From: Poriferisphaera corsica
GTDB taxonomy: Bacteria; Planctomycetota; Phycisphaerae; Phycisphaerales; Phycisphaeraceae
Reading direction: 5' to 3'
Assembly: GCF_007747445.1 (NCBI RefSeq)
Contig: NZ_CP036425.1
Coordinates: 682,001 to 746,000 of the forward strand
Length of the DNA stretch: 64,000 bases
Translations under genes and position numbers: made by a program
Notes under the pieces: model-generated
What the model was told of the DNA's origin: nothing
The model's input: only the letters and a program-made list of their open reading frames with translations
Databases searched by the model: none
Shown here: in pieces, positions 1-64,000 of the stretch
How the letters are laid out: each line of letters begins with the position of its first letter
Numbering within the stretch: the first letter of the stretch is position 1

Positions 1-126
1 CGTCGTGGCAATACTGCCATGATGGTTTTCAAAGTTGATAGCGAACCAACCACCGCTCAACTCGAAACCATCAAGACCAAAGAAGGTATCCTCAAGACCG
101 CATCCGTTCAGTTAGCTGAAGCCTAA
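1..126 (+). CDS. serA: C-terminal end of D-3-phosphoglycerate dehydrogenase (ACT domain), partial
   Basis: Only the last 41 codons are present, read in frame from base 1 to a TAA at 124-126. The residues (RGNTAMMVFKVDSEP, then a short helix, then GILKTASVQL) match the end of the regulatory ACT domain that closes many D-3-phosphoglycerate dehydrogenases, where a glycine- and asparagine-containing turn precedes a strand ending in a VD-x-P element. That enzyme starts serine synthesis from 3-phosphoglycerate. The ACT-bearing end of an L-serine dehydratase is the main alternative, and the catalytic part lies outside the window. A strong terminator follows 22 bases after the stop. Confidence 0.55.
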   Translation, partial: RRGNTAMMVFKVDSEPTTAQLETIKTKEGILKTASVQLAEA

Positions 127-147
127 TAATTGATTAGAACATCAAAA

Positions 148-181
148 CGCCGCCAACATCAACAGTTGGCGGCGTTTTTTT
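148..181 (+). terminator. Rho-independent terminator after the serA-like gene
   Basis: A perfect 10-bp stem (148-157 with 165-174, CGCCGCCAAC and its complement) has a 7-base loop and is followed by seven T residues. It lies just behind the stop at 126 and reads in the same direction. Confidence 0.9.
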
Positions 182-294
182 ATATACAAATTGATGCTGT
201 CTTCAAGGACTCACCTATCAACATGGGGAATGCACTAAATATCCAAATTGCTCGAACAAACATAATGTGAGTGAATCGAAAACGGAGATATTCT

Positions 295-1311
295 ATGCCA
301 TCAAACAACGATCAATATACACTCACACGCCGCGCGGCCCTCACTACGATGGGGATCGGTGTGACGGCTTCTGCAATACTTCTCAATCAATCATGTTCGC
401 AAGCACAGTCTGTGCCGAATTCAAATACCACAGAAGCACTGCAGGGTGCTGGCTTTTATCGATTTAATATCGGTAATATGCAATGCGCCGTTATTTCTGA
501 CGGCCAAAATGTGATGCCGCCCAAAACCTTCGCGCAAAACGCAAGTGAAGCTGCGATCAATCAGGTGCTTGAAGAAAATTATCTCAGCACCAAAGAAATC
601 CCCACACAAATCAACACGATGCTCGTGCAAACCGCGGGCATCAACATCCTCGTCGACACCGGGCTTGGTGGCGGGGTAGGGCCTAACAATGGGCTTACCG
701 TCAAACATCTCAAACGCCTCGGTCTTGAACCCAAAGACATCGGTATCATTGTCATCACGCATATGCACGGCGACCACATCGGCGGCCTGTTCAATGACGC
801 TGGCGATAAGATTTATCCAAACGCAGAACTTGTCATCTCAAAACAAGCACTTGATTATTGGCCAAATGCCGGCTCGAGCAATGACACGCAACGAATGCAG
901 CGATTGGTTAGTGGTGCTAACGAAGTGCTTGCGAGGTATAAAGGTAATGTACGAACGGTGATCGGTGACGATGAGATCGTGCAGGGTATCAAAGTTGTCC
1001 CGCTTTTTGGACATACTCCTGGCCATATTGGTTTGAATATTGCCAATGGCAGTGATCAGCTTTTTTACATCGCCGATACTGTACATATGGTTTATATGCA
1101 GATGCCGCATCCTGATTGGCATGTTGCTTTTGATATGAACCCGATTGAGGCAGAGCAAACACGCAAACGTGTCTTCGAACTTGCTGCCCAAGAAAGGTTA
1201 CTCGTTGCCGGCTCCCATATACCCTTTCCCGCCCTTGGTCATATCCGCAAACAATCCGTTGGCTCTGGATTTATGTGGCAACCCATCATCTGGGTTTGGA
1301 ATCCTGCCTGA
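295..1311 (+). CDS. Tat-exported metallo-beta-lactamase-fold hydrolase
   Basis: A 338-residue protein of the metallo-beta-lactamase superfamily. The metal-binding motif HMHGDH is at residues 156-161, and later FGHTPGH and GSH segments can supply the remaining histidines. Arg12-Arg13 followed by AAL and a hydrophobic stretch ending near SCSQAQS looks like a twin-arginine signal, so the enzyme is probably folded with its metals before export. Start 295 is preferred over an in-frame GTG at 271 because GGAGA precedes it at a usual distance and the signal peptide then begins normally. The overall form resembles lactonase or alkylsulfatase-like MBL proteins, but the substrate cannot be told. It stands alone between terminator 148-181 and a sparse region. 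Confidence 0.85.
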   Translation: MPSNNDQYTLTRRAALTTMGIGVTASAILLNQSCSQAQSVPNSNTTEALQGAGFYRFNIGNMQCAVISDGQNVMPPKTFAQNASEAAINQVLEENYLSTKEIPTQINTMLVQTAGINILVDTGLGGGVGPNNGLTVKHLKRLGLEPKDIGIIVITHMHGDHIGGLFNDAGDKIYPNAELVISKQALDYWPNAGSSNDTQRMQRLVSGANEVLARYKGNVRTVIGDDEIVQGIKVVPLFGHTPGHIGLNIANGSDQLFYIADTVHMVYMQMPHPDWHVAFDMNPIEAEQTRKRVFELAAQERLLVAGSHIPFPALGHIRKQSVGSGFMWQPIIWVWNPA

Positions 1312-1777
1312 TTATTTTTAATATCTATTCGGTGAATAGTAGCCGCCGCCAAAGGATGTGCTATGTGGTGGTTCGTCCGTTTACATGCACTGATTATCGC
1401 TGCAAAAAGTAATCAAATGATCCGCAGCGCGATCACTGTAGCCCGTGGTACGCTTAGATCGAGCAAAGCCCAGAAGCCCGTTATTGTCGCAGCGTTGATC
1501 CATCTCATGAGCATCATCCTTCAGCAGGTCGGCATGATAAGGCAATAAAATAAGTAAGCACTAACATTACGAGTATTAATGTAAGTAAATGCTTTTCTTA
1601 TGTCAAGTGAATATTGTGTGTTGACTCGAATCTGAAGCTAAGTGTACTGTAAGTCTATTTTAGTTATGATCTTACGGCTCTTGCTGTGATAGTCTCCTAG
1701 ATGCGGAGGGCATCAATTTTTAGGTCAGCGATGAAGAAAAATCATCTTAAAGCAGTTAAATAACTGACGAAACAAGT
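1312..1777. other. Sparse intergenic stretch with one doubtful small reading frame
   Basis: These 466 bases separate the MBL protein from the alpha/beta hydrolase. The only candidate gene is the 61-codon frame at 1363-1548. From about 1550 the DNA is A/T-rich and probably holds the promoter of the hydrolase, but I see no confident -35/-10 pair. Confidence 0.4.
1363..1548 (+). CDS. Possible small protein, unsupported by homology
   Basis: A 61-codon frame starts at an ATG with AAAGGA six bases upstream, which is why it is listed. The product begins with a hydrophobic run and ends with another (VIVAALIHLMSIILQQ), so a small membrane peptide is conceivable. I recognise no family and the codon usage says little. 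It could be chance. Confidence 0.2.
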   Translation: MWWFVRLHALIIAAKSNQMIRSAITVARGTLRSSKAQKPVIVAALIHLMSIILQQVGMIRQ

Positions 1778-2926
1778 ATGGAAACGACGCCCCCCCATCG
1801 GTTGCCGTGGATCTTGGCTTGTCTGATCGCGTGCATATTCGTGACGCCCGTGCATGCTCAAGAAGAGGTTGCGATGTGGGCCCAGTGGCGTGAGCGGATG
1901 GAAAAGCATATCGCCCAGCGTAGCGGGATCATCGCTTGGGACATCCCATATCATCTGCCAACACCTGATCGACAACCCAATCTTAAGCAATCACTTGACG
2001 TCTATTCAACGAATAGCCCGCAGCTTCAGCCCGTCATGATGTACGTCCACGGCGGTGGTTGGAAGCGAGGTGATAAACGTGCTGTTGGCGCAAAAGCCAA
2101 TTACTACCTTGAGCAAGGCTGGGTTTTTGTCAGTGTCAATTACCGCCTTCATCCCGAAGGCATGTACCCTAAGAACGCACAAGATGTAGCTGATGCTGTT
2201 GCGTGGGTCTACGAATCAATCGAAGCATATGGCGGTGATCCCAATCAAATCTATCTTATGGGGCATTCGGCTGGCGCCCATCTCGCTTCGCTTGTTGGCA
2301 CGGATCACAGCCTGCTTGAAAAACATCAAATCGCTCCCAAAACGATCAAAGGTGTCATCTCACTCGATACCGCAGTTCTCAATTTACCTCGCTTGATTGA
2401 CCAGGACGGCGGCATTCTTTACCAAAAAATATTCGGAGATAACCCTGCAACTTGGGAAGAAATATCACCCATCACTTATGTTTACGCTGAAAAAGAGTAC
2501 CCGCCATTTCTTCTTGTCGTTGCGGGTAATGATGCGAATCGTCTTGATCAAGCCGAATTTTTCGGTGCATCACTTCAGCAAACTGGCAGTGAAGTTTTTA
2601 TCCTTGATGCAGATGATAAAACCCATGCATCTGTTAATCGTGAGATTGGTACAGCGGATGATTACGTCACCCAGCAGATCACTGCATTTATTCTTCAAAC
2701 AAAGCAATCCCAACCACCATCCCAGCCACAATCACAACAGCCAGAGCAAACAGACAACCAATCGCCCGCTTTGCCAGCTACTCATCCGGAAACAGAAAAC
2801 TCGGCTCCATCAAATGAAGCCGAGTCTGAAGTAGTTGAAGTCATTGATCAATCAAACGAATTGCCAGTTGAGCCATCGGCAGAATCAACGCCTGCGAATG
2901 ATCATCAACCCGCTCAATCCGAGTAA
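1778..2926 (+). CDS. Secreted alpha/beta hydrolase (esterase/lipase type)
   Basis: A 382-residue serine hydrolase of the HGGG esterase group. The first 27 residues form a signal peptide ending VHA-QEE. The oxyanion motif HGGGW begins at residue 91, the nucleophile lies in GHSAGA (Ser164), and the acid and base are probably in VAGNDAN and KTHAS near residues 250-290. The fold ends by about residue 310. The last 70 residues are rich in Gln, Pro, Ser and Glu and look disordered, a plausible spacer for an exported enzyme. Carboxylic ester cleavage, perhaps of acylated sugars, is inferred from the family. The 3' end overlaps the convergent carboxypeptidase gene by 42 bp. Confidence 0.85.
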   Translation: METTPPHRLPWILACLIACIFVTPVHAQEEVAMWAQWRERMEKHIAQRSGIIAWDIPYHLPTPDRQPNLKQSLDVYSTNSPQLQPVMMYVHGGGWKRGDKRAVGAKANYYLEQGWVFVSVNYRLHPEGMYPKNAQDVADAVAWVYESIEAYGGDPNQIYLMGHSAGAHLASLVGTDHSLLEKHQIAPKTIKGVISLDTAVLNLPRLIDQDGGILYQKIFGDNPATWEEISPITYVYAEKEYPPFLLVVAGNDANRLDQAEFFGASLQQTGSEVFILDADDKTHASVNREIGTADDYVTQQITAFILQTKQSQPPSQPQSQQPEQTDNQSPALPATHPETENSAPSNEAESEVVEVIDQSNELPVEPSAESTPANDHQPAQSE

Positions 2927-4180
2927 TAAGATCGAAGATGGTTCCGGTATCGGCACCAGGGTCTCTGCAAAAGCTAACGCAAAGCTCTCGCCTAAATCTT
3001 TGTAATACTCAAGTGGATGTCCCAAAGAGAACATTGTCTCAAAGGTCATATCGAACTCAGCATCCATATACGCCTCTGCGAAGTTTGTTGTATGCCATGC
3101 TGTTCCCGTCGATTGAATCGGGATCAGTTGCGGCTCCATATCTAACAAGCTCAAGAAAAACGGGTCGTTCTGATTATTCTTTTCATACGGCAAGTATGCA
3201 AAATCCGTCTGCGCACTCGTCGGAATCGTTGAATGGAAGTCGATAAAGTAATCGACATCCGCTTCAGTGTCTCGCATCATTGCCTCAGCCGTTGTCTTGA
3301 TGTCCTTATGCGTGTCATATAAATCAGGATGCCATAACCGATTCGGATCTTGTTCCGAATTCTCTATCGTCGAACGGTTGTTCCCCGCATATCGGCCGTC
3401 AGGATTCAACATCGGGTACACATAAAACTCAGCATGCTTTCGCAGTTCACGCATCCGCGGATCTTCCGACACGAGCATATCTACCATCGCTTCAAGCGTA
3501 TGATTGCCCAGCACTTCATTCGCATGCTGCCCAGACGTCAACGCAATTTTCGTCTTTGACTGATTCGATGACGTATCTGTGATCTTGTATCCAAACATAT
3601 TCTTCGGAGTCACAACCCGCCCCATGTCGTCCACACCACCCGGCGATTGCCCGATCACGAGGTTCGAATTTGCGCTCTGTGTCGAGGACACATACTGATT
3701 CCCAATCAACGAAGCCGTATGTGCTGCCGATCGGCCATAGGAATACGGATACGCATAGGCGACATACACCTCATCCTGCGTAAATCCTTGATTATTCGAG
3801 AATCGGTATCCCCCCTCAAAATCGCGACCATTGTTATCGAAATACGTCCAATTCTGCTGGTCGTACGAATAAATCATTTGATGATTGTTTAACCGCGAGG
3901 ACCCACCCGCAAAATCATCTGAGATCCAAAATTTGGTCGCATCACTTTGCACCCCCGAGGCTTTGAAATACAACCATCGCCAATCGCCACCGCCATAAAA
4001 ATTATCTCGCCCCGTCAGGATCACATCACCTGATACCGACGATACAAATGATCGCCCTGTATCTAGTGATCCATGATCGAAATTAGCGTCAAGCTTCACC
4101 TCCCCAAACACAGAATCAGTCACAAACCCCGCACCCAACAATGCTGTCGCACCAACAGCTGCCTTCAATGTCCCTCGCAT
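2885..4180 (-). CDS. Secreted M14-family zinc carboxypeptidase with PEP-CTERM tail
   Basis: A 431-residue exported peptidase. A signal peptide covers about residues 1-26. Residues 30-190 form a beta-rich N-terminal domain. The M14 catalytic domain follows: zinc ligands His219 and Glu222 in GQHANE, an NPDG turn at 259-262, Arg281, third zinc ligand His316 in DFHS, and catalytic Glu381 in FETMF. The end, PIPEPSS plus a hydrophobic helix and RRR, is a PEP-CTERM sorting signal, so the enzyme is probably processed by an exosortase and released or held at the outer surface. Start 4180 has GGAG eight bases upstream. Its 3' end lies inside the 3' end of the opposing hydrolase gene. Confidence 0.85.
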   Translation of the reverse strand: MRGTLKAAVGATALLGAGFVTDSVFGEVKLDANFDHGSLDTGRSFVSSVSGDVILTGRDNFYGGGDWRWLYFKASGVQSDATKFWISDDFAGGSSRLNNHQMIYSYDQQNWTYFDNNGRDFEGGYRFSNNQGFTQDEVYVAYAYPYSYGRSAAHTASLIGNQYVSSTQSANSNLVIGQSPGGVDDMGRVVTPKNMFGYKITDTSSNQSKTKIALTSGQHANEVLGNHTLEAMVDMLVSEDPRMRELRKHAEFYVYPMLNPDGRYAGNNRSTIENSEQDPNRLWHPDLYDTHKDIKTTAEAMMRDTEADVDYFIDFHSTIPTSAQTDFAYLPYEKNNQNDPFFLSLLDMEPQLIPIQSTGTAWHTTNFAEAYMDAEFDMTFETMFSLGHPLEYYKDLGESFALAFAETLVPIPEPSSILLLGLSGLMIIRRR

Positions 4181-4361
4181 GTTACGTCTCCATTAAGTAG
4201 CGCGAACTAATAGCCGCTCGATTCAATCGAAAGAAAGATCTAGACTCACATACCCAATGGGACCGTCATCTTACCAGCTTGTGATTTCCAAGAACACAAA
4301 AATCCCCATTAATTCACACCGCTAATATTCTAAAAGTAGCCGTTACTTCCTCCCGTGCCTT

Positions 4362-4398
4362 CAAATAAAAATCGGGACACGTTTTCACGCATCCCGAT
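4362..4398 (-). terminator. Terminator of the 609-residue secreted protein gene
   Basis: A 7-bp stem (4371-4377 with 4392-4398) reads on the minus strand into a T-rich run (complement of AAATAAAA at 4363-4370), 30 bases past the stop of the gene at 4430. Confidence 0.65.
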
Positions 4399-4429
4399 TA
4401 ATACTTTATTTAGTTAAATCTGCAATGGA

Positions 4430-6259
4430 TCAATAAAACGGAGCAGGTGGTGCTTGGCCAGGTTCACCCATAGGCCCTTGCATACCCGGCATCATCTGCT
4501 GCTGCATCATCATCACACTCTTCGCAGCATCTACAATAAACTTCACATTGTCCGCAGGCAGGTGTGATACTGAAACCGATGAATTTTCATCTACCACAAC
4601 ACCAATTGTGATCGGCGTGAGCGCTTCAGGGACCTGAACTGGAGGCATCCCCATCATCGGAATAAACATGTTCGCCATATCAGCGATTCCGCCTAAATTC
4701 ACATAGCCTTCCAGCGTTGAGTTCGCAGGGATATATGCCTTGCGTGCATTGACGATTGCCGACTCCGAGCCAAGCCCGTTGTTTTTGTCCAGATTTTCAA
4801 GCACCTTACTCAGGAGTGCCTGATCCAGCGTCGTGGTCTGGACAACGTAATCGCCCTTCGCAGCCATATACCCGCTGTAGCCAGAGCCCATCATCATCGC
4901 CATCGGGTTCCCCTGCAGCATCTCAGGCGGCATCTGCATCGTGAACGCATACTGCGCCACATCCACATCGCCAAGCTCCAAAGCTTTGTCGTTCCATTCG
5001 GTTTCAAAGCTCATCTTCGGTGCGTTCAGATCACCCTCTGTGCCCGGCATGATATTGAACTCAGCACCATTCAACTTGCTCATGTACGCTTTCGTTGCAG
5101 CGATCAGCTTATCCGCATCTTTCGCCTTATAGACCGTGACCTGATTCAGAAAGTTGCCCGCAACCAATGCCATCTGGTCCGGCACGTACATCGCAACCGA
5201 TTGTCCTTCAACCTGCTCAATGATCGCATCCGTACCTTCATACATCTGCGCTACCATTGGATTCGCTTGGCCAACCGTTTCAATCATCAAATCAGACAGC
5301 TTCAAATAATCCATCGTTGTCAGGTCGACCGAAGCCGCAAACAGATACGGATTTGCCGGCACTTTCCCAAGCAGACTCGCTGCATTACTCTTGCCACCCA
5401 ATAAAATCTTCGAAGCTTCCGACCCAGCCTTAAACCCAGTTGGCTGAGCAAAGCTAATCCCGTCGTCCTTAATCTCAGCAAGCACTGCCAGGCCATCAAG
5501 ATCCTCTTCCGCAACACGCAACATTGATGTCAGCATCAACTGTCCCGCCTGCATCTGTTGGATCTGCTCTGCTGGTGCACTGCGCTCCATCGACCGATTC
5601 AACTCTTGTTGAATCTCAGCGATCAGCATAGGCCCGAATTCTTCAGCCATACGTGGTGCATCAATGAAGAACATCACATCCGCGCTATCCACATACTTCT
5701 GGCCGGCCTTGCCGATACGAGCCTTGATCTTCGTCGCCATGTTGCCCGGCTTGTAAGCCTCAACCAACTCACGATTCGAGCTCATCACTGCATAGCCATC
5801 GATCTGCTTTACATACGTATCATTTTCATCCATCAGCGTGATCTGCGTGATCGCAGCATTTGCGTTCCCGCCCATGCTCGTCACAAACGCATCGTAATCG
5901 TTCACAGGCAACAGCCAATAAGCACGATCGCCATCTTTGTTATCTTCTGTTGGCAGATTGATCACGAACAGCATCGAGCCATTATCGTTCACGCCTGCTT
6001 CCAGACCCGCTGCCATCTTGAATTGGCCTAACACGTCCAGCATCTCTGGTGACAGATCCGCCAACCCTGTCTGCTCCGCCATCTTTGCAATCTTCGCGTT
6101 CATTTCCGCAAGATTCGATACCGCCACAAACATGTCACTATCCGCTGGAACTTTTTCCAGCACTTCGTTCAAATCAGCTTGTGCAACCATACTTGTGCAC
6201 ATCATCATGGCTGCACCTACAAGTGCTGCCGTCGATTTCGGATACATCCGCTTGAGCAT
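4430..6259 (-). CDS. Large secreted protein of unknown function
   Basis: A 609-residue protein with a clear signal peptide (residues 1-28, cut after MVAQA). The mature part begins with LNEVLEKVPADSDMFVAVSNLAEM, a pattern seen at the start of large exported planctomycete proteins and DUF3352-like proteins, where a similar block recurs; here a second one begins near LLGKVPANPYLFAASVDL (about residue 295). This suggests two related halves. The tail is Met-, Gln-, Pro- and Gly-rich. No catalytic motif is visible. AAGGAG precedes the ATG. It is a monocistronic gene with its own terminator, divergent from mnmA. Function unknown. Confidence 0.8.
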   Translation of the reverse strand: MLKRMYPKSTAALVGAAMMMCTSMVAQADLNEVLEKVPADSDMFVAVSNLAEMNAKIAKMAEQTGLADLSPEMLDVLGQFKMAAGLEAGVNDNGSMLFVINLPTEDNKDGDRAYWLLPVNDYDAFVTSMGGNANAAITQITLMDENDTYVKQIDGYAVMSSNRELVEAYKPGNMATKIKARIGKAGQKYVDSADVMFFIDAPRMAEEFGPMLIAEIQQELNRSMERSAPAEQIQQMQAGQLMLTSMLRVAEEDLDGLAVLAEIKDDGISFAQPTGFKAGSEASKILLGGKSNAASLLGKVPANPYLFAASVDLTTMDYLKLSDLMIETVGQANPMVAQMYEGTDAIIEQVEGQSVAMYVPDQMALVAGNFLNQVTVYKAKDADKLIAATKAYMSKLNGAEFNIMPGTEGDLNAPKMSFETEWNDKALELGDVDVAQYAFTMQMPPEMLQGNPMAMMMGSGYSGYMAAKGDYVVQTTTLDQALLSKVLENLDKNNGLGSESAIVNARKAYIPANSTLEGYVNLGGIADMANMFIPMMGMPPVQVPEALTPITIGVVVDENSSVSVSHLPADNVKFIVDAAKSVMMMQQQMMPGMQGPMGEPGQAPPAPFY

Positions 6260-6480
6260 TACATGACTCCTTGTTCATTTAAATACGCTCGTGTAAACCA
6301 AGCATATTCCTTATCTCTGTGGTAAAGACGTTCTCAGACGCCTCAAATCCCTTTAATTTACAAAAAACTCTTAGATCCCCCTTTTTCATCAACCCGTCCC
6401 ATTTGCTCCCATCATCGCAAACCAATATATTCGCTCCCCTGCTCCATGTGATGCTAAAATCATGCGGGGATTATCCATAT

Positions 6481-7671
6481 ATGGGAAATAAAACCTCAAA
6501 TAGCAATAAAAAGGTCCTCGTTGCCATGTCTGGCGGCGTCGACTCCTCCGTGGTCGCAGCGCTTCTCAAATCCGAAGGCTACGACGTTGTCGGCTGCTTC
6601 ATGCGCCTCGGCTCTGACGACTCCGCCGAAGCCGCCGACGGCTATGATAACTTGACTGACGCGTCTTGTGACCCAAAAAAAATTAAATTAGGTCATCAAG
6701 GTTGCTGTTCCCTCAATGACGCCTCAGACGCCCGCCTCGTAGCCGCGATGCTCGATATCCCCTTCTACGTCCTCAACTTCAAGCAAGACTTTGGCCGCGT
6801 CATCGATTACTTCGTCTCCGAATACAACGCCGGCCGCACCCCCAACCCCTGCGTCCGCTGCAACGATTGGCTCAAGTTCGGCAAGCTCCACGCCTACGCC
6901 AAATCCATCGATGCCCACTATATCGCCTCCGGTCACTACGCCCGCATATCCCCCCCCACTACATCTTCACCCTATCCCAAACTCCTCCGAGGCCTCGACC
7001 ACAACAAAGACCAGTCCTACGTCCTCTTCGGCTCAGGCCGCGAGCAACTCTCCCAAATGCTCCTGCCCATCGGCGAACTCGAAAAGCCAGCCGTCCGCCA
7101 AATCGCCGACGACTACAACCTCCCCGTCTTCAACAAGCCCGATTCCCAGGAAATCTGCTTCGTCCCCGACAACGAATACGCCAATCTCGTCAAGCGACGC
7201 ACCCCAGAACAATTCAGTGAAGGCAACATCGTCGACACTCAAGGCAATATCGTCGGCACACACGAAGGCCATCAACACTTCACCATCGGCCAGCGCCGCG
7301 GCCTCGGCGTCGCTCTCGGTTATCCCATCTACGTCACTCACCGTGACCCGCAAGGCAACACCATCACCGTCGGCCAAAAACCCGACCTCCTCGCCCAAGC
7401 CCTCCAAGCCGACCAGGTCAATTGGCTATCTTCCTCCGAAGACGCCGCCTCCCTCACCGACGAAAACGGCTGGATCACTTGCGAAGCCAAGATTCGCTAT
7501 AACTCCCCGCCCAAGCCCGCTCAGTGCAAACTCATCGAACAAGACGGCAACCAAATCCTCGAAGTGAAATTCCACGATCCCCAGGAAGCCATCACACCCG
7601 GCCAGGCCGTCGTTTGCTACTCAAACGACCTCGTCCTCGGCGGCGGCTGGATCACCAAAGCCATCGACTAA
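6481..7671 (+). CDS. mnmA: tRNA-specific 2-thiouridylase MnmA
   Basis: This 396-residue enzyme puts the 2-thio group on the wobble uridine of tRNAs for Lys, Glu and Gln, using ATP to adenylate U34 and sulfur from a persulfide relay. The PP-loop SGGVDS is at residues 17-22, the catalytic Cys124 in NPCVRCN, and the sulfur-accepting Cys226 in QEICFVPD, followed by the TIGQRRGLG motif and the C-terminal beta domain. I chose 6481 because the conserved sequence begins there; an in-frame ATG at 6451 and an upstream extension to 6319 add nothing recognisable. An insert near residues 55-80 with DPKK and GCCS is typical of longer MnmA forms. No sulfur donor gene is adjacent. Confidence 0.93.
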   Translation: MGNKTSNSNKKVLVAMSGGVDSSVVAALLKSEGYDVVGCFMRLGSDDSAEAADGYDNLTDASCDPKKIKLGHQGCCSLNDASDARLVAAMLDIPFYVLNFKQDFGRVIDYFVSEYNAGRTPNPCVRCNDWLKFGKLHAYAKSIDAHYIASGHYARISPPTTSSPYPKLLRGLDHNKDQSYVLFGSGREQLSQMLLPIGELEKPAVRQIADDYNLPVFNKPDSQEICFVPDNEYANLVKRRTPEQFSEGNIVDTQGNIVGTHEGHQHFTIGQRRGLGVALGYPIYVTHRDPQGNTITVGQKPDLLAQALQADQVNWLSSSEDAASLTDENGWITCEAKIRYNSPPKPAQCKLIEQDGNQILEVKFHDPQEAITPGQAVVCYSNDLVLGGGWITKAID

Positions 7672-7703
7672 TCATCGGTTAGGCTAACAGTACCGCCCCC
7701 ATT

Positions 7704-7724
7704 AGACGCGGAGCCACGCTCCGT
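7704..7724 (+). repeat. Small hairpin with CCACG loop, copy 1
   Basis: A stem of about 7 bp (GCGGAG against CTCCGT with one G-T pair) has a CCACG loop. It lies 35 bases after mnmA. A second hairpin with nearly the same loop but a different stem is at 8026-8048. Confidence 0.5.
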
Positions 7725-7791
7725 GCGCCCTCTCGCTTCATGTCACATAACCAACTCTTCAACAGACTTGTAAAAAAACTATAATTTGTGG

Positions 7792-8013
7792 ATGAGCTAC
7801 ATTACTTTGCTCATCTACTCATTTGGCATCATCCTTGCCACATCCGGTTTTGCTTTCGCATGCTTCGGGGGGCTTTCGATTTCACAACACTCACTCCGTA
7901 AATGGGCTAACAGCAAAAACATCCCCTCCAATTCCCACACAATGAGTATCGGTGGCGTTCTCTTTTTCATCGGGATCGTTATCATGAATATCATAAGAGC
8001 ATTAGCATCTTAA
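7792..8013 (+). CDS. Small two-helix membrane protein, unknown
   Basis: A 73-residue protein (MSYITLLIY...) with two hydrophobic helices, about residues 3-26 and 50-70, joined by a basic polar loop. The ATG at 7792 is preferred to a TTG two codons upstream. No family is recognised. It resembles the next small protein (8135) in size and two-helix form but not clearly in sequence. It lies between two small hairpins that share a loop. Confidence 0.5.
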   Translation: MSYITLLIYSFGIILATSGFAFACFGGLSISQHSLRKWANSKNIPSNSHTMSIGGVLFFIGIVIMNIIRALAS

Positions 8014-8025
8014 GTTACTCTAAAA

Positions 8026-8048
8026 GCCGGCGAACCACGCTCGCCGGA
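8026..8048 (+). repeat. Small hairpin with ACCACGC loop, copy 2
   Basis: A perfect 7-bp stem (CCGGCGA at 8027-8033 with its complement at 8041-8047) encloses ACCACGC. It resembles the hairpin at 7704-7724 in loop but not in stem bases. No T-run follows, so it is not an ordinary terminator. Confidence 0.5.
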
Positions 8049-8134
8049 AGCCTAAAACCTCAATCTAAAAACGCCCTTCTCAAAATCAACACCATTATCT
8101 AGTACTGCTGTATTGATTGCATTAAACTGCCTGC

Positions 8135-8359
8135 ATGAAGCAAGCCGGATTCATCATCATTTTATTAAGCATATTTTTGCTTTGTATAGGTTCGATATTG
8201 CTTGTTAATGCGTTAATCGCGGCACGAAATGAAAATTGGCGCATGCTGTCAAAAAGATTGCTCATCCCCGTCGATTTGCCCGCAATCAGCATGGGCAGTT
8301 TGGCTCTGATTATCGCATTCATACTCATTCGTCTTGGATATATCGTTCAAAGCTGGTGA
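8135..8359 (+). CDS. Small two-helix membrane protein, unknown
   Basis: A 74-residue protein with hydrophobic helices at about residues 4-28 and 50-70 and a basic loop between (AARNENWRMLSKR). No clear ribosome site is visible. No family recognised. Its position after a similar-sized membrane protein suggests a pair, but nothing indicates a function. Confidence 0.45.
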   Translation: MKQAGFIIILLSIFLLCIGSILLVNALIAARNENWRMLSKRLLIPVDLPAISMGSLALIIAFILIRLGYIVQSW

Positions 8360-8450
8360 TGTCGTATATGCCATTTTTTTATGATGATTCCGCAATCCAT
8401 CCACCCCCACTTCCCTAGACCCTCGGCCCCAGACCCCTTAAACTATTCCC

Positions 8451-9392
8451 ATGCCATCCACCCTCATCCCCCAACTAAAACCTCTCCTCGCTCCCACCGG
8501 TATCCGCACCCTCTACGATGCCCCCATCGGCGAGATGACCTGGTACAAAACCGGCGGCCGCGCATCCGCTCTCTGCTACCCCGCCTCCGAATCCGAACTC
8601 TATTCACTGATTAGCCTCGCGGGCAACCATAACATCCCCATCTACATCCTCGGCTCCGGCGCCAACCTCCTCGTTCTCAATCAAGGTGTCCAAGGCATCG
8701 TCATCTCCTTAGACTCCCCTCCCTGGAAAACATACACCGTCAACAACAACGTCCTCACGGTGAAAGCTGGCTACGACCTCATGAAGCTCATTCACGAGAC
8801 CGCCAAACTGGGCCTTGCCGGTCTCGAACCGCTTGCAGGCATCCCCGCTTCCATCGGCGGCGCCATCTGCATGAACGCCGGCGGAACCTTCGGCGAAATC
8901 GGCACTCACATCACCCGTGTTCGCACCATGTCCGCCGCCGGCCAAATTCAAGACATCGCCAAAGACGACCTCCAATTTAAATATCGCTCAACCAACATCA
9001 CCGACCCCTTCATTCTCGAAGCCGACTTCCTCCTCACGTCTGCCGACCCTTCCGCCCTCCGCGCTAAGGTCAAAGAGATCTTCGACTACAAGAAGAACGC
9101 CCAGCCCATGGCCGACCGCTCCGCCGGCTGCACCTTTAAAAATCCCCCCCAGCCCCCGGAAGGTGCACAGTGTGCAACCTATAAGCCAGCCGGCCAGCTT
9201 ATCGACGAATCCAACCTAAAAGGTTTCCGTATCGGCACTGCCGAAGTTTCCACCGTCCACGCCAACTTCATCGCCGTTGACCGTGATAACCCTAATGCCG
9301 ATGACGTCGCTGCTGTGATCGATCATGTGCAAAAAGCAGTTCTTGAAAAAGTCGGTATCCAGCTACAGCGTGAAGTTATTATCTGGCCATAG
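8451..9392 (+). CDS. murB: UDP-N-acetylenolpyruvoylglucosamine reductase MurB
   Basis: A 313-residue cytoplasmic flavoenzyme that reduces UDP-GlcNAc-enolpyruvate to UDP-N-acetylmuramate with NADPH. Visible landmarks are YKTGG near residue 28, the FAD-binding GSGANLLV, the GLEPLAGIPASIGGA segment, the YRST motif, SAGCTFKNP with the proton-donor region, and GKLID-like GQLIDE before the C-terminal domain. Short spacing between domains and the missing Tyr-loop insertion suggest a type II enzyme. It confirms peptidoglycan synthesis in this organism. No other mur gene is nearby. Confidence 0.93.
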   Translation: MPSTLIPQLKPLLAPTGIRTLYDAPIGEMTWYKTGGRASALCYPASESELYSLISLAGNHNIPIYILGSGANLLVLNQGVQGIVISLDSPPWKTYTVNNNVLTVKAGYDLMKLIHETAKLGLAGLEPLAGIPASIGGAICMNAGGTFGEIGTHITRVRTMSAAGQIQDIAKDDLQFKYRSTNITDPFILEADFLLTSADPSALRAKVKEIFDYKKNAQPMADRSAGCTFKNPPQPPEGAQCATYKPAGQLIDESNLKGFRIGTAEVSTVHANFIAVDRDNPNADDVAAVIDHVQKAVLEKVGIQLQREVIIWP

Positions 9393-9867
9393 CTCTTCTA
9401 GCTTGTATTATCACACCCAAATCTCTTGTGATGCATTTCTATACTTTCTCGCCACCAGCGACCGATATCTAATTCCAATGGGGTCCAGTCTGTCGTTGAT
9501 TCACCGCCGTGAATTGTGTTTGTGTGTTTAGAATCGTCGAATACCGTTCGTCTTTTCTATCTCGTTATCAAGTATTTTTTTTCGTTTTGTTCTGCAGTTA
9601 AACGAGATGCGCACGATGTAATGCGAATCAAAACGTATGTGTTGTTTTGCACCGTGATGCAAAATCTTGTCATAGATTTGCATCGTTTCGCTTGTATTGC
9701 TAGGGTTGTTTACAGCCTAGTTGTATCGTCTAATCAACCACTGCAATACAAATATCGGTACTGACAACTAGCGTTGCCAAACGCTGTATCATTAGAACTA
9801 ACAATCGATTAGATTGTGTTGTCTAATGGTTACACAAAGTTCAGCAACGCATGCAGGAGCTGTATCT
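9393..9867. promoter_or_regulatory. cydAB upstream region with a repeated 14-base motif
   Basis: 475 bases without a convincing gene. TTGTATCGTCTAAT at 9721-9734 and TTGTGTTGTCTAAT at 9814-9827 agree at 12 of 14 positions and stand 93 bases apart, the second just before the cydA ribosome site. They could be operator half-sites for an oxygen- or redox-responsive regulator. I cannot place a promoter with confidence. Confidence 0.35.
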
Positions 9868-11496
9868 ATGGACTTTGATGTCGTATTCCTTTCTCGTCTT
9901 CAGTTCGCGCTGACCATCATGTTCCATTACCTCTTTCCCCCGCTCACCATCGGGCTCGGGGCACTGATCGTTATCTACGAAACGCTCTATCTCAAAACCC
10001 GTGATCAGCTCTGGAAGTCAGCCAACGTCTTCTGGATCAAGCTCTTCGCCGTTACATTCGCTGTCGGCGTCGCCACCGGCATCGTCATGGAATTCGAGTT
10101 CGGCACCAACTGGGCCAACTACTCCCGGTTTGTCGGCGATGTTTTCGGCTCAGCACTCGCCGCCGAGGGCATCTTCGCCTTCTTCCTCGAATCCGGCTTC
10201 CTCGCCGTCCTCGTCTTCGGCCGCGACCGCGTCGGCAAAAAATTCTACTACTTCGCCGCTTGGATGGTCTTCATCGGCTCCGTCTTCTCTTCCGTCTGGA
10301 TCGTTGTCGCCAACTCCTGGCAGCAAACACCCAACGGCTCACTCATCCAGCAAATGACCAACCCCGCCACCGGCGAACCCTGGTTCATCGACGGTATCCC
10401 CCAGATGCGGGCCCAGATGCAAAACTTCTGGCAAGTTGTCTTTAACCCCTCATCCATCGACCGCATCACCCACGTCTGGGCCGGCTGCGCCGTCACCGGC
10501 GGCTTCTTCGTCCTCTCCATCTGCTCCTGGTACATCCTCCGCAACAAACACCTCGAATTCGCCCAGCGATGCTTCAAAGTCGCCCTCATTTTCTCCCTTC
10601 TCGGCATCCTCGGCTCCGTCCTCACCGGCGACTCAAACGCCCGTATGGTTGCCCAACAACAGCCCGCCAAGCTCGCCGCGATGGAAGGCATCTACAAAAC
10701 CGGCGACGGCCCCACCCCCATCCACCTTTTCGGCATCCCCAATTCCGAAACCGGCGAAGTCGATTACTCCATCGAAATCCCCGGCGCACTCTCTATCCTC
10801 GTCTACCGCGAGTTCCCACCCAAAACCCCCGTCATCGGCCTCGACCAGTTCAAACCCGAAAACCATCCCCCAGTCTTCATCCCCTTCACCTCATTCCACA
10901 TTATGGTCGGACTCGGCTTCGCCCTCCTCGGACTCATCATCATCGCCTTCTTCTTTTGGTGGCGACGGACTCTCTTCCAGCAGCGCTGGCTCATGTATCT
11001 TTTTGTTGTATCCATACTTGCAGCCATCACCGCGAATGAACTCGGCTGGGTTTCCGCCGAGGTCGGCCGTCAACCCTGGATTGTCTATCCGCCGATGCAA
11101 CGCACCGAAGCTGGCGAACCATTGCGTGATGCAGACGGCATCATCCAGTTCCAGCAGGCTGAATGGCCGACCGAGTCAGGTAGCGTCAATCTTAAACCGG
11201 CTGGCCTGCGAACACGGGACGGCCACTCCCAAGCTGTCGTTCAAGGTGAAGTGCTTTTCTCCATCGTCATGTTCGGCCTCATCTATACTCTGCTCTTCTT
11301 TGTCTGGATTTTCGTCCTCAATGAGAAGATTCGTAAAGGCCCAGCTCCCGCTTCAGAAGCCGCAACAGCCCCCGAAGGTTTCCTGCGAACCGCTGGCGAG
11401 CATGCTCATGACTCCATGACCTCCATGCGGGAAGGCGATCAAGATGAAGAGGGAAACGAAGATGAAGATAACAACAAGAAAGATTCATCGTCCTAA
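9868..11496 (+). CDS. cydA: Cytochrome bd ubiquinol oxidase subunit I
   Basis: A 542-residue membrane subunit that binds the three hemes and the quinol-binding Q loop of cytochrome bd, a high-affinity terminal oxidase. It opens with [23 protein letters not shown], placing the heme b595 ligand at His20. Nine or so membrane helices follow, with the [12 protein letters not shown] motif. ATG 9868 is chosen because AGGAG sits nine bases before it and the first helix then starts as in known CydA; the frame stays open to 9814. The C-terminus ends in an acidic tail of about 30 residues ([13 protein letters not shown]), which is unusual. cydB follows after 104 bases. Confidence 0.93.
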
Positions 11497-11600
11497 TCGA
11501 TGGTTAGATGCGCATGCAATGATCGCTTGCGCTTTATCTAGCTTAAACACTAGTCCCAATCACTTTTTTCATAACAGCGAACATTTGACTGGAAAACGAT

Positions 11601-12620
11601 ATGGACCTTAACCTGCTCTGGTTCCTGCTCATCGGCGTCCTCATGACCGGCTACGCCATCCTCGACGGCTTCGATCTTGGGGTCGGCATCCTTCACCTCA
11701 CCGTTAAGGACGATACCGATCGCCGGTTGCAGCTGAACTCTATCGGCCCTCTGTGGGACGGAAACGAAGTCTGGCTCGTCACCTTTGGCGGAGCTTTGTT
11801 CGCAGCGTTTCCCGAAACGTATGCCACGATCTTTGAAGCTTTTTACATACCCTTCATGTTGTTGCTTTTTGCTCTGATTTTCAGGGCTGTTTCCATCGAG
11901 TTTCGCAGTAAACAAAAGCTTTCATTGTGGCGACATTTCTGGGACTTTTGCTTCTCTGCTTCATCCGCACTCGCCACCTTCCTCTTCGGTGTCGCGGTCG
12001 GTATCTCCATGATCGGCATCCCCCTCAATGAACGATTTATCTTCACCGGCAACATCTTTCATCTGCTGCATCCATACGCTTTATGTGTCGGCGTTTTAGC
12101 GGTCGCGGTCTTTGCAATGCATGGATCGATTTATCTTTATCTGAAGACTGAAGGTGAATTGCAGAAGCACGCCCGTCGAAATTTTTGGCGAGCATTCTTC
12201 TTTTTCCTTGCGATGTACCTTGTCGTATCTATCTTTACATTAGTCTCAGTCCCTCGCGCGATTGAGAACTTCACGAACTATCCTTGGCTTTGGATTGTTG
12301 TCATCCTGAACATACTTGCCGTGGCTAATATCCCAAGAGCAATGTCTCAGGGCAGGCCACTCTATGCGTTTATTAGTAGTTGTTGTACGATTGCCGCGTT
12401 TGTGTTCTTGTTCAGTACCGCTCTGTATCCGAATCTTGTGACGAGTAGTGTGGATGAAAAGATGAACAGCCTGAATATTTATAATGCTTCATCGACACCG
12501 CTGACGTTGACGATTATGACGGTGATTGCCGTGATCGGCATGCCGATTGTGCTGTTGTATACCGCGATTGTGTACTGGACATTCAGAGGCAAAGTCGTGC
12601 TTGATGAGCACAGTTATTAA
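11601..12620 (+). CDS. cydB: Cytochrome bd ubiquinol oxidase subunit II
   Basis: A 339-residue partner of CydA, with about nine membrane helices and the characteristic start MDLNLLWFLLIGVLMTGYAILDGFDLGVG and the GNEVWLVTFGGALFAAFP motif. The two genes form an operon closed by a terminator at 12653-12682. No cydX or cydDC is visible here, so the small subunit and heme-assembly transporter must be elsewhere or absent. Confidence 0.93.
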   Translation: MDLNLLWFLLIGVLMTGYAILDGFDLGVGILHLTVKDDTDRRLQLNSIGPLWDGNEVWLVTFGGALFAAFPETYATIFEAFYIPFMLLLFALIFRAVSIEFRSKQKLSLWRHFWDFCFSASSALATFLFGVAVGISMIGIPLNERFIFTGNIFHLLHPYALCVGVLAVAVFAMHGSIYLYLKTEGELQKHARRNFWRAFFFFLAMYLVVSIFTLVSVPRAIENFTNYPWLWIVVILNILAVANIPRAMSQGRPLYAFISSCCTIAAFVFLFSTALYPNLVTSSVDEKMNSLNIYNASSTPLTLTIMTVIAVIGMPIVLLYTAIVYWTFRGKVVLDEHSY

Positions 12621-12652
12621 ATGAATTGCCAAGTCTAATTGATAGATAGGTT

Positions 12653-12682
12653 CAGCCCGTGGTGATGGACGTGGGCTGTTTT
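12653..12682 (+). terminator. Terminator of the cydAB operon
   Basis: CAGCCC at 12653-12658 pairs with GGGCTG at 12673-12678, followed by TTTT. It lies 33 bases after the cydB stop. Confidence 0.6.
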
Positions 12683-13065
12683 AGTATGCGCATTTGTGCG
12701 CAAAAACGCGAAGGGTCCGCGCGCGCAAACGCGCATTTTTACTGCGCGCACAGAATTTCCTCAAAGCGCGCATGACGTTTGTAAATCGTTGATTGAAGTC
12801 AGCTTGCAGAGACGGATCAATGGATTCTCAGTTTTGCGAGAATTGTGCGTTTTGATGGGTTTGGGCGAAGAACAGATCAACTTTGGCAGGTAATTATGAG
12901 AAATGGTTAAGTTTTGAAACAAAAAACCTATTCACACGTCTAAGAATTAAACAATTTGTGTACGCTGGTGCTTTTCAGGTCTTAGTAGATTTAATCAATT
13001 GTCATGGGCTAACGCGCATGTCGTGAATGATGAAGATTCAATGTTTCAGTTTCCGGGAGATGATG
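12683..13065. other. Intergenic region before the secreted orphan
   Basis: About 380 bases. The first part is the GCGC-motif cluster. The rest is A/T-rich and presumably holds the promoter of the gene at 13066. A 65-codon frame from GTG 12696 runs through the motif cluster and is not believable as a gene. Confidence 0.4.
12687..12752. repeat. Cluster of GCGC-rich palindromic motifs
   Basis: TGCGCATTTGTGCGCA at 12687-12702 is an inverted repeat. It is followed within 50 bases by further GCGCGC, ACGCGCA and TGCGCGCA blocks separated by A/T runs. The same core (GCGC, four or five mostly T bases, GTGCGC) recurs at 40951, 41099, 56360, 57413 and 57609, always between genes. Confidence 0.55.
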
Positions 13066-14673
13066 ATGCATCGATTTGCAAAAATATTCTGCTTGGGTTT
13101 ATTTATTTTTTTTGGTGTGTGTAGTCAGGTTGTTTCGGAGAATGAAAAGCAAAAAGGCCGATTGAATGTTTCGGAGATGAGTTTTAGGGAGTTGGCGGAT
13201 TGGATTGATACCGATGCGTCATCCTATTTTTATTACCTAGAGCAGAAGCTGATTTGGCAACGAACACATGAGGGTTCGTTTGATGATGAGATTGAGCAGT
13301 ATCGCGAAAAGATGCAGGCGGGTGAGGTTGGTTCTGCTGTGGGTGTTGAGCGGTTGAAGATGTTGATTGGCTATGAGGAATATGCGTGGCTTGAAGATCT
13401 GAAAGGTATTCTTTGGCAGGTGCATGAATTTCCGGTGGCAAAGTTGAAGCAGATGGGCGGGTTGGATGAGATTGATGAGTTGATTAGGGTGCTGAATGAT
13501 CTGGAAATTCAGGCCCGGTCGAAGGTGGATTGGGCATATCAGGTGGGTAAAATGGATGCTGACAAGATTCAGGATGCTTATACGTTTGTGCTTGGAAGCC
13601 GGTCGATTGCGGAATTGATCAAGAAGACGTTGCGCGTAGAGCAGGGGGTTGATGTTGACACGATGTCGGCGCGGTTTATTGCTTGGGTGAAGGGGTACGA
13701 TGAGTATCGTGCTGGGATGAGGCGAGCTCATCAGAGGATGCCGGGGAGCACAATATCGTTTGGGCCTTATGATGAACTTGATTTGAAGCTGGATTTATTG
13801 GGGGAGATGAGTGGTGAGGCGATGTTGGAGCGAGGTGTTGACGAGCAATTGACGGCGATATTACGGTTTGTTTTGGATAGAAAAGAAGAGATGCCATGGC
13901 AGGCGGATTTTATGTGCTATGACATGGAGGGGCTGCTGCTGAAAATGGGGGGTGAACGCTTTAAGGATCTGTTGGCGAAGCGGATTTATGATGCTGAATA
14001 TCCGATCGCAACGCGGATGACGATGTTAATGGGTGGATCGTTGGGGGCTGAAGAGATGAAGTCTTGCCTGGAGAAGAAGGAAACGGATGAGGGGTATCAA
14101 AACCAATTGTTAAAGGCTGCGGATGAGTACCGTGAGCTAAGGGATTTGATTTGGGGGCATGATGACGCATCGATTGATGTTGATTTGCGGTGTGAATGGG
14201 ATCAGGTGAAGCAACAACTCGTTGTTGAGGTTGAGGCGAAGAATGTGGGGGATGAAGTGTTGAGTATTGAGGAGCGATTGGATCGGACTGTGATGCGACT
14301 GTTCATGGTGAGTGAGGATGGGGGGCAGCTTTTAGAGGGGAGCTTGGGATTGATCATTGGGGATTATGGTGTGAAGCGATTGGAGGTGGGGGATTCGGTA
14401 CGAGAGCGGATAGTTTTTCAGTTGAGTGAGTTGGCTTATCGTGTGGCTGGAGAGAATCGTGTTGTGAAGTTGTTGGGTGGGAATGATAGGCAGAGTATGA
14501 GCGGAGTGGTGATGAGGCGGCCGGGCCGGTTTGGTGTATATGCGTTGCTTGCTCATGAGTATTGTGGCGTTGGTGTGGATATGCCGAATCGGCTTGGGGA
14601 GGCATATCGGGGCGATGCGTGGGTTGGCTGGGCGGTGAGTGAGCCAGTGATGGTGGAGGTGGATTGGGAGTGA
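13066..14673 (+). CDS. Secreted protein of unknown function
   Basis: A 535-residue protein with a signal peptide (MHRFAKIFCLGLFIFFGVCSQVVS). Among three consecutive ATGs, 13066 gives the best spacing from GGGAG at 13055-13059. The mature part is mostly helical, rich in Glu, Asp, Arg and Leu. The last 160 residues (from about VDVDLRCEWDQVK) look beta-rich and may be a small Ig-like or carbohydrate-binding domain. I recognise no family. Codons end strongly in G (gtg, ttg, gcg, ggg), matching the G-rich plus strand of the surrounding block. Confidence 0.7.
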   Translation: MHRFAKIFCLGLFIFFGVCSQVVSENEKQKGRLNVSEMSFRELADWIDTDASSYFYYLEQKLIWQRTHEGSFDDEIEQYREKMQAGEVGSAVGVERLKMLIGYEEYAWLEDLKGILWQVHEFPVAKLKQMGGLDEIDELIRVLNDLEIQARSKVDWAYQVGKMDADKIQDAYTFVLGSRSIAELIKKTLRVEQGVDVDTMSARFIAWVKGYDEYRAGMRRAHQRMPGSTISFGPYDELDLKLDLLGEMSGEAMLERGVDEQLTAILRFVLDRKEEMPWQADFMCYDMEGLLLKMGGERFKDLLAKRIYDAEYPIATRMTMLMGGSLGAEEMKSCLEKKETDEGYQNQLLKAADEYRELRDLIWGHDDASIDVDLRCEWDQVKQQLVVEVEAKNVGDEVLSIEERLDRTVMRLFMVSEDGGQLLEGSLGLIIGDYGVKRLEVGDSVRERIVFQLSELAYRVAGENRVVKLLGGNDRQSMSGVVMRRPGRFGVYALLAHEYCGVGVDMPNRLGEAYRGDAWVGWAVSEPVMVEVDWE

Positions 14674-15494
14674 GTTGTGGGGTAGGGCAAGGGGAATTCT
14701 GGATGTGGGTTGGGAGAGGTGCGTGGCCGATAAGGGGGGTGAGGGTGTGTCTGGTGGGTGGTCATTGAAAAGTTGCGAATCGATGAGATTTGGGTGCGAA
14801 TTGTGAGGGAATGGGGAAAAGTGCGGGTGTCGAATGGTGTTTGAGTATGGTATTGATGTGTCGTAGCTATGTTTTAGGGGCGATTGAGTGGGCTTGAACA
14901 AAAATATGGGCGATCCTGAGTAGCTGAGAGACAAGAGGCGGGCGGCGGATTGGTATCAAAAGAGAGATGGGTATAAAATTGGTGTGCTGTCACGGTTGTC
15001 TTGAAGTGATGGCTCGCGCGGCAGAGATGGTGGTGGATTGGGGTGGCTGTGGATGAAGGGTGTGGAAGTGCTCCCAATTCCGGGGGTGGGGATGATTCTT
15101 GATATGAAAAATGAGCCTGTTCGTGGCGATATGTACGGCTGCAGTTCGGGAAAAACAGACGCTTGTCGGGGTGATCGTACAGACGCAGGCGGCTAGACTG
15201 GCTGGGGAAAGGATGTGGAAGGTTAGGGGTGAGAGGATCGGATATGCAGGGCGGGAGGCTGATGGGGGTGTGAAAGTTTGGGGAGATGGGATAGGGGGGA
15301 TTGAATGTGTTGTTTGTAGGTACTTGTAAAATATTGATTTAGAGGTACTTAGGGGAATATGTCAGAAGCAGACATAACAATCAGGGGAGGGCGAGGTGGG
15401 AGCCACGATTCTGCAGGTTTGCAGAGGATGGTTGTATGTGTCAGAATAGAAGGCTCGTATCACGAGCTAGAAATACCGAAAAGGAAGATATTCA
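14674..15494. other. 820-base G/T-rich region without a supported gene
   Basis: The plus strand is very rich in G and T. The reading frames on the minus strand (for example 14332-14934) are low-complexity Pro, His, Ser and Thr strings, and the plus-strand frames lack homology and ribosome sites. I see no RNase P, tmRNA, 6S or riboswitch signature. The last 150 bases are probably the rpsU leader. Confidence 0.4.
15453..15467 (+). promoter_or_regulatory. Short hairpin in the rpsU leader
   Basis: GCTCGT at 15453-15458 pairs with ACGAGC at 15462-15467 around a 3-base loop. It ends 27 bases before the rpsU start, just upstream of the AAAAGGAAG ribosome site. It could affect translation initiation of S21. 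Confidence 0.4.
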
Positions 15495-15695
15495 ATGGCG
15501 ATTCGTATCAAAGCACGCAGCGGCGAGACCGCAGAACAAATGCTTCGTCGTTTCAAAAAGCTGTGCGAAAAAGAAGGTCTGACCAAAGACATCAAGAAGC
15601 GAGCATACTTCGAGAAGCCAAGCGAGCGCAAACAGCGTGCGATGCGCAAGAACCAGAAGCGAGTGCAGCCTGCACCACGCGGCGGTCGTCGCTAA
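15495..15695 (+). CDS. rpsU: Small-subunit ribosomal protein S21
   Basis: This 66-residue basic protein of the 30S platform helps initiation by lying near the anti-Shine-Dalgarno end of 16S rRNA. MAIRIKARSGETAEQMLRRFKK and the KRAYFEKPSERKQR segment are diagnostic. AAGGAAG lies a few bases before the ATG. The usual neighbours dnaG and rpoD are absent. A larger overlapping frame at 15359-16045 in another phase is an artefact. Confidence 0.93.
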   Translation: MAIRIKARSGETAEQMLRRFKKLCEKEGLTKDIKKRAYFEKPSERKQRAMRKNQKRVQPAPRGGRR

Positions 15696-16071
15696 GCATT
15701 GAGCGCTTGTGTGGTACGAGGCGGGATGACTCATTCAGTGGTTCCCTCCTGTCCCGCCTGACACGGCGAGTTCATCGCTGTGTGGACAATATTGATAAAT
15801 GGTTGAAGACCTGTGTTGTGCTGAACGACCTGAAGGGGGCGGTTGGTGTACGCAGGTCTTTTCGAATGTCTGTAGAGGCTGATGGTCTGGCGAAGCTGGG
15901 CGATTGGTTATGGGCATTTGGGATTGATAAATGGACTAATCCGGTTAGCGCGGGCGACAGGAGTGCTGTTGAGCCGCGCTGGTCACGTTTAGGCATGGGC
16001 TTGTTTTGTTGTGATCGTTGTGAGAGAGGATCACAAGCGAGCTGACATGCATTTTAATGGAGACGCTTGAG
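15696..16071. other. Intergenic region between rpsU and the pyrophosphatase gene
   Basis: 376 bases. A hairpin pairs GGCGGGA near 15722 with TCCCGCC near 15754 across a 25-base loop, possibly a weak rpsU terminator without a T-run. The stretch contains two copies of TTGATAAATGG (about 15799 and 15928). No supported gene; the promoter for the gene at 16072 is presumably here. Confidence 0.4.
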
Positions 16072-18639
16072 ATGAGGGTGAAACTCCCCCAATTAATGCT
16101 TGGTGCAGCGATAACCGCAGCGCTTAGCGGGCAGGCGATGGCTCAGGATGGCAGTGCAGCCCTTCCGATGCCGTACTATTTGGCGCCGGCAGGTGCTGTT
16201 TTGGCTTTGATCATGGCATTCTTCTTCTACAAGGGCTTCATGGCTCAAGATGAAGGCGATGAAAACATGGTCCGTATCGCTCAGGCGGTGCGTGATGGTG
16301 CTTATGCCTATCTGAAGCGTCAAGCTAAAGTTGTTTATGCTGTTGTTGCAGTCTTGGTTGTGATCCTGGTGGTCATGGGCTTGGCAGGTCTTCAGTCGGA
16401 ACTGACTTGGGCTGGTGTTGCGATCGCTTCACTGTTCAGTGGCCTTTGTGGTTACTTGGGCATGAAGACAGCGACCAACGCATCTGCTCGTACTGCATGT
16501 GCAGCTAAGAACAGTCTTAATGACGGTTTGAAAGTTGCTTTCCGTGCAGGTGCTGTGATGGGCATGTGTGTGACCGGCTTCGCGCTGCTTGACATTTCAA
16601 TCTGGTTTGTTGTTCTGACGAAGATCTTCGGCATGGCAACTGAAACGCTGACTGAAATCACAACAATCACATTAAGCTTCGCAATGGGTGCATCACTGCA
16701 AGCATTGTTCGCTCGCGTTGGCGGTGGTATCTACACCAAGGCTGCTGACGTTGGTGCTGACCTTGTTGGTAAGGTTGAAGCAGGTATCCCGGAAGACGAC
16801 GCACGTAACCCAGCAACGATCGCGGACAACGTTGGTGACAACGTTGGTGACGTAGCAGGTATGGGTGCTGACCTTTACGAGTCCTACTACGGTTCGATTC
16901 TTGCTGCGATGGCGTTGGCTGCTGCGGCTGCTTACAGCCTTGGCTTGGAATCAACTGATGCGATCAAGCTTGTCATTGCTCCTGCAGCGCTGGCGGGTCT
17001 TGGCATCATCACTTCGATCTTCTCCATCTTTATGGTGAAGGCGAAAGACAATGCAAGCTTTAATCAGCTACTCAAGTCATTGCACTTTGGTGTGTGGGTA
17101 AGCTCAGGTTTGATCATTCTTGGTTCATTCTTCTTGCTGAAAACACTGATCGGCGGGGAAGCATTCTCGGCTGTGGGTATCAGCTCACTGGGTATCTTTG
17201 GTTCGATCGTTTCCGGTCTGGTGGCTGGTCTTGTGATCGCTTGGGGTACTGAGTACTACACTTCATACGAGCATGCACCGACAAAGCGTATTTGCGAACA
17301 ATCAGAAACTGGTGCTGCGACCGTTATTATTGCGGGTATCGCTGAAGGCATGATTTCAACTTGGATCCCACTGATCACGGTTGTTGTTGCCATCATGTGT
17401 GCATTTACTTTTGCGGGTGGTAGCGAACACTTCCTGATGGGTGTGTTTGGCATCGGCATCGCTGCTGTTGGTATGCTTTCAACTTTGGGTATCACGCTCG
17501 CAACTGACGCATACGGCCCGATCGCTGACAACGCTGGTGGCAACGCTGAGATGACTCATCAGCCTCCACACGTCCGCGAACGTACTGACATGCTTGATTC
17601 ATTGGGTAACACGACTGCTGCGACCGGTAAGGGTTTTGCAATCGGTTCTGCTGCTTTGACCGCGATGGCTTTGCTTGCTGCATACGTCACCACCGTTCAA
17701 ACGAATCTGGACAACCAGATTGTTGAGGGCAACCTGACTGTTCAAGAAGAAATTGCTTATGCAGGTAGCGGCGGCACCTTTACCATCAAGAACGGCGAAG
17801 ATGTCTTCGGCGGTATTCTTGTCAGTGGTAATAACAAGCAGATCGTGAATGCGATTGAAAGTGGTGAAGCTGTTGCTTACGACGTGAACGCTGAAGTAGT
17901 TAAGGGTCATGTTGCTGGCAAAAGCTTTGAAATTGTTAAGGTTAAAGAAGCATCACTTCCAGAGCTGCTTAACTTCTACAACGTGACATTGATGAACCCA
18001 CGCGTATTGTGTGGTCTGTTCATCGGTGTGATGATGGTGATGGTCTTCTGTGCGATGACGATGAATGCTGTTGGTCGTGCTGCTTACGCGATGATGCGTG
18101 AGTGCCGCCGTCAGTTCGTGATCATGAAGAGCCAGTTCAAGAAGGACGGTATGAGCGATGAAGATATCGCTGATCCAATGAAGTGGCCTTTCGAAGTGAA
18201 GGCTGATGGCCATGATTATCCTGACTACGCTAGCTGTGTGAATATCTCCACAGGTAGTGCACTCAAGGAAATGGTTATCCCTTCAGTGATGGCAGTTTTG
18301 CTTCCGATCGCTGTCGGCCTGATCCTCGGTGTTCCTGGCACAATGGGTTTGCTTGCAGGTACATTGGTTTGCGGCTTCGGCATGGCGATCTTCATGGCTA
18401 ACGCTGGTGGTGCATGGGACAATGCTAAGAAGTACATCGAAACCGGTGCACATGGCGGCAAGGGTTCTGACAACCACAAAGCAACTGTCGTTGGTGACAC
18501 AGTTGGTGACCCATTCAAGGACACCTCTGGTCCTTCACTGAACATTCTCATCAAGCTCGTCAGCATCGTGTCTGTCGTGTTTGCTGGTCTTGTCGTGAAG
18601 TTCTCACCATTGGTTGCTGAATGGCTGCACCTCGGCTAA
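16072..18639 (+). CDS. hppA: Membrane-bound pyrophosphatase, K+-dependent type
   Basis: An 855-residue integral membrane pump that couples pyrophosphate hydrolysis to H+ or Na+ export. The substrate-binding run of aspartates (VGKVEAGIPEDDARNPATIADNVGDNVGD) is near residues 235-260 and the second at about 480-500. In GNTTAATGKG the deciding residue is Ala516, where K+-independent pumps carry Lys, so the K+-dependent class is indicated. Glu270 in GADLYES stands where sodium-pumping members have their gating glutamate. Known members are 660-800 residues; the excess is an N-terminal signal-like segment and a loop at about residues 545-635 (LDNQIVEG... to LPELLNFYNV). ATG 16072 has GGAG nine bases upstream; 16057 is an alternative. 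Confidence 0.93.
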   Translation: MRVKLPQLMLGAAITAALSGQAMAQDGSAALPMPYYLAPAGAVLALIMAFFFYKGFMAQDEGDENMVRIAQAVRDGAYAYLKRQAKVVYAVVAVLVVILVVMGLAGLQSELTWAGVAIASLFSGLCGYLGMKTATNASARTACAAKNSLNDGLKVAFRAGAVMGMCVTGFALLDISIWFVVLTKIFGMATETLTEITTITLSFAMGASLQALFARVGGGIYTKAADVGADLVGKVEAGIPEDDARNPATIADNVGDNVGDVAGMGADLYESYYGSILAAMALAAAAAYSLGLESTDAIKLVIAPAALAGLGIITSIFSIFMVKAKDNASFNQLLKSLHFGVWVSSGLIILGSFFLLKTLIGGEAFSAVGISSLGIFGSIVSGLVAGLVIAWGTEYYTSYEHAPTKRICEQSETGAATVIIAGIAEGMISTWIPLITVVVAIMCAFTFAGGSEHFLMGVFGIGIAAVGMLSTLGITLATDAYGPIADNAGGNAEMTHQPPHVRERTDMLDSLGNTTAATGKGFAIGSAALTAMALLAAYVTTVQTNLDNQIVEGNLTVQEEIAYAGSGGTFTIKNGEDVFGGILVSGNNKQIVNAIESGEAVAYDVNAEVVKGHVAGKSFEIVKVKEASLPELLNFYNVTLMNPRVLCGLFIGVMMVMVFCAMTMNAVGRAAYAMMRECRRQFVIMKSQFKKDGMSDEDIADPMKWPFEVKADGHDYPDYASCVNISTGSALKEMVIPSVMAVLLPIAVGLILGVPGTMGLLAGTLVCGFGMAIFMANAGGAWDNAKKYIETGAHGGKGSDNHKATVVGDTVGDPFKDTSGPSLNILIKLVSIVSVVFAGLVVKFSPLVAEWLHLG

Positions 18640-18670
18640 TTGAGCATCATCTGGTAAGATGAAAAAATCA

Positions 18671-18703
18671 AAGCTCGGAAGTTTTGGCTTCCGAGCTTTT
18701 TTA
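18671..18703 (+). terminator. Terminator of the pyrophosphatase gene
   Basis: A perfect 11-bp stem (AAGCTCGGAAG at 18671-18681 with its complement at 18688-18698) and a run of T follow the stop by 31 bases. Confidence 0.92.
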
Positions 18704-19153
18704 TATTCGTTTTTCACGTTTTGAATTCAGTCATCGTGTATTACTGAAGATCGTGAAGTGAATCGCGTATAGTATAAAAAGGATCGTAATAGGGAGCAGA
18801 TGACGGGGATGAAAAGCACTATTGTTCTTATTATTAAAAGCGTATATTCTTTGTACGATTCGTGATTTAAGGTGGGTGTTTTGGTTATTATCTTGAGAAT
18901 TAATTGAGAACGGATTACACTTTGTCGATGTATCTCAGATAGGTTAGCTTGTTTGCAGTTTATGTAAGAGTTTATAGAGCTGCGGGACTGAGTTATTCTG
19001 AGAGGTTTGGGGATTGTTAAGAGCTGATTTAACAAAGTGTGTAATTAAAAATATATCGCTAAAATAGATTTTCGCATGTGTTGTTACTTAAATACGTTTG
19101 GATAACCAGTAAGTCTAGTGGATAGGGCTTGCGAAAAGAAAACAGATAGAAAT
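18704..19153. other. A/T-rich intergenic region before rsfS
   Basis: 450 bases, clearly A/T-richer than the genes. A 102-codon minus-strand frame (18727-19035) has no homology or ribosome site and is probably chance. The rsfS promoter must lie here, but I cannot fix its position. Confidence 0.4.
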
Positions 19154-19570
19154 ATGTCAGATAAAGCTGTTGGATCGCCTGAAGGGGTGAAAGATAACGT
19201 GGAAAAATCAGAATCAGAAGACGTGAAGAAATTTGTCATTGAGTCTGCACGTATGCTGAAAGATACACACTGCGAAGATGTGGTGGTGTTGGATGTTTGT
19301 GGTGTGAGTCAACTGACGGATTATGTGGTTTTGGCGTCTGGCACATCGGACAGGCAGATGCGTTCGGTGGGTGATGACATTGAGCAACTTGCGAAGAAGA
19401 AATATGGGATGACGCGTTTGGGTAGTGAGCGTGATCCTTCGATTACATGGTTGGTATTGGATTTTAGTTCGGTGATGGTGCATTTGTTTGAGCCTGCGAC
19501 ACGGGCTCATTATGATCTTGAGTTGATGTGGGGTGATGGGAAGCGTGTTGCGTGGGAGCGTGATGCGTAG
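19154..19570 (+). CDS. rsfS: Ribosomal silencing factor RsfS (Iojap family)
   Basis: This 138-residue protein binds ribosomal protein L14 and blocks subunit joining in starving cells. After a 25-residue polar leader, the domain runs from VKKFVIESARMLKD through VLDVCGVSQLTDYVVLASGTSDRQM to the SSVMVHLFEPATRAHYDLELMWGD signature at the end. ATG 19154 is chosen; an in-frame GTG at 19118 would add 12 residues without conservation. The common partners nadD and holA are not adjacent. Confidence 0.92.
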   Translation: MSDKAVGSPEGVKDNVEKSESEDVKKFVIESARMLKDTHCEDVVVLDVCGVSQLTDYVVLASGTSDRQMRSVGDDIEQLAKKKYGMTRLGSERDPSITWLVLDFSSVMVHLFEPATRAHYDLELMWGDGKRVAWERDA

Positions 19571-19674
19571 GTGTGATGTGAGTTAAATAACGATATTCTA
19601 GCGAATGCTTTGCCCAATCAATCACGTCTGTGGAGCAAAGCGAAGCAAAATATTGGGGGCTGAAAGGAAAGATA

Positions 19675-20118
19675 ATGCCAAATATTCAGCAAATTTTGAA
19701 GGAAGAGATTTCGCGTTTAGCGAGAAAAGAAATCAAAGCTCAGATGAGCGGTACGGTCAAGCAGGTTGCTTTGTACCGTAAGGAGATCGTGGCGTTGAAG
19801 CGTGAGGTTGCTGGGTTGCAGCGACAGATCGCTTCACTTGAGAAGAGCAATAAGCGTATGAGTACGGCAAAGGTTGAGACTGCTGCCGATGGTCAAGCTG
19901 CGATGAAAGGGATTAGCGGCAAGCGTATTGCATCGAAGCGTAAAGCATTGGAAATCAGTGCTGCGGATTTTGCAAAGCTTGTGGGTGCGTCAATGCAATC
20001 CGTGTATTTCTGGGAGCAGGGGCGTACAAAGCCTCGTAATGCTCAACTGGTTAAGCTGCATGAGATTATGGGGATCGGCAAACGCGAAGCTAATCGACGA
20101 TTAGAAGAGATTGGCTAG
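19675..20118 (+). CDS. Coiled-coil protein with C-terminal helix-turn-helix
   Basis: A 147-residue protein. Residues 1-75 are a charged coiled coil (KEEISRLARKEIKAQ ... LQRQIASLEKSNKRM). After a flexible Ala-rich linker, residues 97-147 form an XRE-like helix-turn-helix: LEISAADFAKLVGASMQSVYFWEQGRTKPR with the typical G-x-S-x-x-x-V-x-x-W-E-x-G pattern. This suggests an oligomeric DNA-binding regulator whose target is unknown. AAAGGA sits five bases before ATG 19675. It is monocistronic, with a terminator right behind. Confidence 0.65.
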   Translation: MPNIQQILKEEISRLARKEIKAQMSGTVKQVALYRKEIVALKREVAGLQRQIASLEKSNKRMSTAKVETAADGQAAMKGISGKRIASKRKALEISAADFAKLVGASMQSVYFWEQGRTKPRNAQLVKLHEIMGIGKREANRRLEEIG

Positions 20119-20154
20119 TCAGTTAATCAATCGGTCAATAAATAAACGAATAAA

Positions 20155-20182
20155 AAACCCGTGAGTGATCATGGGTTTTTTT
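20155..20182 (+). terminator. Terminator after the coiled-coil HTH gene
   Basis: AAACCCGTGA at 20155-20164 pairs with TCATGGGTTT at 20169-20178 (one G-T pair) around a 4-base loop, followed by T residues. Flanking A and T runs would let it work in both directions. Confidence 0.85.
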
Positions 20183-20399
20183 GTTATCTCGTGCTGAGTA
20201 GAAAAGATGTTGCTGAGTTGCTGGCGATTATTTGCGATTTGGCTGATAGCATTAAGGAATGCATGAGGATGGTACAGAGTAAGGGAAATCTGGGGGTAAG
20301 GATTGGTTGGGAATCGGGGGTTATGTGAGAAGATTTGTGATATGATTGTGTGTTGTTTGAGAGCATCAGCCAGGCAATATAAAGACAGGGCATAGAGGC

Positions 20400-21605
20400 A
20401 TGATCGAGCGCGTACATCCACCGATTACTGAGAAAGGGCTGCGGCCTGCGCTGCTGTGGGCGGCGTTTTTAGGGAGTAGTTGGACGTGGATTATTGGGAT
20501 GGTATTGCCGGTGTTGTTGGTGGCGGATTATGGTTTTTGGGGTTGGGCGGTGTTTGCTGTGCCGAATATTTTGGGTGCGGGAGCGATGGGATTTGTGCTG
20601 TCGAATGAGGAGATGAGCCGGAAGGTAAGCGGGAAGCATCGGGATATGTGTTTGAGGTTTAGTGAAATCACGGTGGTGTTCCACTTTTTTGTGATCGGCT
20701 GGTTGTATCAGTTATTGTTTGGTTGGTGGGGTGTTGGTGCGGCATGCGGGTTTGGTGTGGTGTGTTGGTTGATGGCACAGAAACGTGCGGGAACAATGAT
20801 CGCGACAGTTTTGGTGACGGCAGCGAGTTTTGTGATGGCTGGGATTGGTTTTGGTTTGAATGGTGCGTGGGAAGGATTGGTTGGTATCGGTGGTGAGGGG
20901 CTGAGGTTATCGAGTGAATCGCTGTGGTTTTTCTTGCCTGCAAGTGTGTTGGGGTTTTTGCTTTGCCCGTATTTGGATTTAACGTTTCATAGAGCGAGGC
21001 AGTCGACTTCGCCTGGCGTTGGGAAGGCGGCATTCGCGCTTGGTTTTGGTGTTGTGTTCTGCACGATGATCGTATTTACGTTGGCCTATTCGGGGCTGCT
21101 TCGGCCGGTGGTTTTGGAAAATAAAGCGATTGAATTGCCGCGGATTTGGTTGGCGATTTTAGCGGTTCATATGACACTTCAGGCAGGGTACACGATCGGG
21201 TTGCATGGGCGAGAGATGAATCTGCGGATGGGTAAAGCGGGCGTGATGCGGATGATTTTTCTTGGAGTGGTCGGCGTGTTGTTAGGGTACATGTCGATCG
21301 ATAGTGGTTGGACGTTGAATGGTCTGACGAGTTCGGAGGTCGCGTATCGAACGTTCTTGATGTGTTACGGTTTAGCGTTTCCGGCTTATGTGTGGCTGTG
21401 CATGATCCCGACGTTGCGGAAAGATGTGAGTGGCAAAGGTAGGGCAGTTATTTGGCTGATCGCGACATTGGCGGGCGCGCCGCTAGTGTTCGGATTCTTT
21501 GTGATGGGTTATTTGTGGTGGATGGTATACCTTTTGGGTGTATTGGTGCTGGCAAGGGTTGTGGTGGAATTGTTGCCGATGGGGAAAGCTGTTGAAGTGG
21601 AATAA
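20400..21605 (+). CDS. Polytopic inner-membrane protein, unknown
   Basis: A 401-residue protein with roughly ten hydrophobic helices. The start (WAAFLGSSWTWIIGMVLPVLLVADYGFWGWAVFAVPN) has the look of the first helices of sodium:solute symporter-like proteins, with aromatic pairs and a broken helix, but no substrate motif is convincing. A transporter is the natural guess. It stands between an HTH gene and an RdgC-like gene in the same direction, about 110 bases before the latter. Confidence 0.55.
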   Translation: MIERVHPPITEKGLRPALLWAAFLGSSWTWIIGMVLPVLLVADYGFWGWAVFAVPNILGAGAMGFVLSNEEMSRKVSGKHRDMCLRFSEITVVFHFFVIGWLYQLLFGWWGVGAACGFGVVCWLMAQKRAGTMIATVLVTAASFVMAGIGFGLNGAWEGLVGIGGEGLRLSSESLWFFLPASVLGFLLCPYLDLTFHRARQSTSPGVGKAAFALGFGVVFCTMIVFTLAYSGLLRPVVLENKAIELPRIWLAILAVHMTLQAGYTIGLHGREMNLRMGKAGVMRMIFLGVVGVLLGYMSIDSGWTLNGLTSSEVAYRTFLMCYGLAFPAYVWLCMIPTLRKDVSGKGRAVIWLIATLAGAPLVFGFFVMGYLWWMVYLLGVLVLARVVVELLPMGKAVEVE

Positions 21606-21714
21606 TGAGATGGGGGTGATTAGTATTTTTGGCGCCTAATCAAGGGTTAGGTGTTTGTTGAATCTGAAATAGAAGTCGGCTTAAGGGCTGATTGATGATC
21701 AAGGGACGTTGGAT

Positions 21715-23007
21715 ATGGGTTTTAAGTCAGGGCGAGTGACGTATTGCCGGTTTAAAGTGATGGGCGATGGGCCGAGCAGTGTGGATGAGGCTGCGTTGTC
21801 GATTTTAAATGAGCATCGGTTCAGAGAGGTGGAGATTGGTGCGCCGGACGAGGTGGAGGTTGGGTTTGTGACGGGGGATCATATTCTTGATACTCAGTTT
21901 TCGTATGAGAAAAATGGGTTTGGGAATCTGCTCATGTTTGCGATTCGGATCGACACGCATAAGGTGCCGAGCGAGATGAAGCAGGCGTACAAGATGATGA
22001 ACGAGCAGGCAGCTGCGTCGGGGAACCCGAGCGGTTTTGCGAGCAAGGCCGATAAGCGCGATGCGAAGGAGTTGGCGGAACGTCAGATCCATGAGGATTT
22101 GGCGAGCGGGAAGTATCGTAAGTCGAAGATGGTGCCTGTGCTTTGGGATTTGAAGGCGGGGTATATGTACTTGGGCGGCGCGTCTAATGCAATCATCGAG
22201 GAACTGTGTCGTGTGATGCGGCACGCGTTTGCTGTTGATCTTGAGTATGTGAGTGGTGGAACGTATGCAGGGCATAGCTTGCGGGAGAAACATTCGGGTC
22301 GGGATTTTGATGATTTTCGGCCGACGAAGTATACGAAGCCGCCTGCGGCTGCGGCGCTGATTCATGATGAAGATGATGCCAGTGGGGATGCGGCATATGG
22401 GGGATCGCAAGGGGGCGGCGAGCCGATTGTACCTTGGGTGGCGAAATCAACGGACTTGAAAGATTTTCTCGGTAATGAGTGGTTGATGTGGTTATGGTTT
22501 GTGTGCGAAAAGTTTGATGGTCTAATCAGCGCTAAGGTGGATGGGGTTGATGAAGAGATTTTTGTGGCGATTACAAAGTCGTTGCAAATGGAATGCGCGT
22601 GGGATGCGGGTGGAAAGGTGTCATTGAGCGGTGATGGGGTGCGTGTATATAAAGAGGCGGGGGAAGCGCTAGTGCAGGGAAAATGGGCGCGTAAGTTTGG
22701 GATGATTTTGTCGTCGGGTGAGGACACGTTTGAGCTTAATTTGCAGGGTGATAAATATGTGATTGGTTCAGCGTTACTGCCTGAGATCATGGAGGCAGAG
22801 ACGCCGCGTGAGATTGTTGAGGCAAGGCTACTGAAGATTATGGTGTTAAGCCAATTGCTTGATGCGGTTTATGATGTGTTTTTGGAACAACGATCAAATA
22901 CGGGTAAGTGGGCGAATATCAAGAATGAGATGAGTAAGTGGATCAAGGAGCGGAGGCTGGAGAAGGTGGCGGTTGCTATGAAAGAGGAAGTTGTAGCGGC
23001 GGGATGA
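21715..23007 (+). CDS. RdgC-like recombination-associated protein
   Basis: A 430-residue protein. The N-terminal part (SGRVTYCRFKV, then EVEVGFVTGDHILDTQFSYEKN, FAIRIDTHKVPSEMKQAY, and VPVLWDLKAGYMYLGGAS) follows the pattern of RdgC-like proteins, in which a GWVSP-like strand, an R-x-D-x-x-K-V-P helix start and a late W-D-x-x-x-G strand recur. The C-terminal half contains DFLGNEWLMWLWFVCEK, like the F-L-G-x-E-F-L-x-W-L-W motif of that group. RdgC forms a DNA-encircling ring that restrains RecA. ATG 21715 is chosen over TTG 21709 because AAGGGA lies eight bases upstream. Family assignment is from memory of motifs. Confidence 0.6.
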   Translation: MGFKSGRVTYCRFKVMGDGPSSVDEAALSILNEHRFREVEIGAPDEVEVGFVTGDHILDTQFSYEKNGFGNLLMFAIRIDTHKVPSEMKQAYKMMNEQAAASGNPSGFASKADKRDAKELAERQIHEDLASGKYRKSKMVPVLWDLKAGYMYLGGASNAIIEELCRVMRHAFAVDLEYVSGGTYAGHSLREKHSGRDFDDFRPTKYTKPPAAAALIHDEDDASGDAAYGGSQGGGEPIVPWVAKSTDLKDFLGNEWLMWLWFVCEKFDGLISAKVDGVDEEIFVAITKSLQMECAWDAGGKVSLSGDGVRVYKEAGEALVQGKWARKFGMILSSGEDTFELNLQGDKYVIGSALLPEIMEAETPREIVEARLLKIMVLSQLLDAVYDVFLEQRSNTGKWANIKNEMSKWIKERRLEKVAVAMKEEVVAAG

Positions 23008-23056
23008 TTTGAGTACTCATTAAGAGATAGATGCCCATGATGAAGATCGTGGGTTT

Positions 23057-23275
23057 TTATTTGAATATTTTGTTAATAATTTTGGTGCGGTAGTTGAAGA
23101 TTTTGATGAGGTCGTTTTGGATGAAGAGGTGGTTAATGAGTGGGGCGAGTAAGCCGCCGGGTGGGTAGTAGGTGACGCGGTCGTGGCAGATGCAGCCTTG
23201 TGGCGAATCCTCGAACCAGTGTTCGTGTCGCCAAAGTTTGTAGGGGCCTTTGAGTTGCTCGTCATGGATTGGCAT
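23057..23275 (-). pseudogene. Truncated SRPBCC (START/Bet v1-like) protein, 3' remnant
   Basis: 72 codons read HDEQLKGPYKLWRHEHWFED, then DRVTYYPPGGLLAPLINHLF and IQNDLIKIFNYRTK. This is the C-terminal half of the SRPBCC ligand-binding group, where GPY-x-x-W-x-H-x-H-x-F-E and the PPGGPLAPLVN helix are conserved and the full protein is about 150 residues. The N-terminal half is missing. Directly upstream on the same strand lies the repeat hairpin that terminates dapA, leaving no room for a promoter. I read it as a decayed remnant cut at the hairpin. Confidence 0.65.
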
Positions 23276-23278
23276 GTC

Positions 23279-23309
23279 AAAAAAACAACCCCGTACCAGC
23301 GGTACGGGG
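23279..23309 (-). terminator. Repeat-family hairpin acting as dapA terminator
   Basis: CCCCGTACC at 23289-23297 pairs perfectly with GGTACGGGG at 23301-23309 around AGC. On the minus strand the stem is followed by TTG and a T-run (complement of 23279-23288). It belongs to the hairpin family seen at 38829, 41626-41935, 43025 and 44153, with a C-G pair replaced by T-A. Confidence 0.8.
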
Positions 23310-23398
23310 CTTGAGGTTTGTTGTTCTATCTATCGTTGCGCTGCAATCCAGTTTGGAATTGCAGGTGTTTGTGACGAAGCAGGGGGGGGAGGGGGGAT

Positions 23399-24271
23399 TT
23401 AGCGGATGTTGTGTTCTCTTAGGAGGTCTTCGAGGATGGCGCGGGAGGCGGTGGGCATTTCGCAGAGTGGGAGTCGGAGTTCACCGGTGTCGCGGCCGCA
23501 GATGGCCATGGCGGTTTTGATAGTGATGGGGTTGGTGGCGAGGGTGAGGCATGCTTTGCAGAGTGGGAAAATGTCGTTGTGGTGCTGGAGCGCTTCAGCG
23601 AAGTCGCCATTGAGTGCGGCGGCGGTGAGAGATTTGATTTTTGCGGGGATGATGTTTGAGAGAACGGAGATGACGCCGGAGGCGCCGATGGACATGAGAG
23701 GGAGGGTGAGTGAGTCGTCGCCTGAGACGATGGTGAGATCGGTGAGCTGACGGATTTCGGAGGTCATGTCGCATGAGCCGGTGGCTTCTTTGATGGCGAC
23801 GATGTTGGTGTGCTTGGCGAGACGCGCGACGGTTGGCGCTTCCATGGTGATGCCGGTGCGGCCGGGGATGTTGTAGAGGATGATGGGGATATCGACATTG
23901 TCAGCGAGGTGCATGAAGTGGCGATAGAGGCCCTGCTGGTTAGGCTTGTTGTAGTATGGGTTGACGATGAGGGCGGCGTCAGCGCCGACGTCTTTGGCGT
24001 GCTTGGTGAGGTTGAGCGCTTCGGTGGTGGAGTTTGATCCAGTGCCGGCAATGATTTTGACGCGGCCGTTGGCTTGTTCGACGACGGTTTTGATGACGTC
24101 GCGGTGTTCTTCGTGTGAGAGTGTTGGGCATTCGCCGGTGGTTCCGACGGGGACGAGGCCATCAATCCCTTGGTCGATCTGGTCGTCGACGTTGGCGCGT
24201 AGGCGATCGAAATCGACTTCACCTGCACGGAAGGGGGTAATCATGGCGGTATATGCACCTTGCAGTTGCAT
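23399..24271 (-). CDS. dapA: 4-hydroxy-tetrahydrodipicolinate synthase
   Basis: A 290-residue aldolase that condenses pyruvate with aspartate semialdehyde, the first committed step to diaminopimelate and lysine. The Schiff-base lysine is Lys161 in AIKEATG, Tyr133 in YNIPGRTG belongs to the proton relay, Arg138 binds the second substrate, and GTTGE is at residues 43-47. AGGAG lies seven bases before ATG 24271. Length and motifs are normal for a tetrameric DapA. It is monocistronic and ends in a repeat-type terminator. A lysine-degrading aminotransferase gene lies elsewhere in the window (39281). Confidence 0.95.
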   Translation of the reverse strand: MQLQGAYTAMITPFRAGEVDFDRLRANVDDQIDQGIDGLVPVGTTGECPTLSHEEHRDVIKTVVEQANGRVKIIAGTGSNSTTEALNLTKHAKDVGADAALIVNPYYNKPNQQGLYRHFMHLADNVDIPIILYNIPGRTGITMEAPTVARLAKHTNIVAIKEATGSCDMTSEIRQLTDLTIVSGDDSLTLPLMSIGASGVISVLSNIIPAKIKSLTAAALNGDFAEALQHHNDIFPLCKACLTLATNPITIKTAMAICGRDTGELRLPLCEMPTASRAILEDLLREHNIR

Positions 24272-24461
24272 GGCTTGGCTCCTGTGTGAGCGAGGTTAGG
24301 CGGTTACTAAGTGTCCAATCTCCGCGAAGTGAGCCAGAACAGCCGTTGCAGGCACACCACTCATTCCCATCTGTTGAAATGCGGAGAGTGATATTTTAGT
24401 CGTTGAAAGGGGGGGAGGACAAATTTTGGTGAAGCGGGAGCAGATATTGAGAGATGGGGGG

Positions 24462-25070
24462 TTACACGGAGCGGCGGAGGGCGAGGATGAGTTCGATTTT
24501 TCCGATGTGCTCGCCGAGGGTTTGGGCGATTTGTGCAGCAGTCTGGCCGGTATCGGCGAGCTGGTAGATGTGCGTGTGGTGGTCGGCTTCGGGTGTGGAT
24601 TGAGGTTTGGCGGGCGGTTGTGGTTTGGTTGATTGTGCTGGGGTTTCAGGAGGTTGGGGCGGTGTGTGTTTGATTGCAGATGGCGTGGGGCTTGGCGTAG
24701 CAGGAGGGGGTGTGGGGGAGGAATTGAGTTGGTTGAGTTGAGCGATGCGGATTTCAGCTTCGTCGAGGAGGCGCTCGAGGGCGATGGTTTTGGCGTCGAT
24801 CTGGTGGGAAAGACGTTTGCCAAGCTCTTCGATTTCGACCATGAGTGATTCGAGGTCGTTCTTGACGGCGTGTTTGTTTTTCAGACGCTCGAGGTGTTCT
24901 TGTGCGGTGACCTGGTCTGTTGTGTGGCGGGTTTTACGTTTGCGGATACTCATCATGAGTGAGGCGATGATGAGGAGTAGGCCGAGGACGAGTACGGCAT
25001 TCATGACGGTTTCGGGGAGTTCGGCAAGCATGTACAGCGGCTGAATAGATAAGGTGGATATAGGGTTCAT
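24462..25070 (-). CDS. Membrane-anchored coiled-coil protein with C-terminal HTH-like segment
   Basis: A 202-residue protein. A membrane helix spans about residues 20-42 (TVMNAVLVLGLLLIIASLMM), followed by a basic stretch, a coiled coil (residues 55-115), a Pro/Thr/Gln-rich linker (115-165), and a short end (IYQLADTGQTAAQIAQTLGEHIGKIELILALRR) like the helix-turn-helix-type tail of DUF2802/DUF6115 proteins. The ATG overlaps the TGA of the LarC2-like gene upstream (ATGA at 25067-25070), so translation of the two is probably coupled. Function unknown; a membrane-tethered scaffold is plausible. Confidence 0.65.
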   Translation of the reverse strand: MNPISTLSIQPLYMLAELPETVMNAVLVLGLLLIIASLMMSIRKRKTRHTTDQVTAQEHLERLKNKHAVKNDLESLMVEIEELGKRLSHQIDAKTIALERLLDEAEIRIAQLNQLNSSPTPPPATPSPTPSAIKHTPPQPPETPAQSTKPQPPAKPQSTPEADHHTHIYQLADTGQTAAQIAQTLGEHIGKIELILALRRSV

Positions 25071-25621
25071 GATGGGTCACCTCCATTGGATGAATCGGAG
25101 GTGAGTGTGGACAGCAACTCGTTAGCGGCAGCATTGGCGATTTGCTGAACGCGGTTGAGCGGCATGTTGTGTTGTTTGGCAAGCTTGGCGAGTGTGTCGT
25201 GTTCGGGTTTGGCTGAGAGGGGTAAGTTATTAAGTGATGCGACTTTGATAGGGATTTGGCCGAGGGGTGAGGGGGCGTGGTGGATGACGCGGTCTAATGT
25301 AATGCGGTCACGTGTGTGATAGCGGAGGCCGATGGCGCCGGTTTCGGTGAGCAATGCGATGGCGAGGCGATCACGGTCTTGCGGTGCGCAGAGGAGGGAG
25401 AGTTGATGGGCTGGGCGGGATTTTTTCATGACGATGGGGGTTGCCCAGACATCAAGGGCGCCGAGCTCGAGAAGTTTATCGATGGTGTGGCCGAGGAGCT
25501 CGGGGGTAGCATCGTCGAGATTGACGGTGATTTCGATGACTTGCTGCGCAGGCTGATCCGCGAGGTGGGATGAATTTGTAGCGGATTGTGCTTGGCTGCT
25601 GCCCAATGGATGCTCCGTCAT
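25067..25621 (-). CDS. Stand-alone LarC2-type domain protein (DUF111, nickel-pincer cofactor family)
   Basis: A 184-residue protein. After 24 variable residues, IEITVNLDDATPELLGHTIDKLLELGALDVWATPIVMKKSRPAHQLSLLCAP and the later ETGAIGLRYHTRDRITLDRV match the C-terminal half of LarC, the enzyme that inserts nickel into the pyridinium bis-thiocarboxylate cofactor using CTP. LarC is about 400 residues or two ORFs joined by frameshifting. Only the second half is here, and no larA, larB or larE is in the window. ATG 25621 is a choice; 25705 is also possible. It shares a four-base overlap with the next gene and is divergent from tilS. Confidence 0.7.
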   Translation of the reverse strand: MTEHPLGSSQAQSATNSSHLADQPAQQVIEITVNLDDATPELLGHTIDKLLELGALDVWATPIVMKKSRPAHQLSLLCAPQDRDRLAIALLTETGAIGLRYHTRDRITLDRVIHHAPSPLGQIPIKVASLNNLPLSAKPEHDTLAKLAKQHNMPLNRVQQIANAAANELLSTLTSDSSNGGDPS

Positions 25622-25734
25622 CGTATACTTGGGTGAGTTGTTGGAAATGAAACGTGTGGTTGTGAAAGAGGCTGAGTGAATGAAGTGGCTCAGCTTGAAG
25701 GGCATTTTAACGTAAATGCGTGAGGATGTGAGGC

Positions 25735-26763
25735 TTGGATTTTAAGAAGCGTGCGAAAATCTCGTATCACCCAGTTGTGAAAGCGATCGCGCGCAGTTTG
25801 AAAGCTGCTGAAGTTATTAAACCGCGAGGTGAGGTGGCGGTTGTAGTGGGGGTTAGCGGTGGCGCGGATTCGGTGGCTTTGCTATTGGGGATGCATGCGT
25901 TGAGCCAGCGGCGCGGCTGGGGAATGCGGCTTGTCGTGGGACATGTACAGCATCACTTGCGGGGTGATGAGGCAGAAGCGGATGCGTTGTTCGTTGAGGA
26001 TTTGGCGAAGCATTTAGGGCTGGCGTATGAGCGACGTGATCTTGATCTACGTGAGGCAAAGAATATTGAGGAGGCGGCAAGGCGGGGGCGGTATGAAGCC
26101 TTAGGTGAGATTGCTGTGCAGGCTGATTGTGTGTGGGTTGCGACAGCCCATCATGCGGACGATCAACTAGAGACGGTATTGATGCGATTGTTGCGTGGGG
26201 CAGGGGCGCGGGGACTGCGGGGGGTGGCGAAGGTGCGGTCGTTGGTTGAGGGAGTGAAAATTGTGCGGCCGCTTTTGGGGGTAGGGAAGGAACAGATTGA
26301 GAAGTTTTTGTGTGAAACGGAGCAAGATTGGCGAGAGGATCATACTAATGCGGATGTGGAGCGGTGGCGTGCGAAGTTGCGGCATGAGGTGTTGCCGGTG
26401 CTGAAGGAAATTCGGGGTGATGCGGCGATCAAGGCGGTGCAGCTTGGTGATCGGATGCGCGGATTGGAAGGTGTACTGCAAGATGCAGTGGCTGAGGTTA
26501 TCGAGAATGATGCCCGGGAGGTGGATGGTGTATTTCATCTACCACGTGATCGGGCTAGGCAATGTCGAGAGATTGTGTTGATGGGTGTTTTGCGATCGCT
26601 TGCAATGTTAAAAGGTGTGGATTCGGATCGGTGTGGTGAGCGGGAACTTGGGCCGATTACAAAATCTGTGAGAGATCAGCAAGGCGGTATGCGGCAGTTT
26701 GAACTGTATGGGGGTGTGAGAGTTGTGGTAACGCGCGACAGCGTTTTAATTTCTAATAACTAA
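25735..26763 (+). CDS. tilS: tRNA(Ile)-lysidine synthase TilS
   Basis: A 342-residue enzyme that attaches lysine to C34 of the CAU-anticodon tRNA(Ile), changing its meaning from Met to Ile. The PP-loop is SGGADS at residues 41-46, followed by GHVQHHLRGDEAEAD, ATAHHADDQLETVLMRLLRGAG and the arginine-rich LRHEVLPVL. The start appears to be TTG 25735 because a stop precedes it in frame, with GAGGA eight bases upstream. The C-terminal domains are short, as in minimal TilS. The gene abuts the convergent reductase-like gene with no spacer: stops are at 26761-26763 and 26764-26766. Confidence 0.92.
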   Translation: MDFKKRAKISYHPVVKAIARSLKAAEVIKPRGEVAVVVGVSGGADSVALLLGMHALSQRRGWGMRLVVGHVQHHLRGDEAEADALFVEDLAKHLGLAYERRDLDLREAKNIEEAARRGRYEALGEIAVQADCVWVATAHHADDQLETVLMRLLRGAGARGLRGVAKVRSLVEGVKIVRPLLGVGKEQIEKFLCETEQDWREDHTNADVERWRAKLRHEVLPVLKEIRGDAAIKAVQLGDRMRGLEGVLQDAVAEVIENDAREVDGVFHLPRDRARQCREIVLMGVLRSLAMLKGVDSDRCGERELGPITKSVRDQQGGMRQFELYGGVRVVVTRDSVLISNN

Positions 26764-27333
26764 TTAGAGTGTACAGGTGTTGATTTGATAGGTGCTTTGT
26801 GTGATGCCGGTGTTGAAAGATTCGGTGTGTTTGTGTGTGAGCGAGTAGTGTTGGGAAAGGCTTGAAAACAAGGGGATACCTGATCCGAGGATAATGGGGA
26901 TGCGAGTGATAATGATTTCACTGAGCAGATTGGCTTGTAGGAACCGTGAGATCGTAATGCCGCCATCAATATAAAGGTGATGGAAACCACGTTGTGCTAG
27001 AGTGTCTATGATTTGATTAGGCTCTAGTCCACACAATGTTTCGACAGTTTTTGGCAATTTTGGAGCGATTTCATAATCTGAATGTGAAGTTAGAATGATG
27101 ACGGGTTTCTCGCCGTATGGCCACTGGTCGATGAGCGGAGTAATCACATCAAGGGTTTTTCTTCCCATGACCAAAGCGTCTATGCTGTTGATAAATTTAT
27201 GAAAGCCGTAAATATCGGGGTCGGATGGTTGTTCAGTGATATCAGGATTGGTTGTTGAAAGAAAATCGACGCCATGTTTTGCATCTGCGATATAGTTATC
27301 GATTGAGGTTGCGATATAAGCGGTTGTTTTCAT
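26764..27333 (-). CDS. Dihydrofolate reductase-like (RibD C-terminal fold) protein
   Basis: A 189-residue protein of the RibD_C/DHFR-like fold. MKTTAYIATSIDNYIADAKHGVDFL is the usual first strand and NADPH loop, MGRKTLDVI the nucleotide-binding helix, VIILTS the next strand, and YIDGGITISRFLQANLLSEIIITRIPIILGSGIPLF the conserved end. Family members are NADPH-dependent reductases of mostly unknown substrate. ATG 27333 is taken over an upstream in-frame start at 27378 because conservation begins there. Confidence 0.85.
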   Translation of the reverse strand: MKTTAYIATSIDNYIADAKHGVDFLSTTNPDITEQPSDPDIYGFHKFINSIDALVMGRKTLDVITPLIDQWPYGEKPVIILTSHSDYEIAPKLPKTVETLCGLEPNQIIDTLAQRGFHHLYIDGGITISRFLQANLLSEIIITRIPIILGSGIPLFSSLSQHYSLTHKHTESFNTGITQSTYQINTCTL

Positions 27334-27366
27334 GTTAAGATTGTACGGTGCATGTTTTATTTTGGA

Positions 27367-27400
27367 ATAAAAAAACACTGAGTTTTTAGGCTTAGTGTTT
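27367..27400 (-). terminator. Terminator of the DUF4442 gene
   Basis: AAACACTGAG at 27373-27382 pairs with CTTAGTGTTT at 27391-27400 (one G-T pair). On the minus strand a T-run follows. It lies just past the stop at 27425. Confidence 0.7.
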
Positions 27401-27424
27401 ATGTTTTATATTGTTATCGTTTAT

Positions 27425-28222
27425 TTATTTCTTCGCAGCATTCGCCCGTTTCATCCAGACATCGCGACGTTTGCGGTAGTGAGATTTTGGTGTGATGTGG
27501 AAGTGAGCGGTTGACCTACCTACGCGGCGTTGCCGTTTGTTCGATGGGTTCACCATCTGCACGATATTCATCTTGACGGTCAGATTGAACTCGTTGCCTG
27601 TTTCGATCAGTGCATCAAGGTCTTCTTCCGTGGTGATCCGATAAACCGCTGGGCCGTAGCATGGGCGGAGGAAGTCATACGAGAGGTGCTTGCATACAAC
27701 CGTGTAGTCTGCGCCGCATTTCTGGAATACGTACATCCCGCCAGCGACTTCAGAGTTGGCCAACAAGGCGCCGCCAGCCATTGCCGAGTACCAGTTACGA
27801 TTGTGTCGACGAAACGGCAAGATGGCTGAGAATGTGCCCACATCGCCGTGATGAATCTTGATTCCAGATCGGAATGCTAATGGTAAAAAGATCCAAGACG
27901 TCAGCCTGTGCCAAAAATTGTTCTTCGTCGAAAGCTCGGAAAGTTTGCGTTCACCTTTGGTGATCATGCGTGAGAGCCATGACCTTGAATCTTCTTCCGC
28001 ACCTGGGATCTTGATTTCTGTGACGCGGTTTTGTTCTTTTTCAGCAGGCTGTTCTTCTTCTGCTTGCTTGTCGGTAGCTGCTTCGTTGTCAGTATTCGCG
28101 CAACTGCAGCAGCATGAACCTTTCTGTTCACTGTCTTGTGATTCAGCCGAACCAATCGCCTCGTTGTTTTCACTAACACAGGCTTGATCGACGGCTTGGG
28201 CTGTTGCTTCGGCTGGCTTCAT
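27425..28222 (-). CDS. Hotdog-fold DUF4442 protein with Cys-rich N-terminal extension
   Basis: A 265-residue protein. Residues 90-230 follow the DUF4442 thioesterase-like hotdog pattern: PLAFRSGIKIHHGDVGTFSAILPFRRHNRNWYSAMAGGALLANSEVAGG, then the second strand set ending in a basic tail. The first 80 residues are unusual: acidic and polar with a CCCSC cluster. The cluster could bind metal or be modified, but this is speculation. An in-frame GTG lies three codons upstream of ATG 28222. It follows dnaN and the IscX-like gene on the same strand and closes the run with a terminator. Confidence 0.7.
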   Translation of the reverse strand: MKPAEATAQAVDQACVSENNEAIGSAESQDSEQKGSCCCSCANTDNEAATDKQAEEEQPAEKEQNRVTEIKIPGAEEDSRSWLSRMITKGERKLSELSTKNNFWHRLTSWIFLPLAFRSGIKIHHGDVGTFSAILPFRRHNRNWYSAMAGGALLANSEVAGGMYVFQKCGADYTVVCKHLSYDFLRPCYGPAVYRITTEEDLDALIETGNEFNLTVKMNIVQMVNPSNKRQRRVGRSTAHFHITPKSHYRKRRDVWMKRANAAKK

Positions 28223-28323
28223 GCGGCTCACTTCGTTGTACTAATCTAGGTATGAACTTCGGTTGATCGCATTTGCGATCGATACTGCTTGTGTGGTGCG
28301 TTGTCGCTGTGTGGACAGGTTTA

Positions 28324-28599
28324 TTATCTGTATGGCATATTGGGCGAATACGATTCCTTGTCGTCATCATTTTCGCCGTCAGCTTCTTGTTTTTCCTCGT
28401 ACCATCCAACCTGGATCGCTTCCAAAATCTGCTCATTGACAGATTGCCCGGGGTCAGGCTCGAATCCTTCAAGATTCTCTACCATTTCGCGTAGTTCTGG
28501 AAACGTCACCTTTAGGGGTTCAACGTCGGGAAATTTTTCATATAAGCCGAGACAGATGTCATCAATGTCTGTCCAGCTAAATGTATCAGGGGAAGGCAT
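28324..28599 (-). CDS. iscX: IscX-like Fe-S assembly accessory protein
   Basis: A 91-residue acidic protein. FSWTDIDDICLGLYEKFPDVEPLKVTFPELREMVENLEGFEPDPGQSVNEQILEAIQVGWYEE parallels IscX (YfhJ) along its whole length: the W-T-D start, the A/G-L-x-x-x-x-P-D segment, F-x-x-L/M, L-x-x-F and NE-x-I-L-E-A-I-x-x-x-W. IscX binds IscS and modulates Fe-S cluster assembly. The last 20 residues (EADGENDDDKESYSPN) are an acidic extension. No isc genes are adjacent; its upstream neighbour is dnaN. Confidence 0.8.
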   Translation of the reverse strand: MPSPDTFSWTDIDDICLGLYEKFPDVEPLKVTFPELREMVENLEGFEPDPGQSVNEQILEAIQVGWYEEKQEADGENDDDKESYSPNMPYR

Positions 28600-28762
28600 G
28601 GGCTGATCCCTTTGATCATTGTTCTTTGTTTACGGGTGCTCCTGCAATTTGTTCACGTAGGTATACACCTTGGCTCTATTGTAGCGAATTGGGCAGGATG
28701 GCCCAATTGTGATCTTATATCAGATCCAATTCCTTGATGAGATTGCCAAACTCCTGCTATAT

Positions 28763-28792
28763 AAAAAAAGCTGCAGCGTAAACTGCAGCTTT
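28763..28792 (-). terminator. Terminator of dnaN
   Basis: A 10-bp stem (AAAGCTGCAG against CTGCAGCTTT, 28767-28776 with 28783-28792) reads on the minus strand into a T-run (complement of 28763-28769). It is 27 bases past the dnaN stop. Confidence 0.85.
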
Positions 28793-28818
28793 CTCATGAT
28801 TTGTTTATATTTTTTGCG

Positions 28819-29919
28819 CTACTGGAGGTTCACAGGCATGATCACGTATAAAAACTGTGGCCCAGTACGCAAAACACCCGGCTTGTTAGGGGCTTTCATG
28901 TCGATATGGACTTGAGATTCGTCCGCGACTTTAAGTGCGTCTAGTAAATACTGCGGGTTGAACCCAATCTCGACCTCATCGCCCACATATTCATCGATCT
29001 CGACCTTGATCTCGGCTTCGCCCATCTCGGGTGCTCTTGATGACAGTGTCAGGCCAGCCTGATCGAATGCCATGCGAACACCCTTGGATTCCTCATTTGT
29101 CAGCAAAGCTGCTCGGCGAACCGCGGATACAAGCACGTCCGTTGCAATCGTCACCTTCTTATCGCCATCCTTCGGAATGACATCTGCATATGGCGGGAAG
29201 TTGCCTTCGACCAGATTTGTTGACAGCGTTGCTTCCTCTGTCGCAAACATGATTTGGCCATCCTTCATCTTCACAGACACTGTCTGCTCTGCATCATCAA
29301 ACAAGCGTAGCAGCAGGTTCAACGCCTTTGTCGGCACGATCGCGGACTGCGGTGTGTCGTTATGTGACGTGCACATCCCTTTTGCTAACGCCAGGCGGTG
29401 GCCGTCTGTTGCGACAACTGTTAGTTTGTTTTTTTCTCGTTCAACCAAAACCCCATTGATTGCATACCGTGAGTTTTCACGGGCAGTTGCAAAAATCGTC
29501 ATCGCGATCAATCGGTGCAATTCTTCCGCAGAGACTTCAAAATCCGGGTCGCCGTCATACTCTGGGATTGGCGGATAGTCTTCGATATTGTGCCCATAAA
29601 TCGTGAACTTTGAGTCTTGCCCCGTGATCTTTGCAGCTTCGTCATTCGCTTCGATCGTCAGCGTTGCATCAATTGATTCACGCACAATGGCTAACAACTT
29701 ATCAGAAGGCACGAGCATGTCGCCAGACTCCGCAACCTCAACACGAGGTGTCGTCAGCTTCACAGCTACTTCCATATCTGTGCCCGACAACGTTAATGCG
29801 CCATCATTCGCGGTCACCTTAATGCAGCTCAGCACAGGCTTCGGGGTTCGGCTAACGATAACGCCGCCGACTAGATTCAGTGACTCGACAAGCGCTCCGC
29901 GATCGCAAATGACTTTCAT
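28819..29919 (-). CDS. dnaN: DNA polymerase III sliding clamp (beta subunit)
   Basis: The 366-residue subunit that dimerises into the ring that tethers the replicative polymerase. The three clamp domains are visible: MKVICDRGALVESLNLVGGVI at the start, GHNIEDYPPIPEYD and TDGHRLALAKG in the middle, and the closing FLYVIMPVNLQ, the conserved M-P-V/M-R/N-L end that forms part of the partner-binding pocket. AAAGGTG precedes the ATG. In many bacteria it lies beside dnaA and the origin; here neither dnaA, recF nor gyrB is present, and I see no cluster of DnaA boxes upstream. Confidence 0.95.
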   Translation of the reverse strand: MKVICDRGALVESLNLVGGVIVSRTPKPVLSCIKVTANDGALTLSGTDMEVAVKLTTPRVEVAESGDMLVPSDKLLAIVRESIDATLTIEANDEAAKITGQDSKFTIYGHNIEDYPPIPEYDGDPDFEVSAEELHRLIAMTIFATARENSRYAINGVLVEREKNKLTVVATDGHRLALAKGMCTSHNDTPQSAIVPTKALNLLLRLFDDAEQTVSVKMKDGQIMFATEEATLSTNLVEGNFPPYADVIPKDGDKKVTIATDVLVSAVRRAALLTNEESKGVRMAFDQAGLTLSSRAPEMGEAEIKVEIDEYVGDEVEIGFNPQYLLDALKVADESQVHIDMKAPNKPGVLRTGPQFLYVIMPVNLQ

Positions 29920-30292
29920 TATGGTTGCACCTTTTATGGTCTCTGTTGGTCGTGTAAATTGCGTGAGTACTTCGCTCAGGTTTTAGTCCAGTCGTCAGAC
30001 GCAGACTGATGCCATGACATACTTTTTACTTCATGACCTGCTGGTCAACGGTTCAAGTAATTTCGCAAAACACGCTAAATGCAGAGAAATTGCGTAATAC
30101 TTCGTATGCTAAAAGTACCGCCTAGGGGGCCAGTGGGCAAGAAATTCGAGCTTATTCCAAGGCAACCCCCCAGCGGGTGGATTGGTTGTCCAAAACTTGG
30201 GGATAGAGATGGGGTACGCTCCGTAAATCGTGTTAAGTTAGGGTGAATATGAGGTTTGTGATGTTTTTTTGATAGCGCGACGATAGATTTCA
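29920..30292. other. Divergent promoter region of dnaN and the acetyltransferase
   Basis: 373 bases separate two divergent genes, so promoters for both should be here. A G/C-rich patch at 30118-30178 has short inverted pieces around GGGGGCC and CCCCCCAGC. I found no convincing DnaA box series. Confidence 0.35.
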
Positions 30293-30937
30293 ATGATGAC
30301 CAAGATCGATAGCGAATCCATCAATATCAGGCTCTATCAGCCTCAGGACGCCGATGCCTTGGCAGGCATTCTGGTTGGTGCATTCCGCGGCAAGTTCCAG
30401 CGGCTTGCGAATCTCGACGAACCCTCGATGAGGCAAATGCTCCTTGATGCCGGTTTTGTCGGCCCGCACGGACATCCCGGTTTATGGGTTGCTGAAAAAG
30501 ATAATACCGTTCTTGCCGCCATGTCACTCAAGTGGCAGCAGCAAAAACGCGGTTCTGAAGGCAGCCTACGCGGTATTCTCCGTGTTTGTCTGCGTCACGG
30601 TTTCACCCGCATTGGTCGTTTTATGATCGGGATGTGGCTACTCGAAGAACAAATCCAAAAACAAGACTGCTACATCGAATACCTTGCTGTCAGCGAATCA
30701 GCACAAGGCCTCGGCCTCGGCACGCAATTACTCAAAAAAGCCCAAACTGAAGCATCAGCTCTCCGCGCACAACTTGGCTTTGAGCGAATTTCGCTCCATG
30801 TTGCGGGCGGTAACACGGGCGCTCAGCGTCTCTATCAACGATTTGGCTTCACTGTAGAACGAACGATCCAAAGCCATCTCTCGCGCCGCATCCTTGGCGA
30901 ATCAATATGGCATTTTATGTCAAAATCCCTTGATTAA
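30293..30937 (+). CDS. GNAT-family N-acetyltransferase
   Basis: A 214-residue protein. The acetyl-CoA site lies in YIEYLAVSESAQGLGLGTQLLKKA (motif A, Q-x-x-G-x-G near residues 141-146), followed by ISLHVAGGNTGAQRLYQRFGFTVERT (motif B), the usual end of the GNAT fold. The substrate is unknown. Two adjacent ATGs (30293 and 30296) are equally possible. Confidence 0.85.
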   Translation: MMTKIDSESINIRLYQPQDADALAGILVGAFRGKFQRLANLDEPSMRQMLLDAGFVGPHGHPGLWVAEKDNTVLAAMSLKWQQQKRGSEGSLRGILRVCLRHGFTRIGRFMIGMWLLEEQIQKQDCYIEYLAVSESAQGLGLGTQLLKKAQTEASALRAQLGFERISLHVAGGNTGAQRLYQRFGFTVERTIQSHLSRRILGESIWHFMSKSLD

Positions 30938-31042
30938 ACTGCTAATTACTTTCAACATAACTGTTTATAATGCGAAGAAATGATGTAATAGGGACCTGTT
31001 TATCAGGAAATTCGTGTCAATAAAGTGCCGATAAATTGTACT

Positions 31043-32686
31043 ATGAGGAGTCGAGGTCTAAAGTATGTCATATCTCGCAAACAAGGCATGATTGCTTTAA
31101 CAGTCATTGCATGGTCAGCGTTGATCGCGCCGAAGATGGTGGCTGCAGATCCGCTGGCCTTTTTTCATGATTTCACGCCACTCGTCCAATCTAATGAAGC
31201 ATGGTCGCTCCAAAAAGGTTCTGTTATCGCCAGCAGCGACGGCAAGCATGCCGCCGGCATCGTCGGTGAAATGTTGCACTCTGGCGTCATGATGGCTGTG
31301 ATGTGCGATCAGAAAATCCTTGGTCGGCCCGCCCCGCGACCACTGATCGCCTTCGCTCCGAAAACCGATCAGCTATTTCGCTTGTACGGACAGCTCAATT
31401 ATTTTCGTATCAACTTCCCAGGCATCCCGGTCAACACACGCGTTCCTGAACCGATCAGTTCTGTGCTATTCTCACCCGAAGGCAAACAGTTTGCTTACGT
31501 CGGTAAAGATGCAAACAAGCGAATGATTGTTCATAACGGTGTTGTCGGCCCCCCTATGCGACGAATAGATCATCATTCGATTCAATTTGGAAAAGACACG
31601 ATCGCTTATGCCGCAAGTGACGGTTCCACATGGCGCATGATTATCGATCGTTTTGTCGACACAGATTATACCGCGGTTCGCGATAGCCTCGCCGTTTCGC
31701 CTCAAGGCAACACCGCAGCCTATCTTGCCATTAGAGATGGCAAATGGCATGTCATCAGAGATTTAGGTTTAAGCAAGGATGGCAAGCGAAATAGACTTGT
31801 TTCTCAGGGTTTTATGCTTGCCAAATCTCCGGTCATTGTTTCCGATGACGGCTCAGTCACGGCCGCATGGGTGCAAATACAAGGCGGCATATGGCAGCTT
31901 GCAATCAACGGTAAAATCAATGAGGCCTATGCAACGACCAAACCCGGCAACATCGCTATTCGTCAAGACGGTAAACAAATCGCAGCTGCGATTAAAAGCG
32001 CCGATGGCCGTTGGCAGCTCATTGTTGACGGAAAACTCATAGCTACGTGTGATGGCATCGGTGAGAACTCACTCCGATATACCCAATCTCAAAAACACCT
32101 CATCGCCGGCATGAAGTGGAACGGACTCTGGTATCTCTGCGTCGATGGTAAGCTCGGCGAACCCAGCACCGCAATGATGACCGACGCCTATCAAGAATCC
32201 CCCAACGACACCTTCCTCTATGCCGGGCGAACCTCGCTCGGCCGCTGGCGTGTCATGCAGGTCGACCTTGCCAAAAACAACCAAACCGTTTGGCGATCCA
32301 GTGAGTACGACGGTATCCAGCCAGGCAGCCTCGTTATCTCACCTGATCAGCAGCGCGTCGCTTTCGTCGGCCGCTACGACAGTCGCGCGTGCCTCGTTGT
32401 CGGCAATCAGATGCTCGCCCTTCGCCGATGGATGGGGACACCTGTTTTCTCTCCTGATTCTCAGCACGTCGCAGTTCTCGCCTCAAAAGGCCAACAATTC
32501 GAGCTGCTCATCGATGGTAAATCCGTCGGGGAGCCATTCTTTGCCGTTCTGCCCAGCGCCCAGCCTGCTTGGGATGGTGCTGACGAGGTTAATGTCGTCA
32601 TTGAACGCCAACAGCACCGTTTCGCACGCCTCCGTGTCGGCGCGGCCCATCAATCTGAAGAGACCACCGTTTCAGGTAGCGAGTAA
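31043..32686 (+). CDS. Exported beta-propeller (WD40-like) protein
   Basis: A 547-residue protein. A signal peptide ends near MVAAD. The mature part is a chain of repeats of about 40-50 residues such as VLFSPEGKQFAYVGKDANKRMIVHNG, VIVSDDGSVTAAWVQIQGG-WQLAING and VFSPDSQHVAVLASKGQQFELLIDG: each has an SPDG turn, an A-Y/A-V strand and a W-x-L/V-x-x-D-G strand. This is the TolB/PD40-like propeller pattern, probably seven or eight blades. Periplasmic binding or scaffolding is likely but no partner can be named. The start is uncertain (GTG 31025, ATG 31043 or ATG 31088). Confidence 0.7.
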   Translation: MRSRGLKYVISRKQGMIALTVIAWSALIAPKMVAADPLAFFHDFTPLVQSNEAWSLQKGSVIASSDGKHAAGIVGEMLHSGVMMAVMCDQKILGRPAPRPLIAFAPKTDQLFRLYGQLNYFRINFPGIPVNTRVPEPISSVLFSPEGKQFAYVGKDANKRMIVHNGVVGPPMRRIDHHSIQFGKDTIAYAASDGSTWRMIIDRFVDTDYTAVRDSLAVSPQGNTAAYLAIRDGKWHVIRDLGLSKDGKRNRLVSQGFMLAKSPVIVSDDGSVTAAWVQIQGGIWQLAINGKINEAYATTKPGNIAIRQDGKQIAAAIKSADGRWQLIVDGKLIATCDGIGENSLRYTQSQKHLIAGMKWNGLWYLCVDGKLGEPSTAMMTDAYQESPNDTFLYAGRTSLGRWRVMQVDLAKNNQTVWRSSEYDGIQPGSLVISPDQQRVAFVGRYDSRACLVVGNQMLALRRWMGTPVFSPDSQHVAVLASKGQQFELLIDGKSVGEPFFAVLPSAQPAWDGADEVNVVIERQQHRFARLRVGAAHQSEETTVSGSE

Positions 32687-32804
32687 TTGGCGTAAAATCT
32701 TTTTATATAACAAATTAAGGCAATATATGCCTTGTGTTTTGTTAACGCATTCCACAGTCGATACACACCTTTCTGCGTTGTATTCAGCACCCAATCCCCT
32801 TAAG

Positions 32805-32832
32805 TTGCATAGCAGAGTAGGGCGGGTACAAT
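32805..32832 (+). promoter_or_regulatory. Probable sigma-70 promoter of rpmI-rplT
   Basis: TTGCAT at 32805-32810 and TACAAT at 32827-32832 are 16 bases apart, with the rpmI start 34 bases downstream of the -10 box. Confidence 0.45.
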
Positions 32833-32866
32833 ATTTGGCTCGATTGAGCTTCAGGAAAGGTACGTT

Positions 32867-33085
32867 ATGCCCAAGCTGAAATCCCATAAAGGTTTACTTA
32901 AGCGCGTCAAGATCACTGCCAAGGGCAAAGTGAAGTGGCGTAAGCCGTTTAAGGGTCACCTCAACTCGCACATGAGTGGCGACAAGCTTCGTAAGCTTCG
33001 TGGCACCGCATTGGCGACCAAAGGCGACATTAAGCGTTTGAAGATTATGCTTCATCGTCCGCTCAAAGCAGGCGACGCTGAGTAA
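32867..33085 (+). CDS. rpmI: Large-subunit ribosomal protein L35
   Basis: A 72-residue basic protein. MPKLKSHKGLLKRVKITAKGKVKWRK and the later HMSGDKLRKLRG are the L35 hallmarks. AGGAAAGG lies upstream of the ATG. It forms the usual pair with rplT 122 bases downstream, but infC, normally first in this operon, is not here: the upstream gene is the propeller protein. Confidence 0.94.
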   Translation: MPKLKSHKGLLKRVKITAKGKVKWRKPFKGHLNSHMSGDKLRKLRGTALATKGDIKRLKIMLHRPLKAGDAE

Positions 33086-33206
33086 AGAAACCGTTTCATG
33101 AATCAGGCAGAGTGGCCCAATTTGGCCATGTCTGCGTTTCTGCGAGCCGGGAAACAAGCATCTGACATCAAGTTCAGATCTCCGTCATCGCGAAAAGGAG
33201 TACACC

Positions 33207-33566
33207 ATGCCACGCACACAAAAAGGTGCAGCACGCCGTCAGGCGAAAGTACGTGTTTTTAAGAAGGCAAAGGGTTATCGCGGATCGCGCCGTACACAAT
33301 GGCGTCGCGTCCAAGAGGCCGTTGTCCGAGCAGGCGTCATGGCCTACCGTGACCGCCGTCAAGTAAAACGCGAGTACCGTAAACTTTGGATTGTCCGTAT
33401 CAACGCAGCTTGCAAGATGCGCGACATCAATTACAGCCGATTTGTTCAAGGCCTCAAAGCCGCGAATATCGTGCTCAACCGCAAAATGCTCAGTGAGATC
33501 GCTATCCACGACGAGGCCGCATTCGACGCAATCGTCGAAAAAGCCAAAGCCGCTCTGGCAGCTTAA
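33207..33566 (+). CDS. rplT: Large-subunit ribosomal protein L20
   Basis: A 119-residue 23S rRNA-binding protein needed early in 50S assembly. MPRTQKGAARRQAKVRVFKKAKGYRGSRR and the WIVRINAACKMRDINYSRFVQGLKAANI segment are diagnostic. In other bacteria L20 also represses its own operon by binding leader RNA; the 122-base gap after rpmI could hold such a site but I see no clear mimic. A terminator follows at 33623. Confidence 0.95.
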   Translation: MPRTQKGAARRQAKVRVFKKAKGYRGSRRTQWRRVQEAVVRAGVMAYRDRRQVKREYRKLWIVRINAACKMRDINYSRFVQGLKAANIVLNRKMLSEIAIHDEAAFDAIVEKAKAALAA

Positions 33567-33622
33567 TCCACAACGCATAAAAAACTGCTGACTTTTCAGT
33601 TGTTTATACGTACAATGATACG

Positions 33623-33654
33623 CCGGGTCTTTGAGAATCGAAGGCCCGGTTTTT
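33623..33654 (+). terminator. Terminator of rpmI-rplT
   Basis: A 9-bp stem (CCGGGTCTT at 33623-33631 with AAGGCCCGG at 33641-33649, one G-T pair) is followed by five T residues. Confidence 0.85.
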
Positions 33655-33828
33655 ACGCGCCGAATCAAAATCGGTATGCGTAAATTCCATGTGAGTTGGG
33701 TTGTTTTTCCCTGTAAAACAAGGGAATATGTGAGAATTGCCGGAGGTTTGTTTCCGTGCCTGTGCGGTATTGAAATTAAGTGAATTGATTTATTTTTTTG
33801 TTTCTTTTTAGATCGAAGGAGTGATCTC

Positions 33829-34599
33829 ATGCCATTAGATAGAGATGTGGCCCTGAATCGCGAGACCTGGAGACTCTTTCGAATCATCTCCGAATTTGTC
33901 GACGGCTTCGAAGTCATGTCAGAAGTCGGCCCAGCGGTATCGGTATTTGGTTCGGCACGCACAAAACCAGACGACCCCGTCTATCAACGAGCTGTGGAAT
34001 GTGGCAAGAAAATCGTTGATAAGGACTTTGCCGTCATTACCGGCGGCGGCCCCGGTGTCATGGAAGCTGCTAATAAAGGCGCATTCGACGCCGGCGGTAA
34101 ATCAATCGGGTTGAACATCAACCTCCCAATGGAGCAAGATCCAAACCCATTCCAAAACTACGAACTTTCTTTCCGTTACTTCTTTGTGCGCAAAGTCATG
34201 TTCGTTAAGTACGCATGCGGTTTCATCATCTTCCCAGGCGGCTTCGGCACCATGGATGAAGTTTTTGAAGCCCTCACCCTTATCCAGACTCTTAAGATCG
34301 AGCCTTTCCCTGTTGTGCTCGTTGGTACGGATTTCTGGAGCGGTCTCCTCGACTGGATCAAAGACACCATGCGTGATCGTTACAAAACAATCTCGCCTGA
34401 GGACATTGATCTTTTTCATGTTACCGATGATGTGGATGAAGCCATCGAGTATGTTACGAGCCGCTTCAGCCAGGATCAGTGGGATCAACGCACCGAACCC
34501 ACCATCCCGGAGCCAATTATTCAGCAAGTTAAAAAAGGCGCAACTGGCCGCGTGGCACCTGAAGTGTCGCAACTGGTTGATCAGCCAAACGAAAGTTGA
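33829..34599 (+). CDS. LOG-family (TIGR00730) nucleotide phosphoribohydrolase-like protein
   Basis: A 256-residue protein of the LOG / lysine-decarboxylase-like Rossmann family. GGGPGVMEAANKGA near residue 67 and PGGFGTMDEVFEALTLIQT near residue 137 are the two signatures that bind and cleave a nucleoside 5'-monophosphate. Members release free cytokinin bases in plants and hydrolyse AMP or related nucleotides in bacteria. The family length is about 180-250, so this longer form is normal. AAGGAG precedes the ATG. It is a single gene with its own terminator. Confidence 0.88.
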   Translation: MPLDRDVALNRETWRLFRIISEFVDGFEVMSEVGPAVSVFGSARTKPDDPVYQRAVECGKKIVDKDFAVITGGGPGVMEAANKGAFDAGGKSIGLNINLPMEQDPNPFQNYELSFRYFFVRKVMFVKYACGFIIFPGGFGTMDEVFEALTLIQTLKIEPFPVVLVGTDFWSGLLDWIKDTMRDRYKTISPEDIDLFHVTDDVDEAIEYVTSRFSQDQWDQRTEPTIPEPIIQQVKKGATGRVAPEVSQLVDQPNES

Positions 34600-34697
34600 T
34601 GATATGCATCCATGTGGGGGGAGTTTAAAATTGCTGTTGCTGTTGTGCGTCTGGCTAACACACAGTTAGTCGGTCGCATGACTGATTGTTGCGAAGT

Positions 34698-34729
34698 GCC
34701 CGTCGATGGTTTCGACGGGCCGCTTTTTT
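34698..34729 (+). terminator. Terminator of the LOG-family gene
   Basis: A 9-bp stem (GCCCGTCGA at 34698-34706 with TCGACGGGC at 34712-34720) precedes a run of T. It lies between two convergent genes. Confidence 0.88.
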
Positions 34730-34738
34730 ATAGGCTTT

Positions 34739-36322
34739 TTATTCATCGATTTGATCGTTCTCAGGCAAGATCTTCATCTGTTGATCATTCCCCGCTTCAA
34801 CATGATCCGTCACCGAGCTGGGAATCACCTTCACCTCACGTGGCAGCGCATCAATCTGATCCATTTGATCCGGCAGTGCCTTCTTCGGTTCGGCCGCCTC
34901 TAAATCCTCGAACTTCCTTGCCTGTGTCACGACCCTTGATTCAAATGAACTCGTAAACTGGTTGAAGTGCTTTACTGTATTCCCCACAGCCTTCCCAAGC
35001 TTCTCCAAGTGACCTGTACACGTTGAGATGCGTTTGTGGAGCTCCTTCCCAGCCTCACTAATCTTTCTTGCATTTTCAGCCAGCGCTTCTTCACGCCAGC
35101 CCACCGCAACAGTCTTCAGCAACGCGATCAATGTTGAAGGCGTCGCAATCACAATCCCCTTACTGAACGCATCCTCCAACAGCGTTGGCCGCTCTTGGAC
35201 TGCGGGCTGCAAGAAGCTTTCAGCCGGGATAAACATCACCACAAATTCCGGCGTCCGCTCAAACTGTGCTTGGTAATCTTTCTTATGCAAGCTATCCACT
35301 TGCGTCAGAATATTCTTTGTATGGCGCCTTAAATGCCCATCTTGATCTGCTTTTGATACCGCCTCAATCGCTGATAAGTAAGCATCTAATGGCGTCTTCA
35401 CGTCAATCACAATATCCCGATTGCTCGTCAGGTGCACCACTGTATCCGGCCTCAACTTCCCGCCTGCTGTTGAAACCTGCTTGTCATAATTCAACCCTTC
35501 TCTGAATCCTGCCATCTCAAGCAATTTCTCGAGATGCATCTCGCCCCACTGTCCCCGCACCTCTGGTCGCTTTAACGCAGTCACCAACTTCTGCGTTTCA
35601 TCCTTCAGCATTCGCTGATCTTCGATCATCTTTTTGATCGTTGCCGACAACTCGCCATGTGATTGCTTCCGATCTCTTTCTAATACATGAATAGTCTCGT
35701 CGTAAGCCTTCAGCTTCTCTTTGATCGGATCAACCAGATTCTTGATCGCGTCTTTGCGTTTCTCAAGTTGCGCTTTCGCATCCTTCTGCTCGCCCTTGAA
35801 TTGCTCCTTTGCAAGCTGTAAAAATGCTTTGTTCGATTTCTCTAACGTTTGGCCTGCGATCGACTCAAACGATTCTTTAGCCTGCTTCTGCAGCTTCTCA
35901 AATTGATCCTTTAGCTGCGCCTCTCGCTTCGCCGCTTCCTCACGCAGCGTCTGCTCATGCTTTTTCGTCGATTCTTCTTTTTCTAGCATCAACTCATCAA
36001 ATTGCCGCCGTTGCTTTTCAATTTCCTCACCCATCCGTTCGCTTAACGACTCATTATCGCGCATGAGCTGTTTCTGTTTCTCTTCTGCCAAGGCCAACGA
36101 CGTCTTCGTATCAGCAATCTGCTGCTCGAACGTCTTCAGCTCCGCTGCTTGGTTTTCGGTGATCTGAGTTTGCTCAGCCAGCTGCGCGGCTGCCGCCTGC
36201 TTCTCGCCAAGGCTTATTTCCGACTGCTTTTTTGCCCCCATCAGCTTGGCGTATAGCACCCCCGCCGCACCTAAAGCCACCAAAAACAACACCAGCATTA
36301 TGATTGTAATAGGATCATTCAT
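34739..36322 (-). CDS. rmuC: DNA recombination protein RmuC
   Basis: A 527-residue protein. An N-terminal membrane helix (residues 4-27, ITIIMLVLFLVALGAAGVLYAKL) is followed by about 200 residues of coiled coil and then the RmuC nuclease-like core: RGQWGEMHLEKLLEMAGFREGLNYDKQVS, RPDTVVHL, DIVIDVKTPLDAYL, MFIPAESFLQPA and IVIATPSTLIALLKTVAVGWREE. RmuC limits recombination at inverted repeats and has been linked to defence against foreign DNA. The ATG at 36322 leaves the membrane anchor at the N-terminus; the frame extends nine codons further. Confidence 0.93.
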   Translation of the reverse strand: MNDPITIIMLVLFLVALGAAGVLYAKLMGAKKQSEISLGEKQAAAAQLAEQTQITENQAAELKTFEQQIADTKTSLALAEEKQKQLMRDNESLSERMGEEIEKQRRQFDELMLEKEESTKKHEQTLREEAAKREAQLKDQFEKLQKQAKESFESIAGQTLEKSNKAFLQLAKEQFKGEQKDAKAQLEKRKDAIKNLVDPIKEKLKAYDETIHVLERDRKQSHGELSATIKKMIEDQRMLKDETQKLVTALKRPEVRGQWGEMHLEKLLEMAGFREGLNYDKQVSTAGGKLRPDTVVHLTSNRDIVIDVKTPLDAYLSAIEAVSKADQDGHLRRHTKNILTQVDSLHKKDYQAQFERTPEFVVMFIPAESFLQPAVQERPTLLEDAFSKGIVIATPSTLIALLKTVAVGWREEALAENARKISEAGKELHKRISTCTGHLEKLGKAVGNTVKHFNQFTSSFESRVVTQARKFEDLEAAEPKKALPDQMDQIDALPREVKVIPSSVTDHVEAGNDQQMKILPENDQIDE

Positions 36323-36441
36323 GCCGCCGATTGTACCAGCCTGCAGCATAAAATGAGAGAGGCAAAACCATCACGCTGACAGCTACCTGTCACCGCAATA
36401 TCGCTTCAATATCCAACTGATTCCTCCACCGTCCGCCTAAC

Positions 36442-37671
36442 TTACCCCTTCTCAACGCGACTTTTCTTCCTGCCCCCGTACTCCTGAAACAGATTTGCCA
36501 GCCGGCGCGCTTCCTGCATCGCATTATGCTTCTCCGCCACCATTTTTCTGCCTTGTCTGCCCATCTCTTCTAGTTTCTGATCGTCCGATCCAAATGCCTC
36601 GCGCATTGCTTTTGCCAATTCACCCACATCGCCCGCCGGGATCAGCCAGCCATTCTGTTCGTTGACCAATTCAGGTATCCCCGCCACGTACGTACTGATC
36701 ACCGGTCTGCCCAGCGCCAGCGCCTCCATGATCACCACCGGCAGCCCCTCACCAAAACTCGGCAGCACCATCACGCGGCTCATCTCAATCAGCTCAACAA
36801 TCTCTCCCGTACTCTGCCACCCCGTAATCGTCACGTGTTCTTCCAACCGATACCGTTTAATCAGTTGCTCGACCTCATGCCGCATCTCCCCATCGCCTGC
36901 AAGAATCAATTCAAAATCTAATCGCTCATCACGCAGTCTTTTAGCCGCTTGCATTAACAGCAACTGCCCCTTTTGCTCGCACAACCTGCCCACGCAAACC
37001 ATTTTCCTGCTCGTTTCGATTGGTCGTAGCGGAGTCTCTAGAAAATTCGCATTCACCCCGCAATGAATCACCTTGATCTTCGGCCACTCATCGTGATGAC
37101 ACCAACGATACAACTGACTCTTTCCAAAACTACTAATCGCAACCACAAATTCCGCTTCAACAATTTTTCGATTCAGGTGAATCCCAGTCGGTTTATCAAA
37201 CTCTTCAGGCCCGTGTACCGTGAAACTAAACGTTGGCCCGCCCAACAACTTGCACAGCATCGCTACGGTCGTCGGATTCGTTCCGAAATGCACATGCACA
37301 TGCTGAACTTTATCCTTCTTCGTCCACCGATATAGCACCGTCGCTTCCATCAAATAAACTAGATGGATTAGCAATCCCCGCTCACTCCGCCAGCCAATCC
37401 GAAAGACTTCCAAGCAAGCCTTTAGCCAACCAATCGGATGTCGCATTTTCACACACGCCACCGCCCACAGCATCGCCAGCCCCCCGGACGCCAAAATGAT
37501 CTTAGTCTTCGGCAACTCTGCCGTATCTAACGGATCAACTAAATTATCTGGCGTTTTACGAATCGAATAACGCATCACCTCAAAACCCTGTGCTTCCAAT
37601 GAAGTAATCTCTCGTCTGATAAACGAGTGACTCACCTTCGGGTATTGATTTGTTAAATAAGCAATTCTCAT
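36442..37671 (-). CDS. GT4-family glycosyltransferase
   Basis: A 409-residue retaining glycosyltransferase with two Rossmann domains. The N-terminal domain starts RIAYLTNQYPKVSHSFIRREI, typical of exopolysaccharide-type transferases, and has HVHVHFGTNP and FTVHGPEEFD. The C-terminal nucleotide-sugar domain has VCVGRLCEQKGQLLLMQA, LAGDGEMR, and the E-x7-E motif in FGEGLPVVIMEALALGRPV. It probably adds a sugar to a cell-surface polymer. It is not part of a polysaccharide cluster; its neighbours are rmuC and an unknown gene. Confidence 0.9.
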   Translation of the reverse strand: MRIAYLTNQYPKVSHSFIRREITSLEAQGFEVMRYSIRKTPDNLVDPLDTAELPKTKIILASGGLAMLWAVACVKMRHPIGWLKACLEVFRIGWRSERGLLIHLVYLMEATVLYRWTKKDKVQHVHVHFGTNPTTVAMLCKLLGGPTFSFTVHGPEEFDKPTGIHLNRKIVEAEFVVAISSFGKSQLYRWCHHDEWPKIKVIHCGVNANFLETPLRPIETSRKMVCVGRLCEQKGQLLLMQAAKRLRDERLDFELILAGDGEMRHEVEQLIKRYRLEEHVTITGWQSTGEIVELIEMSRVMVLPSFGEGLPVVIMEALALGRPVISTYVAGIPELVNEQNGWLIPAGDVGELAKAMREAFGSDDQKLEEMGRQGRKMVAEKHNAMQEARRLANLFQEYGGRKKSRVEKG

Positions 37672-37982
37672 ACGTTATTCGTTTCCCATGGGTCATCGCT
37701 GACGCGTCTTACATCGACCACTCTCTCTCATGACTCAATCCACCCTCAATCTTAGCCGCAATTTCTTATCCCATACCCAACACTCGATGTTACCCTTGTG
37801 ATTCGCCAGTGTTCTTCATACCAATAAGCAATGGTGGATCTTGTCTTCTGGCATTGGCCAGCAATAACAATGTTGCCCATCAAGGATATTGATTCATCAG
37901 CCCCATTGCTTGTATGAAATGGCTTCCCATCCCTCAGTTTTTACATGCAGTCAAATCATGTCTCTAACGCAAGCACGTCCAG
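37672..37982. other. Intergenic region upstream of the glycosyltransferase
   Basis: 310 bases of C-rich plus strand. It must hold the glycosyltransferase promoter (minus). I see no repeat, RNA or gene. Confidence 0.35.
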
Positions 37983-38486
37983 CTACGCCTGAATATCCAA
38001 ATGTTTATACAGCCTCTCATCTTGTGTCTGCTCTGTAGGTAAAGCAGCTTTTGCTTTTTCTTCTATTGGCAAGGCAGGGGTTGTGGTGTGGGGCTTGGGA
38101 GCGATCGCCGTTTGAGAATCAGGGGGGAGGGGGGATAGCGGGGGGGATTGCTGTTGGATAATTTGCTTGGCTTCCTCGCTCAATTCCGCGATATCACTTG
38201 CCGCCGATTTGTTTTCTTCTCGGATCTGACGCACCAGCTTATCCGGCGCATCATCAATCAGATCTTCATGATCGCGTAGCTGCGCTTCAACATGCAGCCG
38301 TGCCGAGCTGTTTTCATCACCATCGTTTTCTTCCAACCCTTTGATGTGCGCTTCGAAAACCTCCAGCACTTTTTCCGCGCTGTGCTGCTCCTCACGCACC
38401 TTCTTATCACGTTTACGTGCCTGTTGCTGGCTTTGTAGCGCGGTCCCCGCCACACCTGCCGCAACACCTGTTCCCATGACACTCAT
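37983..38486 (-). CDS. Hypothetical acidic/helical protein
   Basis: A 167-residue protein from ATG 38486 (GGGAG eight bases upstream; an in-frame start at 38531 is possible). It opens with a small-residue hydrophobic stretch (SVMGTGVAAGVAGTAL), then a basic helix QQARKRDKKVREEQHSAEKVLEVFEAHIKGLEE and more charged helix, and ends in a Pro/Gln/Ala linker. No family recognised. The start could be a weak membrane anchor. Confidence 0.5.
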   Translation of the reverse strand: MSVMGTGVAAGVAGTALQSQQQARKRDKKVREEQHSAEKVLEVFEAHIKGLEENDGDENSSARLHVEAQLRDHEDLIDDAPDKLVRQIREENKSAASDIAELSEEAKQIIQQQSPPLSPLPPDSQTAIAPKPHTTTPALPIEEKAKAALPTEQTQDERLYKHLDIQA

Positions 38487-39280
38487 CTGGCTCACTCCCA
38501 AATTAAGGGCACCAAATACAACATAAAACATACTACGGACGACATCTTATATATCGGCAACCCCTAGCCGATTACTCAAAACTCCCTTTTAACTCCCTCT
38601 CTGTCAAATATTTATTTGAAGATCCTGGCCCCTCCCCCTCCTCCCCCTTCCCCTTCCACTCCCCCTCTCTTTTCCTACCTCGCCGCACATACGCCTATCC
38701 CCCGATCTCACTTCACAACTCAAGTTCATCAATATTGCATACTTTTGTTCTACAACGACAACCCAGCCTATCCCACCTCACGCAACCTCGCGCTCCCAGT
38801 CATGTTCACGGTGTTCGATGCTCTCAAGCCCGTCACCGCCGGTGGCGGGATGTTGCCCCAGCGATCTACAAGATTTTCTACCCATTCAATTCATCACAGA
38901 ATACTTCAGCAGAAGGCGTGACCGCCGTTCCAAATTTCAACCACTTCCGAGATATTACTAATATCTGCTGTGTTTCATGTGCAGGCATATTTATACGAAT
39001 TCCGCCCATAATCCCACATAGAATCACAAAATTAGGCTCATGATCCCTTTTCCACACCGCAATTCGAATAATTTTTTAAAAAAAAATATAAAGGAAAACC
39101 CCGCCTATCCAATTTAAACCTTACTTTTAAATTTTCTCTCAAATTCCTTGCCGATACGCCTTGAATTGGATCAGTTTTATAGACATATTATGCGTTAATT
39201 ATATAAGACACAGCAAGATCCTTAGTTTCAAGTTTTCTTGACTGGAAATGCCGTAACTAGATAAATGGAAAGGGTTTACA
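38487..39280. other. 790-base non-coding region before the lysine aminotransferase gene
   Basis: The first part is a pyrimidine-rich run (about 38620-38680) that looks like a coding frame only because of composition. A copy of the hairpin repeat lies at 38823-38849. From about 39040 the DNA becomes A/T-rich, with TTGAAT at 39161 and TATTAT at 39186 as a weak promoter candidate (19-base spacing) for the gene at 39281. Confidence 0.4.
38823..38849 (-). repeat. Hairpin repeat, dispersed copy in reverse orientation
   Basis: Read on the minus strand it is CATCCCGCCACC, GGC, GGTGACGGGCTTGAG. The stem 38829-38837 with 38841-38849 has one G-T pair and the CTTGAG flank of the family. No T-run follows on either side. 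Confidence 0.7.
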
Positions 39281-40612
39281 ATGACGACGCAAACAACTTC
39301 ATTGCCCGGGCCAAAATCCCAACAAGTTCTCGATGAGCTCCAGAAGTACATCATTGTCGATCCGCACCCTTATGCCGTTGATCTAGCCGCTTCCAAGGGC
39401 ATGTATATGGCCACTGTGGATGGCGACATGCTTTTTGATTGGGGTGGCTACTACGGCGCGAAACTCCTCTCACATAACCATCCAGGCCTCTTCGAGGAAG
39501 ACTACCTCAAAGAGCTCACCATGGTGGCCAACCACAAAATCGCTAATCCCGATTTTCTCACCCCGCAGTGTCTCGCTTACTACCGACTGATGCGAGGTAT
39601 GGCTCCCAAGTGCATGGAGAACCCGAACCTCGAACTTTATGTCGTGAACTCCGGCGCTGAAGCCGTTGAGAACATGCTCAAATACCTCATCAACATGCAC
39701 GACGCGAAGCGCAAAGCTCAAGGCCGCACGCCCGGCATCCGCCGCTTTGTTTACTTTGATTGCGCCTTCCACGGCCGCACCGTCTTTGCACTCAATATCA
39801 CACAGCTCCGTCACGACCCTGTCATGACCAAGGGCTTCAAAGGCATGGTTCCCGCTAACATCGAGATCCCATTCCCCGCAATCGACAACTCGCAGCCTGA
39901 GGAAGAGAACATCCAAAAAACAGAGCAGGCGCTCAACTTCCTTGAAGCGCAACTCAAACTCTTCGGTGACGAAATCGTCGGCATCATCTTCGAGCCTATC
40001 CAAGGCGCAGGTGGCCACCGTATCGCACTCCCCGATTTCTATCGCAAACTAAGTGAATTGGCTCACAAGTACGATACCTATCTCGGCGTTGATGAAGTCC
40101 AGACCGCGGGCGGCCAAACGGGCTCCATGTTCTGTATGGATCATTTTGATTTGCCATACCCACCGCAAGCGATCGCGGTTGCTAAGAAGTTCGGCAACGG
40201 CGTCCTGTACATGAAAGAATCCATGACCGATGAAGGCGTGCTCGACTCCACATGGGGCGGCTCACTCGTCGATATGGTTCGCTTCTCACAAGAGATGAAA
40301 ATCATCGAACGTGAAGGCTTAGTCGAACAGGTCCCTGAAAAGGAAAAACACTTTGTAGCCCTTCTTAACGATCTGTGCGACAAATACCCGGACATCATTT
40401 ACAACGTCCGTGGCATGGGCGTCTATCAAGGGATTAGTTTCCATAACGTTGCGGACAAAGGTAAATTTGTCGGCCGCATGTTGCACGAACAACAAACAAT
40501 CTTGATCGGTGCAGGCACGGACACGATCCGTTTCCGTCCGCCGATTGATGTGACGATTGAAGATATGGATTTGCTGCACGAGAAGTTTGAAGCAGTCCTG
40601 TCAACATTTTGA
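39281..40612 (+). CDS. lat: L-lysine 6-transaminase family class III aminotransferase
   Basis: A 443-residue PLP enzyme. VDGDMLFDWGGYYGAKLLSHNHP at the start, NSGAEAVENMLKY (phosphate binding), FHGRT, the Asp of DEVQTAGGQTG and Lys303 in AKKFGNG (Schiff base, by analogy) mark a class III aminotransferase. The start pattern and length fit L-lysine 6-transaminase, which moves the epsilon-amino group of lysine to 2-oxoglutarate, yielding the semialdehyde that closes to piperideine-6-carboxylate. In other bacteria this serves lysine catabolism or osmolyte and antibiotic precursors. It is monocistronic with a long leader and a strong terminator. Another omega-aminotransferase specificity cannot be excluded. 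Confidence 0.8.
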   Translation: MTTQTTSLPGPKSQQVLDELQKYIIVDPHPYAVDLAASKGMYMATVDGDMLFDWGGYYGAKLLSHNHPGLFEEDYLKELTMVANHKIANPDFLTPQCLAYYRLMRGMAPKCMENPNLELYVVNSGAEAVENMLKYLINMHDAKRKAQGRTPGIRRFVYFDCAFHGRTVFALNITQLRHDPVMTKGFKGMVPANIEIPFPAIDNSQPEEENIQKTEQALNFLEAQLKLFGDEIVGIIFEPIQGAGGHRIALPDFYRKLSELAHKYDTYLGVDEVQTAGGQTGSMFCMDHFDLPYPPQAIAVAKKFGNGVLYMKESMTDEGVLDSTWGGSLVDMVRFSQEMKIIEREGLVEQVPEKEKHFVALLNDLCDKYPDIIYNVRGMGVYQGISFHNVADKGKFVGRMLHEQQTILIGAGTDTIRFRPPIDVTIEDMDLLHEKFEAVLSTF

Positions 40613-40744
40613 AAGAACATATCAGTGTGAATCTGGAACATGTTTTAGATACACACTGAAAATATAAGCCACACTTTGTGCGGAATCTCGCGTTTCATTT
40701 CTACCAAACCAAAACCAAACACAACGCACCGCATTTAGTCGTAA

Positions 40745-40779
40745 AGAGGACATCAATAAAATTGGTGTCCTCTTTTTTT
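40745..40779 (+). terminator. Terminator of the lysine aminotransferase gene
   Basis: A 13-bp stem (AGAGGACATCAAT at 40745-40757 with ATTGGTGTCCTCT at 40761-40773, one G-T pair) has a 3-base loop and is followed by seven T residues. Confidence 0.93.
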
Positions 40780-40950
40780 GTGATTGAATCATTGGTGATG
40801 AATGATCGTGCGCGCGTTTTGAATCGGCTTTGGTTTTTAGGATGGTTGAAAAAGTACGGTTTGAAAATATGTCTATGCGCGTGTTAGTTAAGTCGGTGAG
40901 TGATTTTGTTAAGTCGGTATGAATAAATAAGGGGTTATGAAAATTAGAAG

Positions 40951-41115
40951 GCGCTTTTGTGCGCGCGTGTTCGTGTGGGGATTGATTTTCGATGATTTTC
41001 CCTAATCGAGAATGGACGGGATTGGTGTGAAATGTGTTGGTTTGGGTGAGAAATGAGGTGGAAATGATTTAAAATAGGCAGGTTTTAAATGTGGGAATGC
41101 GCGTTTGTGCGCGCG
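40951..41115. repeat. Two copies of the GCGC/TTTTGTGCGC motif
   Basis: GCGCTTTTGTGCGCGC at 40951-40966 and TGCGCGTTTGTGCGCGC at 41099-41115 share the core of the motif seen after cydB and around mtnP. The flanks are unrelated, so these are motif-sized copies and not a longer duplication. Confidence 0.55.
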
Positions 41116-41587
41116 GTTTGTTTAGTAGTTGGTTTTGGTATGCGATTTGCAGCGGGGATGGTTATGTGAAGCGCTTTAAGTTGTTGTTTTGCGGGATAAG
41201 ATGCAGGTAGTGGGTTGAAATTTTAGGTGTGCGGTTGTGTTTTTGGTTCGCATTGGCTTAAGTAATTCGCAATACTCGGAATTGAGAATTCATTGCTGGT
41301 TGGAGTGGATTTTTGGGGTATGGATTATGGCGTGTGCGCGTGGGTGTGCGTGTGGGGTGTGTGGGATTGGGGGCGTGTGTGTGGTAGTAGCGTGATCGGT
41401 ATGTGGGTGGGATGAGGGGAACGGCGAGGGAGATAGAAATGGCGTGTATGAAGCAGTTGAATTGTGTTACTTAAGTGTATTGTTGTTCGAGTGAATGTGC
41501 GTTTGAGTTGCTTTACTTAAGTGTGTCGTTGGAAGGAAGATGATAGTGATGGGAGAGGTGTGTGGACGGGAACGTGGAGGAGAGGGA

Positions 41588-41972
41588 TTGTTTCACTAAA
41601 GCGTATCGTAGGTAGGTTTAACATTCCCGCACCAGCGGTGCGGGGCTTGAGTAGATGAGTTGTTTCACTAAAGCGTATCGTTGGTAGGTTTAACACCTCC
41701 GCACCAGCGGTGCGGGCTTGAGTAGATGAGTTGTTGCACTAAAGCGTATTGTTGGCAGGTTTCACACCCTCGCACCAGCGGTGCGGGGCTTGAGTAGATG
41801 AGTTGTTTCACTAAAGCGTGTCGTTGGTAGGTTTAACATCCCCGCACCAGCGGTGCGGGGCTTGAGTAGATGAGTTGTTTCACTAAAGCATATCGTTGGT
41901 AGGTTTAACATCCCCGCACCAGCGGTGCGAGCTTGAGAAGATGAGTTGTTGCTTGAAAGCGTGTCGTTGGTT
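41588..41972 (+). repeat. Tandem array of five 71-72 bp units, each with a hairpin
   Basis: Units start at 41588, 41660, 41731, 41803 and 41875, with a sixth broken unit from 41946. Each has a left part (TTGTTTCACTAAAGCGTATC then GTTGGTAGGTTTAACAT) and a hairpin (CCCCGCACC, AGC, GGTGCGGGG) followed by CTTGAGTAGATGAG. Units differ by a few substitutions and one-base length changes. Left-half fragments also occur at 41467 and 41513. Confidence 0.92.
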
Positions 41973-42006
41973 GTGGGGTGGGGGCGGGATTGTTTTGTGT
42001 GAGGGG

Positions 42007-42951
42007 TCAGGTGATTGGTTGGAGATGATAGATGTTGAGTTTGACGAGGATGAGAGAGAAGGATGAGGTGATGAGCCAAAGGAGTGAGGCCATGAGTAGG
42101 AGTTTGCCGCGGATGATTTTGAGAGATTGCCGGGTTAGGCCGGCGCCGATGAAGAAGAGTGAGAGGATCATGAGTTGTTGGCCGAGTGCGTTGAGTGGTT
42201 GCCAGAAGTCGGCTTGGTTTGGGAAGTATGATCGGAGTGAAGCGGCGGCGATGAAGCCGAGGAGGAAGAGCGGGAAGTTGGTTTGGGTGTTTTGGTTTTT
42301 AACGAGTTTGGAGCAGGTGATGGAGAGAGGCATAATCCAGAGTGCTCTGGTGAGTTTGACGGTTGTGGCGATGGCGAGTGCGGGTGGGCCGTAGGCAGAG
42401 GCGGCGCCGATGACGCTGCTGGTATCGTGAATGGCGAGTGCGGACCAGAGGCCGAATTGGGTTTGTGTGAGGCCGACGAGTTTTCCGATGGGAGGGAAGA
42501 TGAAGAGCGCGATGGCGTTGAGTAGGAAGACGACGGCGAGTGAGACGCCGATGGCGTGCTGATTGGCTTTGATGGAAGGGCCCATGGCGGCGATGGCGGA
42601 TCCGCCACAGATTGCGGTGCCGCTGCTCGTGAGTAGAGCGATATGTGTGTCGATTTTGAGGGATCTTGCGAGGAGTAAGCCGAGGGCGAGGGTGGTGGTG
42701 ATGCTGATTGCGGTGATGGAGAAGGATTGAAGGCCGACGTGGAGGATGGTGTTGAGCTGGAGGCCGAATCCGAGGAAGACGACGGCGGCTTGAAGGAGGT
42801 ATTTAGCGAGATTGGCTGTGAATTGGGAGTGCGAGTTGCCGACGATGAGGCTGATGGCGACGCCAGTGCAGAGTGCGATTGCGGGGGAGTGGATGAAGAT
42901 GAGTACGGCAAGGCCGAGGCAGATCCAGAGGGTGGGGGTTTTATGATTCAT
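42007..42951 (-). CDS. YeiH-family putative sulfate exporter
   Basis: A 314-residue integral membrane protein of the YeiH / UPF0324 family, with about ten helices. TSSGTAICGGSAIAAMGPSI, IHDTSSVIGAASAYG and FIGAGLTRQSLK are the conserved blocks. Some members export sulfate or carry related anions. The ATG at 42951 (MNHKTPTLW) is chosen because the upstream 41 codons are unlike a membrane protein and include a hairpin repeat. The 3' end abuts the tandem repeat array. It is divergent from a LysR regulator, the arrangement of yeiH and yeiE in enterobacteria, so regulation by that protein is likely. Confidence 0.87.
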   Translation of the reverse strand: MNHKTPTLWICLGLAVLIFIHSPAIALCTGVAISLIVGNSHSQFTANLAKYLLQAAVVFLGFGLQLNTILHVGLQSFSITAISITTTLALGLLLARSLKIDTHIALLTSSGTAICGGSAIAAMGPSIKANQHAIGVSLAVVFLLNAIALFIFPPIGKLVGLTQTQFGLWSALAIHDTSSVIGAASAYGPPALAIATTVKLTRALWIMPLSITCSKLVKNQNTQTNFPLFLLGFIAAASLRSYFPNQADFWQPLNALGQQLMILSLFFIGAGLTRQSLKIIRGKLLLMASLLWLITSSFSLILVKLNIYHLQPIT

Positions 42952-43024
42952 GGGTAGGTGCTGGGTTTGAGGTTGGTCATTTATGTTTGTGTTGCAGGCG
43001 ATTGATTGTGTATTGGCTACACAT

Positions 43025-43045
43025 CCCCGCACCGGCGGTATGGGG
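43025..43045 (+). repeat. Hairpin repeat copy between yeiH and lysR
   Basis: CCCCGCACC, GGC, GGTATGGGG with one mismatch or G-T position, preceded by ACAT and followed by CTTGGAG. It lies in the divergent control region, 74 bases upstream of yeiH. Confidence 0.7.
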
Positions 43046-43151
43046 CTTGGAGTTAGGCGATGGGTGCTCCTCACTTCCGTGGGAGGTGCTAATATAGGGG
43101 ATGTTTAAGCATGATTCTAATTGATTAAATATATGTATATAATCAGAAATA

Positions 43152-44069
43152 ATGATGAATCAAGATGTCACAATTCGGCAACTGGAAGTGTTTGTGGTGA
43201 TTGCGAGGGAGGGGAATCTGACGCGGGCTGCGGAACTGTTGGGGATGACGCAGTCGGCGGCGAGTATGTCGTTGAAGCAGTTTGAGAATTTGTTGGGGTA
43301 TCCGGTTTTTAGTCGGGTGGGCAGGGGGCTGGTGCTGAATGATTTGGGGAGGCAGCTATTGCCGAAGTCGCAGCAGATCCTTGGGCAGTTAGAGGCGATG
43401 GTGAGTGAGGTTTATGATCAGGAGCATGTGCCGACGGGGCATGTGGTGATTGGTTGCAGTACGACGATTGGGAACTACCTTTTACCATCGTATTTGAAAG
43501 AGTTTTTGGATGAGCATGATGGGATTACGGTTTCGGTGCATGTTGGTAACACGAATGAGATTGCAAGGATGGTGCGACGGGGGGATGTGGATCTGGGATT
43601 GATTGAAGGCGAGTTGGTGGTTCATGATTTGTATGAGGAAGATTGGATGCGAGATCATCTGGTTGTGATCGTATCGCCTAATCATCGATTAGCAGGGAAG
43701 AAAAGGGTGAGTCAAGCGATGCTGTCGCGCGAGTCGTGGGTGATGCGAGAGATGGGTTCGGGGACACGGTCGACGGTATCGCAAGCGGCTGCGCGTCAGG
43801 GTTTGCAGATGGGACAGGTTGTAGAGATCGGGCATACAGAGGCGATCAAACGAGCGGTGGAGACGGGATTAGGTTTGAGTTGCTTGTCTGAGTTGGCGGT
43901 GAAGCGGGAATTGGAGGATGGGCGGTTAGCGGCGTTGCCGATGGATATGGGGGTGGATCGTTGGTTTCGTATGATCTGTGTGGATGGAGCGTCGGTGACG
44001 CCTTTGGTTGGGTATGTGATGCAGTGGATGCGTGATCTTGCGATGGAGTTGGGAGAGAAGCGAGTGTGA
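43152..44069 (+). CDS. LysR-family transcriptional regulator (YeiE/CysB-like)
   Basis: A 305-residue regulator. The winged helix-turn-helix is at residues 5-65 (IRQLEVFVVIAREGNLTRAAELLGMTQSAASMSLKQFENLLG), followed by a linker helix and the two-lobed effector domain from about residue 95 (GHVVIGCSTTIGNYLLPSYLKEFL). The effector-binding SCLS and GSGTRS segments match the group with YeiE and the sulfur regulators. Divergent neighbour yeiH is the probable target; sulfite or another sulfur anion is a reasonable but unproven inducer. ATG 43152 and 43155 are adjacent alternatives. Confidence 0.9.
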   Translation: MMNQDVTIRQLEVFVVIAREGNLTRAAELLGMTQSAASMSLKQFENLLGYPVFSRVGRGLVLNDLGRQLLPKSQQILGQLEAMVSEVYDQEHVPTGHVVIGCSTTIGNYLLPSYLKEFLDEHDGITVSVHVGNTNEIARMVRRGDVDLGLIEGELVVHDLYEEDWMRDHLVVIVSPNHRLAGKKRVSQAMLSRESWVMREMGSGTRSTVSQAAARQGLQMGQVVEIGHTEAIKRAVETGLGLSCLSELAVKRELEDGRLAALPMDMGVDRWFRMICVDGASVTPLVGYVMQWMRDLAMELGEKRV

Positions 44070-44082
44070 AGTTTTCAGTTGA

Positions 44083-44214
44083 GAGCGTCGTTGTTGGTTG
44101 GGATGGCTTGTGGGGGAAGTCACAAGAAAAATGGCAGCAGTTGTCGGGACACCCCGCCACCGGCGGTGGCGGGCTTGTGATGTGAGTGATATTACAAAAA
44201 TGTGTCGTTGGTTG
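44083..44214 (+). repeat. Diverged unit of the 72-bp repeat with hairpin
   Basis: GCGTCGTTGTTGGTTGG (about 44086-44102), a perfect hairpin CCCGCCACC, GGC, GGTGGCGGG (44153-44173), then ATTACAAAAATGTGTCGTTGGTTG (44191-44214). The same two modules, GTCGTTGG and hairpin plus CTTG, make up the tandem array at 41588. The stem differs from the array by paired changes. Confidence 0.7.
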
Positions 44215-44236
44215 AGAGGGTAAGGCGAGATGGGCA

Positions 44237-44266
44237 ATAAAAAACCTGCTGAAATGCAGCAGGTTT
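44237..44266 (-). terminator. Terminator of nusG
   Basis: A perfect 10-bp stem (AAACCTGCTG at 44242-44251 with CAGCAGGTTT at 44257-44266) is flanked by A and T runs. It lies 49 bases beyond the nusG stop and could also work for lysR from the other side. Confidence 0.88.
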
Positions 44267-44314
44267 TGGGTGGTTTTTTGATGTGAGTTGGAAGTTTGAT
44301 GACTTCCGGGGGTA

Positions 44315-45013
44315 CTACTCTTCGAATTTTTCGATGAGCCAGTATTCGAGTTCGACGGGGGTTGCGCGGCCGAAGATGGTGACGACGACGCGAACTTTGC
44401 CCTGGTCTGGGAGGAGTTCGTCGACGGTTGCTTCCATGTTTTCGAAAGGGCCGCCGGTGATCTTGACGTGGTCGCCGGGTGAGAATTCCATCTTGACGGT
44501 TGGCTGTTCTTCGGCAGGCTTCGAGGCGGCTTGCATCTTTTCAATCTCGGGGATTGACATAGGTGATGGGCGGCCTGCGGTGCCGATGAAGTCGCCGACG
44601 CCGGTGGTTTCTTTGATGAGGAAGAAGACGTCCTGCGGGATACGGCCATCGTTTTCGAGACGCATCTCGACGAAGACGTAGCCGGGGTAGAGTTTCTTCT
44701 CGATGATTTTTTGCTTGCCAGCCTTGATGGTCTTTTCTTTCTCGGTTGGGACGAGAATACGATTGACCAGATGGACGAAGCCTTCGATCTTGAGTTTCGA
44801 GAGAAGGGTTTGGCGAACGTAGTCTTCTTTATTGGAGGCGACACGCAGGACGAACCAGTTCATGCCGGGATAGACCATGGGTTCGTCTTCGGGTGCGATA
44901 TCATCACCGGGTTTCGGGCCGTCGGGTAGAGCGGGCGCGTTGCTATCGGTGGTCGCGTCTTCGGAGACGATTTCTTCAGGAGAATCGGTTGTGGGGTTGT
45001 CTTGCTCGCTCAT
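44315..45013 (-). CDS. nusG: Transcription termination/antitermination factor NusG
   Basis: A 232-residue elongation factor. After a 45-residue acidic leader, the NGN domain (MNWFVLRVASNKEDYVRQTLLSKLK, KKLYPGYVFVEM, GVGDFIGT) binds RNA polymerase, and the C-terminal KOW domain (FSPGDHVKITGGPFENMEATVDEL) contacts Rho or ribosomal protein S10. It follows secE, 63 bases apart, as usual. The rplK-rplA-rplJ-rplL genes that normally come next are absent; the strand switches to lysR instead. Confidence 0.94.
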   Translation of the reverse strand: MSEQDNPTTDSPEEIVSEDATTDSNAPALPDGPKPGDDIAPEDEPMVYPGMNWFVLRVASNKEDYVRQTLLSKLKIEGFVHLVNRILVPTEKEKTIKAGKQKIIEKKLYPGYVFVEMRLENDGRIPQDVFFLIKETTGVGDFIGTAGRPSPMSIPEIEKMQAASKPAEEQPTVKMEFSPGDHVKITGGPFENMEATVDELLPDQGKVRVVVTIFGRATPVELEYWLIEKFEE

Positions 45014-45076
45014 GGAGCCGACCTCTCAGTATGGCGTCTAATGGTTAGTTAGTACGGAGTTGCGGGTAGGTGGCGG

Positions 45077-45472
45077 TTAGCTTTGCAGCACACCGATTTG
45101 CGTGAAGATCCAGGCGAAGCTGATGTTGATGAGGAAGAGGATGGCAGCGAGTAGGAAGGTTCCGCCGATGACGACGATGGTGGAGCCGTAGACTTCCATT
45201 CTGCTGGGCCAATTGACCTTTTTCATTTCGGCTTCGGTGGCGATCATGAATTCGGCCACGTTGGGTTTGTTCATGATCCAGAAGAGCAGGATCCCCCAGA
45301 ATGCGACCATGGCCAGAGCCATACCGCCTTGCCAGTAGATGGTGTTCTGCTGGATGATGTCCATCTGTTTCCAGATGTAGAGGATGCCAGAAAGGACAAG
45401 CGTGCCAGCACCGATCCATGTCAGTGTGCGCGTCCAGTACCCCTCGCCGGGTTTGTATATTTTAAAAGCCAT
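45077..45472 (-). CDS. secE: Preprotein translocase subunit SecE
   Basis: A 131-residue membrane subunit that clamps the SecY channel. The conserved EMKKVNWPSR segment is at about residues 82-91, followed by the essential helix (TIVVIGGTFLLAAILFLINISFAWIF). Two extra hydrophobic helices precede it (residues 18-34 and 47-66), a three-helix form like that of enterobacteria. tRNA-Trp lies 117 bases upstream and nusG follows. Confidence 0.93.
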   Translation of the reverse strand: MAFKIYKPGEGYWTRTLTWIGAGTLVLSGILYIWKQMDIIQQNTIYWQGGMALAMVAFWGILLFWIMNKPNVAEFMIATEAEMKKVNWPSRMEVYGSTIVVIGGTFLLAAILFLINISFAWIFTQIGVLQS

Positions 45473-45588
45473 GTTTTTCTTACCGAATCTTTGACTTGAT
45501 TGAGAGGCGGATCAAATGTTTAGTTAAACCCCCGCATACTCACGAATCTAAACCTTTAAGCCGCAATCTCTTAGTAAAAAGAGAGAAA

Positions 45589-45661
45589 CACGGGTGAGAG
45601 GACTTGAACCCCTAACCTGCTGATTTGGAATCAGCTGCTCTGCCAATTGAGCTACACCCGT
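45589..45661 (-). tRNA. tRNA-Trp (CCA anticodon)
   Basis: On the minus strand a 7-bp acceptor stem (ACGGGTG with CACCCGT), D arm with AGCTCAATTGGCAGAGC, anticodon loop ATTCCAAAT giving CCA, and a GGTTCAAGTCC T arm are all visible. The discriminator base is G and CCA is not encoded. Trp is the standard tRNA before secE. Confidence 0.95.
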
Positions 45662-45929
45662 ATGTCAGTCGTATCCTGATCGGCTGTGGGTGACTCGAAA
45701 GCCTCACTTCCGGGGGATATGACAAGCCCTCCGAAATTGGAGGGCAGAGACATATATTACCGGTGTAGGGGGGGATACGTCAAGTATCAACCAATTCCCC
45801 ACAGGACTGTCTTTTGTGACAGGATGCTGTCGAAAGGGCTTTGTTTTTTTCTGTACGAGTGGAGTGGACGCGGGGTATGATAGCGGGCCGTTTTGAGGGG
45901 CACAGTCACAATAGCCGGAGATGAATGGT

Positions 45930-46853
45930 ATGGAAGAGAACACTTATGATTTGGCGACGGAGCCGGATGAGGTGGTGAGTGATGAGGTTGAGTTGGAACC
46001 TTTGGATTTCGATTTGATCTGTGTGCATTGTGAATACAATTTGCGTGGTGTGTTGCCAGATGGTGATTGCCCGGAATGTGGTGCAGCGATTGCGGATTCA
46101 TTAGGTGAGCGGACCTTGCGTTTTGCGCCGAATGAGTATTTAGAAGTGCTGAAGTCGGGCTTGTACTTTTTGCTTCTTTCGTTTGTCCTTTCGCTGTTTT
46201 TGATGGTGATGGGTTTTGCTGGCGGGCTTGCATCGGCGGGGATGGGGGTAGGACCAAAATCAATTCAGCTTATCATGTCGGTTGCTATGGTGCTGCCGCT
46301 AGCTGCACATGTTTTTGGCGCTTTAAAAACAGTAACAGTACACCAATACAATGCTGATGCTCCTCGGGCGCAGAAAACCGCAAAAGTTGGAACGATAATC
46401 TATGCAGCGACTGCATTGTTCTCAATGGTGTTAGGTGTTGTTTTAGTCGCAAGCAGTACCATGCCGACAGCAGGCGTTGCGATCGTTAGTGGTGTGGTTG
46501 ATGTCGTTAGCGGGATTGCGAGTGTCGTAGCGTATTACAGTTTGATTTATTACATATGCAAATTCCAGACGGGTATGCCGTTTTCGCCGCATATGAAATA
46601 TCCATGGCTTCCGAAGTTTGTTTTAATAACATACATCGTGCCAATTGTCATTGGCTTATTGGCGCTGTTGTTTTTAGGCGTATCTGCTGCGACAGGTAGT
46701 GGTGGGCTGTTTATTGGTCTCGGCGTAGTCATGGGTATCTTGGGACTCGCGGCAGGTGTCTTATTCCTTCTCTCGGCAATCTTCTCGATCATGTTGTATA
46801 TTCGTTTGCGAAGAACAATCGCAGATATCCAATCGGTGCAAGGGGCGTTTTGA
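45930..46853 (+). CDS. Zinc-ribbon polytopic membrane protein, unknown
   Basis: A 307-residue protein. Near residues 29-50 is a zinc ribbon CVHCEYNLRG ... CPECG, a form common on planctomycete membrane proteins. About seven hydrophobic helices follow from residue 75. GGAG at 45917-45920 is nine bases before ATG 45930, which I prefer over ATG 45921. It is on the opposite strand to the secE-tuf cluster it interrupts. Function unknown. Confidence 0.65.
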   Translation: MEENTYDLATEPDEVVSDEVELEPLDFDLICVHCEYNLRGVLPDGDCPECGAAIADSLGERTLRFAPNEYLEVLKSGLYFLLLSFVLSLFLMVMGFAGGLASAGMGVGPKSIQLIMSVAMVLPLAAHVFGALKTVTVHQYNADAPRAQKTAKVGTIIYAATALFSMVLGVVLVASSTMPTAGVAIVSGVVDVVSGIASVVAYYSLIYYICKFQTGMPFSPHMKYPWLPKFVLITYIVPIVIGLLALLFLGVSAATGSGGLFIGLGVVMGILGLAAGVLFLLSAIFSIMLYIRLRRTIADIQSVQGAF

Positions 46854-46873
46854 TTATTAAGTGATGACATATT

Positions 46874-46906
46874 AAAAGCCGCATGTTTAAAAGCATGCGG
46901 CTTTTT
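46874..46906. terminator. Bidirectional terminator between convergent genes
   Basis: AAAAGCCGCATG pairs with CATGCGGCTTTT (46874-46885 with 46894-46905), flanked by A and T runs, between stops at 46853 (plus) and 46912 (minus). Confidence 0.92.
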
Positions 46907-46911
46907 TGCAT

Positions 46912-47502
46912 TTATCGGGGGCCGTTTAAGAGGACGGCTTTGCGGAAGGTCATGCCAGAAACATTGCCGGTAAGCATGAAGCCGGAGTCGGACATCTCAT
47001 AAATTTCGATGTCGCTCAATACTTCATTACCTGAACCTACCGTACCTTCTTTGTCTTTTTCTTTGAAGACTGCAGAGCCGCCAGCTCCGAAGGTCCAGCC
47101 GCCATATTGGATGTCGTCGAGGATGTCTACGTTATTAAAGATCATGACCATGTTGTATTCACGTTGGCCGACACCGATACCGCCGCCGTAGCGCTCGACA
47201 CGCATGAAGCGGTCGGTGTCTTTCGTGTTGTCGTGGATGACACCGTAGCCATTGCCGAAGTTAGCGATGATGATACTAGTGCCGACACTGGAAAAGACGC
47301 CGTAGCCTGAAGCGTTTTGAATTTGCTCACGCGTCTCAGGGTACTGCTCGTAGAGGCGGCTGAGCGTTTCCTGCTGCATCTGAAGGATAGATTCACGCTG
47401 TTGCTCAGGGGTATCGCCTTTGGGGTGCATCGTGCATCCGGCAATCGAAACGAAGAGAGCGAGCGTGAAGAGGTATTGGGCTTTCAGTTGGGAGAGTCGC
47501 AT
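46912..47502 (-). CDS. SYLF-domain (YSC84-like) lipoprotein
   Basis: A 196-residue lipoprotein. The signal peptide ends in a lipobox SIAGC. The body follows the SYLF / Ysc84 pattern: ASGYGVFSSVGTSIIIANFGNGYGVIHDN, then RVERYGGGIGVGQREYNMVMIFNN and a Gly-rich barrel end (GGWTFGAGGSAVF). Eukaryotic members bind phosphoinositides; the bacterial role is unknown. AAGGA sits seven bases before ATG 47502; longer in-frame starts lack one. It lies between tRNA-Trp and rpmG, breaking the usual cluster. Confidence 0.85.
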   Translation of the reverse strand: MRLSQLKAQYLFTLALFVSIAGCTMHPKGDTPEQQRESILQMQQETLSRLYEQYPETREQIQNASGYGVFSSVGTSIIIANFGNGYGVIHDNTKDTDRFMRVERYGGGIGVGQREYNMVMIFNNVDILDDIQYGGWTFGAGGSAVFKEKDKEGTVGSGNEVLSDIEIYEMSDSGFMLTGNVSGMTFRKAVLLNGPR

Positions 47503-47607
47503 GAATGGATTCCTTTTGCAAAGTACTCCAACTCGTGGATTAGATCGGTGAGATTGCATGTGCGCAATCGTATGCATCATGTGTATGCGGAAATCCAGGA
47601 TAGGCAT

Positions 47608-47638
47608 AAAAAAACCGTGAACTTTTTAGGGTTCACGG
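47608..47638 (-). terminator. Terminator after rpmG
   Basis: CCGTGAAC at 47615-47622 pairs with GTTCACGG at 47631-47638, and the minus strand continues into a T-run (complement of 47608-47614). It lies about 120 bases beyond rpmG, upstream of the SYLF gene. Confidence 0.75.
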
Positions 47639-47760
47639 CATGGTTTTTATATTTCGCCGCCAAGGGTGTTGGCGATGATGTGATACGGGAATTTCTATGC
47701 AATACCGCGGCGAAGAAACGCCGTGATGCTGAAAGTGTTTACCCGTGAAGCACGGATCAA

Positions 47761-47940
47761 TTACTTACGTTTGATCTTGTGGAGGATGTGCTTGCGTTCA
47801 CGAGGGCAGTACTTTTTAAAGCCTGCTTTGACTTTATCGTCGATGCCGCCCTTGACGTTCACAGGCGTACGATAGTTCAAATCTTTGCATTCAGTACACT
47901 GAAGCCACACGTATTCGACTGCACCAGCTTTTTTAGCCAT
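47761..47940 (-). CDS. rpmG: Large-subunit ribosomal protein L33
   Basis: A 59-residue protein, shorter than the open frame around it. MAKKAGAVEYVWLQCTECKDLNYRT and FKKYCPRERKHILHKIKRK are clear L33. Cys15 and Cys18 form the first zinc pair and Cys45 half of the second; the fourth position is Glu48 in CPRE where zinc-binding forms have Cys. It may bind zinc weakly or not at all. It lies downstream of tuf on the same strand, as in many bacteria. Confidence 0.92.
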   Translation of the reverse strand: MAKKAGAVEYVWLQCTECKDLNYRTPVNVKGGIDDKVKAGFKKYCPRERKHILHKIKRK

Positions 47941-48113
47941 GATTCTTAACCCCATCTTACTAAGGGTGAAATTCGTCAGTTTCGTCTCATTTGGAGGCTG
48001 GATAGATCGAGGATCTGTGGCCCTGAGACGGTCGTACTCCCAGCTGCGGTGTTGTTCATCTTGCGGATGAAGGGGCAGGGGGGAGTTCGGTTGTATTGGC
48101 TCGGGGAGAGCCG

Positions 48114-48147
48114 AAAAACTGGGCCTTGGGCTTTCACCCAAGGCCAG
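48114..48147 (-). terminator. Terminator of tuf
   Basis: On the minus strand CTGGCCTTGGG, loop, CCCAAGGCCCAG forms an 11-bp stem with one bulge (48119-48130 with 48137-48147) followed by TTTTT. It is 57 bases after the tuf stop, so rpmG depends on readthrough or its own promoter. Confidence 0.85.
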
Positions 48148-48203
48148 TGAAAAATCAATTTCGTCGCTAAGCAAGCTTAGCTTGGCGTCATTGGCAGTGA
48201 AGA

Positions 48204-49409
<1,206 letters not shown>

Positions 49410-49627
49410 TGTTTGCGAACCTCCGCCAAATTGATCATTTCAATTTGGACTCATCTAGATGAAATACGGGCTATTCACATCTCGAATAAGCCCAAACGCG
49501 TTTCGGGAACCAGTCCGGGAAACGCCCCGGACGACGATCTTACACGTAGATCATTTGATTCATAAGACTGAATCTGAGATCAGTCAGCTCGGCCATTATA
49601 GCCTGTTGCGTTACTAATATCAGATAA

Positions 49628-49700
49628 AGCCACCCATGGGACTTGAACCCACGACCTCACCCTTACCAAGGGTGTGCTCTACCAACTGAGCTAGGGTGGC
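49628..49700 (-). tRNA. tRNA-Thr (GGU anticodon)
   Basis: On the minus strand GCCACCC with GGGTGGC form the acceptor stem. The D arm is AGCTCAGTTGGTAGAGC, the anticodon arm CACCC TTGGTAA GGGTG gives GGT, and the T arm is GTGGG TTCAAGT CCCAT. CCA is not encoded. It is the usual tRNA before tuf. Confidence 0.95.
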
Positions 49701-50567
49701 ACAACTGAGTGCTGCCGAGACAGCATAGCTATCTACTGCTATAAAACGCCTCTTTCTGCGTTTTGAAGCAGCATAAACTGCTATAGCCACATCGTGGCTT
49801 GCCGCAGGTTATTTACTCGCCTCGTCCAGCTAAATGCATTGCACTGAGCCAGATTAACCCGCCACCCGATCACAGCACGTTGACTTGCAGACCACCGTCC
49901 CGCTGCGCAAAGTCAAACTAAGCCATATCGTCATACGCTTGGCTGTAGCTGGAAAAAGTAACACTCCCATCACATCAAGTCAAACTGATCACTCGAGTTT
50001 GGGGGAAAAATCTTGATTATTTCAGCCTCAAACGGAATGTGCGAGCCAAACCTGCCAGTAGAAGGAATTCCTCCCGATTTCGTACCAATGTACAGAGCGA
50101 GAATCATATCAATTTAACAGGGAAGTTCAGGCTGCGTAAGCGGAGGTCGGGCCTGCAGGGAATTAATTCTTGTTCAGCGAGGTTAGATCTTGAAGCTCAG
50201 AATCAATATATAGAAGCGATGAGCGAAGATCATGCACGCTTAGTTCAAATATGGCACGATCAGGGCGCGGCGATGTTATCCCCAAGTTGTAGCAGCGTAT
50301 GGAAACTATGTGCAGCAGATGTGGATACCAATAATCGATCTAAATTGTTACTATTTTATGATTTAGAGCGATAATACCGATTGCATGGATTGTCATGACT
50401 TTACCGGTTAGATTTAGCTGGAACATGATATTCGTGACAGATTGAGCATTGTTCCAGACCCCATCTGGGCCTATCATAAAGATAACAGCAAGTATTCAAC
50501 TCGCGGTAATGCCGCGATGAGTGGGTTGAAATCAATCAACTCATTCAACATTGGAACTGAGGGAAGT
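49701..50567. other. 870-base region upstream of tRNA-Thr and the NifU-like gene
   Basis: The tRNA-Thr-tuf promoter (minus) and the NifU-like gene promoter (plus) must lie here. AAAACGC at 49743-49749 pairs with GCGTTTT at 49758-49764. ACTGCTATA occurs at about 49736 and again at 49777. A 111-codon frame from GTG 50039 has no homology and I do not accept it. Confidence 0.4.
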
Positions 50568-50837
50568 ATGAGTCAGCAAGCCCCCGAAAGCGCAAGCGGT
50601 GACGCTCGCAGCGTGCATGATCGGGTAGAAGAAATTATCGAACGCATCCGTCCTGCGATCCAAATGGATGGTGGTGACGTCGAGTTAGTTCGTATTACCG
50701 ATGAAAATGTCGTGTTGGTTCGCCTGCACGGTGCTTGTGTCGGTTGCCCATCAGCAAACATGACGCTGCAGATGGGGATAGAACGCAATGTGCGTGAAAA
50801 AGTGCCCGAAATCGTTGGCGTTGAACAGGTGCCCTAA
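50568..50837 (+). CDS. NifU C-terminal-type Fe-S scaffold protein
   Basis: An 89-residue protein. VEEIIERIRPAIQMDGGDVELVRI and the metal-binding CVGCPSANMTLQMGIE (CxxC) are the signature of the NifU C-terminal domain (NfuA type), which carries a transient 4Fe-4S cluster for transfer to client enzymes. GAGGGAA precedes ATG 50568; the longer in-frame start at 50442 lacks a ribosome site. It has no N-terminal A-type domain. It lies 158 bases before csrA. Confidence 0.92.
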   Translation: MSQQAPESASGDARSVHDRVEEIIERIRPAIQMDGGDVELVRITDENVVLVRLHGACVGCPSANMTLQMGIERNVREKVPEIVGVEQVP

Positions 50838-50995
50838 AGCGATTGCGGACATTTTGGGTTTTTCGTTCTGAGACAGCTCCGGTTCTGCTATGGCAGATCA
50901 CCATTGTTCAGGGATGAGTTTTTATCAGGCGGAGCCCTGAATGCTGTCACACGAACTTAGCGAAGGACTGCCACGGTCAGCCAGGAGGCACAACC

Positions 50996-51193
50996 ATGCT
51001 TGCTCTCACACGAAGAATCGGCGAAGAAGTTGTTATCGGGGATCCGAAAAATCCGCAGGGTGTTATCCGGGTTGTGGATATTCACGGCGATAAAGTGCGA
51101 TTGGCTTTTGATTTCCCAAGGGAAACGCAAATCAATCGGCGTGAGTTAGCTGACCAGAAAGCGGCGGGGATTAACCATAAGCCCAGAGATTAG
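50996..51193 (+). CDS. csrA: Carbon storage regulator CsrA
   Basis: A 65-residue RNA-binding dimer that blocks translation by covering GGA motifs near ribosome sites. MLALTRRIGEEVVIGDPKNPQGVIRVVDIHGDKVRLAFDFPRE is typical, except for a longer turn (DPKNPQGV) between strands two and three. AGGAGG lies eight bases before the ATG. No flagellar genes, a common neighbour, are visible. Confidence 0.93.
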   Translation: MLALTRRIGEEVVIGDPKNPQGVIRVVDIHGDKVRLAFDFPRETQINRRELADQKAAGINHKPRD

Positions 51194-51349
51194 TGGTGCA
51201 GGGTTTCATTCCCTCCCCCTCCCGCCCACACCATCTTCCAGCGGCCCTACCTCCTTTCACTTCTTACTCTAAATCACAATGTATTAACGAAGCATGAAGC
51301 CGTTTAGAGACAGCTTTGTCGCTATCCGTTTACGCTTTGAATTTAGAAA

Positions 51350-53023
51350 TCAGATATTGTCTGCTTGATTATCAGTATCACTTGGTTTGCTTGTTTTGTT
51401 TGGGCGTCTTAACCAATCAAAACGTTTCTCATGGCTCGTTGTGGGCCGGCCGGGGATCGGGTCTCTGGGGCCCGGCTTTGTCGCTGCATAAAAATGATGT
51501 CTGCGAGGGATGAGCAGCCCGCCAATAATCGTACATGTCAGACAGATAAGCATTAAGAAGAGGATGGTCGATTGATAGGCTGAATTAATGATGGAAAGTG
51601 TGATCTCGCGCAAGGCATCGAATTGATCTGGAGCATACTGTTGCAATGCATCAAAATCATCCTTATTGCCGCCGATGATTTTACGCATGATATAGCGGGT
51701 TTCGTGCCCATGATCAGCAGCTAATTCGTTGAGTAATCGATCCGCATGATGTTGATATACAGACCCTGCAATGGCGATACCTATCGCTGCGCCGATCATC
51801 GATGATGCTTTGAATAGGCCCGCAGCTCTGCCAGCATCATCATGAGAACTTGCCGCAAGTGCCGCCGCCGTGATTGGAGACGCGAACAGGCCAATCCCGA
51901 GTCCAATGAGAACAAATGGGCCGAGTAATCCAGCATAGCCCGCACTTTCTGATTTCATCGAGATAACAAGTAGTCCAATGGTGAGCATGATCATACCGAT
52001 TGTCGTCGGCGCTTTTGCGCCGATGCGATTATAGATAACCGAACCAATATTAAGTGTGATCAGAATCGAAAGTGTCGCAGGTAGTAGGAGTAAACCCGTT
52101 GATAAGGCGCTGTAGTTGCCGACGATTTCGAGATAAATTGCGGAGAAAAATAGGATCGAAGCAAAAGTGATGTTGGAAACTGCATTAACAAGATTGGCAC
52201 CCAAAAACGTGCGATCACAAAGCAGGTCGATTGCGAGGACAGGATTGCTGACCCGTTTTTCAATGATGATAAAAATGATCGCAAGAAGCAGACCGAAACA
52301 GAGCATTGAAAGGGTTAATGGAGAAAGCCATCCCGTGACGCCAGACTCAATTGCCGCATACGTGATGCCAAACATACTCAGCATGACGATGAGTGAGCCG
52401 ATGTAATCGATGCGCGGGAGTTCGGTGCTGTTTTTCGATTCTTTCAGAAAGGTTGTTGAGAGGAAAAGAATGATGCCGCCAAACGGGACCAGGATCCACA
52501 TGATCCATCGCCAATCTGCAATCTCCAGAACGAGCCCGCCGATCGCAGGGCCAATAGCCATCGCGAACCATGCGAGGCCAATCCATAGACCGATGGCAAT
52601 GGTGCGTTGTGGCGGGTGGAAGTTCACCTCGACAAGTGCAAGTGATGGAGGGAGTATGAGCGCACCGCCTATCCCCTGGATAGCCCGCGCGATAATGAGG
52701 ATTGTGATGTGATTTGTGAATCCGCCGATAAATGATCCGAGAATAAATAGAAGCAGACCAATATTCAGAACTCGCTTTCTGCCAAACACATCTGCAAGCC
52801 GTCCTGAAACAATGATAAGCCCGCCGCAAAGTGTGAAAACATTAACTGCCCATTGAAGCTCGTTAAGCGTGGCATTGAGCTGGTATTCAATGGGCGGTAA
52901 AGCAACGTTAAGAATCGTGGCTGATAACCAGACGAGCATGGCGCTAGCAATCAGAATTGATAAAACAATCACGCCACTTAATGTGTAGAAAAATGGTTTT
53001 TTGGGTCCCATTTGATTTTGCAT
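51350..53023 (-). CDS. DHA2-type MFS drug/proton antiporter
   Basis: A 557-residue transporter with about fourteen membrane helices, the EmrB/QacA form. Motif A appears as GRLADVFGRKRVLNIG near residue 75, with the motif C-like PAIGGLVLEIADWRWIMWI near residue 155. It lacks an EmrA-like partner nearby. The C-terminus is a polar tail. Substrate unknown; export of a hydrophobic compound is inferred from the family. Confidence 0.9.
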   Translation of the reverse strand: MQNQMGPKKPFFYTLSGVIVLSILIASAMLVWLSATILNVALPPIEYQLNATLNELQWAVNVFTLCGGLIIVSGRLADVFGRKRVLNIGLLLFILGSFIGGFTNHITILIIARAIQGIGGALILPPSLALVEVNFHPPQRTIAIGLWIGLAWFAMAIGPAIGGLVLEIADWRWIMWILVPFGGIILFLSTTFLKESKNSTELPRIDYIGSLIVMLSMFGITYAAIESGVTGWLSPLTLSMLCFGLLLAIIFIIIEKRVSNPVLAIDLLCDRTFLGANLVNAVSNITFASILFFSAIYLEIVGNYSALSTGLLLLPATLSILITLNIGSVIYNRIGAKAPTTIGMIMLTIGLLVISMKSESAGYAGLLGPFVLIGLGIGLFASPITAAALAASSHDDAGRAAGLFKASSMIGAAIGIAIAGSVYQHHADRLLNELAADHGHETRYIMRKIIGGNKDDFDALQQYAPDQFDALREITLSIINSAYQSTILFLMLICLTCTIIGGLLIPRRHHFYAATKPGPRDPIPGRPTTSHEKRFDWLRRPNKTSKPSDTDNQADNI

Positions 53024-53086
53024 GCAGCATCCCTACCCCTATCCATCGGCGAAATGTATCGCTTACTGATCAAGAGAGGGTATCTG

Positions 53087-53887
53087 CTAAGCGATGGCGC
53101 TTAGCCCGGACCAGATGAGCTTAATACTGGTCAGGATGGCAACAATGACGACAAAAGTGAAGACCGATTTAGCACCTTTTTTAATCGCGAATTTAGCGCC
53201 GATGACAGCACCGGTCATGGTTCCCAGTGCTAATAATAAGCCGTATCCCCAGACGATTTGACCGTGCCATGCAAAGATAGCGATAGGCGGGAACGTTTGC
53301 AGGAATGCGATCGTAACCTTTACCGCATTTGATTTCGCGAGGTCCTTGGGATGAAACATCGTAAGGCCGACCAATAACAAAAGGCCAACGCCAGCTTGAA
53401 GGAAGCCGCCATAAATCCCAATGAGAAAGAAGGTGAAAAACTCGCCCGCCGGATTCTGCATCGGATGCCGATCTGTCGCAAGTAGCAGGCGAGGCTTAAA
53501 AAATAACACGATCGCCATCGTGAGCATAGCGCCGCCAAAGACGAGTGAGAACCAATCCGCGGGCAGGATTTCAGTAATATATCCACCCAGTGTTGAGCCG
53601 CACAAAGCAGGGAGCAGGAGTTTAAAAGCGAGCCGTATATCGGTAAAACCGTGCTTGTGAAACATCGCCGTGCTGGTACCCGTTTGAAGCAAAACAGAGA
53701 GGCGATTCGTAGCGTTGGCAGCCTTGGGAGAGAGATCGAAGAAAAACATGAGTGCAGGGAGCGTAAGAAACGATCCGCCGCCAGCCATTGTATTGACAAA
53801 GCCAGCAATGACGCCGATCAGGGGCAAAGCAATATAAGCCGTCCAGATAGGCATGCCGTCGAAGAATTGATTCAACCAGATACTCAT
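53087..53887 (-). CDS. TauE/SafE-family anion exporter, copy A
   Basis: A 266-residue membrane protein with about eight helices. The family repeat is visible as GFVNTMAGGGSFLTLPALMFF near residue 30, NATNRLSVLLQTGTS, and the second half LIGIYGGFLQAGVGLLLLVGL. Members export sulfite, sulfoacetate or related organosulfur anions. It is followed on the same strand by nothing closer than the MFS gene 63 bases away, and it is preceded by paralogue B. Confidence 0.9.
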   Translation of the reverse strand: MSIWLNQFFDGMPIWTAYIALPLIGVIAGFVNTMAGGGSFLTLPALMFFFDLSPKAANATNRLSVLLQTGTSTAMFHKHGFTDIRLAFKLLLPALCGSTLGGYITEILPADWFSLVFGGAMLTMAIVLFFKPRLLLATDRHPMQNPAGEFFTFFLIGIYGGFLQAGVGLLLLVGLTMFHPKDLAKSNAVKVTIAFLQTFPPIAIFAWHGQIVWGYGLLLALGTMTGAVIGAKFAIKKGAKSVFTFVVIVAILTSIKLIWSGLSAIA

Positions 53888-53938
53888 GCGAAGAGTTTAG
53901 AGGATTACAAAGTGGGCAACAAATAGGTTGATACCGCG

Positions 53939-54706
53939 CTACATCATCTGCGTGAAGCTTTTATAAATCATGTTGCAGCCGGTAATGATGGCAATAATAA
54001 CAACGAAATAGTAAATGAACTGCGTCCCTTTTTTAATCGCGGTCTTAGCGCCGATTAGAGCGCCGGTAACAGCTCCGACTGCGAGCAGTGAGCCCTCCGC
54101 GACTTGTATCTGCCCGTAATAAGCGAAAATGGCGACAGAGAAAATGGCATAGCCGAGTGCGAGGCTGACTTTTACGCCGTTTGAATGCAGTAAATCACGT
54201 CCATGCGTCATCGCAAGCCCGATGAGCAAGAGCAAGCCAACGCCCGCCTGCAAGAATCCGCCATAGAACCCAATCAGATAGAACACCAGCCATTCAAGCC
54301 ATTTTTTTTCGATCTTGCGGTGTCCCACATCAAGTAGCATCTTTGGTTTTGTGACGAGCATCATTGCCATGCCAATCATGGCAATGCCAAAGATAAACAT
54401 GAACGCTTGAGTTGGAAAAACTGCTGCTGCCCAAGCACCACTGCCCGCGCCAAAAAGCGATGGCAACATCAATCTTTTCGTTAGACGTAGATCGCCAAAA
54501 CCATGCGCATGATAAACCGTCGTGGACGTGGTCGTATAAAAGACCACAGAGAAGCGGTTCGTCGCATTGGCAATCTGAGGGGGCAGCCCGCAAAGATAGA
54601 TCAATACGGGTAATGTTAGAAACGAGCCGCCACCGGCGACCGTGTTGATAAAGCCCGCAGCAAAGCCGACGATGGGGAGTAAAACATAAATGATCCATTC
54701 AGGCAT
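53939..54706 (-). CDS. TauE/SafE-family anion exporter, copy B
   Basis: A 255-residue paralogue of the adjacent gene. It has the same landmarks (GFINTVAGGGSFLTLPVLIYL, NATNRFSVVFYTTTS, LIGFYGGFLQAGVGLLLLIGL). The frame opens at 54799, but a terminator at 54751-54781 lies inside that extension, so ATG 54706 (MPEWIIYVLLP) is the true start. The pair probably arose by tandem duplication, the two genes lying 51 bases apart. Confidence 0.9.
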   Translation of the reverse strand: MPEWIIYVLLPIVGFAAGFINTVAGGGSFLTLPVLIYLCGLPPQIANATNRFSVVFYTTTSTTVYHAHGFGDLRLTKRLMLPSLFGAGSGAWAAAVFPTQAFMFIFGIAMIGMAMMLVTKPKMLLDVGHRKIEKKWLEWLVFYLIGFYGGFLQAGVGLLLLIGLAMTHGRDLLHSNGVKVSLALGYAIFSVAIFAYYGQIQVAEGSLLAVGAVTGALIGAKTAIKKGTQFIYYFVVIIAIITGCNMIYKSFTQMM

Positions 54707-54750
54707 GGCACAAGTATAGATAAACTGTTTGATTCGTTCATTAATGGGTA

Positions 54751-54781
54751 TAAAAAAAGAATCGGCTGCTTGCCGATTCTT
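54751..54781 (-). terminator. Terminator of the pseudo-metzincin lipoprotein gene
   Basis: AAGAATCGGC pairs with GCCGATTCTT (54757-54766 with 54772-54781), and the minus strand continues into a T-run. It lies 25 bases after the stop of the lipoprotein gene. Confidence 0.9.
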
Positions 54782-54805
54782 CTGGTTTGATCCAATCATT
54801 TGAAG

Positions 54806-56080
54806 TTACTTTATACCGTATGGATGATAGAAAGCAGGGCCTCGTTCACGCTTGATGTGAACTTCGCTCGAAATTTCTTTTGCCTTTTTGTAGTACTCGA
54901 TTGCCTTTTCAATATTGCCGAGTTCTTCGTGAGCCGCCGCGAGCGTCTGTAGGAAATCAATGTCGCGGAATTTGGTTTGCCGGTTCAACTCAAGCGCGAT
55001 TTGTAATGCTTTCTGCCCATCGCGAAGCGACTTATCTTCACATTTTGAGAGGAATTTAGCATAGTAATCCATAATCATCGGATCGCTAAAGCTGTTGGCG
55101 TATGCATCTGCAATATCTTGCTTCGCCTCCGCATACTTGTTCTCGTTTAGCAGGGCAACATGACGCATCAGCAATGCATTGGGGTGTGAAGGATTGGCGC
55201 GGACCAGACGATCATACCAATCCACAGGTGATACGGGGCGTCTTGGATTGAGAAGTTGTGCGGGTTGCGTTCTAATCGCGTAATAGGCTTCTGCAAGACA
55301 ATCCGTACACAGCTCTTTGCCCGGTTTAAGGACTTGTGCGCCATACATGTCATCCTGCTGAGAGAAGGTTGGATGCAAAATACAGTGTACGCGTGTGCAG
55401 TTGCTGTTTGCAAAGCTATGGTTTGACCGGTGGGGCAAGCCAAGGCCGCGGCATAGTTCTTTGTAAATGGCATATTCCCATGCCTCTGTCTCATTAAGAT
55501 ATTCGATCTTGCGACCGTAGTACTGAATATTGCCTGCATAAAGCACCACGCGATTCGTGCCGGTCTTAATCCCATCAGCATCACGGGTCACAACCGTCGG
55601 CTCGTACGTGCTAAGCTCACGTACACCATCAACATCCGCAACGACAAACAAAAGAATGGTCGCAGGGCCGACACCGTCGACTTCCCCGCCAGCTTTGATC
55701 ATTGCAGCTTCAAGTTTATCGCGATTAAGCCGCCCGAGGTTGTCGCGATCAACATAGATACGTTTGCCTTTGTTGAGTTTGACGCGGCCTGGGATGTGGC
55801 GCACAAATCTCTGAATCGCTGTATTCAGCGCAGTTTCAGGCAGATATGCTTCATTCACTCCAATTAACTCAATAACCACTTCTGCAGAATAACTCATTGG
55901 CAGATTGAGTGGTGAATTAAGTGTCGTGTCCGATTTTACAGAGCGCGGCTCACGTTTACGGATTGCGCCTGAACCCATGATGCAACCAGTCATCAGCAGA
56001 CTGATTGTTATAAGTGCCATGATTGCAAGGTGATTGCGCGCAGCATTGGGCTGCACGAAGAGATTCAAAACCGATTTCAT
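54806..56080 (-). CDS. TPR lipoprotein with a decayed archaemetzincin-like site
   Basis: A 424-residue lipoprotein (lipobox LLMTGC, Cys33). Residues 65-265 resemble an archaemetzincin: strands, a predicted active-site helix, and the zinc-binding cysteines in the archaemetzincin order C-x4-C-x-L (Cys228, Cys233) then CTDC (258-261). The HExxHxxGxxH motif reads KELCRGLGLPH (207-217): the first two histidines are Lys and Arg and only Glu208, Gly214 and His217 remain. Proteolysis is therefore unlikely. Residues 290-424 are tetratricopeptide-like repeats (ALLMRHVALLNENKYAEAKQDI, AAAHEELGNIEKAIEYYKKAKE). A binding role is more probable. Family assignment is from motif memory. Confidence 0.65.
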   Translation of the reverse strand: MKSVLNLFVQPNAARNHLAIMALITISLLMTGCIMGSGAIRKREPRSVKSDTTLNSPLNLPMSYSAEVVIELIGVNEAYLPETALNTAIQRFVRHIPGRVKLNKGKRIYVDRDNLGRLNRDKLEAAMIKAGGEVDGVGPATILLFVVADVDGVRELSTYEPTVVTRDADGIKTGTNRVVLYAGNIQYYGRKIEYLNETEAWEYAIYKELCRGLGLPHRSNHSFANSNCTRVHCILHPTFSQQDDMYGAQVLKPGKELCTDCLAEAYYAIRTQPAQLLNPRRPVSPVDWYDRLVRANPSHPNALLMRHVALLNENKYAEAKQDIADAYANSFSDPMIMDYYAKFLSKCEDKSLRDGQKALQIALELNRQTKFRDIDFLQTLAAAHEELGNIEKAIEYYKKAKEISSEVHIKRERGPAFYHPYGIK

Positions 56081-56392
56081 AACTCAAACCTTCCCAGATA
56101 TTTGCCCGCCACCGGATGCTAACACTCACATCCTGTTGAGAATCTGCTCACTTCAACCCGCAGATTTTGAAGACTGATTATAGCGTTTTCGTTCGTGCCT
56201 CACATCATTCAAAGCGTTATATATTCGAAGCTTAGAGAAACATTTTTGATTACGAAAGTTGATTGATTTCAAAAACGCTAGAGCGACTATACGATTAAAG
56301 ACGTAATGGCGCGTGGATTAGTTCGCTTGAGATCAGATAAAAAGTGAATTATCCAGTGGACGCGTTTTTGTGCGCGGATCATGTGGTATTGG
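56081..56392. other. Intergenic region with one GCGC motif
   Basis: 312 bases, mostly A/T-rich. GACGCGTTTTTGTGCGCGG at 56359-56377 is a copy of the GCGC/TTTTGTGCGC motif, 16 bases beyond the mtnP stop. No gene. Confidence 0.4.
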
Positions 56393-57319
56393 CTATTTAA
56401 AATATTTGCCCCAGAGGACTTGGAGTTTATTGATCTCGTCGGCGGGGATCTTGTCTTTGTGCGACCAGATGCCCATGGCGAGCGCGGCGTGAGCGGGGCA
56501 GGGTTCGGATTCGAGGATGGTGAGATCGCGGAGTGCGGCTTTGATTAGGGCGATGTTGTTGGTGGTGGCGCGGTTGAGGTTGCCGATGATTTCTTCCAGA
56601 AGTGCTTGTTTGGAAGAGACTTCGTGCGGACGCCAACAGTCGTAGTCGGTGGGCATGGCGATCATGGCGTAGGCGATTTCGGCTTCACGGGCGAGTTTGG
56701 CTTCGGGCATGGCGGTCATGCCGATGAGGTCGCCGCCCCAGGCGCGGTGCATGTGTGATTCGGCGCGGGTGGAGAAGGCGGGGCCTTCCATGACAACGTA
56801 AGTACCTTTTGCGTGTACGGTTATGTTTTGGGGTTTGGGTGCATCGTTATTTTCTAATGCTTGATTAGAGGGCAGATATTTGGTTGCGTTGAGGAGCCAA
56901 TTACGCATGGTGCTGCAGAAAGGGTCGGCGAATTCGACGTGTACTGCGGCGCGTTCGAAGAACGTGTTTGTGCGCTTGTAGGTTTTGTCGATGATCTGAT
57001 CGACGATGACGAGATCGCCGGGGCGGTATTCTTCGCGAAGTGAGCCGGTGGCGCCGGAGGCGAGGATGTGGGTGACGCCGAGCTGTTTGAGGGCGAAGAT
57101 GTTGGCGCGGTATGGGACGGCAGAGGGGTTGTGGATGTGGCCGATGCCGTGGCGCTGGAGGAGGTAAATGTCGACGCCTTCCCAAGTTGTATGGATGATT
57201 GGAGATGATGGCTTGCCGAAGGGTGTGTCGGGGTTGACGGTTTGGCCGGTTTCGAGGCCGAGTTTATCGCCGAGACCTGTGCCGCCGATGATGCCGATTT
57301 TGATGTTGGAATTGCTCAT
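56393..57319 (-). CDS. mtnP: S-methyl-5'-thioadenosine phosphorylase
   Basis: A 308-residue enzyme of the PNP/MTAP family that splits methylthioadenosine, the by-product of polyamine synthesis, into adenine and methylthioribose-1-phosphate. GIIGGTGLGD is the phosphate loop, RHGIGHIHNPSAVPYRANIFALKQLGV and ATGSLREEYRPGDLVIVDQIID follow, then VVMEGPAFSTRAESHMHRAWGGDLIGMTAMPEAKLAREAEI and the TDYDCW segment that prefers methylthioadenosine. The protein is somewhat longer than usual because of an insertion near residues 150-165. No other methionine-salvage gene is near. Confidence 0.92.
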   Translation of the reverse strand: MSNSNIKIGIIGGTGLGDKLGLETGQTVNPDTPFGKPSSPIIHTTWEGVDIYLLQRHGIGHIHNPSAVPYRANIFALKQLGVTHILASGATGSLREEYRPGDLVIVDQIIDKTYKRTNTFFERAAVHVEFADPFCSTMRNWLLNATKYLPSNQALENNDAPKPQNITVHAKGTYVVMEGPAFSTRAESHMHRAWGGDLIGMTAMPEAKLAREAEIAYAMIAMPTDYDCWRPHEVSSKQALLEEIIGNLNRATTNNIALIKAALRDLTILESEPCPAHAALAMGIWSHKDKIPADEINKLQVLWGKYFK

Positions 57320-57753
57320 GAGGTGAGTGTAACGGCGCGGGGTTTGTGGGTCTAGGGAGCTGGATGGGTCGTTGAAAAGCTACGCGATGGGTTTTGTTGA
57401 GGTGGGCGAGATGTGCGCACAAAAGCGCGCTTTGCGATGATGATTTTTGTTGAAGACAGAGAAATGCTGTGCGCATGAAATGTTGCAGCTGGGGGTTTTT
57501 ACTTATCGAAGAATCGTCAGAAACAGCGAGAAATGGCCAAAGAACGGCCAACTTTGATGCGTTTTAGGCAAGGAATGGCGCGTTTTGGTGTGGGCAAGGT
57601 GTGGAAAAGGCGGTTTTGTGCGCACAGTTGCGCTGCTTCACGGGTTAGTTAGACGGCGAAGCTGAGGTTATCTCTCGGATGTGAAATGTGGGTCATGTTG
57701 ACTTGCGAGCTGGCCGTTATGAGAAGGTGCGATGCACCGAAAGGAGCGGCGGC
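57320..57753. other. Divergent region between mtnP and the papain-like gene
   Basis: 434 bases. Apart from the GCGC motifs there is no gene. Promoters of mtnP (minus) and the next gene (plus) are expected here. Confidence 0.4.
57413..57633. repeat. Three copies of the GCGC/TTTTGTGCGC motif
   Basis: GTGCGCACAAAAGCGCGC at 57413-57430 (reverse orientation), GGCGCGTTTTGGTGTGGGC at about 57578 (degenerate) and GGCGGTTTTGTGCGCAC at 57609-57625, all between mtnP and the next gene. Confidence 0.5.
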
Positions 57754-58368
57754 ATGAGGCAGGATATAAGCGTGAACTATTCGGTGATTAGAGATGTGCT
57801 GAGGACAGGTGATCTGGTGTTGTTTTCAGGGAAAGGGGGGATGAGTGCGGGGATCAAGTGGGGGACGATGAGTCAGTGGTCGCATGTCGGGATGGTGGTG
57901 CGGCTGGATGGTTTTGATTTTGTGGGTTTGTGGGAGAGCACAACCTTGAGTGATGTGGCGGATGTTGAGAGCGGGGAGAAGCGAAAGGGGGTGCAGTTGG
58001 TTGCATTGCGTGAACGGCTGAACCGGTATCAGGGCGAGGTGGCTATTCGGCGCTTAGAAGGTATAGAGATTGGTGAAAAGGAGTTGGCGGGGTTAATGGC
58101 GTTTAAAGGTGAGATGAATGGGCGGGGGTATGAATCGAATTTGTTTGAGTTGGTGAGGTCGGCGTATGACGGGCCGATGGGGCGGAATGAAGAGGATCTG
58201 TCGAGCGTGTTTTGTAGTGAGCTTGTGGCGGAGGCCTATCAGCGGATGGGATTATTGGGAGAAGAAAAGGCGTCGAATGAGTATACGCCCGCGGATTTTG
58301 GACAGGACCGGTTTTTAACGCTTTTGGCGGGGAGGCTGAGTGATGAGATTTTGATTGGGCGGGAATGA
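57754..58368 (+). CDS. Permuted papain-fold (YiiX-like) hydrolase
   Basis: A 204-residue cytoplasmic protein. TGDLVLFSGKGGMSAGIKWGTMSQWSHVGMVVR places the catalytic His in WSHVG, and SSVFCSELVAEAYQRMGLL places the catalytic Cys in FCSEL. This His-then-Cys order is that of the YiiX/DUF830 permuted NlpC/P60-type group of lipid- or peptide-cleaving enzymes. GGAG is about eight bases before ATG 57754; an upstream frame start at 57688 is rejected. The substrate is unknown. Confidence 0.8.
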   Translation: MRQDISVNYSVIRDVLRTGDLVLFSGKGGMSAGIKWGTMSQWSHVGMVVRLDGFDFVGLWESTTLSDVADVESGEKRKGVQLVALRERLNRYQGEVAIRRLEGIEIGEKELAGLMAFKGEMNGRGYESNLFELVRSAYDGPMGRNEEDLSSVFCSELVAEAYQRMGLLGEEKASNEYTPADFGQDRFLTLLAGRLSDEILIGRE

Positions 58369-58403
58369 GTGTTTTTTTGAAACATAAGAGGTGTGTTGGG
58401 TAT

Positions 58404-58435
58404 TAAAAAAAGGCTGCAGAAATGCAGCCTTTTTC
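58404..58435. terminator. Bidirectional terminator between convergent genes
   Basis: AAAAAGGCTGCA pairs with TGCAGCCTTTTT (about 58406-58417 with 58423-58434) around a 5-base loop, with A and T runs on both sides. Confidence 0.92.
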
Positions 58436-58478
58436 GTTTGGTTATGTTTGGGGTATGAGGAAGAGCGAAAACAGGGGG

Positions 58479-59180
58479 TTATTTGCGACGGCGGAGCAGG
58501 GCGAGTGAGCTGAGCGCGATGAGTGAGAGTGAAGCGGGCTCGGGGATTGGTGTGATTGTGAATGCTTCGGTGTTGAGGACGATGCTGCTGTTTGAGCCGA
58601 CCCAGTTGTCTGTGTTTGCGATGGCGGCCATGAGTTCATCGGCTGTGCCGGTGCGTGTGCCGATGTATTGTGCGTTATCCCATTCGTCTTTTGAACCGGC
58701 GTCTTTGCCGGCTGCGACGGCGTTGGTGCCTTCGATGAGGCCGGGGGCGAGTGCTGAGACGTTTGAATTTGAGGCGCTGCTTTGGAATTGTGTTGAATTG
58801 GTTTGTGCGAGGAAGAGGAATTCTTTGGTGTCGCCGCTCATGGTGTAGGCGAGAACCTGATCGCCGCCGGTTGAGAGGGCGAATGATTTGTTGTTGGCTT
58901 TGGTGAATTCGTTGTTGTTATCGAAGCTGACGACTTGGCCGACTTCGACGGTGGTTGAGGCTGTCCAGAGGAGGATACCTTCGCCGTCGTAGATGGTGCC
59001 ATCGGTGTTGGCGCCGTTATCGGTGAAGTAGATTTCGGTGCCTGCTTCGAGTGTTTGGAGGGCAACGAACGTGAAGTTGTCTGATGTATCAGTGTGGATG
59101 CCGGTGATCGCGATTTTTGCTGCGGAAGCAGAGGCTGTAATGCTGAGTGCTGCGATGATGATTGTGATGAAGTTTTTCAT
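58479..59180 (-). CDS. PEP-CTERM exported protein, unknown function
   Basis: A 233-residue protein. The signal peptide ends ASASA-AK. The middle is Thr-, Asn- and Ser-rich beta structure (FTFVALQTLEAGTEIYFTDNGANTDGTIYDGEG), resembling lamin-tail-like domains. It closes with PIPEPASLSLIALSSLALLRRRK, a full PEP-CTERM signal. The mature protein is probably released or anchored at the cell surface. It sits just downstream of the endonuclease I gene, itself PEP-CTERM-tagged. Confidence 0.8.
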   Translation of the reverse strand: MKNFITIIIAALSITASASAAKIAITGIHTDTSDNFTFVALQTLEAGTEIYFTDNGANTDGTIYDGEGILLWTASTTVEVGQVVSFDNNNEFTKANNKSFALSTGGDQVLAYTMSGDTKEFLFLAQTNSTQFQSSASNSNVSALAPGLIEGTNAVAAGKDAGSKDEWDNAQYIGTRTGTADELMAAIANTDNWVGSNSSIVLNTEAFTITPIPEPASLSLIALSSLALLRRRK

Positions 59181-59229
59181 GATTGTGACTCTTGAATTTT
59201 TTAGTTGTTGCGTTTTATTTTGGTTTTAA

Positions 59230-59258
59230 AAGCGGGCTAATGGTTGATTAGCCCGCTT
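59230..59258 (-). terminator. Hairpin after the endonuclease I gene
   Basis: AAGCGGGCTAAT at 59230-59241 pairs with ATTAGCCCGCTT at 59247-59258 around 5 bases. The minus strand continues into TTAAAACC, so the U-tract is weak. Confidence 0.7.
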
Positions 59259-59276
59259 GTTGTTGTAACGAAAGGA

Positions 59277-60872
59277 TTAGCGGTTACGCTTGCGGCTGGC
59301 GAGGATGACGCCGGCGAGGCCGAATAGAGCGAGTGATGCTGGCTCTGGGACGGCGCTGATGACGTTGGCTTTTACGGTGAGGAAGAGTGAGTGCTCGTTG
59401 GCAGAGCCAGGGAGATCTTCGTTTGAGAAGTTGAGAATGTATTGAGCTTCAAGTTCGCCGATCTGGTCGGTGTCGAGTGCGGCTGTGAAGGTGTTGCTGT
59501 TGTCGGCTTCGAGATTTTTGAAGGTCGCGAGGTCGATGTCGAACATGTCACTGTCGCCACCAGAGAGGATTGAGTCGAGATCGAGGTGAGCGGTGAAGGC
59601 TGATGCGGTGTAGTTGTAGATCTCGAAGGATTGTTGGGCGAGTATGTTTTGCTTGATGTCGCCGAAGTCGATGACAAGTCCCTGCTGTTCATCACGGGCG
59701 TCGAAGGATGCGGTTGCATTTTCGACAACGGTGAGTTCGAGGTTGACTGAGTCGTTGCCATCGTTCGCACCGCGACCGTTACCGCCTTGGGTGGTGACGT
59801 CGAGGTTGTCGACGACGAGTGAGCCGCGGTACTTGCCGGCGGTATTGGTGTCGGCGTCAAGTGAGACGTTGATGGACTTGTTGCCATTTTTGTTCATGGC
59901 GAATGCGTTGTAGCGGCCATTGACAGATGATTGGACGTTGGCGTCGGCTTTGACTTCGTAGTATGTGCCGTCGTTGCCTTTTTTGTTGAGCAGTGCGGCG
60001 TAAGAGGTGTTGACGCCGGTTGCGCCTTTGATGACGCGGCCGAAGTTGACGTCGAGTGTGGATGAGCCGTTTGATTGAGCGGAAGAGCCGAAGTAGAGCT
60101 GGGTGTCGTTTTGCTGATCCATGTAGACGGACCATGCATATTCGGGCCGATCGATGTAGGCGTTGCGGTTGTTTTGGGCTTCGGGGTTGATGTAGGTTCC
60201 GCCGCGGTAGTTGTCGACGGCGCCGCCGTAGACGGCGTGGTTGCGACGGAGTTCGAATTCGTCTGGTGTGTCGAGGTAGTGCCATTGGATGAGGTCGGAG
60301 AGTTTGCCCATTTTGTTTGAGCCGGAGGACTCGCCGAGGGAGAGGTGTGAGTAGCGTGTTGCGGAGTAGAAGAGTGAACGAGCGACGTCACCTGCATCGG
60401 CGTCGCCGGTGTACCAGTAGCTGCCGTGCCTGCCCATGGATGAGCCGTAGGTTCCGCCGAAGGTGAGGTTGCCGCGTGAGGAGTTTAGGCCGGGGTTGCA
60501 TGGCCTGAGTGCGTGCTGGTCGGATTTGTTTGAGCCGGAGGATTGTTTGGATTGAGGCCAAATGTGCTCGCGGTTCCAGGTTTTGGCGGAGTCCCAGCTG
60601 GATTTGTTTGATGCGCGGTTGTAGATGAGGAGCATGTTGTTGGGGTTGTTGGGATCGGTATCCGTGTACCTGGCTGAGTATTTGAGATCGTCGTATGAGG
60701 TGGGACGGTGTCCGCTGGTCATGATTTGGCGGAGCTGACTTTTGAGGGTTGAGCCGGTGCTTGTTGCGTTGTTGTAATAGTTTGAAGGTGCGTCATAAGA
60801 GACGGCAAATGAGGAGGTTGTGAGCAGTAGGGCGGTGAGTAGGGATGCAGTAGAAAATTTGATGGTGTCCAT
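59277..60872 (-). CDS. Exported endonuclease I with PEP-CTERM tail
   Basis: A 531-residue extracellular DNase. The signal peptide ends SSFAVS. The endonuclease I core is seen in NREHIWPQS (residues 100-108, catalytic His103) and DQHALRPCNPGLNSSRGN (118-135), then GDVARSLFYSATRY, the usual His-Me-finger enzyme of Vibrio/Escherichia type. After about residue 260 a beta-rich region of roughly 230 residues precedes a PEP-CTERM end (PEPASLALFGLAGVILASRKR). It probably degrades DNA outside the cell for nutrient use. ATG 60872 is chosen; a frame running back to 61082 has no ribosome site and no signal peptide. Confidence 0.85.
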   Translation of the reverse strand: MDTIKFSTASLLTALLLTTSSFAVSYDAPSNYYNNATSTGSTLKSQLRQIMTSGHRPTSYDDLKYSARYTDTDPNNPNNMLLIYNRASNKSSWDSAKTWNREHIWPQSKQSSGSNKSDQHALRPCNPGLNSSRGNLTFGGTYGSSMGRHGSYWYTGDADAGDVARSLFYSATRYSHLSLGESSGSNKMGKLSDLIQWHYLDTPDEFELRRNHAVYGGAVDNYRGGTYINPEAQNNRNAYIDRPEYAWSVYMDQQNDTQLYFGSSAQSNGSSTLDVNFGRVIKGATGVNTSYAALLNKKGNDGTYYEVKADANVQSSVNGRYNAFAMNKNGNKSINVSLDADTNTAGKYRGSLVVDNLDVTTQGGNGRGANDGNDSVNLELTVVENATASFDARDEQQGLVIDFGDIKQNILAQQSFEIYNYTASAFTAHLDLDSILSGGDSDMFDIDLATFKNLEADNSNTFTAALDTDQIGELEAQYILNFSNEDLPGSANEHSLFLTVKANVISAVPEPASLALFGLAGVILASRKRNR

Positions 60873-61310
60873 CAGTTTAGATCTTTCAATTAATGGTGTT
60901 AGTTGTGCAGCTGCCGAGGCATGGGCGCATAAAAAGAATTGAAGCCATGCAAATAACGATTGGCAATAGATGAGGTATAAGTGTGTTGAGGTTTCGTGCG
61001 TCAAGTGCAAGGCGCGTTGATCAGACGTGCAACTCTTACGGTGCGGCGCGAAGAAGAGCCGCGATGAAGTGAGAGCCGTCATGCGAGACGCTATGAATTT
61101 TAATTCGGCGGTGATTGAAAGCCGAACCCTGAATGAGCGTTCACTATAAATCGTGCAACTGATACGTCAAGGATAAGCAGGAGATTTGGGTATTTTTTTC
61201 GGGTTTTAATGTGTGTATTGAATGAGCGCGTGTTAGGGTTTGATGAGTAGAGTGTTAAGTTGGGGGGCTTTGCGAGGGTGCAGTGGATAGTTAGATTAGG
61301 GGGAGGAGAT
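60873..61310. other. Intergenic region between ppk2 and the endonuclease gene
   Basis: 438 bases. TTCGGC at 61104-61109 pairs with GCCGAA at 61121-61126; it could terminate ppk2 but has no good T-run. No gene or other feature seen. Confidence 0.35.
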
Positions 61311-62135
61311 TTAATTGATTTTGTATTGAGAAGCATCATACTGAGGGGCAGGGTATTGCATATCGAGCGATTGAAGTTTTTGGTTGATGATCTGGATGAT
61401 GGCGAGATTTCGGTATTCACGGTTTTCGGCAGGTATGACATACCATGGGGCATCAGTGTTTACTGAGCAAGTGTTGAATGCTTGTGCGTAGGCTTGCATG
61501 TAGTCATCCCAGTGATTTCTGGCAACGAGGTCGGAGGGGTCGAATTTCCAGTGCTTGTCGGGGCGGTCGAGTCGGCGTTGGAGGCGATGCTTCTGGTAGT
61601 CTTTGGAGATGTGTAGGAAAAACTTGAGGATGTGGGTGCCTTCGTCGGTTAGGAGCTGTTCGAAGGCATTGATGTGGTTGTAGCGTTTTTGCCAAATGTG
61701 CTTTGGCGCGAAGTCGTTAACGGAGACGGTGACGACATCTTCGTAATGCGAGCGGTTAAAAACAGTGAAGCAGCCTTTGGGTGGGACGTGTTGGTGTATG
61801 CGCCAGAGGTAATCACGTTCACGTTCGTACGCAGAGGGGGCTTTGAAGTTGAGGACTCGGCAGCCTTGAGGGTTGATGGGGGTCATGATGTGGCGAATGG
61901 TGGAATCTTTGCCGCCTGCGTCCATGGCTTGGAAGACGATTAAGACGGCGTGTTTGGATTGTGCGTACATGAGTTCTTGTAGATGTGTGAGTGCTTTGGA
62001 TTCTGTTTTGAATTGTTCCTTGAGCGCTTTTTTTGAATGCTCAAAATCGGTGGGTGGGGTGGTGAGTGATGTGTGTAGATTGATGGGAGTTTGAGGGGAG
62101 ACGCGGTGAATTTGGGTGTTGATAGCGATAGTCAT
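61311..62135 (-). CDS. Polyphosphate kinase 2 (PPK2 family)
   Basis: A 274-residue PPK2-family kinase that moves phosphate between polyphosphate and nucleotides. The P-loop-like DAGGKDST is at residues 72-79, the lid arginines are in RVLNFKAPSAYERERDYLWR (93-112), and the Walker B-like FNRSHYEDV is at 126-134, followed by FFLHISKDYQKHRLQRRLD. The single domain and length suit a class I or III enzyme, which would form ATP or GTP from polyphosphate and AMP or ADP. Its acceptor cannot be told from this alone. Confidence 0.9.
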   Translation of the reverse strand: MTIAINTQIHRVSPQTPINLHTSLTTPPTDFEHSKKALKEQFKTESKALTHLQELMYAQSKHAVLIVFQAMDAGGKDSTIRHIMTPINPQGCRVLNFKAPSAYERERDYLWRIHQHVPPKGCFTVFNRSHYEDVVTVSVNDFAPKHIWQKRYNHINAFEQLLTDEGTHILKFFLHISKDYQKHRLQRRLDRPDKHWKFDPSDLVARNHWDDYMQAYAQAFNTCSVNTDAPWYVIPAENREYRNLAIIQIINQKLQSLDMQYPAPQYDASQYKIN

Positions 62136-62343
62136 GTTGGGACTTTATCAGAGTAGGATGCGGGAAGTCGAGAAAAATCTATTTATAGGGATAATTGTCT
62201 TATTCGTCAGAGTTTTGACTGGAGGATGTGGCTATCATTGATTTGGAATAGACGGGGTGCCGAAACAGTTAAGTAAGGTGTGTGATGGGTCTAGTGGTCG
62301 TAGGTTTTTTGCAAAGATTGAGATTGTGAATGAAAGGAAGTGT

Positions 62344-63018
62344 ATGGTTGGACGGATCGCAAAGTTGATGGTTTGTGCTGTGGCTACAGTTGGATTTTTG
62401 TTTGTTAGTGGTTGCTATAAAGATGATGTGCCACAAGAGCGAGTTGAGATGCCGATGCCCGGAGGCCGCGGCGAAGTTAAGCCTAATCAAAAGATAGAGA
62501 TGTTGGCGAAGCATGAGCGGGATGCAAGAGTCAAAGAATTGGAGGGCAAGGAGTTGATGAGTTGCGGTGAGGTGATGCCTGTTGCTAATGGTGGCGAAGT
62601 GGTTGGGGATGGAGAAGGTGTGCGGCGGGTTGAAAAGAGTGATGAAGAATGGCGATCGCTGCTTAGTCATGACGAATACCGGGTAATGAGAGAGAAAGGG
62701 ACGGAACGGGCGTTTACGGGGCAATGGTTGAAGAATAAGGAAAAGGGGCAGTATGTGTGTGCGGCGTGTGGGTCGGTATTGTTTGAGAGTGATGATAAGT
62801 TTGAATCGCGAACGGGTTGGCCATCATTTTCTGAGGTTGCGGAAAAGGGGAATGTTGTTTTGAAAGAAGATCGGAGCTATGGGATGGTGAGGGCTGAGGT
62901 TGTGTGTGGGGTGTGTGATGGTCATCTGGGGCATGTGTTTAATGATGGGCCGCTACCGAGTGGCAAGAGATACTGTATTAATTCGGTGGCGTTGGATTTT
63001 AATAAGTATGCCAAGTAA
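62344..63018 (+). CDS. msrB: Lipoprotein methionine sulfoxide reductase B
   Basis: A 224-residue enzyme that reduces methionine-R-sulfoxide in proteins. Lipobox FVSGC gives Cys24 as the lipid anchor, so it works in the periplasm. Residues 25-95 are a polar linker. The MsrB domain has zinc cysteines 139, 142, 188 and 191, the motif GWPSF at 158-162, and catalytic Cys211 in RYCINS. The partner reductant must be a periplasmic thioredoxin-like protein elsewhere. AAGGA lies before ATG 62344; the longer frame at 62257 is unsupported. A terminator follows. Confidence 0.92.
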   Translation: MVGRIAKLMVCAVATVGFLFVSGCYKDDVPQERVEMPMPGGRGEVKPNQKIEMLAKHERDARVKELEGKELMSCGEVMPVANGGEVVGDGEGVRRVEKSDEEWRSLLSHDEYRVMREKGTERAFTGQWLKNKEKGQYVCAACGSVLFESDDKFESRTGWPSFSEVAEKGNVVLKEDRSYGMVRAEVVCGVCDGHLGHVFNDGPLPSGKRYCINSVALDFNKYAK

Positions 63019-63050
63019 TCAATGGGTGGCGTGCTGGAAATGAATAATGA

Positions 63051-63079
63051 AGAGCTGAGAGATAATCTCAGCTCTTTTT
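63051..63079 (+). terminator. Terminator of msrB
   Basis: AGAGCTGAGA at 63051-63060 pairs with TCTCAGCTCT at 63066-63075 around 5 bases, followed by T residues. Confidence 0.9.
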
Positions 63080-63114
63080 GTAGTGTAGGAATTGAATGTT
63101 AAATGATTCAGATA

Positions 63115-63142
63115 CCCTGCCAATGGTGGTGACGGGTTTGAG
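63115..63142 (+). repeat. Degenerate hairpin repeat copy
   Basis: CCCTGCCAATGGTGGTGACGGGTTTGAG resembles the hairpin repeat (CCCCGCCACCGGCGGTGACGGGCTTGAG) at most positions, with a damaged stem. It lies between msrB and the DsrE-like gene. Confidence 0.4.
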
Positions 63143-63173
63143 AGAGGGTAAATGAGATCATACGTGATATATG

Positions 63174-63641
63174 TTAGTAGCTAAATGAGAGGATGCGGTT
63201 GGTGGTGAATGCGGTGAGTGAGGATTTGCTGGCGATTTGTATGCCGGGGATGAGGTCGCTTGGGATTTTCTTGTGAGATTTGAGGCAGGAAGGGCATGCG
63301 TAGATGGGGACGTTTTGTGAGAGAAGTTTCTCGATAAGTTCTTGGGAGTTAAGAAAGTTGGATGTGCTGAGTGGTGGTGCGTCTTTTAAGAGGATGTCGA
63401 TGCTCTGGACGTCGCAATACACGATGACGGGATTGGTGCTTGCGAAGTTGTCGGCCATTTTGAGAGCCATGAGAACGGCGTGGGGGTTGCTTTTGCCGGA
63501 TGAGAGGTGGATGAAGATACCATCGGTGTTGGAGGTCTTGCTAACTGATGACGAGTTGGAGGTGGCTACGCAGGCGGGGAGTAGTAGGGCGGTGATGATG
63601 AGAAGAAGAAGTGAGGCTGTTTGTGGGCAGTGTTTTTTCAT
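63174..63641 (-). CDS. DsrE-like lipoprotein
   Basis: A 155-residue lipoprotein. The signal peptide ends in LLLPAC. The body resembles the DsrE/DsrF-like sulfur-relay fold: GIFIHLSSGKSNPHAVLMALKMADNF, VIVYCDVQSIDIL and QELIEKLLSQNVPIYACPSCLKSHK. Family members carry a persulfide on a conserved Cys, and Cys118-x-x-Cys121 (approximately) could do this. An exported lipoprotein form is unusual. It is divergent from a sigma-factor gene. Confidence 0.7.
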   Translation of the reverse strand: MKKHCPQTASLLLLIITALLLPACVATSNSSSVSKTSNTDGIFIHLSSGKSNPHAVLMALKMADNFASTNPVIVYCDVQSIDILLKDAPPLSTSNFLNSQELIEKLLSQNVPIYACPSCLKSHKKIPSDLIPGIQIASKSSLTAFTTNRILSFSY

Positions 63642-63868
63642 GATGTGCTTTCGTAAAAGGCTGTATGAGTCTTTTTATAGGTCGGGAATATTGCGGAGAT
63701 GGCATGAATTTGTGTGTATGTGAAGAGATAAAGCTCTTGAGAACTAGGGGGCGGGGAAAAGCGTAAAGTTGGGATAAAGTTAGGTGGTTATAAGCATGTT
63801 GGGTATGATATGTCAGTGAGAAACGCAGTGATGTTGGTTTGTCCCGGTTTGATGGGCTGACATGACAC

Positions 63869-64000
63869 ATGAATGGGAATTTGGTTTTGGAAAGTCAAAC
63901 TTTCAGAGAATTGGCTCTTGCGGAGATGGATTCGGTGTATCGAATGGCGATGCACTTATCGCGTCATCCTGATGAAGCATCGGATCTGGTGCAAGAGACG
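63869..64000 (+). CDS. RNA polymerase sigma factor, N-terminal fragment
   Basis: 44 codons run off the end of the window from an ATG at 63869. LAEMDSVYRMAMHLSRHPDEASDLVQET is the region 2.1-2.2 start of an ECF-type sigma-70 factor (the A-x-D-L-V-Q-E-T stretch contacts core polymerase). The regulon cannot be known from this piece. It is adjacent to a divergent exported DsrE-like gene. Confidence 0.8.
   Translation, partial: MNGNLVLESQTFRELALAEMDSVYRMAMHLSRHPDEASDLVQET

Follow-up and report, generated by a model that had tools for sequence, protein, structure and literature searches.

The tandem array of Poriferisphaera corsica KS4 described here lies in a window of 64,000 nucleotides (the whole stretch of DNA covered by an earlier note) and is built from a composite unit, in which an oriented 31-bp motif, referred to as R2, is joined to a REP-like hairpin; elsewhere, the two families are scattered independently of each other. 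A three-box module lies about 300 bp upstream of the tract, and the locus is one of many at which the GC skew switches abruptly from minus to plus. Considered alone, the array is a new combination of already known repeat kinds. Considered with its surroundings, it may represent the repeat tract belonging to a "switch locus" of origin-like character, and to this reading, which includes insertion of the hairpin, outward replication, and a role for R2, we assign a probability of roughly 0.4.

The five unit starts reported in the earlier note on this DNA (41588, 41660, 41731, 41803, and 41875) are correct, and the array is indeed intergenic, lying in a 1.4-kb gap between the convergent genes of an aminotransferase (+) and a YeiH-family protein (-) (Table 1). 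The units, which had been called near-identical, proved to be only similar, with a pairwise identity of 86-96% over 10 pairs. Sequence models built here detected eight R2 left modules (spanning 41459-41974) and five hairpins (spanning 41619-41937) in this gap. The supposed half-units at 41467 and 41513 and the broken sixth unit are present, but they are really hairpin-free copies of R2; the spacing of R2 is 46 bp without a hairpin and 72 bp with one. Searching the P. corsica genome with the array, the self-comparison that the note had suggested, returned 22 matches, of which 21 were partial and fell into two groups corresponding to the two halves of the unit, while no copy of the complete 72-bp composite was found outside the array. 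The two modules do not form a single element, as had been assumed: R2 is a separate oriented motif, and neither half alone explains the array. The note had further named an artefact, or a unit without any other copy in a relative, as grounds for refutation. The array is not an artefact in kind, as each half is found again in the sister species ZRK32, whose genome was sequenced separately, and the second ground falls away for the halves and holds for the composite within the searched DNA. Rfam gathering scores were reached in the window by only two tRNAs and the array matches no curated family, which rules out a known RNA family.

Table 1. Features of the array locus and its surroundings (positions within the window)
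Feature	Position	Strand	Remarks
REP-like hairpin, dispersed	23283-23315	+	
REP-like hairpin, dispersed	38823-38855	-	on negative-skew side
Class-III aminotransferase gene	39302-40612	+	left neighbor
GC-skew switch	40410-41150		cumulative-skew minimum near 40410; left about -0.2, right +0.5
Module box 1	40803-40836	+	degenerate; 19.1 bits
Module box 2	40947-40988	+	TTTGTGCGC
Module box 3	41093-41152	+	TTTGTGCGC; sigma54-type -24/-12 element at 41136-41150
R2 left module, hairpin-free	41459-41489	+	24.9 bits
R2 left module, hairpin-free	41505-41536	+	25.2 bits
Tandem array	41588-41971	+	TRF: period 72, 5.4 copies, score 621; P. corsica KS4
R2 left module, unit 1	41585-41616	+	26.8 bits
REP-like hairpin, unit 1	41619-41651	+	39.4 bits; fold
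R2 left module, unit 2	41657-41688	+	35 bits
REP-like hairpin, unit 2	41691-41722	+	34.7 bits
R2 left module, unit 3	41727-41758	+	30.5 bits
REP-like hairpin, unit 3	41762-41794	+	45.1 bits
R2 left module, unit 4	41799-41831	+	33.5 bits
REP-like hairpin, unit 4	41834-41866	+	48.5 bits
R2 left module, unit 5	41871-41903	+	31.5 bits
REP-like hairpin, unit 5	41906-41937	+	stem decayed; 28.4 bits; fold
R2 left module, terminal	41943-41974	+	hairpin-free; 16.7 bits
YeiH-family (Cons_hypoth698) gene	42007-42951	-	right neighbor
REP-like hairpin, dispersed	43019-43051	+	
REP-like hairpin, dispersed	44147-44179	+	followed by a weak R2 at 44192

ZRK32 (CP066225.1; 5,234,020 bases, compared with 4,291,168 bases for P. 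corsica KS4) is named P. heterotrophicis in PMC10945688. The R2 model yields at least 170 matches in this genome and 13 in P. corsica, whereas four other genomes have no more than 2 each, all weak. Among the 12 of the 13 P. corsica matches that were listed, seven fall in the array gap, where a closer scan adds an eighth, and a 400-kb sample of this genome contains none. Alignment of 75 copies from ZRK32 revealed a sharply bounded motif of about GAGTTGTTTCACTNNARCGTATCGTTGGTTG, and the clusters of R2 in this species keep one direction with a spacing of about 46-55 bp or about 100 bp. The left module is separable from chance only with the longer model, a short pattern allowing 2 mismatches being at chance level (42 matches versus 51 for the reversed control). 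At the syntenic site of ZRK32, the same genes, in the same order and direction, enclose a gap of 334 bp with one R2 in the opposite direction; together with the 86-96% unit identity, this backs a recent tandem duplication.

The hairpin carries an invariant tip, ACC(A/G)GCGGT, and an invariant foot, GGGCTTG, with a mid-stem that varies on both sides. The tip/foot pattern has 69 matches in P. corsica versus 0 for the reversed pattern, and the same loose pattern is found 0 to 3 times in each of 60 other genomes; a 33-position model finds at least 150 matches in P. corsica and six in ZRK32, and each of four further relatives has between 0 and 3. An evenly spaced 400-kb P. corsica sample contains 17 hairpins above 25 bits, from which about 180 are extrapolated genome-wide. 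Among 100 distinct copies picked by tip and foot only, with no pairing requirement, 287 of 300 mid-stem cells are paired, compared with a shuffled mean of 152.8 and maximum of 185; a separate figure of 97% paired arises by construction, those hairpins having been preselected for at least 8 of 9 pairs. Because stem pairing exceeds that of the shuffles, the folded single strand, be it DNA or RNA, is what is kept. The family is extragenic, with 86 of 91 hairpins outside called ORFs in sampled DNA that is 83% coding, as judged by gene calls from our own hexamer scorer instead of a standard tool. Neighboring hairpins less than 6 kb apart share their orientation in 48 of 59 pairs, and a single close inverted pair was seen, at the HUH gene described below, so that frequent inverted pairing does not characterize this family. 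Identification as intrinsic terminators was rejected, since the family has no T run and the sampled genome has separate T-tailed hairpins. A second tandem array of the hairpin comprises three family members exactly 128 bp apart (P. corsica G000:C1:3533800-3534700, L009). Another dispersed hairpin type, with a variable stem, a GTG-like loop, and a GGCTA end, was observed in ZRK32 (L051-L056, L075 4040-4062), an example lying near GGGCACGGCGAGCGTGGCTCGCCGGCTA.

Two Y1_Tnp matches are found in P. corsica. The intact HUH/Y1-like gene, present as a single copy, encodes 180 aa (L029 1279-1821) and has two family hairpins in inverted order just 3' of it, with none of the family seen 5'. A small helix-turn-helix-like gene follows on the opposite strand after these two hairpins (L029 1924-2169). 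The protein is a marginal member of Pfam Y1_Tnp (23.1 bits, cut-off 23) and stays below the cut-off of NCBIfam REP_Tyr_transpos (17.5 bits versus 80). Homologues occur in 24 of 41 genomes, its own included; this search found none in ZRK32, which has few hairpins. H-x-H and Y[IV]xxH are conserved in 14 of 14 aligned homologues, the latter as YIKRH in P. corsica. At seven of 13 loci in relatives, at least two like hairpins lie near the homologue, six of those seven with a GGGCTT end, and some hairpins beside the homologues of relatives carry CCGA, CGGA, or CAGA before AGCCC. The mobile hairpin considered in the earlier note therefore fits the hairpin half of the unit, which is dispersed, REP-like, and found in two copies by an HUH-like gene, but not the R2 half, which is a separate motif.

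The skew switch at the array is one of a series. Further abrupt minus-to-plus switches, with TTTGTGCGC boxes close by, are seen in the window at 12-13 kb and 56.5-57.5 kb, and 374 contiguous kb of P. corsica contain 11 such jumps, counted by eye, with slow decay between them. Under a rule requiring a difference above 0.4 between 4-kb flanks, 18 upward and 0 downward switches were called in 854 kb of P. corsica, and 13 upward and 4 downward in 600 kb of ZRK32, the four downward cases being counted against an origin reading. The skew amplitude at the switches reaches ±0.6 and decays over tens of kb. A skew above 0.3 is found in 38% of 1-kb windows in P. corsica and 32% in ZRK32, compared with seven of 580 in 29 samples from 15 relatives, most of these possibly in one G023 and one G052 sample. 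The skew goes down to -0.48 in a 20-kb sample of G023, a relative of the same family (L193, G023:C1:300001-320000), and given this sample strong local skew is not strictly unique. Over 966 genes of both species, gene skew correlates with that of the flanks (r = 0.90) and hardly with gene strand (r = 0.17), which rules out gene strand as the cause; inversion of segments was likewise ruled out as the cause of switching, as the genes stand in one order and direction in both species though the switch has moved. The cumulative-skew minima at the switches lie mostly within genes, in some cases as far as about 2 kb away from the boxes, which also counts against an origin reading.

Both repeat families follow the skew. 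Hairpin orientation agrees with the local skew sign, computed without the hairpin, in 91 of 91 cases, a set from which three of the array's hairpins were dropped and which includes same-domain neighbors, with 45 clusters more than 20 kb apart; such agreement makes the hairpins a polarity marker for HUH-type elements. The orientation of R2 agrees in 40 of 40 cases (ZRK32, 19 groups), and gene strand in only 286 of 514 genes. Relative to the switch, the YeiH gene occupies the plus side in P. corsica but the minus side in ZRK32 (L075 4146-5123), and its two proteins are 59% identical, with V+G+A+E+D fractions of 0.24 versus 0.35. Neighboring genes, the aminotransferase (92%) and a LysR gene (72%), keep their composition between the species. 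Composition is set by position relative to the switch, not by gene content.

The module upstream of the array is noncoding and consists of three boxes with the core TTTGTGCGC, spaced at about 148 bp, and a putative sigma54-type promoter; at several switches, boxes about 143-150 bp apart likewise lie inside a conserved noncoding stretch. TTTGTGCGC is the most enriched 9-mer near switches (37 versus 2.3 expected in P. corsica, 22 versus 1.6 in ZRK32) and has a copy no more than 2.5 kb from 17 of 18 and 11 of 13 sampled switches, respectively, compared with 3.4 and 2.4 for random places; discovery and counting of the motif used one set of switches, although the two species gave it independently. 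A model of box 3 has 59 matches in P. corsica and 140 in ZRK32, against at most 1 in each of seven others, and the window module has the highest score in P. corsica but belongs to the 17 copies from which the model was built. In six of the seven module stretches listed, TTTGG[TC]ATG-N-TTTGC follows the last box with sigma54-type spacing, the seventh being without the final TTTGC, and the invariance of this element in the module alignment is by construction, since the collection pattern demands it. Sigma54 promoters obey a GG-N10-GC rule, and the window element combines TGG and TGC at fixed spacing in a genome which, like that of ZRK32, has an rpoN gene. A strict element is found at most 60 bp downstream of four of 61 boxes in P. 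corsica and five of 38 in ZRK32, with none upstream or on the opposite strand of the same boxes in either species. A box with the strict element occurs at no more than 4 of the 18 P. corsica switches and 4 of the 13 in ZRK32, which rules out that every switch has a sigma54 promoter; the predicted promoter element is present at some switches and not a general part of them.

The layout of the window, a module and then an R2 tract, is the same as in ZRK32. Among 138 listed R2 copies of that genome, 55 have one of the 41 strong modules less than 3 kb away, and of these 52 are downstream of it on the same strand and three upstream on the opposite strand; 42 copies lie within 1.5 kb downstream of strong modules, compared with a random mean of 0.8 and a maximum of 9 in 1000 trials. 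R2 cannot be needed for the switch, because it is near-absent in P. corsica, where the switches are as strong. It is therefore more likely that the array is an accessory or a passenger of the switch locus than its cause.

For the array by itself, a neutral origin is a fairly plausible alternative, in which a chance encounter of two common intergenic repeats was followed by copying through slippage, with no role. The confinement of the composite to this place in the P. corsica genome, the decayed hairpin in unit 5, and the occurrence of other direct hairpin duplications, such as the three copies 128 bp apart near G000:3534102, agree with this account, which leaves unexplained the fixed place of R2 downstream of the ZRK32 modules and its fixed orientation. 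Such an array can be compatible with an origin at the same locus, and both may apply together.

Transcription has also to be considered as the source of the skew. Boxes and sigma54-type promoters might drive long noncoding transcripts, with transcription-linked mutation generating the skew and the array lying in a G-rich RNA leader, and the element after box 3 in six of the seven modules listed, the presence of rpoN, and the position of 52 of the 55 ZRK32 copies of R2 are in line with this. However, the skew is two-sided whichever direction the module points, it runs for 10-20 kb through genes of both strands, following the flanks rather than the strand, and the strict promoter is missing at most switches, which makes transcription an unlikely driver. 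Two-sided, site-marked switches might also be start sites of recombination or break repair, where outward repair synthesis would create the skew and the array would be a by-product of repair; the tandem duplication and the shift of the switch between species fit such a process. The same kind of switch and box in the dnaA-proximal region, and a skew sign that corresponds to leading strands moving outward, speak against it, and we regard it as quite improbable. Least credible by far is a regulator-binding array controlling the neighboring genes, for although R2 resembles a protein footprint in being a bounded 31-bp motif with free middle positions, both neighbors are convergent and end at the gap with none of their promoters inside, which rules out a promoter-proximal array between genes, and the same gap of ZRK32 has one R2 in reversed direction.

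The preferred reading remains that of an origin-like locus. Briefly, a hairpin element in single-stranded form, with the HUH protein as its probable mover, would have landed in the roughly 20-bp spacer of R2, as suggested by R2 spacings of about 46-50 bp without and 72 bp with the hairpin, and the composite unit would then have been duplicated in tandem. HUH-driven insertion would enter the lagging-strand template, which is the target described for IS608 and ISDra2 in PMC6006769. The switch itself would record a process that starts there and runs outward both ways with fixed strand chemistry. Replication initiation appears the likeliest such process on three grounds: the sign, with a G-rich leading strand outward, is that of bacterial origins; a switch and a box of this kind also accompany the candidate oriC near dnaA; and the hairpins keep to the polarity expected for elements entering the lagging-strand template. 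A minus-to-plus switch, by which replication origins are recognized, is present at the array locus, and we infer that replication may start from switch loci. Beside the promoter, the tracts of R2 could act in the manner of iterons or form a G-rich leader that is transcribed; of all the steps, this role is the weakest.

In P. corsica, dnaA is the first gene of the contig (1-1416, Pfam). A 1.26-kb gap near it (L165 6602-7877) contains the DnaA box TTATCCACA and is a candidate oriC. The largest switch called (0.86) lies at about 7.9 kb, at the edge of the gap containing TTATCCACA, and TTTGTGCGC is found at the other edge, within a doubtful small ORF.

Extending the origin reading to the whole genus, Poriferisphaera chromosomes might be replicated from very many dispersed origins, one per about 20-60 kb (which extrapolates to roughly 90 origins for P. 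corsica and roughly 110 for ZRK32), with TTTGTGCGC boxes marking each and the sigma54-type promoter and R2 tract, of which the array is one, marking part of them. We offer this proposal tentatively and think it somewhat doubtful. Textbooks give the bacterial chromosome one active origin, and the contradiction with this is counted against the origin reading. Should the switches prove to be origins, a culturable genus would break the one-origin rule for bacteria, and with dispersed origins this would be a bacterium with a eukaryote-like replication programme. Otherwise, some other strand-specific process reshapes whole proteins, such as YeiH, by position alone.

The hairpin is a 20-40 bp high-copy palindrome and shares with REP/REPIN sequences and their TnpA-REP (RAYT) proteins, as presented in the relevant parts of PMC3733652 and PMC6006769, the short extragenic form, a conserved unpaired foot, and a single HUH-Y1-type gene with copies beside it. 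The known foot there is GTAG or CGTC, whereas that of P. corsica is CTTG (CAAG on the other strand), and the P. corsica family differs further in a mid-stem that varies freely with compensation between a fixed tip, ACCRGCGGT, and a fixed foot, and in the rarity of inverted pairs. The HUH gene with its flanking hairpins has the arrangement of a REPtron, although neither the feet nor the class-3 Y motif given in the corresponding sections of PMC6006769 fit P. corsica. Class 3 TnpA-Y1 is described there as found mainly in Planctomycetes and flanked by atypical high-copy hairpins, and host and hairpins are alike in this respect; its motif YV[VI][AENY]EQ and foot CnGA differ from the Y[IV]xxH of the 14 aligned homologues and the CAAG of P. 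corsica. Toward sigma54 promoters with upstream activator sites, as outlined in the pertinent text of PMC12316311, the likeness lies in TGG[CT]AT-N5-TTGC, which matches TGGCACN5-7TTGCT at most positions, and in the palindromic upstream boxes; the window element differs in having no gene directly downstream and in sitting at a skew switch.

For the switches themselves, the skew of 0.5-0.6 compares with a typical 2.5% in the SkewDB description (PMC8941118). The word "skew" is absent from the available portions of the Poriferisphaera papers (including PMC10945688), and a search of open-licence papers found no sawtooth skew or dispersed origins in Planctomycetota. R2 resembles the iterons of plasmid origins, which are direct repeats bound by an initiator, in consisting of short direct repeats of one orientation beside an origin-like point, and differs in its 31-bp motif, its spacing of about 50 bp, and its chromosomal location at many loci. 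We know of no counterpart in a bacterial chromosome of site-marked, two-sided skew switches of 0.5-0.6 placed tens of kb apart. Sharp upward jumps with gradual decay between them are characteristic of eukaryotic skew N-domains and of multi-origin archaeal chromosomes, and this is the pattern seen in Poriferisphaera, here in a bacterium, with domains of about 20-60 kb and an amplitude of 0.5-0.6.
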